NCBI GenBank assembly: GCA_012729815.1
Contig: JAAYCJ010000291.1
Coordinates: 1-37,036 of the forward strand
From: Phycisphaerae bacterium
GTDB lineage: Bacteria > Planctomycetota > Phycisphaerae > JAAYCJ01
Direction: 5' to 3'
Length of the DNA: 37,036 bases
The translations under genes were made by a program, and so were the position numbers. The notes under the pieces were generated by a model. The model was given only the letters and a program-made list of their open reading frames with translations. It did no database searches and was not told where the DNA came from. This document shows positions 1 through 37,036 of this stretch, in pieces (positions within the stretch are counted from its first letter, which is position 1; every line of letters starts with the position of its first letter).

Positions 1-110
1 CGACCCTCATGACGACGCACCGGTTCGTATTCGGTCAAATCGCGGAGGCCTTTCGCATGATGCAGGACAAAGCCGACGGCATCATCAAACCGTTGATCCG
101 TTTCGAATGA
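1..110 (+). CDS. C-terminal fragment of a zinc-dependent alcohol dehydrogenase-like protein
   Basis: The window opens inside a rightward gene whose last 35 codons are read from base 3 and end in TGA at 108-110. The tail has the pattern that closes many medium-chain zinc alcohol/sorbitol dehydrogenases: a Thr-His-Arg-Phe stretch, then an amphipathic helix (IAEAFRMMQDK), then DGIIKPLIRFE. In that family this segment follows the Rossmann domain and packs against the catalytic domain. Zinc ligands and the NAD-binding motif lie outside the window, so the assignment depends on a short tail only. It converges on the MATE gene, with 41 bases between the two stops. Confidence 0.6.
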   Translation, partial: TLMTTHRFVFGQIAEAFRMMQDKADGIIKPLIRFE

Positions 111-112
111 AG

Positions 113-144
113 GCGGGCAGATCGTTCCGGTGCATCTCGCCCGC
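113..144. terminator. Hairpin between convergent stops
   Basis: GCGGGC plus AGAT at 113-122 pairs with ATCT at 134-137 and GCCCGC at 139-144, with one bulged base at 138 and an 11-base loop. It lies exactly between the stops of two convergent genes. There is no T-run on either side, so it would be a non-canonical bidirectional terminator. Confidence 0.45.
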
Positions 145-151
145 GGGTTGC

Positions 152-1570
152 TTAGCCGCTTCCGTCGAGCGCCGAAGTCTCGGAGGTGGCTGTAACGGGA
201 GAAACGGCTGGGACGGGTGTCGATAACGGCCCATCATGGCATAGCGCGGCAGACTCCAGCGCACGCGACACCCAGACAATGCCGATGCATCCGACGACCA
301 GGTCCGTGACGAGACGCCCGCCGAAAACGCCGGTCACTCCCCCAAAGTGGGCGCCCAGGTAGGATAGCGGTATCAGCAGGCCAAGAACCCGCACCGCGTT
401 GAGAATCGTCGCCGAGACGGGTTGGTACATGCCGGTCAGGAAGAAACCGCAGTAGCGGTGGACCTCCATCATCCCGTAGCCGAAGGAGATGATCCGGATG
501 TACGACACCAGCGTCGCGGCGACCTTCGGATCGTCGGTGAAGAACGCCGCCAGCCAGGGAGCCATCAGGAAGAAGACCGCGGTCACCAACGCGCCGTAGC
601 CCAGAGCGAAGCGGGTCGATATCCGCTGGGCCTCACGGAGCCGGTCGATGCGACCAGCCCCGAAATTCTGGCTGACGAACGGCGTCAGCGAAATGCCCAG
701 CGCCATGGGAACCATGAAGGCGAACATCTCGATGCGGCCGGCCGCACCGGCGGCTGCGACGGGCTCATTGCCGAACCCGCTCAGGAGCTTGGTAATGATG
801 GCGGCCGAGATCGGCATCAGGATCATGCTCAGGATACTCGGCACGGCAAAGCCGGTGATGCTCCGCAGCGATGCGAGATACTCCCTGAGTCGCGAAACGC
901 TCAGAACCAGCAGGCGATGCTTCCGCACGAGCAGGTGGATCATCCAGATGGTCGAGACGCCCTGGGCGATGACGGTGGCCAGGGCCGCCCCGCGGATTCC
1001 CATGGCCGGGCAGCCGAAATAGCCGAAAATCATGATCGGATCGAGAATCAGGTTCAAAAGCGTGCCCAGGATCATAAACCCGCTGGCCGCCTTGGAGTCG
1101 CCGGCCGAGATCAAAACGCCGCTGCCCACCATGGGCAACGTCATGAACACCGCGCCCAGGTACCAGGTGCGCATGTACTCGCCGATCAGCGGCAGCGTCT
1201 CTGCGTCGGCGCCGAGGGCGGTGAAGATCGGACCGATCGAAACGTAGCCGCCGATCGAAATTACCGCCGTGACAACCAGCGTCAGCAGTGTGCCGTGCGT
1301 GGCCAGCCGGACCGTGTACTCGCGGTCGTGCCGGCCGATCGCGTGCGAGACCAGCGTCGTGACGCCCGACCCGATGCCCCGGGCCACGCAGGTCAGCAGC
1401 ATGACCACCGGGAACGTGAATCCCATCGCGGCCAGCGGGATCGTCCCCAGTTTCGCGACGAACCACGTGTCCATCAGGTTGTACGCGTTCATCGCGAATG
1501 TGCCGGCCAGCATGGGAAACGCCATGCCGAACAGCGTGCGGGTGACGCTTTTGTGGACGAGCACCGCCAT
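152..1570 (-). CDS. MATE family multidrug/toxin efflux transporter
   Basis: This is a 472-residue integral membrane protein with about twelve hydrophobic segments in two similar halves, the usual size for MATE cation:drug antiporters. The N-terminal segment LAGTFAMNAYNLMDTWFV matches the family pattern (in most members P-x-x-x-x-x-x-x-x-N-x-x-D-x-x-F/M-V). A Pro-rich 'ALGISLTPFVSQNFGAGR' region opens the second half, as expected. It exports substrates across the inner membrane using an ion gradient; the substrate cannot be read from sequence. The ATG at 1570 has AGGA four bases upstream. The last 30 residues are a polar Ser/Thr/Pro-rich tail. It is divergent from the rhamnosidase, with 253 bases between. 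Confidence 0.9.
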   Translation of the reverse strand: MAVLVHKSVTRTLFGMAFPMLAGTFAMNAYNLMDTWFVAKLGTIPLAAMGFTFPVVMLLTCVARGIGSGVTTLVSHAIGRHDREYTVRLATHGTLLTLVVTAVISIGGYVSIGPIFTALGADAETLPLIGEYMRTWYLGAVFMTLPMVGSGVLISAGDSKAASGFMILGTLLNLILDPIMIFGYFGCPAMGIRGAALATVIAQGVSTIWMIHLLVRKHRLLVLSVSRLREYLASLRSITGFAVPSILSMILMPISAAIITKLLSGFGNEPVAAAGAAGRIEMFAFMVPMALGISLTPFVSQNFGAGRIDRLREAQRISTRFALGYGALVTAVFFLMAPWLAAFFTDDPKVAATLVSYIRIISFGYGMMEVHRYCGFFLTGMYQPVSATILNAVRVLGLLIPLSYLGAHFGGVTGVFGGRLVTDLVVGCIGIVWVSRALESAALCHDGPLSTPVPAVSPVTATSETSALDGSG

Positions 1571-1823
1571 TGTATCCTACCTGCTGATTACGTTTTTCAT
1601 CGGCGTGCTCGGTGCGGCGGCGCATTTCGGCGATGCCGGCCGGGGCGGAGGCCGTGAAGTATCCTGCTACAGTGTCAAGTATATCCTCGCCGAACGCGGG
1701 AGCAAGCCCCTCGATGTCTTGAATTGGCATCGCCCCGGGATTCCAGGAAAAGCGCTCGACCGCAAACAGGGGCACGTTAAGATGGCCTAGTGCGCCCAGC
1801 GGACCTGACTTTGGAGAAAGACA

Positions 1824-4800
1824 ATGGATATTTGCCGTCCTGGACCTGATGGATCCTCGGTTTCGGCCTCCAACGCCTATCAAACCGGCCGTGGTGAGTT
1901 CTCCTCATCGGCTCGGTGGATATGGGCCGAGGACCCAAATCTGGAGGCTTGGTGGGTTTTCCGTCGGGGATTTGTGCTGCCGGCCGACTGCCGCGATGGG
2001 CGGCTTCATATCACAGCGGCGTATCACTATCTGCTGTGCGTCAACGGCAAACTGGTTACCCGAGGCCCGGCCCGGTCGTACGATTTCCACAAGCTGTACG
2101 ATACGGTGGACGTCCAGCCGCTTCTGCGACCCGGCGAAGCGAACGTGGTGGCCATTCTTGCCCCGTCCTATCAAACGCAGCGCCGCCGCGGCGTGCTGGC
2201 GGAACTGGCCTGGTGCGACAGCCACGGACATCGCCACACGCTCGCCACGGACGGTAACTGGAAGTGCCGACGGCACAGTGCATTCAAGGCCGATACCGCC
2301 GGTCGGGCGCTGGGCATTGAGCTGCTGCTGGGACGCGAAGAGTGGTTTGACGCCCGCAACGAGCCGCTGGGCTGGAACACCGTCGAGTTCGATGATTCAT
2401 CCTGGAAGCAAGCCGTCGAACTCGGTCCAGCGAACATGGCCCCATGGTTCACGCTGGAGGCCAGCGGCATCAGTCTGCTCACCGACGACCCGGTACAGCC
2501 GGTTTCCTTCGCCGCCGTTGAATTGGCCCGCTTAAGGCCGGGTTACCGTATTCGCCTCGTCTCGCCCGAACCGTACATCAACGCCGTCAAGCTCTTCCTG
2601 ACCGAGGTCACGTGCGACGGACGCGCCGCCGTTAGGTTCCACGGAGACGCGCGGATACTCCTGAATGGCACGCCGGCGGCTCCCGATCCGTCGTCCGGAC
2701 AGGTTTCGCTATCACAGGGCACGCACCTGCTGGGCGTGCATCAGGCCGGGTACTACCGGTTCGAGATGGAACTGCTGATCGAAACGGAAGCCGAACTGTC
2801 GTTCTCCGCGAAACGCATTCTGGCAACGGATAACGCGGATTGGGCGCTGTACGCGTGTGCGGAGGCCGAGGTCGCATATCCCTGGCACCAGACCGCCGCC
2901 GACGTGCCCGCGCCCGCGGCGCTGCGGCGTCTGCTGGAAACGGCTCGCGCCGAGGACATTCCCAATGATCTGAGGAAGCAACTCTTTCCCGCCGCGGCGC
3001 AAGTGGGAAGCGTCAGCATGGACGTGATGACTCAGCGGTACTACCGCGTTCGTGGCGGCTGCACTGACCCGGCGATCGAAACGGCCCAACCGCGCATGCC
3101 CGCACCGCCGGAACTTGCCTCGCCCTTGTCTTACGCCCATCATCTATTACACGATCAGCCGGATGCTGCGGTGATCCATCCAACGCCCGGCTACGATACG
3201 CACGTCGTCCTGGATTTCGGCCGTGAGCGGATCGGTTATGCGGAACTCACCATCGACGCCCCAGCCGGCGCCGTCGTCGACGCCCAGTGCTTCGAGAAGA
3301 TCGATCCGACGGGCATCGCCTGGATGAAGCACAACGGCTTCCGCTACGTCTGCCGCGAAGGGCTTCAGACGTTCACATCCCACTTCCGACGCGGGTTCCG
3401 CTACGTGTCGGTTACGCTGCGTGACTTCGACCGGCCGGTCCGGTTCTACTCGTTGCGGTGCCGGCAGTCGTCGTATCCGGTGCAGCGGACGGGCGGCTTC
3501 GAGTGCAGCGATTGGCAACTCAACCGGGCCTATCGCATGAGCGTGGACACCGCAGCCGTCTGCATGCTGGATACCTACGTCGACTGCCCGGGACACGAGC
3601 AGAACTTCTGGGTCGGCGACGCCCGCATCACCGCCCTGATCAACATGCTGGCGTTCGGAGCGTTCGAACTGGACCAGCGGTGCATCCGCCTCGTCGCCCA
3701 GTCGCTCTCGCCGCAGTGGGTTCGGGAGTACCGACAGAACGACGAGCGGTACACCAGCGGCCGCTTTGTGCCGATGTCCGCGTTTCCAAACTACCCGGAG
3801 GGCGGGCTGCCGATGTGGTCGTTCCAGTGGGCTCTGCAGTGCTGGGAGCATTGGCTGCACGGCGGTAACCTCGACGATCTGAAAGAGAACTACGGCTACG
3901 TCGCCGAGTTCCTGCGGCATTGCCGGCTGTTGACCAACGAACGCAACCTGTTCGACATGCCCGGTGCGTGGAACCTGATCGAATGGGCCGCCAACGATCT
4001 GTCGCCGCACGGCGAGGTGACGGCCAACAACGTGCTGCTGGTCCAGTGTTTGCGCGAAGCAGCGGCGATGGCGGAGACGCTGGGTCTGGCCGAGGACGCC
4101 AGGAGCCACACAGCCGAGGCCGAGGCCCGCTGTGCCGCAATCAACCGGTTCTGCTGGAACGGCGAGCGCCAGGCCTACGTCGATACGGTCCGTGATGAAT
4201 GGGCCTACGAATGCTACGTTGCCCTGTGCACACAGAAGGGATGGCACACGCTGTCGTGGGAGCAGTATCACGGTTGTCTGCGAGTGAGCGAGCAGACAAA
4301 CACGCTGGCCGTCCTGTGCGGGTGCGTACCGCCGAAACGTCTGGGTGCGGTCAAGCGTATCGTCACGCGGGTGACGGATGGGCGGTTCGTCACCAGCAGC
4401 CCAGCCGGTCGTCGCGTCGGTCCGCCGGCGGAGCAGGAGGCCCCCGACGGTATAGTGGCGATCGGCTCACCGTTCTTCCTGTTCTTCTCACTGGATGCCC
4501 TCTTCCAGTTGGGCCAAGACGCCGCCGCGATCCAGGTCATGCGGCGCGAATGGGGCAAAATGGCCGCGATGGGATGGCGCACCTGCCCCGAGAGCTTCGG
4601 CCATGCCCGCAGCGCAGCCCATGCGTGGAGCGCCGCGCCGGCGGTCTACCTGCCCAAACACGTGCTGGGCGTCCGTCCGCTGGAGCCGGGATACCGCACC
4701 TTCACCGTCGCTCCCTGCCGCAGCGATCTGCAGTGGGCCCGCGGCTCAGTCGCCACGCCGTACGGCCCGATCCACGTCGAGTGGCAACGGGATGAACGAA

Positions 4801-4850
4801 ACGAACTGGCCATCACATGTTCGGCTCCGCCGGAGTGCCAACGGGCTTGA
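1824..4850 (+). CDS. GH78-like alpha-L-rhamnosidase, cytoplasmic
   Basis: The 1008-residue protein has the layout of large bacterial alpha-L-rhamnosidases. An N-terminal beta-sandwich carries the RWIWAEDP opening near residue 31 and VNGKLVTRGPARSYDFHK near 73-90. More sandwich modules follow, then an (alpha/alpha)6 catalytic barrel from about residue 560. The signature region is DTYVDCPGHEQNFWVGDARI, giving Asp587, Glu592 and Asp599 at the positions of the acidic residues of the family's DCPxRE...GDA motif. The Leu-Gly-Trp that usually lies between is replaced by Phe-Trp, so this is a divergent member and rhamnose specificity is inferred. There is no signal peptide, so it should act on imported oligosaccharides. 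The ATG has GGAG eight bases upstream. Confidence 0.85.
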   Translation: MDICRPGPDGSSVSASNAYQTGRGEFSSSARWIWAEDPNLEAWWVFRRGFVLPADCRDGRLHITAAYHYLLCVNGKLVTRGPARSYDFHKLYDTVDVQPLLRPGEANVVAILAPSYQTQRRRGVLAELAWCDSHGHRHTLATDGNWKCRRHSAFKADTAGRALGIELLLGREEWFDARNEPLGWNTVEFDDSSWKQAVELGPANMAPWFTLEASGISLLTDDPVQPVSFAAVELARLRPGYRIRLVSPEPYINAVKLFLTEVTCDGRAAVRFHGDARILLNGTPAAPDPSSGQVSLSQGTHLLGVHQAGYYRFEMELLIETEAELSFSAKRILATDNADWALYACAEAEVAYPWHQTAADVPAPAALRRLLETARAEDIPNDLRKQLFPAAAQVGSVSMDVMTQRYYRVRGGCTDPAIETAQPRMPAPPELASPLSYAHHLLHDQPDAAVIHPTPGYDTHVVLDFGRERIGYAELTIDAPAGAVVDAQCFEKIDPTGIAWMKHNGFRYVCREGLQTFTSHFRRGFRYVSVTLRDFDRPVRFYSLRCRQSSYPVQRTGGFECSDWQLNRAYRMSVDTAAVCMLDTYVDCPGHEQNFWVGDARITALINMLAFGAFELDQRCIRLVAQSLSPQWVREYRQNDERYTSGRFVPMSAFPNYPEGGLPMWSFQWALQCWEHWLHGGNLDDLKENYGYVAEFLRHCRLLTNERNLFDMPGAWNLIEWAANDLSPHGEVTANNVLLVQCLREAAAMAETLGLAEDARSHTAEAEARCAAINRFCWNGERQAYVDTVRDEWAYECYVALCTQKGWHTLSWEQYHGCLRVSEQTNTLAVLCGCVPPKRLGAVKRIVTRVTDGRFVTSSPAGRRVGPPAEQEAPDGIVAIGSPFFLFFSLDALFQLGQDAAAIQVMRREWGKMAAMGWRTCPESFGHARSAAHAWSAAPAVYLPKHVLGVRPLEPGYRTFTVAPCRSDLQWARGSVATPYGPIHVEWQRDERNELAITCSAPPECQRA

Positions 4851-4917
4851 CGCACGAACGCGAACCTGGTAGGTTGAGTGAGCCTTATGTTGCAGGATGC
4901 GAACAGCGAAGGTCACA

Positions 4918-5823
4918 ATGATCCGAGTCGAACGTTTCAACCAAACCCACCTTTCGCAGCTCCAGGCCCTGATCAACGCCCACCTGCAAACCGTAGTGCC
5001 AGGTTGGTCCCTGCCGGAGGAGTACATTGCCAGCCGGATCGAGTCGAACCCGTTTGAACACATCTGCGACCCGTGGGTGGTTGAGCGGGAAACCCTCTGT
5101 GCGCTCAAACGCGAGCGCGTCTGCGCGGCTGGACATCTGCTGCGGTACGGCGACGACCCGGAGGTCGGCGAAGGCTGCCGCAATGTCGCTGAGATGAACT
5201 GGTTTCTCGCCTGGCCGCAGGATGCCGACGCCGGTCACGCGCTGCTACAGGCGGCGTGCGAGCGGATGGACCGGTGGAAGCCGTCCCAGCAGTGGGGGGG
5301 TGTGACGCTGCCGGTTCCCTGCTGCGCCGGCATTGCAGACGCCTGGCCTCATATTGCCACGATGCTTGAGACCGTTGGTTTCATGCATGAAGGCCATATC
5401 GAGTCCGTGTACGCGGGACGGCTTGACGGGGTCGTCGGACCCGGCGACTCGCCCGTCGGCGGCGTCAGTCTCCGACGCGAAGCATGCGATCGGGGCGTCA
5501 GCTTCACCGCCTACGAGGGCGACCGCCGCGTCGGACACTGCCAGTGCGCAGCCGATCTGACTCTGGGCGGGCGACTGCTGGCGCTGCGAAACTGGGCCGA
5601 ACTGGCGGACATGCTGGTCACCTCGGAATACCGCAGTCGAGGGATCGGTTCCTGGCTGGTTCGCCATGCGGCGCAATGGCTTCGCCTCGCCGGCTGCGAC
5701 CGAATCGTCATCGCCGTCGCCGCGGATGACGAAGCCGCCGGCGCCGGACGCTTCTACCAGCGTTTCGGCTGGCACAGCATCACCCGCCTCCGTCGCGGCT
5801 GGCAACGGACGGTGGTAGCCTGA
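4918..5823 (+). CDS. GNAT family N-acetyltransferase
   Basis: The 301-residue protein has a C-terminal GNAT fold. TSEYRSRGIGSWLVRHAAQW at about residues 240-260 carries the R/Q-x-x-G-x-G/A loop that binds the acetyl-CoA pyrophosphate. It is followed by a beta-strand and FYQRFGWHSITR, the usual last strand-helix. The N-terminal half also looks like a degenerate GNAT repeat, so it may be a two-domain protein. The substrate is unknown. I prefer the ATG at 4918 because GAAGG lies five bases before it; an in-frame ATG at 4897 would add seven residues but its only SD-like bases abut the codon. It follows the rhamnosidase by 67 bases and may be co-transcribed. Confidence 0.82.
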   Translation: MIRVERFNQTHLSQLQALINAHLQTVVPGWSLPEEYIASRIESNPFEHICDPWVVERETLCALKRERVCAAGHLLRYGDDPEVGEGCRNVAEMNWFLAWPQDADAGHALLQAACERMDRWKPSQQWGGVTLPVPCCAGIADAWPHIATMLETVGFMHEGHIESVYAGRLDGVVGPGDSPVGGVSLRREACDRGVSFTAYEGDRRVGHCQCAADLTLGGRLLALRNWAELADMLVTSEYRSRGIGSWLVRHAAQWLRLAGCDRIVIAVAADDEAAGAGRFYQRFGWHSITRLRRGWQRTVVA

Positions 5824-5850
5824 CAGAACCTCCGTTCGGCGGCGGCTACC
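5814..5850. terminator. Inverted repeat spanning two convergent stops
   Basis: GGTAGCC at 5814-5820 pairs with GGCTACC at 5844-5850, and an inner GAAC/GTTC pair (5826-5829, 5834-5837) closes the loop. The structure covers the stop codons of both the acetyltransferase and the CNNM/CBS gene. No T-run follows on either strand. Confidence 0.45.
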
Positions 5851-6868
5851 GGATCGGTCCTTTCCGTCGGCGGGCGAGTTCCTGCATGTCAGCCACCGCA
5901 TCGCTTTCGTCGACGATCTCTTCCCCGACCAGCGTTTCGAAGAGGTCCTCGAGGGTGACGATACCCGACATGCCGCCGTATTCGTCCACCACCAGGGCGA
6001 TGTGGTGCTTGTCGCGGATGAACGTCTCAAGGGCGTCGGCGACGGTGGCCTGCTCGGGCATGACCGGCAGAGGCCTGGCCAGTTCCTTGATCGACCGGGC
6101 GTCCTGTCCGGCGGAATGGGCGGCGTCGAGGGCGAAACGCGGGACGTAGCCGGTGATCTGCTCCGCCGCGGCGGCGTAGACGGGAATGCGGGCGAAGCGG
6201 ATCGGATCGTGCTCGGCCAGGGCCTGGCCGACCGTCATCTCCTCCGGCAGCGAGAATACGACCGTGCGCGGAGTGAGCACGTCAACCAGATGAACGTCGG
6301 ATAGCGAGATCAGGTTCGAGGCGATCTGGTACTCGCGGTGGTCCATCGCCCCGCTGGCGTGTCCCATGCGGATGTTCGCCGCCAACTCGGCCCGCGTCAA
6401 TCGGTCGGCGTGACGCTGATAGCCCACCAATCGATTAATCCACTCCAGAGGGATGATCAGCGGAAGACACAGCAGGATCATCAAACGAATGGTAACGGCG
6501 GCGGGAATGGCCAGGGCCTTGGCGTGAACGGCTCCGAGTGTCTTGGGGAGAATCTCACTGGCGACCAGGATCAGCAGGGTCATGATCGCGCTGGCGATCC
6601 CGACCGCGCCGCTGCCGAACACCACCGCCGCTTGGGCTCCGACGCCCGCTGCCCCGACGGTGTGAGCGATCGTGTTAAGAGTGAGAATCGCCGCCAGCGG
6701 CCGATCGATGTTCTCCTTCATGTCGCGCAGAGTCCGCCCATAGCGCGAACCCCGCTCGACCAGTGCCTCGACGTAACCGCGCGGCAGACTGAGCAGGCAC
6801 GCTTCCAGCAGAGAACACAGAAACGAAACGGCGATAGCCAGCAGACCGTATACGAGCAGGATCGTCAT
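5846..6868 (-). CDS. CNNM/DUF21 transmembrane protein with CBS pair (CorC/HlyC-like)
   Basis: The 340-residue protein starts with a DUF21/CNNM membrane domain: hydrophobic segments at about 1-20, 60-80, 85-110 and 115-135, including SFLCSLLEACLLSLPRG. A cytoplasmic CBS pair follows from about residue 195 (DVLTPRTVVF...) to 325 (HIALVVDEYGGMSGIVTLED). The family is linked to Mg2+/Co2+ transport or efflux. The usual C-terminal CorC_HlyC domain is missing: the chain ends soon after the second CBS motif. I start it at the ATG at 6868, which has GGGAGG nine bases upstream; a longer frame reaching 6964 would add an Arg-rich, non-conserved N-terminus. It is transcribed divergently from rhlE. Confidence 0.88.
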   Translation of the reverse strand: MTILLVYGLLAIAVSFLCSLLEACLLSLPRGYVEALVERGSRYGRTLRDMKENIDRPLAAILTLNTIAHTVGAAGVGAQAAVVFGSGAVGIASAIMTLLILVASEILPKTLGAVHAKALAIPAAVTIRLMILLCLPLIIPLEWINRLVGYQRHADRLTRAELAANIRMGHASGAMDHREYQIASNLISLSDVHLVDVLTPRTVVFSLPEEMTVGQALAEHDPIRFARIPVYAAAAEQITGYVPRFALDAAHSAGQDARSIKELARPLPVMPEQATVADALETFIRDKHHIALVVDEYGGMSGIVTLEDLFETLVGEEIVDESDAVADMQELARRRKGPIR

Positions 6869-7031
6869 GCGCTGGAACCTCCCATTGCGGTGCCCTCTGA
6901 ACCCATCCTGACGCCATCGGGCGGACCGGTCAACAAAAACCCGCGCCGGCGGCCGCCGCTGCACAAGGATTAGGTGCTTGCCTGTCAGTAAGAGAATCTG
7001 AAAAAGAATGATTTTCTTTTTGAAAAAGGGG

Positions 7032-7060
7032 TGTTCAGCGGGCAGAGAAGATGCTATACT
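7032..7060 (+). promoter_or_regulatory. Extended -10 promoter for rhlE
   Basis: TATACT at 7055-7060 is preceded by TG at 7052-7053, giving an extended -10 element. A weak -35 (TGTTCA, 7032-7037) lies 17 bases upstream. The expected start site is near 7067, leaving a leader of about 65 bases. An A/T-rich tract at 7001-7026 lies upstream, where an UP element would be. Confidence 0.55.
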
Positions 7061-7131
7061 ATTTTATTACGCGGCGATGGACCGCGTCAATAGGGGTTTA
7101 CTGCTTACGAGCAAGAAAGTCGATTTGGTTT

Positions 7132-8442
7132 ATGCAATTTGAAGAATTGCGGCTCATCGAGCCGCTCCTGCGGGCCGTCCGTACGGAAGGCTACACCACA
7201 CCCACTCTCATTCAGGAACAGGCGATTCCTCATGTACTTGACGGTCGCGACTTGGTCGGCTGCGCGCAGACCGGGACGGGCAAGACGGCGGCGTTCGCGC
7301 TGCCGATTCTGCAGCTTCTGAACGGCCGGCGAAGCGAGACTCAGGAAGGAAAACGCCGTTCCAGCCGCCGGGCCATCCGGTCGCTGGTCCTGACGCCGAC
7401 CCGTGAACTGGCCGCCCAGATCGGGGAGAGCTTTGGCACGTACGGGCAGCACACCGAACTCCGCTACACGGTCGTTTTCGGCGGCGTCAAGCAGGGGCGT
7501 CAGGTCGATGCCCTGCGTAAAGGCGTGGACATTCTCGTCGCCACTCCGGGCCGGCTGCTGGACCTGTTGGAGCAGAAAATCCTGAGCTTGCGGGACATCG
7601 AAATCTTCGTCCTGGACGAAGCCGACCGGATGCTGGACATGGGATTCATCATCGACATCCGCCGCGTGATCGCCCAATTGCCGCCCAAGCGGCAGAACCT
7701 GCTGTTCTCAGCGACGATGCCGCAGGAGATCCGACAACTGGCTGAGAGTCTCCTCGATGACCCGGTCATGGTCCGGGCGGCCTCGACGGTGTCTGTGGCG
7801 CCGGACGCGGTGGACCAGGCCCTCTACTTCGTCGAGTCGACCGAAAAGACCCAACTGCTGGAGCACCTGGTCAACGACCCGCAGGTCACGCGGGCCCTGG
7901 TCTTCACGCGAACCAAGCGCCGGGCCGACCAGGTGGCCAAAAGCCTGAGCCGTCGTGCCATCGCCAGCGAAGCCATCCATTCGAACAAGTCGCAGAACGT
8001 ACGCGAGCGGGCCTTGGCCAACTTCAAAGGCGGGAAGACCCGCGTGTTGGTGGCCAGCGATATCGCCTCGCGCGGCCTCGACATCGAGGACGTTTCGCAT
8101 GTGTTCAACTACGACCTGCCGGACATCGCCGAGGTCTACGTGCACCGGATCGGCCGGACCGGCCGGGCTGGCGCCAGCGGACGGGCCATTTCGTTCTGCA
8201 GCCGTGACCAGTACGACGAGTTGCGGGGAATCCAACGACTGCTGGGCCGGGAAATCCCGGTGCTGAGCCACGCGATCTGCAAGAAGGTCGAGAAAGTCAC
8301 CGCTCCCAAACGCACGGCGGAACGCCGGTCGTCCGACGTGCTGCCGTCCGCGCAGGCAGAATCATCCTCAACGCCTCGCCGCTGGGGATTCGGCAAGAAA
8401 CGCACGCGCAACCGTTCACGGCGCCCGCGGGTCGCATCATAG
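7132..8442 (+). CDS. rhlE: DEAD-box ATP-dependent RNA helicase, RhlE type
   Basis: The 436-residue protein carries all helicase motifs in order: Q motif ([10 protein letters not shown], 24-33), Walker A (AQTGTGKT, 45-52), PTRELAAQI (89-97), the TPGR motif (138-141), DEAD box ([12 protein letters not shown], 161-172), SAT (LFSATMP), [21 protein letters not shown] and [12 protein letters not shown]. It unwinds short RNA duplexes using ATP in ribosome assembly or RNA turnover. The N-terminus resembles RhlE rather than DbpA or CsdA, and the tail is short and basic ([12 protein letters not shown]), a probable RNA-binding extension. I chose the ATG at 7132, where homology begins; a frame open to 7051 would overlap the promoter. 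No strong SD precedes 7132. Confidence 0.93.
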
Positions 8443-8458
8443 CGGCTGTGACAGCCGC
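8442..8458. terminator. Hairpin between rhlE and the sialidase-like gene
   Basis: GCGGCTG at 8442-8448 and CAGCCGC at 8452-8458 are a perfect 7-base inverted repeat with a TGA loop. The hairpin begins on the last base of the rhlE stop codon and lies between two convergent genes. No T-run follows it. Confidence 0.5.
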
Positions 8459-8494
8459 GGTATTCCACGCGGAGCGTTCCGCACGCAGCGGCGA

Positions 8495-9703
8495 TCAAAT
8501 CGCCGTCGTGTCTGCTACCACCGCGCACTCAATGTCCTCCTTGTTTACCGAGTGCGCGATCAGCAGCTTGTCCCTGTCCGCGAAGCAGCAGGGATACTGG
8601 TAACCGTCCGCCTTGAGCAGGCCGAAGAGTCGCTGCGACGTCGGGTCGTCGGCCACCACATAGGCCTTGTCAAACACCAAACCGTCGTCGCTGAGCAGCA
8701 GCAGCAGGTGCATGCGGTTCAGCAGCGTGGGAAAGGCATTGTTGCACAGGTAGTATCGCCCGTCGGCCAGCCGCCCCGCGCTCAACCGGCTCATCGAGTC
8801 CGGAATGTCCGAGATGGCCGGGGCGGTGAAGGTGCGGCCGTGGTCGTCGCTGGTGTTGACCCAGACCCGACACGACTGGCCCTCGTCCCGCCAGAACACC
8901 ACGATCCGCCCGTCGTCGGTCTTATACCACGTGCCTTCGCCGTAAGGGAAAACCGCGCCCTGCGGTTCGGGCACGCGAATGACCTCGGGATGCTTGCAGA
9001 GCTCCTTGCCGGGCCAAAGAAGAATAGCCGGGCCGTCTTTCATCGCAGCCGCGCACAACAGCCGGCCCTCATCCGTCAGCCGTGGAGCTTCAAAAAACCA
9101 CCGCAGATTGTCCGTAAAGTCGAACGCCTTTTTCCACTTGCAGCCGTCGGTTGATCGATAGACCCGAACCTGCTGGGTGGCCGGGTCGATCCGACGCATG
9201 CCGACCACGGAGGCGTCGCGCTCGCACGCCTCCTCCATGACAATCGCCAGCAGGGCGTCCTTGGTGGAAGAAAGACCGACGCTGTTGTGGGCGAGTGTGG
9301 TGCCGTTCCTCCCGCCGACGATCACCGCCGGTTCGCTCCAGCTCAGCCCGTCCTTCGACGAACTGATCAGGACCCGTTGGCCCGCCGCCTCTTCATCGCG
9401 GATGCCGTTGGACCACGAGAGGAAGTACCGGCCTTTGAACTTGGTGATCTGCGGATGGTGACAGTAGGAACCGGAGCTCCGCGTGCCAGTGTAGACCCGC
9501 GCCCGGACCGCGGGAAGATAGGGGATGATCGGCTCAGCCAGCGACGACGGGCCGTGATCGTCCGGCTTCATCGGACAGCGGTAGTCCTGCATGCAGTGGT
9601 GCATGTGGAAATGCTTGAGCTTCCCCTCGACCTCGGGGCTCAGCATCTGGACGTACTGCCGGGTCGTGATCTTCAGCGAACCGCTTCGCCTGCCCTTCGT
9701 CAT
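8495..9703 (-). CDS. Asp-box (BNR) six-bladed propeller, sialidase-like glycosidase
   Basis: The 402-residue protein contains four Asp-box-like repeats (S-x-D-x-G-x-x-W/F): SSSKDGLSW, YRSTDGCKW, NTSDDHGRTF and LLSDDGLVF. These mark the turns of a sialidase-type beta-propeller. The spacing fits a single propeller of the GH33/GH93 kind. The classical F/YRIP arginine motif of sialidases is not seen; the corresponding region reads SYCHHPQITKFKGRYFLSW. Specificity is therefore open, and it need not act on sialic acid. No signal peptide is present. The ATG at 9703 has GGAG seven bases upstream; an in-frame TTG at 9709 is less likely. It is the last gene of a leftward group with the GH-A enzyme and the PHP gene. 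Confidence 0.78.
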   Translation of the reverse strand: MTKGRRSGSLKITTRQYVQMLSPEVEGKLKHFHMHHCMQDYRCPMKPDDHGPSSLAEPIIPYLPAVRARVYTGTRSSGSYCHHPQITKFKGRYFLSWSNGIRDEEAAGQRVLISSSKDGLSWSEPAVIVGGRNGTTLAHNSVGLSSTKDALLAIVMEEACERDASVVGMRRIDPATQQVRVYRSTDGCKWKKAFDFTDNLRWFFEAPRLTDEGRLLCAAAMKDGPAILLWPGKELCKHPEVIRVPEPQGAVFPYGEGTWYKTDDGRIVVFWRDEGQSCRVWVNTSDDHGRTFTAPAISDIPDSMSRLSAGRLADGRYYLCNNAFPTLLNRMHLLLLLSDDGLVFDKAYVVADDPTSQRLFGLLKADGYQYPCCFADRDKLLIAHSVNKEDIECAVVADTTAI

Positions 9704-9848
9704 GGCCAATCTCCATCACAAATTGCTGTCGCGACGCCGCGTTTCGGGCGATTCTACGTCCCACTCGGCGGGAGTCAATCCAATGACGGGTCTTCCGCGG
9801 CTCCCTTCACCATATCAAAGATGCTGGTCAGACAGCCACTCTGGACCT

Positions 9849-11696
9849 TCATTGGACCGGGACAAGCCGCAGCAGCACGGTCTCGTACTGCGACATCTCC
9901 AGCGAAACGCGATCGACGTCGTGGTCGAGAATTGCACCGTCAATGGCGTTCCGGACGGTGTAACGCTGCGGCAGCGTGACCGTCTTGCCACCCTCCGACG
10001 CCGCGTGTATGGCCGCAAAGCCATTGCCGACGTAGACGATGTCATCGGAGTCCAGGTAGATGTGGACGCCGCACAGCCGGTAGAGTTCGCGCAGCCCTTC
10101 CGGCGTCCACTCGCAGAAAGTCGGCGCGTCCCGCCACGTGTCGCCCTCTGGGTCCAACCAGCGGGACCCGGTCAGGCTCGTATGCAGAATGCCGCAACGG
10201 TCGCCGTGTAGATGTCCGAGCAGTTGTTGCTCGTCCTCGCATATCTCATGCCAGCCCAAGAGCCAGAGAAACTTGAACCGAACTCCGGACATCTCGGCCA
10301 GATCGTTTCGCAGAAAGAGCTTGTAGGGGGTACCTGCCTTGGCAAGCGCCTGACGCTGGTTGATGATCCTGGCCGTCAGTGCACCATAGGAATTGTCATG
10401 AAACAGCAGCTTCTCATCAGCGATGACGCACACCTCCGGCTCCGGAAATGCACCGGACGGTTCGGCGCTCGCCGCGGCGAGTTTCTGGCAAACCTCGATC
10501 TCCCGCAGCAGGGCGAAATCGTCGAACCAGCCGCCCCACATGTCGAACCACCAGCCGCCGTAGCGGTTGGTGAGCATTCGCGCCGCGTTCGTCCGAAGCA
10601 GCATGGCTGAAACGCAAGAACTCGCGGGCCCGATCCAGACGCCTTCCGAGTAGGCGCCCTCGGGGCAGATATCGCCCGCGACGTCGTTCAATAGCGTCGT
10701 GCGGAACGTGCGGGTGTCATGCTCCGCCATCCAGAGTTTGCCGTGAAGGCGGACACTATCCGCCGCCGCCATCGGCGGCCAGTCCAGTCCCGGCTGGCGA
10801 TCGTAGGCGTTTGGACTTGCCAGATAGTCTAGGTGGGGCGACTCCAGGAGCCGGCCCAACGCGTTGTGCCCTTTGCGCGGATCGGTGATAAAGTAGTGAT
10901 AGCCATAGAACGCGCCGGTCAGCAGACGCCCGCTGGATGCCTCCTTGACCGTCCGCGCCAACTCATCGATCCGGTCCGCCAGTTCGGATGCGTGAAACTC
11001 CAGCGTGTCGGTGACGGCGCCGGTGAATGGGGCGTCCGGATTGATGTCCGCGGGCAATGCACCCTCGCCGGCATCGCTTCCGTATCGGGCGATCATCCAC
11101 TTCCGAAACGCGGTGACGCGGTGCGAGGAATTGTCCTCAAAGCGGTCATAGTAGTGATACACCCACTCCTCGGTTCCTCCCGCAGCCAGGTGGATGCCGG
11201 CCAACGCGTGCGCGTATGCCGAGTCGCTGAGCCAGGAGATGATCTGCTTGAGCACATCACGACAGTCGGCCATCCACTTCGGTGATGAGAAGCACTGGCG
11301 AAGCGTGCTTCCGTCATTGAGCAGACAGCACTGGTTGGGATACTTCTTCTCCCACCACGTCGGCACATCCAGATGAAGGCGGATGAGAACAACCGCATCG
11401 GGAATCGCGGACAGAATCTTATCAAAATCGGCCGTCAGGTCCGAGAAATCAAAAGTGTTGTCGTCTCTCCATATCCCTTTGCGGAATGCGCCGATTCCGG
11501 AGTGAATGTTTATTCCGCGGCCCGCCAGATAGGCTGGGAAACAGATCAGCCGAAGGCCGCAATCGGCCATCTGCCGATAGTATTCCGGTTCAGGCAGATA
11601 GGAGGTGTACGCGACAGCCGGGATGGACCGCCCGTCGACCCGAAATGATGGAAAACCGCTGAAGTCTATTCGGCTGTGCGGAAAGCGTGTGGGCAT
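9849..11696 (-). CDS. Clan GH-A glycoside hydrolase, GH42-like, cytoplasmic
   Basis: The 615-residue protein looks like a TIM-barrel retaining glycosidase. IHLAAGGTEEWVYH at about 168-181 supplies a Glu at the end of strand 4 (acid/base candidate), and GKLWMAEHDTRTF at about 319-331 supplies the strand-7 nucleophile candidate. The early VAYTSYLPEPEYYRQMADCGLRLI resembles the start of beta-galactosidase-type barrels. The C-terminal third contains a GATase-like segment with FLWLLGWHEIC, as in GH42 trimerisation domains, and ends in a small beta-sandwich. Substrate is not readable. No signal peptide. Start: ATG at 11696 with AGGA seven bases upstream, rather than the TTG two codons earlier. The sialidase-like gene follows after 145 bases. 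Confidence 0.7.
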   Translation of the reverse strand: MPTRFPHSRIDFSGFPSFRVDGRSIPAVAYTSYLPEPEYYRQMADCGLRLICFPAYLAGRGINIHSGIGAFRKGIWRDDNTFDFSDLTADFDKILSAIPDAVVLIRLHLDVPTWWEKKYPNQCCLLNDGSTLRQCFSSPKWMADCRDVLKQIISWLSDSAYAHALAGIHLAAGGTEEWVYHYYDRFEDNSSHRVTAFRKWMIARYGSDAGEGALPADINPDAPFTGAVTDTLEFHASELADRIDELARTVKEASSGRLLTGAFYGYHYFITDPRKGHNALGRLLESPHLDYLASPNAYDRQPGLDWPPMAAADSVRLHGKLWMAEHDTRTFRTTLLNDVAGDICPEGAYSEGVWIGPASSCVSAMLLRTNAARMLTNRYGGWWFDMWGGWFDDFALLREIEVCQKLAAASAEPSGAFPEPEVCVIADEKLLFHDNSYGALTARIINQRQALAKAGTPYKLFLRNDLAEMSGVRFKFLWLLGWHEICEDEQQLLGHLHGDRCGILHTSLTGSRWLDPEGDTWRDAPTFCEWTPEGLRELYRLCGVHIYLDSDDIVYVGNGFAAIHAASEGGKTVTLPQRYTVRNAIDGAILDHDVDRVSLEMSQYETVLLRLVPVQ

Positions 11697-11745
11697 CGTC
11701 AAGTCCTATGGCATCGTCTTCCCTGAGCGGCAGTCGGCCGCGGAA

Positions 11746-12451
11746 TCATGTTGCCGATATGAAGCTGATCGGCGAAGTCACCAGGTGATCGTCATCATCC
11801 CCTTGGACGTGGATCGTATAGCAAACCGTGCCTCCCTCGAACATCTCATCTCGCCACCGTAGCGCGAAACGATCCTGCCGCTCCGGCTCGACGGCACAAA
11901 CGGTCCGCCCGGATCGCCGGATTTCGACCCGCCGAATGGTGCGGCCGGAAAAGCTCCCCACAGCGAAGTGAATTCCTGGCCGCTCGGCCGTGCGGTGGGG
12001 CCTCCGTTGAGGAAGCGGTTCGATCCTCTCGGGAACCAGCGAACCGTGAACGGAGACGCTGCGGCGCTCGCGCCAGGCCTCGAAGAGGTCCGCCAGCGTG
12101 CGGCCGCCGCTGGTGTGCAGATAGGTGATCTTGCATCTTGTTGAAAAGCTCCTGGTAGTGCACCCGGGCCAGCCACGGAACGGCGAAGGGGTCCGGATGG
12201 CCGTGGCTGCGGCACCAGCCGGAATGGTTCAGCGTCGCCGCATTCTCGCGGCCGCTGTACCCGTCCGGCCCGTACTCGCTGCCGTGGTTGCCCGCGCAGA
12301 AGACGAAATCGCCGCCGAGCGCAGCCGCCTCAGCCATCAACTCCTGCGGGCTGGCCCGGTGCTCGGGCGGATAGCCGAAGGCCGTGTGGAAGTGCACGAA
12401 CCCGGCCAGCCACCCGTCCGGAATCTGCGATGGAAGCAGTCTTATGCCCAT
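11746..12451 (-). pseudogene. PHP-fold metallohydrolase (CehA-like), broken by a frameshift
   Basis: The first about 105 codons (12451 down to about 12140) encode WLAGFVHFHTAFGYPP, a His-x-His motif at residues 20-22, and DFVFCAGNHG, resembling the N-terminus of PHP-domain phosphoesterases of the CehA/McbA type. After about 12140 this frame turns Arg/Pro/Ser-rich and meaningless. A different frame then reads a sensible protein (KITYLHTSGGRTLADLFEAW...) to the TGA at 11746. The switch coincides with an imperfect 7-base duplication at 12127-12140. Removing seven bases joins the two parts as ELFNKITYLHTSGG and gives about 233 residues. That is short for CehA-like proteins, so some of the middle may also be lost. 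It is either a recent pseudogene or an assembly error. Confidence 0.65.
12127..12140. repeat. Imperfect 7-base tandem duplication at the PHP frameshift
   Basis: GATCTTG at 12127-12133 is followed directly by CATCTTG at 12134-12140, with six of seven bases identical. The repeat lies where the reading frame of the PHP gene changes, and a 7-base insertion produces that change. Confidence 0.7.
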
Positions 12452-12524
12452 GCCGCCATGCTAAACGAACCGCAGCCCCCTGTAAAGCCTTGTAAGCCAA
12501 CGCCATTTTATTAGAATCCGGTGC

Positions 12525-14183
12525 ATGCCGCATCGCAGCGTCAGATCGTGGTCCGACCGCCGCATCGCCGCACTCCTCTTCGTCGGCGCGATGGCGATGT
12601 ACGGGTTCGGCAACGGGCGGACCAGCCTGTGGGACCGCGACGAACCTCGCTTCGCCCAACCCGCCAAAGAGATGATCGCCGCCGACACGCTCTACCCGTG
12701 GATCGTGCCACATTATAACGGCGAACCGTTCTTCCACAAACCGCCGTGGTGCTACTGGCAGATCGCCGCCGCCTATAAGCTTCTCGGCGTCAGCGAATTC
12801 GCCGCCCGATTCTTCTCAGGCCTGTGGGCGGCGGGAGCCGTCGTGCTCGTGTTCTTCTTCAGCCGACGGTGGGGACATCAGGCCGCCATCGCAGCGGCCC
12901 TGGCGACGGCAACGGCACTGCTGACCGTCGTACTGGCCAAACTCGCCATCGCCGACGCCACGCTGCTGTTCTTCACGCTGGCGGCGGTGTTTGCCCTGTG
13001 GCGGATCATTGAGGGCGGCAATTCAGCCGCCAATCGCTTCGCCCTCTGGACCGCCTTGGGAATCGCCGGACTGATCAAAGGCCCAGCCGTGCTGGTGGTG
13101 ATCGTGCCGCTGGCGATCGGCTTTGCCATCGTCGATCGCGACCGTAGCTGGCTGCGGCGGATGGGGCTCGCGTGGGGTCCAGCCCTGGCCCTGGCCATCG
13201 CGCTGCCGTGGTTCGTCACTGCCGACCGGTTCGCCGAAGGGGCCTTAACCGAGCGATTCGTCGGATACGACATCATCCAGCGGATACTCAAACCGGCTGA
13301 GGGACATCGCGGGTTTCCGGGTTACTACGTGATCAGCGGCTTGATTGGGCTGTGGCCGTGGTCGGCGCTGCTGGTCCCCCTGGGCCTGACCGTCTGGCGG
13401 CTCCGAAGCGAACGGGTGGTGCGATTCGCCTTCTGCTGGCTGGTCGCCCCGACGCTCGTGCTGGAGCTGATGGCCACGAAGATGGTCCACTACTGGCTGC
13501 CCATGGTCCCAGCCTACGCGCTGCTGTTGGGCCTGGCCCTCCAGCGGTGGCGCAGCGACTGGCCGGCGATCTGGCGGCGATGGGTCCGGCCGGTCCAGGT
13601 GGCGGCGCTGCTGGGTTATGCACTGCTGGCGGCGGTGATCTGCGCAGCCTCACGCAACGAGCACGCGGGCCCGTTGGCCGACGCCTTTCTACCCGCCATC
13701 CCGCTCCTGCTTCTCCTCCCAGCTGCGTTGTTCCTGATTCGCGATCCGTTCCGCCTGGTCGGCGGTCTGGCGGCCGTCGCAGCCCTGATCGCCGCTGTGC
13801 TCTCCTGGACTGCCGCAACGGTCGAGCCGTACAAGCTGACCCACACCGCTGCCGTCGAGATGAAGCAAATCGGCGGACCGCAGGCCCTCTACGCCCTCGC
13901 CGGGTGGGACGAGGAAAGCATGATCTTCTACCTCCACGACGGAAAGCAGGATGTCCGAATCGTTGCTCCAGATGCCTTGGCGAAACTGCCGCCGGACACG
14001 CCAGTAGTCGCCGCGGTGCGGGCCGATCGGCTGCCGGCAGGGGGGATCGAAGGCTTTCAGGAGATCGCGCGGGTCAACGGCTACGACTACACCCGCGGCA
14101 AGTGGCGGCAGGTCGTGATCCTCCAGCGGCCGGGCAAGGGCGAAACAAGCCCCTCTACGACGAAGGCGAGTGGCGCTTCCTGA
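12525..14183 (+). CDS. GT39-type (ArnT/PMT-like) membrane glycosyltransferase
   Basis: The 552-residue polytopic protein begins with one hydrophobic helix followed by an extracytoplasmic loop, GRTSLWDRDEPRFAQPAKEM (about 30-49). This carries the Asp-Glu pair that marks GT-C transferases using polyprenyl-phosphate sugars. FFHKPPWCYWQIAAAYKLLG follows, the second family motif. About ten further hydrophobic segments fill residues 75-430, and a soluble domain closes the chain (about 440-552). By analogy with ArnT it should move a sugar from a lipid carrier to a lipid or protein at the outer face of the inner membrane. The ATG at 12525 has no good SD. Its last 29 bases overlap rlmN on the other strand. 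Confidence 0.85.
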   Translation: MPHRSVRSWSDRRIAALLFVGAMAMYGFGNGRTSLWDRDEPRFAQPAKEMIAADTLYPWIVPHYNGEPFFHKPPWCYWQIAAAYKLLGVSEFAARFFSGLWAAGAVVLVFFFSRRWGHQAAIAAALATATALLTVVLAKLAIADATLLFFTLAAVFALWRIIEGGNSAANRFALWTALGIAGLIKGPAVLVVIVPLAIGFAIVDRDRSWLRRMGLAWGPALALAIALPWFVTADRFAEGALTERFVGYDIIQRILKPAEGHRGFPGYYVISGLIGLWPWSALLVPLGLTVWRLRSERVVRFAFCWLVAPTLVLELMATKMVHYWLPMVPAYALLLGLALQRWRSDWPAIWRRWVRPVQVAALLGYALLAAVICAASRNEHAGPLADAFLPAIPLLLLLPAALFLIRDPFRLVGGLAAVAALIAAVLSWTAATVEPYKLTHTAAVEMKQIGGPQALYALAGWDEESMIFYLHDGKQDVRIVAPDALAKLPPDTPVVAAVRADRLPAGGIEGFQEIARVNGYDYTRGKWRQVVILQRPGKGETSPSTTKASGAS

Positions 14184-15210
14184 GCTGACCGCAGGCGGCG
14201 TCGATGTCCGCCCCCTTGCTCGCCCGCAGATTCACGTTCACCCCGCGCTGCCGCAGCTTCTTCGCGAACTCCTGAACCACCACTCGGTCCGGCGGACCGA
14301 ACGCCGACTCCGCCACCGGGTTGAACGCGATCAGGTTCACGTTCGCCCGGATCGACTGGGCCAGCGACGCCAGTTTCTCCGCGTCGTCGTCCGAAAGGTT
14401 CACCTCTTCCAGCAGCAGGTACTCGATGGTGATCTCGCGGCCGGTCACGTCGAAATAGTGCCGGGCCGCGTCGATCACCTCCTTGAGCGGGTGCTTCTTC
14501 GCCAGCGGGATCAGCGTCTCTCGCACCGCCTGGTTGGCACTGTGCAGCGAGATCGCCAGCGTGATCTGAAGCCCCTCGCCCGCCAGCCGACGCATCTGTT
14601 CCGGAACCCCGACCGTCGACAGCGTGATGTGCCGCGCCGCGATGTGCAGGCTGTACGGCGAATTGATGATCCGAACCGCCTTGAGCACGTTCTCGTAGTT
14701 GAGCAGCGGCTCGCCCATCCCCATCAACACCACGTTGCCGATCCGACGCCCGTCCTCGTCGGCAATCATCTGAAGCCGCAGCAACTGCTCGATGATCTGC
14801 CCGGTCGAGAGATTCCCCGAAAAACCCGCCTGGCCCGTCGCGCAGAACGCGCAGCGAACCGGGCAACCGAACTGCGTCGAAAGGCACGCCGTCAGACGAT
14901 CGCCCGCCGGGATCAACACCGTCTCGATCCGCTGGCCCGCGCCGAACTCCAACAGCAGCTTGACCGTCCCGTCGCGGCTCTCCTGTCGGGTGATTTCGCA
15001 GCCGGCCAGAACCCGCCACGCCCGCGCCAACTCCTGTCGCAAGTCCTTGGACAGGTTGGTCATCTGCTCGAAGTCCGTCTTCCGCTTCTGATAGATCCAC
15101 TCGAAAACCTGCTCCGCGCGGTAGCGCGGCAGCCCGCGCTCGACCCACCGGTCGCGCAGCTCGTCGAGCGTCAGATCCAACAGGTGCTCTCTATCGTCTT
15201 GGTCGGGCAT
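14155..15210 (-). CDS. rlmN: 23S rRNA/tRNA adenine-C2 methyltransferase RlmN
   Basis: The 351-residue radical SAM enzyme methylates C2 of A2503 in 23S rRNA and A37 in some tRNAs. The 4Fe-4S ligands are Cys116, Cys120 and Cys123 (FGCPVRCAFCATGQAGF). Cys109 (TACLSTQ) and Cys340 (DIDAACGQL) match the two mechanistic cysteines. GNVVLMGMGEPLLNYENV is the SAM-binding GEP-type motif. Length is normal for the family. I start it at the ATG at 15210, with GGA five bases upstream, rather than at 15231. It overlaps the end of the deoxyribosyltransferase-like gene by 20 bases, so translation is probably coupled, and its 3' end overlaps the convergent glycosyltransferase gene by 29 bases. Confidence 0.95.
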   Translation of the reverse strand: MPDQDDREHLLDLTLDELRDRWVERGLPRYRAEQVFEWIYQKRKTDFEQMTNLSKDLRQELARAWRVLAGCEITRQESRDGTVKLLLEFGAGQRIETVLIPAGDRLTACLSTQFGCPVRCAFCATGQAGFSGNLSTGQIIEQLLRLQMIADEDGRRIGNVVLMGMGEPLLNYENVLKAVRIINSPYSLHIAARHITLSTVGVPEQMRRLAGEGLQITLAISLHSANQAVRETLIPLAKKHPLKEVIDAARHYFDVTGREITIEYLLLEEVNLSDDDAEKLASLAQSIRANVNLIAFNPVAESAFGPPDRVVVQEFAKKLRQRGVNVNLRASKGADIDAACGQLRKRHSPSS

Positions 15211-15640
15211 GTTCTTCCAAAAAGCTCGCAAATTCGCCGCCGCTGACGAACGCCTCGAACTCCTTCATGTCGGTGAAGTTGCGCGTCGACAACAGCCGGA
15301 TCACCCAGTTCTCCGTCAGCGGCGAGATCGTCAACACGATCCGTCCCGCCCGGTACGCCTCCCACATCTCGATCGCCGTGCCCATGCTCGCCTGCGGCAC
15401 GTACGCGATCACCACGTCGGCCTCCGAAGCCATCGCCACGTGCTCGAAAAACACCTCGGACGCCCGCTGCTGATCGTAGCTCAGGCTGTTCGGATGGTTC
15501 TCGTGCGGACAGTAAGCCTCCGCCTCGGGCAACGCCGCCTTGAGCAGCGATCGAAGCCGTCCGCGATACTCCTGATCGTGGATCACCGTCCCGATCTGCG
15601 AGCCCTGGATGATCCCCGCGAGGAAAATCTTGACCTTCAT
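15191..15640 (-). CDS. Nucleoside 2-deoxyribosyltransferase-like protein
   Basis: The 149-residue protein starts with MKVKIFLAGIIQGSQ, the first strand and phosphate/sugar loop of the deoxyribosyltransferase-like flavodoxin fold. ASEADVVIAYVPQASMGTAIEMWEAYRAGR follows, with the D-x-x-I/V-A-x-V and G-T-x-x-E-x-x-x-A-x-x features that carry the catalytic Glu in that family. Such proteins cleave or transfer the N-glycosidic bond of nucleosides or nucleotides; the true substrate here is not known. AAAGGAG lies 12 bases before the ATG. Its last codons are inside rlmN, so the two form a short leftward operon. Confidence 0.72.
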   Translation of the reverse strand: MKVKIFLAGIIQGSQIGTVIHDQEYRGRLRSLLKAALPEAEAYCPHENHPNSLSYDQQRASEVFFEHVAMASEADVVIAYVPQASMGTAIEMWEAYRAGRIVLTISPLTENWVIRLLSTRNFTDMKEFEAFVSGGEFASFLEEHARPRR

Positions 15641-15710
15641 AGCGCCTGGTATCTCCTTTGGCCCGATGCCCTTGAATGCCGCGTCGGCCCCCGCGCCGCG
15701 ATCCGTCGGC

Positions 15711-15739
15711 TTGAGTTGCCCACCGGTGGCGGATACAAT
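15711..15739 (+). promoter_or_regulatory. Sigma70-type promoter for the metallophosphoesterase operon
   Basis: TTGAGT (15711-15716) and TACAAT (15734-15739) are separated by exactly 17 bases. The spacer contains a perfect 10-base palindrome, CCACCGGTGG, at 15720-15729, which could be a regulator site. The expected start site near 15746 leaves a leader of about 20 bases. Confidence 0.6.
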
Positions 15740-15766
15740 TGCCCTGGAGGCGTTACCGAAACCGCC

Positions 15767-16636
15767 ATGCGAATTATAGCCACCAGCGATCTGCATTACA
15801 ACATCGCCCGCTCCAGACCCGGCGTACGCCAAGCGGCCCAAAAGGTGGCCCAACGCGGCGGCGACGTCCTCGTGATCGCCGGCGATATCGCCGGCATCGA
15901 CACCGCCATCTTCGCTGAGGCGCTCGAGCTGTTCGCGGATTTTCGCGGCCCGAAACTCCTGGTGGCTGGCAACCACGACCTGTGGGTCGCGCCCGGCCGA
16001 TGCTCGCTGGAAAAATGGTCGCGCGAACTTCCCCAAATCGCCCGCCGATACGGCTTCCACATGCTCGATCACGAACCCTACTACGCCGACGGCGTCGCCT
16101 TCGTCGGCACGGTCGGGTGGTACGACTACAGCTTTCGCCTCAGGAAACTGGACGTGCCCCTGCGGTTCTATCAGGCCAAGATGGGGCCCGGACGGGTGGC
16201 GGCCGTGCCCGAGTTGAGTAACCTGCTCGAATCCCAGGACGATCTGCACGACCATCACTTCGCGATTACCGCGGCGTGGCGCGACGGGCAGTACGTCAAC
16301 CTGCCCTTCGACGATCCGGGCTTCACCGACCATCTGGCCGAACGCCTCGACGAGCACCTGAAGGCCGCCGTCGCCCGCAGCCCCCACGTGGTCGCGGTCA
16401 CTCACCACCTGCCACGACGCGAACTGGTCTGGTATCGCGGCGATCCCGGCTGGGACTTTGTGGCTGCGTTTCTGGGCAGCGACAAACTGCACGCCGTCCT
16501 GCGGCGCTACGAACCGGTCAAATTGTGCTTATCCGGCCACAGCCACCGTGCCGATTCTATCAAGGATAACGGCACGCACTACGTGGCCATCGGAAGCACT
16601 TACCTTGATAAGGCATTAGTGGAGCTTGATCTGTGA
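15767..16636 (+). CDS. Calcineurin-like metallophosphoesterase
   Basis: The 289-residue protein has the full metal-binding series of the family: ATSDLHYN (Asp8, His10), VIAGDIAG (Asp40), VAGNHDLW (Asn69, His70), VTHHLPRR and LSGHSHRAD near the C-terminus. These residues hold two metal ions that activate water for phosphoester hydrolysis. No signal peptide, so cytoplasmic. The substrate is not evident. The ATG at 15767 has a GGAGG at 15746-15750, rather far upstream, so initiation may be weak or nearly leaderless. The stop codon overlaps the GTG of the next gene by four bases (GTGA), showing a coupled operon. Confidence 0.88.
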   Translation: MRIIATSDLHYNIARSRPGVRQAAQKVAQRGGDVLVIAGDIAGIDTAIFAEALELFADFRGPKLLVAGNHDLWVAPGRCSLEKWSRELPQIARRYGFHMLDHEPYYADGVAFVGTVGWYDYSFRLRKLDVPLRFYQAKMGPGRVAAVPELSNLLESQDDLHDHHFAITAAWRDGQYVNLPFDDPGFTDHLAERLDEHLKAAVARSPHVVAVTHHLPRRELVWYRGDPGWDFVAAFLGSDKLHAVLRRYEPVKLCLSGHSHRADSIKDNGTHYVAIGSTYLDKALVELDL

Positions 16637-17241
16637 CGTCGTTCGCGGGTCTTCGCCGCAAAACGAAGGACATCTTTTTCCATCACATCCTCCACGCGGA
16701 TGACAGCCCCGGCCGGATCGCCCTCGGGGCGGCCATCGGCATGTTCGTCGCCTGGACCCCCACCATAGGTGCCCAGATGCTGATCGCGGTCTCGCTGGCT
16801 GCCTTCCTCGGGGCCAACAAGGCGGTGACCCTGCCGGTGGTCTGGATCACCAACCCGGTGACCGTCGTGCCGATCTACTGGTTCAACTATCGCCTCGGCT
16901 ACTTCCTGATCACCGGCGACTGGCACTCCGGCGGAGCGGTGCGGGGCAAGATCGTCGAAATGTGCCGCGCGTCGCTGGGCACGAACATCTTCAGCGACAC
17001 CTACTGGCGCGACCTGACCCGGCTGATGGTCGACATCGGCTGGCCGCTCTGGACCGGAAGCATTTTCACCGGACTGATCCTCGGGCTGATCACGTACGTG
17101 GCGATCCGGCAGATTGTGCTTCGCCATCGATTCCGCAAGTCGCTGGCCGCCCTGGAGGACGCCGTCGAGCAGGAAGTCCATGCCGCCGGACAGCGGCAGT
17201 CCGAGAAGTCGGACAAGGAAAAGAACCACAACGCTGCATAG
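16633..17241 (+). CDS. DUF2062 family membrane protein
   Basis: The 202-residue protein has the DUF2062 core SPGRIALGAAIGMFVAWTPTIGAQMLIAVSLAAFLGANK at about 27-65, followed by VTLPVVWITNPVTVVPIYWFNYRLG. It has three or four hydrophobic helices, the last at about 135-160, and a charged, probably cytoplasmic tail ending in a Glu/Lys-rich helix. The family's biochemical role is unsettled; members are often linked to glycosyltransferase or cell-envelope loci. The GTG start overlaps the preceding stop by four bases and has GGAG eight bases upstream. It is the middle gene of a three-gene operon with the metallophosphoesterase and the MBL-fold hydrolase. Confidence 0.85.
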   Translation: MTSFAGLRRKTKDIFFHHILHADDSPGRIALGAAIGMFVAWTPTIGAQMLIAVSLAAFLGANKAVTLPVVWITNPVTVVPIYWFNYRLGYFLITGDWHSGGAVRGKIVEMCRASLGTNIFSDTYWRDLTRLMVDIGWPLWTGSIFTGLILGLITYVAIRQIVLRHRFRKSLAALEDAVEQEVHAAGQRQSEKSDKEKNHNAA

Positions 17242-17254
17242 GATCAAATTGTTC

Positions 17255-17899
17255 ATGACCCAACTGCTTGTCGAAACGATCCCGCTGGGCCCCATTCAGA
17301 CCAACTGCTACGTCATCCATCCGGAGAGCGCGAATGTCTGCTGGATCATCGATCCGGGCGGCTTGCCCAAGCCGGTGATCGAGCGGATTGAGGCGAACAG
17401 TCTGCAGCCGGAGATGCTGATCGTCACCCACGGCCACTGGGACCATTTCATCGGCAACCGTTGCCTGAAGGACCGCTGGCCGCAGCTTCCCATCGCGATC
17501 CACGAAACCGACGCGCCGGCCCTGCCCGATCCCAACGTGAACCTCTCGCTGAGCTTCCTTGGCCGGTTCATCAAATCGCCGGAGGCCGACCGCCTCCTCC
17601 GCGACGGCGACCGCCTGGCCCTCGACGACCTGGAATTCGAGGTCATCCACACCCCCGGCCACTGCCCCGGATCGATCTGCCTCTATTGCGACCAAATCCC
17701 AGCCGCCTTCGTCGGCGACCTGATCTTCGCCGGCGGCGGCGTCGGCCGCACCGATCTGCCCCACAGCTCGACCGAACAACTCTACGAGAGCATCCAGAGA
17801 TTCCTGACCCGCATCCGACCCGAAACCACCCTCTACCCCGGCCACGGCCCGCCCACCTCCGCCGAACAGGAACGTTCGCTCCTGCTCGGCTCCTTCTGA
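17255..17899 (+). CDS. MBL-fold metallo-hydrolase, glyoxalase II-like
   Basis: The 214-residue protein carries the metallo-beta-lactamase superfamily ligands THGHWDHF (His59, His61, Asp63, His64), HTPGHCPGS, FVGDLIFAGGGVGRTDLP and a final YPGHGP. The sequence resembles the short YcbL/glyoxalase II-like hydrolases, which cleave thioesters such as S-lactoylglutathione. The narrower function is inferred. It is 13 bases downstream of the DUF2062 stop, with AGGA overlapping that stop codon and about 11 bases before the ATG. It is the last gene of the operon. Confidence 0.9.
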   Translation: MTQLLVETIPLGPIQTNCYVIHPESANVCWIIDPGGLPKPVIERIEANSLQPEMLIVTHGHWDHFIGNRCLKDRWPQLPIAIHETDAPALPDPNVNLSLSFLGRFIKSPEADRLLRDGDRLALDDLEFEVIHTPGHCPGSICLYCDQIPAAFVGDLIFAGGGVGRTDLPHSSTEQLYESIQRFLTRIRPETTLYPGHGPPTSAEQERSLLLGSF

Positions 17900-17945
17900 C
17901 GAAGGTTGCGTAGGTGCTTCACATCCTCACGACACAGAGATACCT

Positions 17946-17968
17946 GTAGAAATGTCCGCCGTTTCTAC
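17946..17968 (+). terminator. Hairpin downstream of the MBL-fold gene
   Basis: GTAGAAA (17946-17952) pairs with TTTCTAC (17962-17968) across a 9-base loop. It lies 47 bases after the operon's last stop. CCGCC in the loop (17957-17961 region) can instead pair with GGCGG just downstream (17970-17974), so two exclusive structures are possible. No T-run follows. Confidence 0.4.
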
Positions 17969-18156
17969 TGGCGGCCCGAAACGCGGCCAACCCCAACCAT
18001 CCGATCCGCAAGGCGCGGGACAAAAATGAGAAAGCGGCAATTTCGCATCTCCCGGCTGCGCCGGAGCTTCGGGTGGTTTCCGAAAACAACTTCCCCTGCC
18101 GATGTGGCAAATCTGAAAACCTGTGGCATCCTTATCCGTGGAGGGCATGGATCCTC

Positions 18157-18196
18157 CCGTCGGGCCGACACGGGCGAGCGACCGCCCGGCCGACGG
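18157..18196 (+). other. Long GC-rich inverted repeat
   Basis: CCGTCGG at 18157-18163 pairs with CCGACGG at 18190-18196, and CGGGCG at 18171-18176 pairs with CGCCCG at 18183-18188, forming one long interrupted stem. CTCTTTG follows. It may be a terminator or part of the leader of the downstream gene. Confidence 0.4.
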
Positions 18197-18323
18197 CTCT
18201 TTGACAACACCATAGCGACATTGCCCGCATCCGCGGGAGCTTCACCGCCGGGGCAGCGCCCGAAACGCTCTTGACCAACCGGACGGCGATGGGTAATCTC
18301 AACCCAAACCCGGAGGAAAGTCC

Positions 18324-18779
18324 ATGCCCTTGAACGAACCGACTGATCGGCCGTTGAGTGAGAAGCTGCATTTCTTCGGCGAGATTGTGCGCCTGGCTGC
18401 GATGGTGCTCGGCCTGGTCGCGATCGGCCTGGGCATCTCGTACGCCGCCGACCTCTTCTGGGACGTTCGAACCGCCATCAAGCACCCCCAGGAGTACCAC
18501 GCGACCCTCGACGGCTGGGCCCAAGCCCTCGGCGGCGAAGACCAGAAGGTCGTCTGGTCCAGCGGCCAGTACCGCGCCGACCGGCTTTTGGCTATAACCG
18601 TCCTCGGCGGCGGAACCTTCCTGCTCGTCTGGATCATCGTCGCCATCATCACCGCCGGCGCCAAAGTCATCGCCTGGTCCGTCCCCAGCGCCGAAACGGT
18701 CAAACGAGTCCTCAAAGAAACCCTCGGCCCCAACGCCGCCGAAAAACTCCGCGAAATGGGCAAGCAGCGGGATCGCTGA
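18324..18779 (+). CDS. Hypothetical protein with two transmembrane helices
   Basis: I do not recognise this 151-residue protein. It has a short polar N-terminus, a first membrane helix at about 21-46 (IVRLAAMVLGLVAIGLGISYA), a polar loop of about 45 residues with several Asp, Gln and Trp, a second helix at about 90-113 (ITVLGGGTFLLVWIIVAIIT), and a charged C-terminal helix (AETVKRVLKETLGPNAAEKLREM). The coding quality is good and a strong SD (GGAGG at 18312-18316) lies seven bases before the ATG. It stands alone, with no neighbour on the same strand within 400 bases upstream. Confidence 0.75.
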   Translation: MPLNEPTDRPLSEKLHFFGEIVRLAAMVLGLVAIGLGISYAADLFWDVRTAIKHPQEYHATLDGWAQALGGEDQKVVWSSGQYRADRLLAITVLGGGTFLLVWIIVAIITAGAKVIAWSVPSAETVKRVLKETLGPNAAEKLREMGKQRDR

Positions 18780-18805
18780 GAGCGGTAGCGGTAGGGCGGA
18801 TGGTT

Positions 18806-18822
18806 CTGCGGCAAAGCCGCAG
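18806..18822. terminator. Hairpin between convergent genes
   Basis: CTGCGGC (18806-18812) and GCCGCAG (18816-18822) form a perfect 7-base stem with an AAA loop. It lies between the stop of the small membrane protein and the stop of the acyl-CoA dehydrogenase. No T-run is present. Confidence 0.5.
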
Positions 18823-18907
18823 GTTCACTCGCCATTCGAGGTCGCCAACGAGGAGCCCAAATTCGAAATCCGAAGTCTCATTTGGGCCGGGTTAGCGGTC
18901 TATCGCC

Positions 18908-20650
18908 TTACTCGCCGCCCGTAACCGCTCCAACGACCACGTTGAACTGGTTCATCGTCGAGCGGTCGCGGGAGATGATGGCTTTGCAGTTGGCTTCGAT
19001 TCGGGGGGAGGCGTTGGCGATGAACCGCTGGGCCACCGCCTGCTTGCGCTCGCTGTGGCGGGCCTGCTGGAGGAACAGGTAGCCGATGTAGATGTCGCAG
19101 GCGACGTCCACGATCCGCCGGCCGTAGAGGTCCATGTAGTCGGTGCCTTCCTCCTTGACCACGACCAGCGCCTCGGCCAGCTTGGCGGCGCCGTCCTTGA
19201 GCACCGCGACCAGATCGCGCAGCGGCTCGGGCCATTCCATCGCAGCGAACTCGTCAAACGCCTTGCCCGCGGTGCCGGAGGCCACGCCGCGGACCGCCGC
19301 CACTACCTGCAACTGGCTGGTGCCTTCGTAGATGTTGGTGATCCGGGCGTCGCGATAGTGCCGTTCGGAGGGGTAGTCCTTCATGTACCCGCTGCCGCCG
19401 AGGATCTGGATCGCGTCGTACGCGACCTTGTTGCACATCTCCGAGCCGAAGTATTTGCACATCGGGGTCAGCATGCCGGCGAGGCGCTTGAACCGCCGCG
19501 ACTCGTTCTTGAGTTCCTTGAGGCGGTCCTTGTCGGTCACCTGGCCGGTCTCGGTCTGCCAGAGGTACCACCGCTCGTGATCGACGACCTTGGCGCACTC
19601 GTAGAGCAGCGCGCGGCCGGCTTCGACCGCGATTTTCATGTCCATGAGCATGTCCCGCACGGCTGGGATTTCCTCGATCGCCATGTCGAACTGCTTGCGG
19701 GTGTGGGCGTAATCGCGGGCCACCGCATAGGCCGCCTCGGCGATGCCCACCGACTGCGAGCCGATGCCCACCCGGGCCCCGTTCATCAGGCTCATCACGT
19801 AGGGCACCAGACCGCGCTGACGCTCGCCGATCAGCACGCACGGCGTGTCGTCGAAGAAGATCTCGCACGTCGGCGAGCCGTGAATGCCCAGCTTCTCCTC
19901 GAGCCGGCGGATTTTGACCGTCGGGCCCTTCTCGCAGAGGAACAGGCTCAGGCCCAGGCCGCCCGCCCGGTCCGACTCGCTGCGGGCCAGCACCAGCAGC
20001 ACCTCGCCGCAGCCGTTGGTGATGAAACGCTTGACGCCGTTGAGGAACCAGTTGCCCGACTCGTCCTGGTACGCGATCGTCTTGACCGCCTGCAGGTCCG
20101 ACCCGGCGTCCGGCTCGGTCAGCACCATCGCCCCGGTGTACCGGCCGTCCGAGAAACCGGGCAGATACTTCTGCTTGATCTCGTCCGTCGCGTAGGCGTT
20201 GATCGTCTCGGCGATCCCCTGGAGGCCGAAGATGTTCATCAGCGAGGCGTCAGCCCGCGAGACGATCTCGGTCGCCATCGTGTAGATCAGGTTCGGACAA
20301 TTCAAGCCGCCGAAACGGTAGGGGAGGGTAAAGCCCATCACCTCAGCCTTCGAGAGCATCTCCAGGTTCCGGCACATGCCCGCAGCCCGCTGGACGGTGC
20401 CGTCGGGCAGCAGCGTGTTGCCTTCGCGGTCGATGCTTTCGGCGTTGTCGGCGATGAACTCGGCGCTGAGCTGGCCGATCATCTCCAGGATCCGCCAGTA
20501 GTTGTCGATCGCGTCCTGGGCGTCCTTCGGCGCGTGATCGAACTCGCCCGAGAACCGGTAGTTCTCCTCCATGAAACCGGCCAGGGTGCCCAGGTCCATG
20601 GTCTTGAAGTTAAAGACAATGTCTTGATTGTCGGTGAAGAAATTCGGCAT
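18908..20650 (-). CDS. Acyl-CoA dehydrogenase with C-terminal extension
   Basis: The 580-residue flavoprotein oxidises an acyl-CoA to the enoyl-CoA and passes electrons to ETF. The middle domain has MVLTEPDAGSDLQAVKT, and the C-terminal helical domain has RVGIGSQSVGIAEAAYAVARDYA and RKQFDMAIEEIPAVRDML. ARITNIYEGTSQLQ places the catalytic Glu near residue 442 by analogy with medium-chain enzymes. The chain is about 200 residues longer than a classic 380-residue enzyme: an N-terminal segment (FTDNQDIVFNFKTMDL...) and a C-terminal helical domain are added, as in the larger AidB/very-long-chain-like subgroup. The ATG has AGG six bases upstream. It follows etfB and etfA, which explains its electron acceptor. 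Chain-length preference is not readable. Confidence 0.92.
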   Translation of the reverse strand: MPNFFTDNQDIVFNFKTMDLGTLAGFMEENYRFSGEFDHAPKDAQDAIDNYWRILEMIGQLSAEFIADNAESIDREGNTLLPDGTVQRAAGMCRNLEMLSKAEVMGFTLPYRFGGLNCPNLIYTMATEIVSRADASLMNIFGLQGIAETINAYATDEIKQKYLPGFSDGRYTGAMVLTEPDAGSDLQAVKTIAYQDESGNWFLNGVKRFITNGCGEVLLVLARSESDRAGGLGLSLFLCEKGPTVKIRRLEEKLGIHGSPTCEIFFDDTPCVLIGERQRGLVPYVMSLMNGARVGIGSQSVGIAEAAYAVARDYAHTRKQFDMAIEEIPAVRDMLMDMKIAVEAGRALLYECAKVVDHERWYLWQTETGQVTDKDRLKELKNESRRFKRLAGMLTPMCKYFGSEMCNKVAYDAIQILGGSGYMKDYPSERHYRDARITNIYEGTSQLQVVAAVRGVASGTAGKAFDEFAAMEWPEPLRDLVAVLKDGAAKLAEALVVVKEEGTDYMDLYGRRIVDVACDIYIGYLFLQQARHSERKQAVAQRFIANASPRIEANCKAIISRDRSTMNQFNVVVGAVTGGE

Positions 20651-20721
20651 TGCTGAACCTCGCTATTGGCCTTTGCCGGTCCGTCCGTCGGACCGCGCCG
20701 CGACCCGATCGGCCGCACCTG

Positions 20722-21750
20722 CTATACGCGTCCCTTGACCGCTTTGATCATCTTGGGGATGACCACGTTCATGTCGCCCACGATCCCGTAGTGGGCCACC
20801 TGGAAGATCGGGGCGTTGGCGTCCTTGTTGACCGCCACGATCTTGGCCGCCTCGGACATTCCGGCCCGGTGCTGGACCGCGCCGGAGATCCCGACCGCGA
20901 CGTAGAGGGCCGGGCGAACCGTGGTGCCGGTCTGGCCGACCTGATGGTCGCGGTCGCAGTAGCCCAGATCGACCGCGGCCCGCGACGCCCCGACGGCGGC
21001 CCCGAGGGCATTGGCCAGGTCCCAGATCTTCTTGAAGTTGTCCTTGCTTCCGACGCCCGCCCCGCCGGCCACGATGATCCGGGCGGCTTTGAGGTTGACC
21101 TTCTTCTGCTCGCGATGTTTCTTGAGGATATTGACCAGCAAATCCGTCGGGTCCAGGGCGACCTTCTCCGCGGTGATTTTGCCCTGGCGCTTCGGGTCCG
21201 GGTCGGGCATCCGCATCACGCCTTCCCGCACGGTGGCCATCTGCGGCCAGCGGTCGTAGTTGATGATCGTGGCGATGATGTTGCCGCCGAACGCGGGCCG
21301 AATCTGGAACAGCAGGTTCTTGTGAACCGTGCCGTCGCGCTCCTCGTGGTCGCCGATCTGAAGGTCGGTGCAGTCGGCGGTCAGGCCCGCCCGCATCTGC
21401 GAAGCCACCCGCGGCGCCAAATCGCGCCCGATGGCCGTCGCCCCGTACATCATGATCTGCGGTTCGTACTTCTCGATCAGGCCGCAGACGACCTTGGCGT
21501 AGCTGGTGGTCTGGTAGTCCTCCAGCAGCGGATCGGCGGCCACGATGACCTCGTCGGCCCCGTGGGCGATCAGCTTCTCAGCCAGCCCGTTCACGCCGTT
21601 GCCGCCGACCAGCACGGCCCCGAGTTGGACCTTGAGTTCATCGGCCAGCTCGCGGCCCTTGCTCATCAGCTCCAGCGGAACGTCCGAGAGGTGTCCGTTC
21701 TCCTGCTCCGCATACACCCACACCGAACCCTGTCGATTGCATCTGATCAT
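20722..21750 (-). CDS. etfA: Electron transfer flavoprotein, alpha subunit
   Basis: The 342-residue protein has an N-terminal alpha/beta domain and the C-terminal FAD-binding domain. The latter is shown by [51 protein letters not shown] and [13 protein letters not shown]. The Arg usual in the G-R-G-V-G-S motif is replaced by Ala (GAGVGS). It pairs with EtfB, takes electrons from acyl-CoA dehydrogenases and passes them to ETF:quinone oxidoreductase. The gene lies 60 bases after etfB and 71 bases before the dehydrogenase on the same strand. The ATG at 21750 has only a weak SD. Confidence 0.95.
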
Positions 21751-21810
21751 GAGTTCTCTATCCTCAAGTTTCCTGTTCCATCCGCGGCTGCGCTGCGTCC
21801 GTGGCGTCCG

Positions 21811-22728
21811 TTAGCCGAGCGTGCGATCCTCGATCAGCGAGTGCACCAGCTCGGAGACGCCCTCGTCGCTGGCCTCGAACTGCCGGTGGCCGGCGCCCTT
21901 GAGCACGACCGCCTGAATGCGGTGCACCTTGGTCGGCGAGCCGTCGCGCCCGCACCAGGCCAGGTCCGCCCCGATCGTATCGAGGTTCCACTCCTCGATC
22001 AGCAGGCCCTTGCTCTCGAGCTCGCGCACCTTCTGGTCGATCGCCTCGGCGAAGGTCGGGTCGTTCGGATCGTTCTCGCCCGCGATCTCCTTGGCCACCT
22101 CGCTGCGGGACCGGGCGTGCTTGCACTTCATGATGCGCTTGGCGCCGCCGGGACGCGGGACGTTGGCGGCGTCGGTGATGGTCATCAGCAGCGGCAGCTT
22201 GGCCTCGACGATCTCCCAGCCGTTGCCCACGTTGCGCCGGGCGACCATCCGGCCGTTACCCAGTTCCGTAATCTCCTCAACGTAAGTGAGCTGCGGCAGG
22301 CCGAGCTTTTCAGCCAACTGCGGCCCGACCTGGGCGGTGTCGCCGTCGATCGCCTGGCGGCCGCAGAACACCAGGTCCACGTTCCCGAGCTTGCGAACAA
22401 AGCAGCTCAGGATGTACGAGGTGGCCAACGTGTCGCTGGCCGCGGCGCGGCGGTCGGTCAGCAGGATCACACGGTCGGCCCCGCGGAACAGGGCCTTTCG
22501 CAACTGCTCGGTGGCGTTGGGCGGACCCATGGTGATCACCGTCACCGTCGCGCCGTAGCGGTCCTTGACCGCCAGGGCCGCCTCGAGGGCGTGCAGGTCT
22601 TCGGGGTTGAAGATGGCGGGAAGGGCGGCCCGGTTGACCGTTCCGTCGTCCTTCATCGCCTTGGCGGTGACCGCCTTGGTGTCGGGCACCTGCTTGATCG
22701 TCACGACACAGTTGTATTTACATCCCAC
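21811..22728 (-). CDS. etfB: Electron transfer flavoprotein, beta subunit
   Basis: The 305-residue protein opens with the family pattern (VVTIKQVPDT), followed by FNPEDLHALEAAL and a nucleotide-binding segment. VDLVFCGRQAIDGDTAQVGPQLAEKLGLPQLTYV is the AMP-binding, dimer-interface signature, and LPLLMTITDAANVPR is the conserved strand before the recognition loop. It is longer than the usual about 255 residues because of a C-terminal extension after about 245. The start is GTG at 22728 with AGGAG nine bases upstream. It is the first gene of etfB-etfA-acyl-CoA dehydrogenase. Confidence 0.95.
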   Translation of the reverse strand: MGCKYNCVVTIKQVPDTKAVTAKAMKDDGTVNRAALPAIFNPEDLHALEAALAVKDRYGATVTVITMGPPNATEQLRKALFRGADRVILLTDRRAAASDTLATSYILSCFVRKLGNVDLVFCGRQAIDGDTAQVGPQLAEKLGLPQLTYVEEITELGNGRMVARRNVGNGWEIVEAKLPLLMTITDAANVPRPGGAKRIMKCKHARSRSEVAKEIAGENDPNDPTFAEAIDQKVRELESKGLLIEEWNLDTIGADLAWCGRDGSPTKVHRIQAVVLKGAGHRQFEASDEGVSELVHSLIEDRTLG

Positions 22729-22823
22729 GATCCAGTGCTCCTGATAAACTCCAGCTTCTGCCGTCTCGCCGCCTGCATCTCCAGTGTGCCGCTATGGGGC
22801 GGGCGAGTTGTGGTAAACCTGAT

Positions 22824-22852
22824 AATCTAGTGCCGCTGGGAAGGCAAGTCAA
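22824..22852 (-). promoter_or_regulatory. Sigma70-type promoter for etfB-etfA-acd
   Basis: Read leftward, TTGACT (22852-22847) and TAGATT (22829-22824) are separated by exactly 17 bases. The expected start site near 22817 leaves a leader of about 90 bases before the GTG of etfB. Confidence 0.55.
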
Positions 22853-22960
22853 GCAAGAAGTGGCCTTTGCACGCACATTGATGGTGAAATCGGCGGCGGC
22901 GAATCCAAAAACATCAATGATAAACAGCAGTTATGGATTCGACGCGGCGCGGGCGCCTGC

Positions 22961-24412
22961 TCACCAGTGGAGCTTCGGCTTTCGCGCCGCCTGCACTTCA
23001 TCGACGCGGCGGACGGGCGTGGTCCACGGCGCTTTGTGCAGCTTGTCCGGATCGGTCTTGGCTTCTTCGGCGATTTGCGCCATCACATCGACGAAGCGGT
23101 CGAGCGTTTCGGTCGTCTCGCTCTCGGTCGGCTCGACCATGATGCACTCGGGCACCGTGATGGGGAAGTACACGGTCGGCGGATGGATGCCGAAGTCGAT
23201 CAGCCGCTTGGCCACGTCGAGGGCGCGGACGCCGTGCTGCTCCTTGATATGCTCGGCGCTGAGGACGAACTCGTGCATGCACGGCAGCGGGTAGGGCAGG
23301 TTGTAGTGATCGCGCAGGCGCGTGGCCAGGTAGTTGGCCGCCACCACGGCCTCTTCCGAGACGCGCCGCAGGCCCGGCAGGCCCAGGCTGCGGATGTAGG
23401 CATAGGCCCGGACCATCACGAGGAACTGGTTGTAGAAGCTGCGCACCCGGCCGATGGATTTGGGGCGGTCGTAATCCCAGACGTAGCGGCCGTCGCGGCG
23501 CTCGACCTGCGGGACGGGAAGGAAGGGCCGCAGATGCTCGGCCACCGCGATCGGGCCCGCTCCCGGTCCGCCGCAGCCGTGCGGAGTCGAGAACGTCTTG
23601 TGCGTGTTGTAGTGCATCACGTCGACGCCGAACTGCCCCGGCTGGATGCGGCCGAGGATCGCGTTCATATTGGCCCCGTCCAGGTACAACTGGGCCCCGC
23701 GGTCGTGCAGGATACGGGCGATTTCGGCAATGTCCCTTTCGAACAGGCCGAGCGTGTTGGGATTGGTGATCATCATCAGGGCGGTCTTGTCGCTGACGTT
23801 GGCCTTCAGGGCGTCCAGATCGATCAGGCCCGCAGCGGTGCTCTTGATGACCGTGACGTACTTGCCCGACAGCGCGCAGCTGGCCGGGTTGGTCCCGTGG
23901 GCGCTGTCGGGGATCAGCACCTGCGGGCGGTCCTCGCCGCGATCGGCGAAGTAGGCACTGACCACCAGCACCGACGTGAACTCGCCCTGGGCGCCGGCGG
24001 CAGGGTGAAGCGAGACCTCAGCCAGGCCCGCGATCTGCTCGAGGTATCCGCGGAGCCGATAGAGCAGTTCCATCGCGCCCTGGACGTCGTCGGCCGGCTG
24101 ATAGGGGTGCAGATCGGTGAAGCCCGGCAGCGAAGCCGCCCACTCGTTGAACTTCGGGTTGTACTTCATCGTGCATGAGCCGAGCGGATAGAAGTTCCGA
24201 TCGACCGACATCATGCGGCAGGCGAGGCTCGTGAAATGCCGCGTCACCTCGCGCTCGGGAAGCTCGGGCAGGTTCGGCGGCGCGGAGGCCGCCTCGGAGC
24301 CCAACACCTCGGCTGGGTCGACCGGCGGCACGTCGCTTTCAGGAAGGACGATTCCGCAGGTTCCCGGCAGATTCGTTTCGGACAGCAATGGTACTGGCGT
24401 CGTTTGGTTCAT
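22961..24412 (-). CDS. gcvPB: Glycine decarboxylase P-protein, subunit 2
   Basis: The 483-residue protein is the PLP-carrying half of split glycine dehydrogenase, which decarboxylates glycine and loads the aminomethyl group on the lipoyl arm of GcvH. Visible landmarks are FYPLGSCTMKYNPK, LHPAAGAQGEFTSVL, DSAHGTNPASCAL, LYLDGANMNAI and HYNTHKTFSTPHG, whose Lys (about 272) binds PLP. The glycine-rich loop after it reads GCGGPG rather than the usual GGGGPG. The ATG at 24412 follows the gcvPA stop by two bases; a GTG at 24418 would overlap that stop as GTGA. Either way the two subunits are translationally coupled. Confidence 0.94.
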   Translation of the reverse strand: MNQTTPVPLLSETNLPGTCGIVLPESDVPPVDPAEVLGSEAASAPPNLPELPEREVTRHFTSLACRMMSVDRNFYPLGSCTMKYNPKFNEWAASLPGFTDLHPYQPADDVQGAMELLYRLRGYLEQIAGLAEVSLHPAAGAQGEFTSVLVVSAYFADRGEDRPQVLIPDSAHGTNPASCALSGKYVTVIKSTAAGLIDLDALKANVSDKTALMMITNPNTLGLFERDIAEIARILHDRGAQLYLDGANMNAILGRIQPGQFGVDVMHYNTHKTFSTPHGCGGPGAGPIAVAEHLRPFLPVPQVERRDGRYVWDYDRPKSIGRVRSFYNQFLVMVRAYAYIRSLGLPGLRRVSEEAVVAANYLATRLRDHYNLPYPLPCMHEFVLSAEHIKEQHGVRALDVAKRLIDFGIHPPTVYFPITVPECIMVEPTESETTETLDRFVDVMAQIAEEAKTDPDKLHKAPWTTPVRRVDEVQAARKPKLHW

Positions 24413-24414
24413 GG

Positions 24415-25764
24415 TCACAGCGTGCTCAACACCTCGACAAATCGGTTCATCTCATCCCGCGTGCGCTTTTCCGTCACCGCGACCAGCAGGCAGTCGGTCA
24501 GGTTTGGATACCAGCGGCCCAGGGGCACGCCGGCCAGGATGTCGTGCTCTTTGGCGGCGGCGAGGACCTTCTCGACTCCGGCTTTGCGGCAGCGGACGAC
24601 GAATTCCTTGAAGACCGGCTGGCCGAACGGCGTCTCGAAGGCATCCAGTTCGGCGATCCGCCGGTGCAGGTATTGGGCTTTCTGGAAGCACAGGTCGGCG
24701 ACCTGGCGGATGCCCTGTTTGCCCATGATGCTCAGGTAGACGGCGGCCCGGATCGCCAGCAGGCCCTCGTTGGTGCAGACGTTGCTGGCGGCGCGTTCGC
24801 GGCGGATGTGCTGCTCGCGGGTCTGAAGGGTCAGGCAGAACGCACGCCGTCCGTCGGCGTCGACGGTCTGTCCGACCAGACGGCCGGGAATACGCCGCAG
24901 ATATTCCTGTCGACACGCCAGGAACCCGAGGTAGGGTCCGCCCAGACCCATCGGCATGCCGAGGCTCTGGCCCTCGCCGACGACAATATCAACCCCGAGC
25001 TGGCCCGGCCGCGTCAGCAGGCCGAGACTGATCGGATCGGCTACGACGATCAGCAGCGTCTTGGGGTGTTTCCTGACCGTCTCGGCGATCTGCGAAAGGG
25101 GTTCGACGCAGCCGAAGAAATTCGGCTGTTGGATGACCACCGCCGCCGTTTCGCCGTTGATCGCCTCCTCCAGTTTCGTCGGGTTCACCCGGCCGTCCGG
25201 CGCCTCGAGGGCGAGCAGATCGTTGGGCCGATGCTGCAGATAGGTGGCGACGACCTGGCGGTACTCCGGGTGGACGTTTGCCGGCAGGATGACCTTGTCC
25301 TTGCCCGTGATGTCCATGGCCATCAGCAGCGCCTCGGCGAGGGCTGATCCGCCCTCGTAGAGCGAGCTGTTGGCCACGTCCATGCCGGTCAGATCGCAGA
25401 CCAGCGACTGGTATTCGAAGAAGGCCTGGAGCGACCCTTGCGACGCTTCGGCCTGGTAGGGGGTGTAGGCGGTGACGAATGCGCTCTGGCCGGCGAGGGC
25501 GTCGACGGCGGGGGGGGTGTAGTGGTCGTACGACCCAGCCCCCAGAAAGCTGATCCGCCCGCCGGCGGGGCGGTTGCGCCCGGCCAGTTCGCGGATCTCC
25601 CGCGCGAGGTTGATCTGGTCGGCGGCGGGTGGAAGGTCGAATTTGGCCTCGGCCATCCGCTGCGAACCTAGAGGGGCGAAGAGCTCATCCGCCGATCTGG
25701 CCCCGATCGTTTGGAGCATCCGCTCGATGTTTTGTTGATTGTGCGTTGATTGAGTCATGGTCAT
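24415..25764 (-). CDS. gcvPA: Glycine decarboxylase P-protein, subunit 1
   Basis: The 449-residue protein is the N-terminal half of split P-protein. It has FLGAGSYDHYTPPAVDAL near residue 75, TAYTPYQAEASQGSLQAFFEYQSLVCDLTGMDVANSSLYEGGSA, and VVIQQPNFFGCVEP. It forms an alpha2beta2 complex with GcvPB. The ATG at 25764 (a second ATG lies two codons later) has no recognisable SD, unusual next to the near-perfect one of gcvH. It follows gcvH by 58 bases and overlaps or abuts gcvPB. Confidence 0.94.
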   Translation of the reverse strand: MTMTQSTHNQQNIERMLQTIGARSADELFAPLGSQRMAEAKFDLPPAADQINLAREIRELAGRNRPAGGRISFLGAGSYDHYTPPAVDALAGQSAFVTAYTPYQAEASQGSLQAFFEYQSLVCDLTGMDVANSSLYEGGSALAEALLMAMDITGKDKVILPANVHPEYRQVVATYLQHRPNDLLALEAPDGRVNPTKLEEAINGETAAVVIQQPNFFGCVEPLSQIAETVRKHPKTLLIVVADPISLGLLTRPGQLGVDIVVGEGQSLGMPMGLGGPYLGFLACRQEYLRRIPGRLVGQTVDADGRRAFCLTLQTREQHIRRERAASNVCTNEGLLAIRAAVYLSIMGKQGIRQVADLCFQKAQYLHRRIAELDAFETPFGQPVFKEFVVRCRKAGVEKVLAAAKEHDILAGVPLGRWYPNLTDCLLVAVTEKRTRDEMNRFVEVLSTL

Positions 25765-25822
25765 AACGAAATCTTAAGCCGCTTGCCGCCATCTAGTGTG
25801 GATATATGCCCGTTTTTGTGGA

Positions 25823-26200
25823 TCAGGCGAGGGTGCCTTGGTACGCCTCGGCCGGCATTAATTTATCCAGTTCGGATATATCGAGAGGCCGGACTTTAAT
25901 GAGCCAGCCGCTGTCGTAGGGGTCGCGATTGAGCAGTCCCGGATCGGATGCGAGGGTCTCGTTGACCTGTGTGACTTCGCCGCTAATTCCCGAGAAGAGT
26001 TCGGATGTGGCCTTGACCGACTCGATCTCGCCGAACGGTTCGCCCGCGGTCACCTTTGTTCCCGGCTTCGGTAGATCGACGTAAGTGATGTCGGTAAGCT
26101 CGGTTACCGCATGTTCGCTGATTCCGATCACGACCAGATCGTCCTGGAGCTTGTGCCATTCGTGGCTCTTGGTGTATTTGCGGTCGGCGGGAACGTCCAT
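25823..26200 (-). CDS. gcvH: Glycine cleavage system H protein
   Basis: The 125-residue lipoyl carrier shuttles the aminomethyl group between the P, T and L proteins. YTKSHEWHKLQDDLVVIGISEHAV is the family opening, and GEIESVKATSELFSGISG contains the lipoylated Lys63. VNETLASDPGLLNRDPYDSGWLIKV is the expected C-terminal half. The ATG at 26200 is chosen because AAGGAGGTAA lies eight bases upstream; a longer frame starting at 26218 would include that SD. It is first in a gcvH-gcvPA-gcvPB operon. Confidence 0.96.
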   Translation of the reverse strand: MDVPADRKYTKSHEWHKLQDDLVVIGISEHAVTELTDITYVDLPKPGTKVTAGEPFGEIESVKATSELFSGISGEVTQVNETLASDPGLLNRDPYDSGWLIKVRPLDISELDKLMPAEAYQGTLA

Positions 26201-26286
26201 GGGTGTTACCTCCTTCACAACGGGCCGATCCGCTTTCGATCAAACCCCTTGGCTGCCAGCGGGATCGGCGATTAAATCCGTAATGC

Positions 26287-26315
26287 ATTTAATTGCCCAC
26301 GTCGGTCATTGTCAC
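26287..26315 (-). promoter_or_regulatory. Possible promoter for gcvH-gcvPA-gcvPB
   Basis: Read leftward, GTGACA (26315-26310) and TTAAAT (26292-26287) are 17 bases apart. The start site would be near 26280, giving a leader of about 80 bases. I looked for a glycine riboswitch in this leader and saw none. Confidence 0.4.
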
Positions 26316-26396
26316 ATGAGGGGTGAGGTCTGTCCAGAAAAAACTCGTCTTCCGCAGAGAATCGTGATGCGGACGGTTGGCTGGGATCAAGGTCGC

Positions 26397-26425
26397 TTGA
26401 CGCGCGTGGGCGGTGGTGATAGTGT
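26397..26425 (+). promoter_or_regulatory. Possible promoter for the GH63-like gene
   Basis: TTGACG (26397-26402) and TAGTGT (26420-26425) are 17 bases apart, and TG at 26417-26418 gives a partial extended -10. The -10 match is poor, so this is tentative. Confidence 0.35.
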
Positions 26426-26474
26426 GTCGCGGAAACGCGGAAACGCTGGAACGGGACAACGGCGAGGACTTTAC

Positions 26475-27947
26475 ATGCCGACGGAGAAGGTTGAATACGA
26501 GGTGGAGAAGTTGCCGAGGGTCGTCTGCGATCGGCATCCGGAGTGGGTCGAGCTGTACAACGCCGCGTGGCAGATGGGTTTTGCGAACGTCGAGTACGTG
26601 GCCAGGCCCGGTTGGAAGCCGCAGCTGACGTGCATGCCCGGCATGATGCGTCTGTGGCAGTGGGATTCGTGCTTCATGACGCTGTTCGCGCGGTATTCGA
26701 ACGGGCAGCTTCCGGGGATGAACAATCTGGACAATCTGTACCGGCTGCAGCGGTCGGACGGGTTCATGAGCATGGCGTACGACCTGGGCAATGAGCAGCC
26801 CGCCTTCGGCGAGCGGATCAACCCGCCGTTGATGGCGTGGGTGGAGTGGGAGTATTACCGGGCGACGGGAGACGATTCGCGATTCGAGCAGGCGTTGCCG
26901 CGGCTGGTTCGTTTCTTTGACTGGGTGAAGGCGAACCGGCGGCGGTGCAGCGGGCTGTACTGGTTCGAAGACTCGGGATCGAGCGGCATGGACAATTCGC
27001 CGCGGAGCGGCTACCTGGCCCAGGATCTGCGCGGAAGCGACGTGTGCTTCATCGATCTGGCGGCGCAGCAGGCGTTGGCTGCGGCGCATCTGGGGAAGAT
27101 GGCGAGGCATCTCGGGCAATTTGAGACGGCTGAACGATTCGAGCGAGAGCACAGTGAACTGGCAGCTCTGATCGAGGAAAGGCACTGGTGCGAGCGGGCG
27201 GGGATCTACTTCGACCTGTTCGGACGGGAGCGAGCGACATCGCGGCATAACTTCGTGAATCACAAGACGCTGGCGGCGTTCTGGCCGATCGTGGCGGGCG
27301 TGGCGAGGGAGGATCGGGTGGGACGGCTGATCGAGCATCTGCTGGACCCTCGCGAGTTCTGGCGGCCTCACCCGTTGCCGACGTTGTCGGCGGACGACCC
27401 GAATTACGACCCGCTGGGCGGGTATTGGCTCGGCGGCGTCTGGGCTCCGACGAATTACATGGTCGCCGCCGGGCTGAAGCGGCACGGCAAACACGAGGTG
27501 GCGCGGCAGATCGCGGTGCGGCACCTTGAGGCGATGACCGCGGTCATGGGCGAGGAGACATTTGCCAGTATCTGGGAATGTTATTCGCCGGAGTACACGC
27601 GTCCGGCGACGAACGGGTACGGCGTGTTGTGCCGGCCTTGTTTTGTCGGGTGGACGGGGCTGGGTCCGATCGCCATGCTGATTGAGCACGTGCTGGGGTT
27701 TGAGTTTGAGGCGGCGGACAACGTGGTCCGGTGGGTGATCGGCACGCCGGGACGCCACGGGATCGAGCATGTGCGGTTCAACGGGCGGACCGTCTCGCTG
27801 GTGTGCGACGGTCCCGACCCGTCAAGCGGGCGGACGAAGGTTGTGGTCAGGGCATCGGATGAGATCAACGTCGCCGTCTCGCTGCTGGGACGGTTCATTG
27901 AGCACAAGGCGACGCTTCCCGCGGGCGAGCACGAGTTGCACGTGTAA
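26475..27947 (+). CDS. GH63-like (alpha/alpha)6 glycoside hydrolase, cytoplasmic
   Basis: The 490-residue protein has the hallmarks of GH63 and related mannosylglycerate hydrolases. LWQWDSCFMTLFARY lies at about 60-74. DSGSSGMDNSPR at about 166-177 supplies the general-acid Asp173. GGYWLGGVWAPTNYMV lies at about 315-330. FASIWECYSPEY at about 363-374 supplies the base candidate Glu368, and FVGWTGLGPIAML lies near 390-402. Members invert alpha-glucosidic or alpha-mannosidic links in small sugars; the exact substrate is inferred only. No signal peptide. GAGGA lies seven bases before the ATG at 26475. It converges on the secreted glycosidase gene with 18 bases between stops. Confidence 0.82.
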   Translation: MPTEKVEYEVEKLPRVVCDRHPEWVELYNAAWQMGFANVEYVARPGWKPQLTCMPGMMRLWQWDSCFMTLFARYSNGQLPGMNNLDNLYRLQRSDGFMSMAYDLGNEQPAFGERINPPLMAWVEWEYYRATGDDSRFEQALPRLVRFFDWVKANRRRCSGLYWFEDSGSSGMDNSPRSGYLAQDLRGSDVCFIDLAAQQALAAAHLGKMARHLGQFETAERFEREHSELAALIEERHWCERAGIYFDLFGRERATSRHNFVNHKTLAAFWPIVAGVAREDRVGRLIEHLLDPREFWRPHPLPTLSADDPNYDPLGGYWLGGVWAPTNYMVAAGLKRHGKHEVARQIAVRHLEAMTAVMGEETFASIWECYSPEYTRPATNGYGVLCRPCFVGWTGLGPIAMLIEHVLGFEFEAADNVVRWVIGTPGRHGIEHVRFNGRTVSLVCDGPDPSSGRTKVVVRASDEINVAVSLLGRFIEHKATLPAGEHELHV

Positions 27948-27965
27948 CGGCGGAAGCTTGCGCTG

Positions 27966-30629
27966 CTACTGGGGCGGCTTGCCTTCGCCGACTCGTTGGA
28001 GGGTCAGGAAATCGACGAAGAGGTCGCCGGTGTCTTTGGGGAAGTGGAGTTTGATGGTTTTGAGGCCGGGGGAGTCGACGGTGAAGTCGAGGTACTTGGT
28101 TTCCGATTCGGTGCGGTAGTCGAAGTGGCCGATGGGTTGATCGTTGAGGGTGGTGACCAGGCGCAATTCGCCGGGGACTTCGTCGGAGTGGCCGGAGAGG
28201 CGGCCGTAGGCTCGGACGGCGAGGCGGTAGCGTCCGGCTTGGGCGAAGGGGACGTCGTACTCCATCCAGCCGTCGCCCCAGAACATGGCGACGACGGCGT
28301 CACCGCTGGCGTTGCCGCTGGCGGCGATGAACATGGGCGAGCCGGGACATTGGCCCTGGCTGCGCGGGGAACTCTCAGCCTCGATGAGCATGACGCCTTC
28401 GGGCGTGGTCACGCGCACGACGGCTGAGGCTTTGATCGGGTTGTCCGTCAGTCCGGTCACCTGGCCGGCCACGGGGATGGACTGGCCGACCGGGGCGCTG
28501 GCGGGCAGTTGAACTCGGAACACGCAGGTTTGCTCGGCGCCTGCGGCGAGGGCGATTTGATGGCGGTCGGGCGAGGCGGTCCAGCCATCGGGCAGTTCGA
28601 GCGTCACATCAGCCGAGCTGTTTTCGGAAGATGGATTCTGGACGACCAGGGCGAATTCAACACTGGCCTCAGGCGCGGCTGTGAGCTCGCGGGTCGTGAA
28701 TGTTGCCGCCGGGCGCACCTGGGCCGGCGCCGTTTCGGACAGCAGATAGAGCGGCGCCTGCGTGACGGGCAGGACGAGTCGGTTATGCGTGGTCGCGAGG
28801 CGCGACGACTTGCCCATCAGGTCGATCAGCTCGGCGGTCTCGCTGACGCCGTCGATCGTCGCGCTGGTGTCCGATCCGCTCCAGAGGACCAGCACGTGCG
28901 GGCCGGCGGCGTTGGGCTTTTCGAACCGGTAGGCGACGAGTTCGGGCGTTTCGCTGTAGACTTTGGCGCAGCGTCGGTCGGCGAGCATGCGGATGAGGTT
29001 GGCGAAGGCGAAGTAGGCGGGGCGGACGGTGCGGTCCTCAGCCGTTACGTTGCCCCAGAGGCAGAGGTTGGGGTGCTGGTCGATATCGCCCCAGAGGAAG
29101 ACCTTTTCCGGGTTGGCGGCGAGGGCCTCGATCAGGCCGGTGGTTCGGCCGATGGCCTGCTGGGCGGCGGCGGTCAGCGTGCGGTCGGCGATGCGATGGC
29201 CGGATTGCTCGGTGACCCAGACGGGCTTTTCCGCCTCCGTTGTGGCTTTCAGATCCTTCTTGAACGAGTCGACCTTGGTGCGGTTCACGTAGTGCACGTC
29301 GAAGATGTCGAAGTACTTGGCGCCGCCGAGTTCGAAGACGCGCCGGCCGAAGTCGCCCCCGGTGCCCGGGCCGGTGTAGGCGAAGCCGCTGGAGGTGGTC
29401 TGGAGCTGCGGGTCGATGGCCTTGATCCGCGGATAGCTTTCCTTGAGCAACGTGAAGTAGTCGTCGGCTGTGCCGCCCATGAACCACGACGAGTCGATTT
29501 CATTCCAGATCGAGTAGACCTTGATCCAGTCGCGATAGCGGCGGGCCAGGGCCTCGATGTAGCGGTAGTAGTCCTCGAAGTACTCCTTCTTCATGATGCA
29601 GTGCATGTATTCGGGTTTGTCGGGCTGGACGCTGGCCCATTGAGGAACCCGGTAGATCGCCGGCAGCATGGACATGCCGTGCTTCGAGCAGACCTGTCGG
29701 TAAAAGTCGAACCACTCCCAGTTGTAGGTTCCGCGCGTCCACTCGGCGGTTCGCCATTCGTACTCGGTGCGCAGCCATCGGACGCCCTGGAGGGCGAGCA
29801 ATTCGGCGGCGCCTTCAATCTGCTCCGGATCGTGCGTGTAGCGGTCGGACCAGGTGACGTTGACGCCGAGCCGGTCGTTGTTTTCCGGCGGCGCGGCCAG
29901 CAGTCCGCCGTCGAGAGTCGCCTCGCCCCAGCCGTCGACGGCGACCTTGAGGCGATAGAAGCCCGGCGCATCGACGGAGGCGGTCAGTTCCCTGCGGACG
30001 GGAGCATCGGCTTTTGGCGCAGCCTGCCACGTCTCCAATTTGCGCTCATTTGCCTGCCAGTCAATGAGTGAGGCCTGAACCGTTGCGGGTTGATCCAAGT
30101 CCGCTTGAATCTCCACGGTGTACTTCAGCGGCTGCTGACCGGCAAAGACGTTGGCCAATCGATCCGTGGTCAAGCGGACCACCAGCGTGTGCGGACCGCG
30201 ACGGAAGATCGTGGTTTCGCCCGTGCTGTACGGGCCTCGCCCGTTGCGGATGGGGCAGCGAAGGGTCAGCGGCTCGATCGGCGCATCCGGCAGAACGACG
30301 ATCCGGGGCGTTCGTCGGTCCACCATTCGCCAGCCGTCGACACGGACGGTAATGATGGCCAGGTACGTTCCCGGCTGTTCGGGAACAATCAGAAACGCCT
30401 GAGGCCCTGGGCCCGGATCGGCTTGTGTCACCTTGACCGGCTGGGGTACGCCGGGCTCGAGGTTCCGCATATCCTCGTGGAGGCGAGACACTTCGGCCGA
30501 CCAGCCCAAAGGCTTGCCGGGCTCGGGTGTTGCATCGTAGATCGGCAACTCGAAGGTTGAGGGATTATCGGCCCAGACGCAGGGCGCGGCCAGGGACAGT
30601 ACAAAGAACGCGCCAAACAGTCGATGCAT
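27966..30629 (-). CDS. Secreted clan GH-A glycosidase with C-terminal carbohydrate-binding-like domain
   Basis: The 887-residue protein has a signal peptide (hydrophobic core to about residue 17, cleavage expected after CVWA, residue 20). Beta-sandwich modules fill about 25-245. A TIM barrel at about 250-620 contains KVYSIWNEIDSSWF with the Asn376-Glu377 pair (acid/base) and KPVWVTEQSGH with Glu474 (nucleophile candidate), most like GH39/GH5-type enzymes. An about 80-residue NEW3/CARDB-like beta domain follows. The last about 130 residues (WMEYDVPFAQAGRYRLAVRAYG to the end) look like a CBM6/35-type module. The enzyme should act outside the cytoplasmic membrane. SD AGGAG lies before the ATG at 30629. 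It is last in the operon after the regulator and the prepilin-like gene, 16 bases downstream. Confidence 0.82.
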   Translation of the reverse strand: MHRLFGAFFVLSLAAPCVWADNPSTFELPIYDATPEPGKPLGWSAEVSRLHEDMRNLEPGVPQPVKVTQADPGPGPQAFLIVPEQPGTYLAIITVRVDGWRMVDRRTPRIVVLPDAPIEPLTLRCPIRNGRGPYSTGETTIFRRGPHTLVVRLTTDRLANVFAGQQPLKYTVEIQADLDQPATVQASLIDWQANERKLETWQAAPKADAPVRRELTASVDAPGFYRLKVAVDGWGEATLDGGLLAAPPENNDRLGVNVTWSDRYTHDPEQIEGAAELLALQGVRWLRTEYEWRTAEWTRGTYNWEWFDFYRQVCSKHGMSMLPAIYRVPQWASVQPDKPEYMHCIMKKEYFEDYYRYIEALARRYRDWIKVYSIWNEIDSSWFMGGTADDYFTLLKESYPRIKAIDPQLQTTSSGFAYTGPGTGGDFGRRVFELGGAKYFDIFDVHYVNRTKVDSFKKDLKATTEAEKPVWVTEQSGHRIADRTLTAAAQQAIGRTTGLIEALAANPEKVFLWGDIDQHPNLCLWGNVTAEDRTVRPAYFAFANLIRMLADRRCAKVYSETPELVAYRFEKPNAAGPHVLVLWSGSDTSATIDGVSETAELIDLMGKSSRLATTHNRLVLPVTQAPLYLLSETAPAQVRPAATFTTRELTAAPEASVEFALVVQNPSSENSSADVTLELPDGWTASPDRHQIALAAGAEQTCVFRVQLPASAPVGQSIPVAGQVTGLTDNPIKASAVVRVTTPEGVMLIEAESSPRSQGQCPGSPMFIAASGNASGDAVVAMFWGDGWMEYDVPFAQAGRYRLAVRAYGRLSGHSDEVPGELRLVTTLNDQPIGHFDYRTESETKYLDFTVDSPGLKTIKLHFPKDTGDLFVDFLTLQRVGEGKPPQ

Positions 30630-30645
30630 GTGAGTACTCCTGCGG

Positions 30646-31341
30646 CTAGAGAGGGTCGACGCCCACGGTCCAGTGTTTGCGGAATAGCTCATAGCCTTCC
30701 GGGTCGGGAAACCTCTCCCAGGCGGCATTCGTGAACGAACCGGTTCTGGCCATCCAACTGGCGTGACCGTCGAGGAAGAGGAAGGTTCCGGAAAACCTGT
30801 GAAGGAGGGCCACATCGTAGTCGTCGATCGGGGAGTGATGGTAGGCTCCGTCGGCTCTTCCCGAGTCGTAGACGTGCCGGCGTTCCGCCATGGCGACCGA
30901 ATTCACCGGTTCGGTCTTGACGTCGTTGAGGATGCCATAAACACAATCGATGCCGGGTTCGCCACCGGGACACGCGCCCCACATATAGCAGTTGGGCCCG
31001 TACGTCACGGCGTTCAGGAGCGGGTCGTACGGCTCGGCGGGGCAGGTGTTGACGTGCCGGTCGTCGGGAATGTACCTGTAGTACGCCATCCTCCATTCCC
31101 AACTGTGCCACCCCTCGACGACCCAGGCGTTGGTGCGGATCAGGCGGTTGTTGTGATCGTTGGCGTAGGTCAGCAGTCCGATGCCCCACTGGCGGAGGTT
31201 GCTCAGGCAGGAGGCCTCCAGCGCCCGCGCTCGTGCCTCACTCAGCGCCGGCAGGAGGATGGCGACCAGCACCGCGATGATGGCGACCACCACCAGCAGC
31301 TCAATCAGAGTGAAACCCATCGATGGCCGATTTGATTTCAT
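30646..31341 (-). CDS. Type II prepilin-like protein with H-X9-DG C-terminal signature
   Basis: The 231-residue protein starts with a class III prepilin leader: MKSNRPSMG, then [21 protein letters not shown], with cleavage between Gly9 and Phe10 and the conserved Glu14 at +5. The rest is a globular pseudopilin-like domain ending with [12 protein letters not shown], in which His181 and Asp191-Gly192 form the H-X9-DG signature typical of a family greatly expanded in Planctomycetota and relatives. Four cysteines lie in the middle (100-133). Its function is unknown: a minor pseudopilin or surface-displayed protein are possibilities. Its position between a sugar-type regulator and a secreted glycosidase, with 17- and 16-base gaps, suggests a role in handling the same polysaccharide. 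AGGAGAT lies before the ATG. Confidence 0.9.
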
Positions 31342-31358
31342 GGTCTATCTCCTGGCTC

Positions 31359-32474
31359 CTAAGGGGCCGGATATTCCACCCGCTGTGAGGTCAGCCGGAC
31401 CACGCCTTTGGGCATTTGTCCAGTCAGGACCCAGCGTTGGACCAGGTCGGAGGCCAACGATATCATCTGTTCGTAATCGGAGTCCCAGAACCGCCGCACG
31501 TGGCGCGTGAAGCCGCGGCTGCCGGTGTGCCGTTGCCCGATCGACAGCGTGCTGATCGCCACGTTGGGGAACTTCTGGGCCAGTCCGGTTTCCACCACGA
31601 CGTAGTCGAGGAACGTGCCCTGAGTGCAGAAGACGGCGTCGTAGCCGCCTTCAGCCAGCAGACGCTCCACGTGGGGTGCGTAGACGTCCACATCGGAGAA
31701 ATCGCGATGCGTGAATCGATGGCCCATCCGCGAGATGGGCAGTTGCACCACCGTCACGTCGGTTTCTCTCTTGAGTTCAATTGAGGCGTCGCGGATGCCC
31801 CGCGTGATCTCCTCGTAGGCGCTGATCCGCAGGTCGTCGATCAGGACGAGCAAACGCTTGTGGCCGGACTCGTCGAGCAGATGCCGGCCGATATCAGTTC
31901 CGGTGGCGTGGAAATCCTGGACGACCGCGGGCAACTCGGCTCCGCGCAGGAGGCGGTCGATCAGAACCACCGGCACGCGGCGGGCCAGGTCGGCGAAGAA
32001 CTGGCCGTTGGGGTCGTCGTCGATCGGCCAGACCACCAGGCCCCTGATCCCGTTGGCCAGAAAGTGCTCAGCCACTTCGCGTTCGCGGATCGGGTCGTCT
32101 TCGGAACTGCGGACCACGGCGAAATTGGACCGGTTGGCGAATGCCTTGTCGATCCACTCCATCACGCTCATGTGGAAGGAGAGGGAGACGGTGTACGGCT
32201 GGATGAACCCGAAGGTGATGGCGGTCCGGCGGCAGTTTTCGTCGTCGATGACCCGGACGTCGCGGCCGTGGTGGGCCACGACGACGCCGAGGTCGGCCAA
32301 CTCGCGGGTTGCCCGCTGGACGACCTTGGGACTGACCCCCAACTCGCGGCTGAGCGTCCGGACCGAAGGCAGCGGCTGGCCGGTCCGGTACTGGCCGGTG
32401 CGGACCCGCTGCTGGAGCGTTCGAGCCACCTGCCGGTACAGAGGCAAGCGATTGCCGGTTACCACCTCGACCAT
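31359..32474 (-). CDS. GntR-type regulator with LacI-like sugar-binding domain
   Basis: The 371-residue protein combines an N-terminal GntR winged helix (about 11-75: PLYRQVARTLQQRV, GQPLPSVRTLSRELGVSPKVVQRATRELADLGVV, HHGRDVRVI) with a LacI/periplasmic-binding-like domain (about 85-371: ITFGFIQPY, GIRGLVVWPID, VPVVLIDR, GTDIGRHLLDESGHKRLLVL, YDAVFCTQG). This is the AraR-type arrangement, where a sugar releases the repressor from DNA. I start it at the ATG at 32474, where homology begins, with AGGGA about ten bases upstream; a frame open to 32540 would read through the operator-like repeat. It heads the regulator-prepilin-glycosidase operon and probably controls itself. Confidence 0.9.
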   Translation of the reverse strand: MVEVVTGNRLPLYRQVARTLQQRVRTGQYRTGQPLPSVRTLSRELGVSPKVVQRATRELADLGVVVAHHGRDVRVIDDENCRRTAITFGFIQPYTVSLSFHMSVMEWIDKAFANRSNFAVVRSSEDDPIREREVAEHFLANGIRGLVVWPIDDDPNGQFFADLARRVPVVLIDRLLRGAELPAVVQDFHATGTDIGRHLLDESGHKRLLVLIDDLRISAYEEITRGIRDASIELKRETDVTVVQLPISRMGHRFTHRDFSDVDVYAPHVERLLAEGGYDAVFCTQGTFLDYVVVETGLAQKFPNVAISTLSIGQRHTGSRGFTRHVRRFWDSDYEQMISLASDLVQRWVLTGQMPKGVVRLTSQRVEYPAP

Positions 32475-32531
32475 TTCGCAGGTCCCTATAGTACTACAGT
32501 GCAACAGATAGTAAGCATGTAAGTAGCTGTA

Positions 32532-32550
32532 CGATAGCACGTTGCTATCG
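32532..32550. promoter_or_regulatory. Operator-like perfect inverted repeat in the regulator's leader
   Basis: CGATAGC (32532-32538) and GCTATCG (32544-32550) are a perfect inverted repeat around ACGTT. It lies about 15-33 bases downstream of the predicted start site of the regulator gene, a position suited to blocking RNA polymerase. A smaller palindrome, TAGTACTA, lies at 32489-32496. Confidence 0.6.
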
Positions 32551-32572
32551 ACTGTATCCCTGTTTCCCTTTC

Positions 32573-32602
32573 AGTATACCGCACGGCGGCGGCAGCCGTC
32601 AA
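32573..32602 (-). promoter_or_regulatory. Sigma70-type promoter for the regulator-prepilin-glycosidase operon
   Basis: Read leftward, TTGACG (32602-32597) and TATACT (32578-32573) are separated by 18 bases. These are among the best -35/-10 matches in the window. The start site would be near 32565, leaving a leader of about 90 bases that contains the inverted repeat at 32532-32550. Confidence 0.65.
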
Positions 32603-32617
32603 GAGGAATCTGGAAGG

Positions 32618-32637
32618 TCGAGACTATTTGGTCTCGA
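32618..32637 (-). terminator. Hairpin overlapping the cyclase stop codon
   Basis: TCGAGAC (32618-32624) and GTCTCGA (32631-32637) form a perfect 7-base stem with a 6-base loop that contains most of the adenylate cyclase stop codon. It would separate this operon from the promoter about 20 bases further on. No T-run follows. Confidence 0.45.
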
Positions 32638-35545
32638 GTTCGATCACGCCCGCGCGATGGAGTTCGGGGGTGGTCAGGAGTTCGCGGTAGATGCGGAGTG
32701 GCTGGTCTTTCTGGCCGAGCGGGGTTTGGCGAAGCTGGTCGGCGAGGGCGGAGGCCTGGGAGAACTCGGCCTGCCAGTAGTGGTGGATCATGCGCCCGAA
32801 GCCTTCAATGAAGGCGCTGAGTTCCCGCGGGTCGGCCTGGTCGGCCCAGTGGATCAGTTCGTAGACGACGACCGGTTTTTCACGGCCGACGACGCGGATC
32901 TTGCCCAGCAGGCGCGCCGGCAGTCCCTCGCCCATCCGGCTGTGGGTCTCCTGCGAGATCATGGTCAGCGTGCCGAAGAACTTGTTGGCGGTTTCGAGTC
33001 GCGAGGCGAGGTTGACGGTGTCGCCGAGGCAGGTGTAGTCGAACTTCCGGGCCGAGCCGCAGTCGCCGATGACCGCCGGGCCGCTGCTGATCCCGATCCG
33101 CATCTTCATCGATCCGGGCAGGTCGAAGCCGATGGTGCGCAGGTGCTCCTCGACGTGCGGCAGGTATTTCTGGCACTCGATGGCGGCCAGGCAAGCCCGT
33201 CTCGCGTGGTCCGGCTGGGGGTTCAGCGGCGGGTTGAAGAAGGCGAAGATGCCGTCGCCCTGGAACTTGTTGATGAAAGCCTCCTGCTGATCAAGCACCT
33301 CGCTCATGTGCTCGAGGTAGATGTTCAGGAGGTTGACGACTTCCTGCGGGGCCATGGGCTCGCTCAGGTGCGTGAAGCCCGCCAGGTCGCTGAAGAAGCA
33401 GGTGACCTCCTGCTGCTGCGGGGGGAGAGTCAGCGATCGCGGTTCGGCCACGATGCGTCTGACCAGCGTCGTATTGGTGTACTGTCCGAGCCGCGAGGCG
33501 AACAGTCGCTTGGTGCGGCCTTCGGTCACCTGGTAGTAGAGGGTGACCAGCGACCAACTGATGAACATGGCGGCCATGGGTCCGGTGACGTTGCTGATGA
33601 TGTGCCATCGGCCGAAGACCAGGACAAAGCTGACGGCGGCGTAGGCGGCCAGGAGGATCAGCATCCAGAGCAGGCCCTGGCCGGCCGAGCGCTGGGAAGC
33701 GGTCAGGATGGTGACCACCATGCCCATCGCCAGAACCACCAGCAGGTTCGTGTTGCGGTCGCTCTCGTAGAGGTAGGAGTCTTCCAGCACCTGGTTGATG
33801 ATGTTGGCCAGGACGATCACGCCGGGACATGGATGCTCGTCGAAGACGGGCGTGGCGACGGTATCGGCGAGGGTGGTGGCGGTATAGCCGAACAGGACGA
33901 TTTTGTCTTCGATTCTGGGGCGAAGCTCGGCCAGGGCGGATTCGATCGAGGCCTCGATGTCGGCGTTGATGCGGCGAACCGTCTCGGGCTCGAAGACGCA
34001 GCGGTAGAGATTGATCACGTGCTGCTCTTCCTCGCTCATCTCGTTCGGAGCGAGGGAGGCGAGGTCTTCGTAGCTCATTTCCAGCGTTTCGGCGGCCCGT
34101 TTTTCGATCTGGGCGATCTCGTCCTGCGTGCGTGCCAGTTCGAGGCGAATGTCGTCGGCCAGCGACAGTGTCGGCTGCGTGGCGGCGGCGGTTGCCGGCT
34201 GGGTTGCCGGGTGGGTTGCCGGCTGGGTATCGGCGCGGGCGTCGATCGGGCAGCTATCCTGGAGCCACTGCCTTCGCTGCTTGAGCTTGCCGTAGCGTTC
34301 GTACTGGGTGGGCAGGAACTGCTGGACGCTCAGGTCGGCGGCGGAGTCCAGGAGAAACCGGTTCTGGTCGAGGGCATCGCGGTTAAACGCGACGTCGAGG
34401 AGCTTGGCGGCGGGGATCTGGTTGTCGAAGCTGTGCTGCCAGCGGTCGGGCCACTTGAGCCAGCGGCCGGTCTGGCGATAGTACCAGTTGACGATCAGCC
34501 GGCCGTCGGACCCGAGCGGGATGGTCCTGACCGGTCCGCCGTCCTCGGCTGGACCCAACTGGATCCGATCCTCGCCCAGGTGCAGAGGCAGGCCGAGGTG
34601 CTGGCTGACGGTGGCCAGAGCGAGTTGGCGGTAGATCACGTTGTCGTGGACCGACAGGAGCGAGAGCTTGCGGAGCTTGCCGTCGAGGTCGGTCTGGGTC
34701 GAGTAGTCGACGAAGCCGGCGTCGCGGGCGGCCGAGGCCAGCGCCGCCACCGGCACCTGCATGGGCGAGTGGTCGCTGGGGCGGTAAACGGCGGGGGACA
34801 GGATATCGCCGGAGAGGGTCAGGCCGGACTTGGCACGGATCGTCAGGTAGGCCCGGGCGTAATGGTAGGCGTCTTCCAGTTCTCGCCGCCAGTCCGTCTG
34901 GCGCAGCCACTGGTCGACGAGGAGTTTCTGGAGGAGTTGGTCCAGCGTCAGAGCGGGATCGGCCTGGAGGGTTTCGACGGCGAGGCCGCGGGCGGCCATC
35001 CGCCGGATCGTGGCGAAGTTCGCCCGAACCTGTTCGAGGGGCAAGCTTGACCGGGCGGCCAGTTCCCGCGGCGTCAGGTCCATCTCGGACTTGATCGCCT
35101 CGACGGCTTGGGGAAACGCAGCCCCCGCGCCGAAGTAGAACGCCAAGACTGCTCCTCCCTGAGTGTGCAGGGCTTGGGCCAGCATGGCGTCTTCGGCGTT
35201 GACGGATTCGGAGTCGCGGCCCTGGCGGACCTGCGGCCGCGTGTAGGTGAAATCGATCAGAAGCTGTCGGCCTCCCAGTTCGGCCACCAGTTCGATGATG
35301 CCGGCCACGTAGGACCGCGGCCAGGGCCACTGCTGCACGGCGGCCAGCGAGTTGTCGTCCACCGCGATCAGGCACAGTTCGCCGCTGTCCGAGACGGTGG
35401 GGATGAGCTTGTGGCGCAAGTCGACGGCAACGGCTTCGATGCGGTCGAGGGAGCCGACCTGAAGGGCGATCGCCACCAGCAGGGTTCCGATCAGACCCAT
35501 GCCGATCGTGGCCAGGGTTGTCCAGACTGCTCTTGTGCTCCGCAC
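32624..35545 (-). CDS. CHASE2-domain class III adenylate/guanylate cyclase
   Basis: The 973-residue protein has an N-terminal membrane helix (about 8-30), an extracytoplasmic CHASE2 sensor (about 35-590), three membrane helices (about 600-617, 624-645, 652-672) and a cytoplasmic class III cyclase domain (about 713-935). CFFSDLAGFTHLSE holds the first metal Asp720, and NKFQGDGIFAFF holds Lys760 and the second metal Asp764. FDYTCLGDTVNLASRLE holds the purine-selecting Asp and the Asn/Arg that stabilise the transition state. All points to an active cAMP-forming enzyme. The CHASE2 domain is enlarged by a polar insertion (about 380-540) that includes a Pro-Ala-Thr-Gln repeat at 440-459. The start is GTG at 35545 with a weak SD. 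It lies 57 bases after the HTH gene. Confidence 0.9.
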   Translation of the reverse strand: MRSTRAVWTTLATIGMGLIGTLLVAIALQVGSLDRIEAVAVDLRHKLIPTVSDSGELCLIAVDDNSLAAVQQWPWPRSYVAGIIELVAELGGRQLLIDFTYTRPQVRQGRDSESVNAEDAMLAQALHTQGGAVLAFYFGAGAAFPQAVEAIKSEMDLTPRELAARSSLPLEQVRANFATIRRMAARGLAVETLQADPALTLDQLLQKLLVDQWLRQTDWRRELEDAYHYARAYLTIRAKSGLTLSGDILSPAVYRPSDHSPMQVPVAALASAARDAGFVDYSTQTDLDGKLRKLSLLSVHDNVIYRQLALATVSQHLGLPLHLGEDRIQLGPAEDGGPVRTIPLGSDGRLIVNWYYRQTGRWLKWPDRWQHSFDNQIPAAKLLDVAFNRDALDQNRFLLDSAADLSVQQFLPTQYERYGKLKQRRQWLQDSCPIDARADTQPATHPATQPATAAATQPTLSLADDIRLELARTQDEIAQIEKRAAETLEMSYEDLASLAPNEMSEEEQHVINLYRCVFEPETVRRINADIEASIESALAELRPRIEDKIVLFGYTATTLADTVATPVFDEHPCPGVIVLANIINQVLEDSYLYESDRNTNLLVVLAMGMVVTILTASQRSAGQGLLWMLILLAAYAAVSFVLVFGRWHIISNVTGPMAAMFISWSLVTLYYQVTEGRTKRLFASRLGQYTNTTLVRRIVAEPRSLTLPPQQQEVTCFFSDLAGFTHLSEPMAPQEVVNLLNIYLEHMSEVLDQQEAFINKFQGDGIFAFFNPPLNPQPDHARRACLAAIECQKYLPHVEEHLRTIGFDLPGSMKMRIGISSGPAVIGDCGSARKFDYTCLGDTVNLASRLETANKFFGTLTMISQETHSRMGEGLPARLLGKIRVVGREKPVVVYELIHWADQADPRELSAFIEGFGRMIHHYWQAEFSQASALADQLRQTPLGQKDQPLRIYRELLTTPELHRAGVIELETK

Positions 35546-35602
35546 GGAGTGCTACTCTCGCCGCCACCCGCGTTCCGCTGCGGGGCGAAGGTCAGAACCC
35601 GG

Positions 35603-36463
35603 TCATCGCCGGCCGATGAAGAACCCGACGACCACACTGATTACGGTAACCAACACCGCGCCCAGCACCGGGTAGAGAATGTTCGAGGCGATGGTCTGCA
35701 GGATGCCCGGCAGGACGCCCGCGGTCAGGCTGGCGGCGACGAAACCGGCGAAACCCAGCAGGATCAGTGAGGCGACCAGAAAGCCGGAAAACAGGCCGGC
35801 CATCGGATCGGCTGCGGTGGCCGCCACGACGCGCGGCGCCGGAGCGGCGGCGGGAACCGGTTCCTCGACCTCCTCGAAGCCGGCCGCCTCGGCGGCTTCC
35901 GCAGTGGCGGGAACCCTGGAGTCGGGCATTGTCTCTTCGCCCGAGTAGATCTCGTCGAGCACGCCGCCCAGTGAGGTGTCGTCGCTCTCGCGGCTCAGAT
36001 CGAGGAGGCCCGAACCGCTGCTGCCGCCGCCTTCGATGGAGAGTTCCTCGGAGACCGACGGGGCGATCTGCGTCTTGGCCATCGGGTCGGCGTCCAGGCC
36101 CGCCAGTTCGTCCTCGTCGAAGACGTTGACGCCGGCCGGCGTGATGACGGTGTCCTCGTTCTTGGGGGCATCCTGCGTCGGGGTATGCTCGCCGGACTCA
36201 TCGAGGGTGATCACGTCGGAACCGCCGTCGGTCGAGTCGACCGGCAGCAGTTCGATCGCCGATTCGCTGGCCCCGTCGCCGGTGGTGCCCACGGAGGGGT
36301 TCAGTTCCGCGGCCAGGTCGTCCACCTCAGCAACCTTGTATCTCTGTTCGCCTTCGACGCGGAATTCGCGCAGACGGCCTTCGCGGACCAGGTGGCTGAG
36401 CTGATCCTGAGTCAAGGCCAGCTTGTTGAGGGTCTGCTGAAGTGTGTAGTAGTCAACGGCCAT
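35603..36463 (-). CDS. Membrane-anchored protein with excisionase-like HTH domain
   Basis: The 286-residue protein begins with a MerR/excisionase-like winged helix (YYTLQQTLNKLALTQDQLSHLVREGRLREFRVEGEQRYKVAEVDDLA, about 4-50). A long acidic, low-complexity linker rich in Asp, Glu, Ser and Gly follows (about 55-205). Two or three membrane helices end the chain (about 220-284: FSGFLVASLILLGFAGFVAASL and ILYPVLGAVLVTVISVVVGFFIGRR). The layout suggests DNA or protein binding tethered to the inner membrane. I prefer the second ATG (36463), since GGGAGG lies five bases upstream; the first ATG at 36466 would leave two. It sits between a small exported protein and the cyclase in one operon. Function is not established. 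Confidence 0.78.
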   Translation of the reverse strand: MAVDYYTLQQTLNKLALTQDQLSHLVREGRLREFRVEGEQRYKVAEVDDLAAELNPSVGTTGDGASESAIELLPVDSTDGGSDVITLDESGEHTPTQDAPKNEDTVITPAGVNVFDEDELAGLDADPMAKTQIAPSVSEELSIEGGGSSGSGLLDLSRESDDTSLGGVLDEIYSGEETMPDSRVPATAEAAEAAGFEEVEEPVPAAAPAPRVVAATAADPMAGLFSGFLVASLILLGFAGFVAASLTAGVLPGILQTIASNILYPVLGAVLVTVISVVVGFFIGRR

Positions 36464-36508
36464 CATGACCTCCCATCGCGGAAAAAGCTCACCGTGCTTC
36501 CTCTATTG

Positions 36509-36910
36509 TTATTTTAGTGGTTCGGTGGGTGGATTTTCCAATTTTTTCACGTCCGGCGGCGGCTCTTCCTGCCCGACAACGAGTTGTGCCACTTCGCTGG
36601 GGACCGGGGGGGCGCAGTTGTATTCTTCGAGATAGCGGTCGTACATCCAGCTCCGGGCGGCGAGGAGTTTGAGCTGGTTGCCCGGGCGTTTGAGGTGATA
36701 GATCCAGAGGGTGCCGGCGTCGGCGTCGACCATGATGATGCCGTACTCGTCGCGGTCGATCTGGCCGGTGAATGCCATCACGCCTCCGGCGCTGCCGGCT
36801 CGCATCGGCTGGGCGAGGGCGAGGTCGCCGTGAGGTCCGGTCATGAGGATGCCCGCGAAGAGGCCCCCGACGAAGATGCCGGCGGCGGTGATCATGTGCC
36901 TGGAGTGCAT
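36509..36910 (-). CDS. Small exported or membrane-anchored hypothetical protein
   Basis: I do not recognise the 133-residue protein. It has an N-terminal hydrophobic segment (about 6-24: MITAAGIFVGGLFAGILM) and a possible signal-peptidase site near DLALAQP (about residue 33). A small domain follows: FTGQIDRDEYGIIMVDADAGTLWIYHL, which looks like beta strands, then LKLLAARSWMYDRYLEEYN. A Pro/Glu-rich tail closes it. A strong SD (AGGAG) lies seven bases before the ATG. It is the first gene of the operon that goes on to the HTH protein (45 bases away) and the cyclase, so a role in the same signalling route is likely but unproven. Confidence 0.75.
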   Translation of the reverse strand: MHSRHMITAAGIFVGGLFAGILMTGPHGDLALAQPMRAGSAGGVMAFTGQIDRDEYGIIMVDADAGTLWIYHLKRPGNQLKLLAARSWMYDRYLEEYNCAPPVPSEVAQLVVGQEEPPPDVKKLENPPTEPLK

Positions 36911-36974
36911 TGGAAAGCTCCTGGGACCGCGTTTGGCTTAAACCGGTGCTCTACCATTACTTACATCAACGGTC

Positions 36975-37002
36975 ATTATATCGCGGCGGAACGCGGCTGC
37001 AA
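36975..37002 (-). promoter_or_regulatory. Sigma70-type promoter for the cyclase operon
   Basis: Read leftward, a perfect TATAAT (36980-36975) is preceded by TTGCAG (37002-36997) with a 16-base spacer. The start site would be near 36968, about 58 bases before the first ATG at 36910. Confidence 0.6.
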
Positions 37003-37036
37003 GTTCCATCAGGGGATTTCCTTATTTCGGCGATTC

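Follow-up and report, generated by a model that had tools for sequence, protein, structure and literature searches.

What does a compact run of three leftward genes in a Phycisphaerae genome encode: a dedicated cAMP signalling operon, or a more general piece of planctomycete biology with a cyclase beside it? The window analysed here is a stretch of 37,036 nucleotides (contig C291 of a 5.5 Mb draft genome), and within it the genes P1, P2 and P3 follow one another with gaps of 42 bp (P1/P2) and 57 bp (P2/P3) by their ORF coordinates (Table 1), confirming the close leftward spacing described in an earlier note on this DNA; the same P1-P2-P3 order is kept in both same-family relatives (L041 and L042). 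A perfect TATAAT promoter had also been proposed to head the operon. The hexamer is indeed present, but it is one of three such copies in the window, its -35 partner is poor, and the site was absent from the output of a consensus promoter scanner. The element GATATAATG upstream of P1 is shared with the same-family relative L042. At the other end, the GntR-type regulator gene that comes next after P3 possesses its own and better promoter-like site (TTGACG-18-TATACT, 32602-32573), so the transcription unit probably ends after P3; a scan of the operon region found no intrinsic terminators. This neighbouring gene (31359-32540) fuses a GntR-type HTH to a LacI-type ligand-binding domain, and the window further holds a pseudopilin-like protein bearing a methylation motif at its N-terminus (30646-31341) and a split glycine decarboxylase (GcvPA/GcvPB; 22961-25764).

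Table 1. Predicted genes, domains and promoter element of the P1-P2-P3 locus, in window coordinates
Feature	Position	Strand	Description
TATAAT -10 element	36975..36980	-	putative operon promoter; perfect; -35 partner TTGCAG poor
P1	36509..36910	-	133 aa, exported (predicted)
P1 TM or signal helix	36842-36901	-	N-terminal hydrophobic helix
P1 four-stranded beta meander	about 36650-36781	-	AF2, then C-terminal helix
P2	35603..36466	-	287 aa, HTH-linker-membrane protein
P2 winged HTH	36302..36463	-	excisionase/MerR/BldC-like fold; residues 1-54, pLDDT mostly above 90
P2 acidic disordered linker	35810..36301	-	residues 55-218; 36 D/E, 5 K/R; net charge -31
P2 linker motif	35939..36019	-	class consensus GSGSGLLDLTRESDDTSLGAELLDEIYPG; nearly invariant
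P2 two TM helices, short loop	35609..35806 (35720-35806, 35609-35677)	-	AF2 + hydropathy; residues 220-248, 263-285
P3	32624..35545	-	973 aa, CHASE2-TM-class III adenylate cyclase
P3 CHASE2 domain	33719..35482	-	split by insertion; CHASE2 match 1.2e-33
P3 cyclase domain	32873..33418	-	Guanylate_cyc match 1.7e-20

Structure prediction shows P1 as an exported protein that would fold as a small beta meander (AlphaFold2 model, mean pLDDT 78). The Pfam search placed P1 in no family, no sequence relative was found in the PDB, and the fold search returned no confident match, with propeller-blade fragments and YmzC all at E above 0.1. The suggestion that P1 might be lipoprotein-like fared poorly, as a lipobox-like pattern is rare (4 of 83 P1 sequences) compared with an AxA-type signal-peptidase (SPase I-like) site (56 of 83), and the sole Cys of the window's P1 sits well away from the signal helix, in the C-terminal half. 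Some genomes carry P1 as a tandem pair (L025:2064-2863; also G101, G132 and G224).

For P2, the architecture proposed from the DNA alone was borne out by AlphaFold2, hydropathy and orthologue profile matches: a winged HTH head, a long disordered acidic linker and two TM helices, the latter forming a C-terminal membrane anchor as shown by prediction. A putatively cytoplasmic HTH is in this way joined to a TM segment, as in ToxR and CadC. The best-conserved part of P2 is a linker motif, SGSGLLDLTRESDDTSLGAELLDEIYPG, which ranks ahead of the HTH itself and for which a search of 41 genomes gave no convincing match outside P2.

P3 likewise proved to be the CHASE2 cyclase that the earlier note had read in it, with both domains scoring over their curated cut-offs. 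Motif reading and alignment to CyaB (3r5g) placed the metal-binding residues D719 and D764, the adenine-specifying K760 and T838, and the transition-state N845 and R849, so that by its sequence P3 carries the catalytic residues that a class III adenylate cyclase should have. It is the sole CHASE2 protein of its genome, which encodes one cNMP-binding protein elsewhere.

Searching draft genomes with automated ORF calls and HMMs revealed that these genes differ greatly in how widely they travel together. Of 101 class relatives, 96 have P2, usually as a single gene, and 76 have P1. At 105 unique class loci with flanks, where adjacency was called by an automated stop-to-stop ORF analysis and gaps are hence approximate, P1 lay directly upstream of P2 in 86. 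The commonest third gene encoded an OmpA-family lipoprotein immediately downstream of P2 (65 of the 105 loci). These loci have in their cluster the OmpA/Pal lipoprotein that a Tol-Pal-like envelope bridge would call for, but in the window genome and both other family genomes the OmpA-like orthologue is unlinked, on another contig. A CHASE2 cyclase followed P2 at only 3 of the 105 loci (the window, G001 and G002), all from one family. The earlier note had framed the locus as a possible signalling operon in which a P2-type protein is encoded with a cyclase; its list of parts was right, and the link to the cyclase is limited to the window's family, P2 orthologues being mostly without cyclase neighbours.

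Across the phylum, with class members counted in, 235 of the 294 genomes sampled encode a P2-like protein and 203 encode P1. Among the out-of-class genomes listed as having both, 77 of 85 held P1 and P2 within 1.5 kb of each other, a criterion of distance on one contig irrespective of strand. Genome comparison at this level shows that the P1-P2 pair keeps its order and strand across the Planctomycetota, usually in one copy per genome. Named P2 relatives in GTDB mostly carry the label Phycisphaerae or Planctomycetota, and the two same-family contigs belong to Phycisphaerae MAGs. The P1-P2-OmpA order also occurs outside the class (L226, L227, L233, L234, L244, L248 and L250). At L246, L247 and L249 an apparent FGE-sulfatase (SUMF1-like) gene replaces the OmpA-like third gene, with Pfam confirmation only for L246. 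The out-of-class loci L215-L217 and L219 possess no P1 and encode P2-like proteins with long Ser-Asp-rich linkers, which in L215, L217 and L219 are very long and full of SDSDVRLV and DSGISLE repeats.

How, then, does the cyclase relate to the pair? P3 could be a mere co-transcribed neighbour occupying a slot vacated by the OmpA-like gene, with no functional tie to P1-P2, as the unlinked OmpA-like orthologue in all three family genomes and the variability of the third slot across the phylum would suggest; yet the adjacency is kept in three genera whose P2 proteins are only about 60% identical, and we hold this account to be possible, if on the unlikely side. That same adjacency, maintained in all three family genomes despite P3 identities of only 31-46%, could instead speak for a single signalling pathway in which CHASE2 senses outside, cAMP is the output and P2 is partner or target. 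Consistent with such a pathway are the catalytic residues of P3, its standing as the genome's only CHASE2 protein alongside one cNMP-binding protein, and the precedent of S. meliloti, where CHASE2 cyclases sense via the outer-membrane protein NsrA (PMC13001267). P3-like cyclases of other families are, however, unlinked to P2, many class genomes possess P1-P2 without any CHASE2 protein, and the linkage comes from three genomes only, so that we consider a single pathway unlikely, with a functional link of the module to the cyclase in the window's family being possible. Among the neighbours of CHASE2 cyclases in other families we found no common partner; in other class members the CHASE2 cyclase is sometimes near a beta-barrel-like or FecR-like protein (L198, L203, L205 and L206).

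The second question is whether the P2 head binds DNA. By winged HTH profile and fold it belongs with the HTH_17/excisionase family: the window's P2 scores weakly against HTH_17 (E 0.02, 15.6 bits, under the cut-off of 27), all 27 P2 orthologues scanned match HTH_17 (best 2.2e-9), and TIGR01764, the NCBIfam excisionase model, is matched by 11 of 31 P2 sequences. Foldseek matches to the head comprise BldC, Pukovnik Xis, GlnR, RacA and CbpM (3ucs); no E value was under 0.05, which is in line with the head being a single small domain within a model that is largely disordered. The basic recognition helix of the excisionase family is what P2 lacks. In an alignment made by eye, as was the HTH_17 consensus string itself, the window reads TQDQLSHLV (-1) and the class typically SEDELKELV, against SRSTVYRLI (+2) for HTH_17. 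The helix has no net positive charge in 95% of the 107 sequences from the class and in 81% of the 27 from outgroups, and its mean net charge is -1.3 and -1.0, respectively, compared with +1 to +2 in Xis and several HTH_17 proteins of the same genome (one own-genome match has -1). Such a helix argues against canonical DNA binding by P2, as far as can be judged from residue charge, and makes a standard DNA-binding role unlikely; the wing retains the basic residues R32, R35 and K43, which leave room for weak DNA binding.

These data bear directly on the reading of P2 as a membrane-tethered transcription regulator with ToxR/CadC-like logic, with P1 or the membrane part as the sensor of a signal and the HTH reaching promoter DNA from the membrane. 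The uniform HTH_17 profile matches, the partial TIGR01764 matches and the fold resemblance to DNA-bound BldC, Xis, GlnR and RacA all favour it, but the helix charge departs from that of Xis, the HTH_17 consensus and the own-genome proteins, and an acidic linker of about 160 residues would be unfavourable to DNA contact; we judge such a regulator improbable. A mobile-element origin of P2 as an excisionase-type protein, to which only the excisionase-like HTH points, is contradicted by a phylum-wide distribution at mostly one copy per genome, a membrane anchor and conserved chromosomal neighbours, and we rejected it as having almost nothing to recommend it. With the cyclase linkage family-specific and the HTH an unlikely DNA binder, both outcomes that the earlier note had named as grounds against its proposal, orthologues scattered without cyclase neighbours and an HTH without a basic recognition helix, are largely what we found.

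We therefore tentatively favour, at somewhat less than even confidence, the view that P2 and P1, often with the OmpA lipoprotein, form an uncharacterised envelope module found across the phylum, and that one Phycisphaerae family has added a cAMP cyclase to it. In this envelope module P2 would serve as an adaptor tethered to the membrane, with an HTH that, like that of CbpM, binds protein and not DNA; the HTH head and linker motif would recruit a cytoplasmic partner, and the membrane part would assemble with periplasmic P1. In most relatives the OmpA-like lipoprotein would link this assembly to peptidoglycan or to the outer membrane, and in the window's family the CHASE2 cyclase would take the third slot and be co-transcribed, so that cAMP output may be coupled to the module, through expression at the least and perhaps also through contact. 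We infer this scaffold mechanism from the build of the proteins, their conservation and the precedent set by CbpM: from the frequencies given above for P2, for the upstream P1, for the OmpA-like gene and for pairing outside the class, and from the neutral or acidic recognition helix, the P2-specific motif that outranks the HTH, and the CbpM fold match. Counting against it are the changing third gene (OmpA-like, FGE-sulfatase-like, cyclase or none), the 20 of 120 class loci (a set that includes same-contig repeats) with no P1 match in the stretch after iterated search, and an out-of-class family, f62 (L239, L240, L241 and L242), with P1 and no detectable P2 beside it. A bolder version, in which P1, P2 and the OmpA-like lipoprotein make up a Planctomycetota-specific trans-envelope complex that uses a repurposed DNA-binding fold to link a cytoplasmic system to the wall and, in the window's family, also controls the cAMP cyclase, strikes us as doubtful.

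Several known systems resemble parts of the module. RodZ is a membrane protein with a cytoplasmic HTH head (HTH_25) used for protein binding, plus a periplasmic domain; its likeness to P2 is one of architecture, as the HTH families differ, RodZ alone has the periplasmic domain, and no sequence relation is implied. E. coli CbpM is a co-chaperone regulator that binds a J-domain. Its MerR-like HTH has been described as devoid of the residues for DNA contact and as having a protein for its target (PMC4063869). P2 shares the MerR-type HTH with CbpM, whereas CbpM is a soluble coiled-coil dimer and P2 has an acidic linker and membrane anchor. The HTH_17/TIGR01764 excisionases and BldC share winged HTH sequence and fold with P2 and differ from it in that P2 is membrane tethered and its helix neutral or acidic. 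Tol-Pal and OmpA-type wall anchors similarly have an OmpA-family lipoprotein encoded with inner-membrane partners, although no relative of TolA, TolB, TolQ or TolR was identified in the operon, and P1 and P2 are unrelated families. Sinorhizobium CyaD1, CyaD2 and CyaK combine CHASE2 and class III cyclase domains as P3 does, but their partner is NsrA, an outer-membrane beta barrel (PMC13001267), and not P1-P2. The open-access literature searched contained no paper on the P1-P2 module, though one may still exist, and it yielded nothing on excisionase proteins from Phycisphaerae or planctomycetes, nor on planctomycete CHASE2.

The cell envelopes of Planctomycetota are unusual, and the phylum has many genes of its own to which no function has been assigned, among them 108 phylum-specific essential genes reported from Planctopirus limnophila (PMC10632474). 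Our observations suggest that the profile-library label "excisionase family DNA-binding protein" misdescribes the function of P2, and the widespread P1-P2 pair, with its repeatedly linked wall-binding lipoprotein, offers a concrete candidate for a core system of the phylum's envelope.
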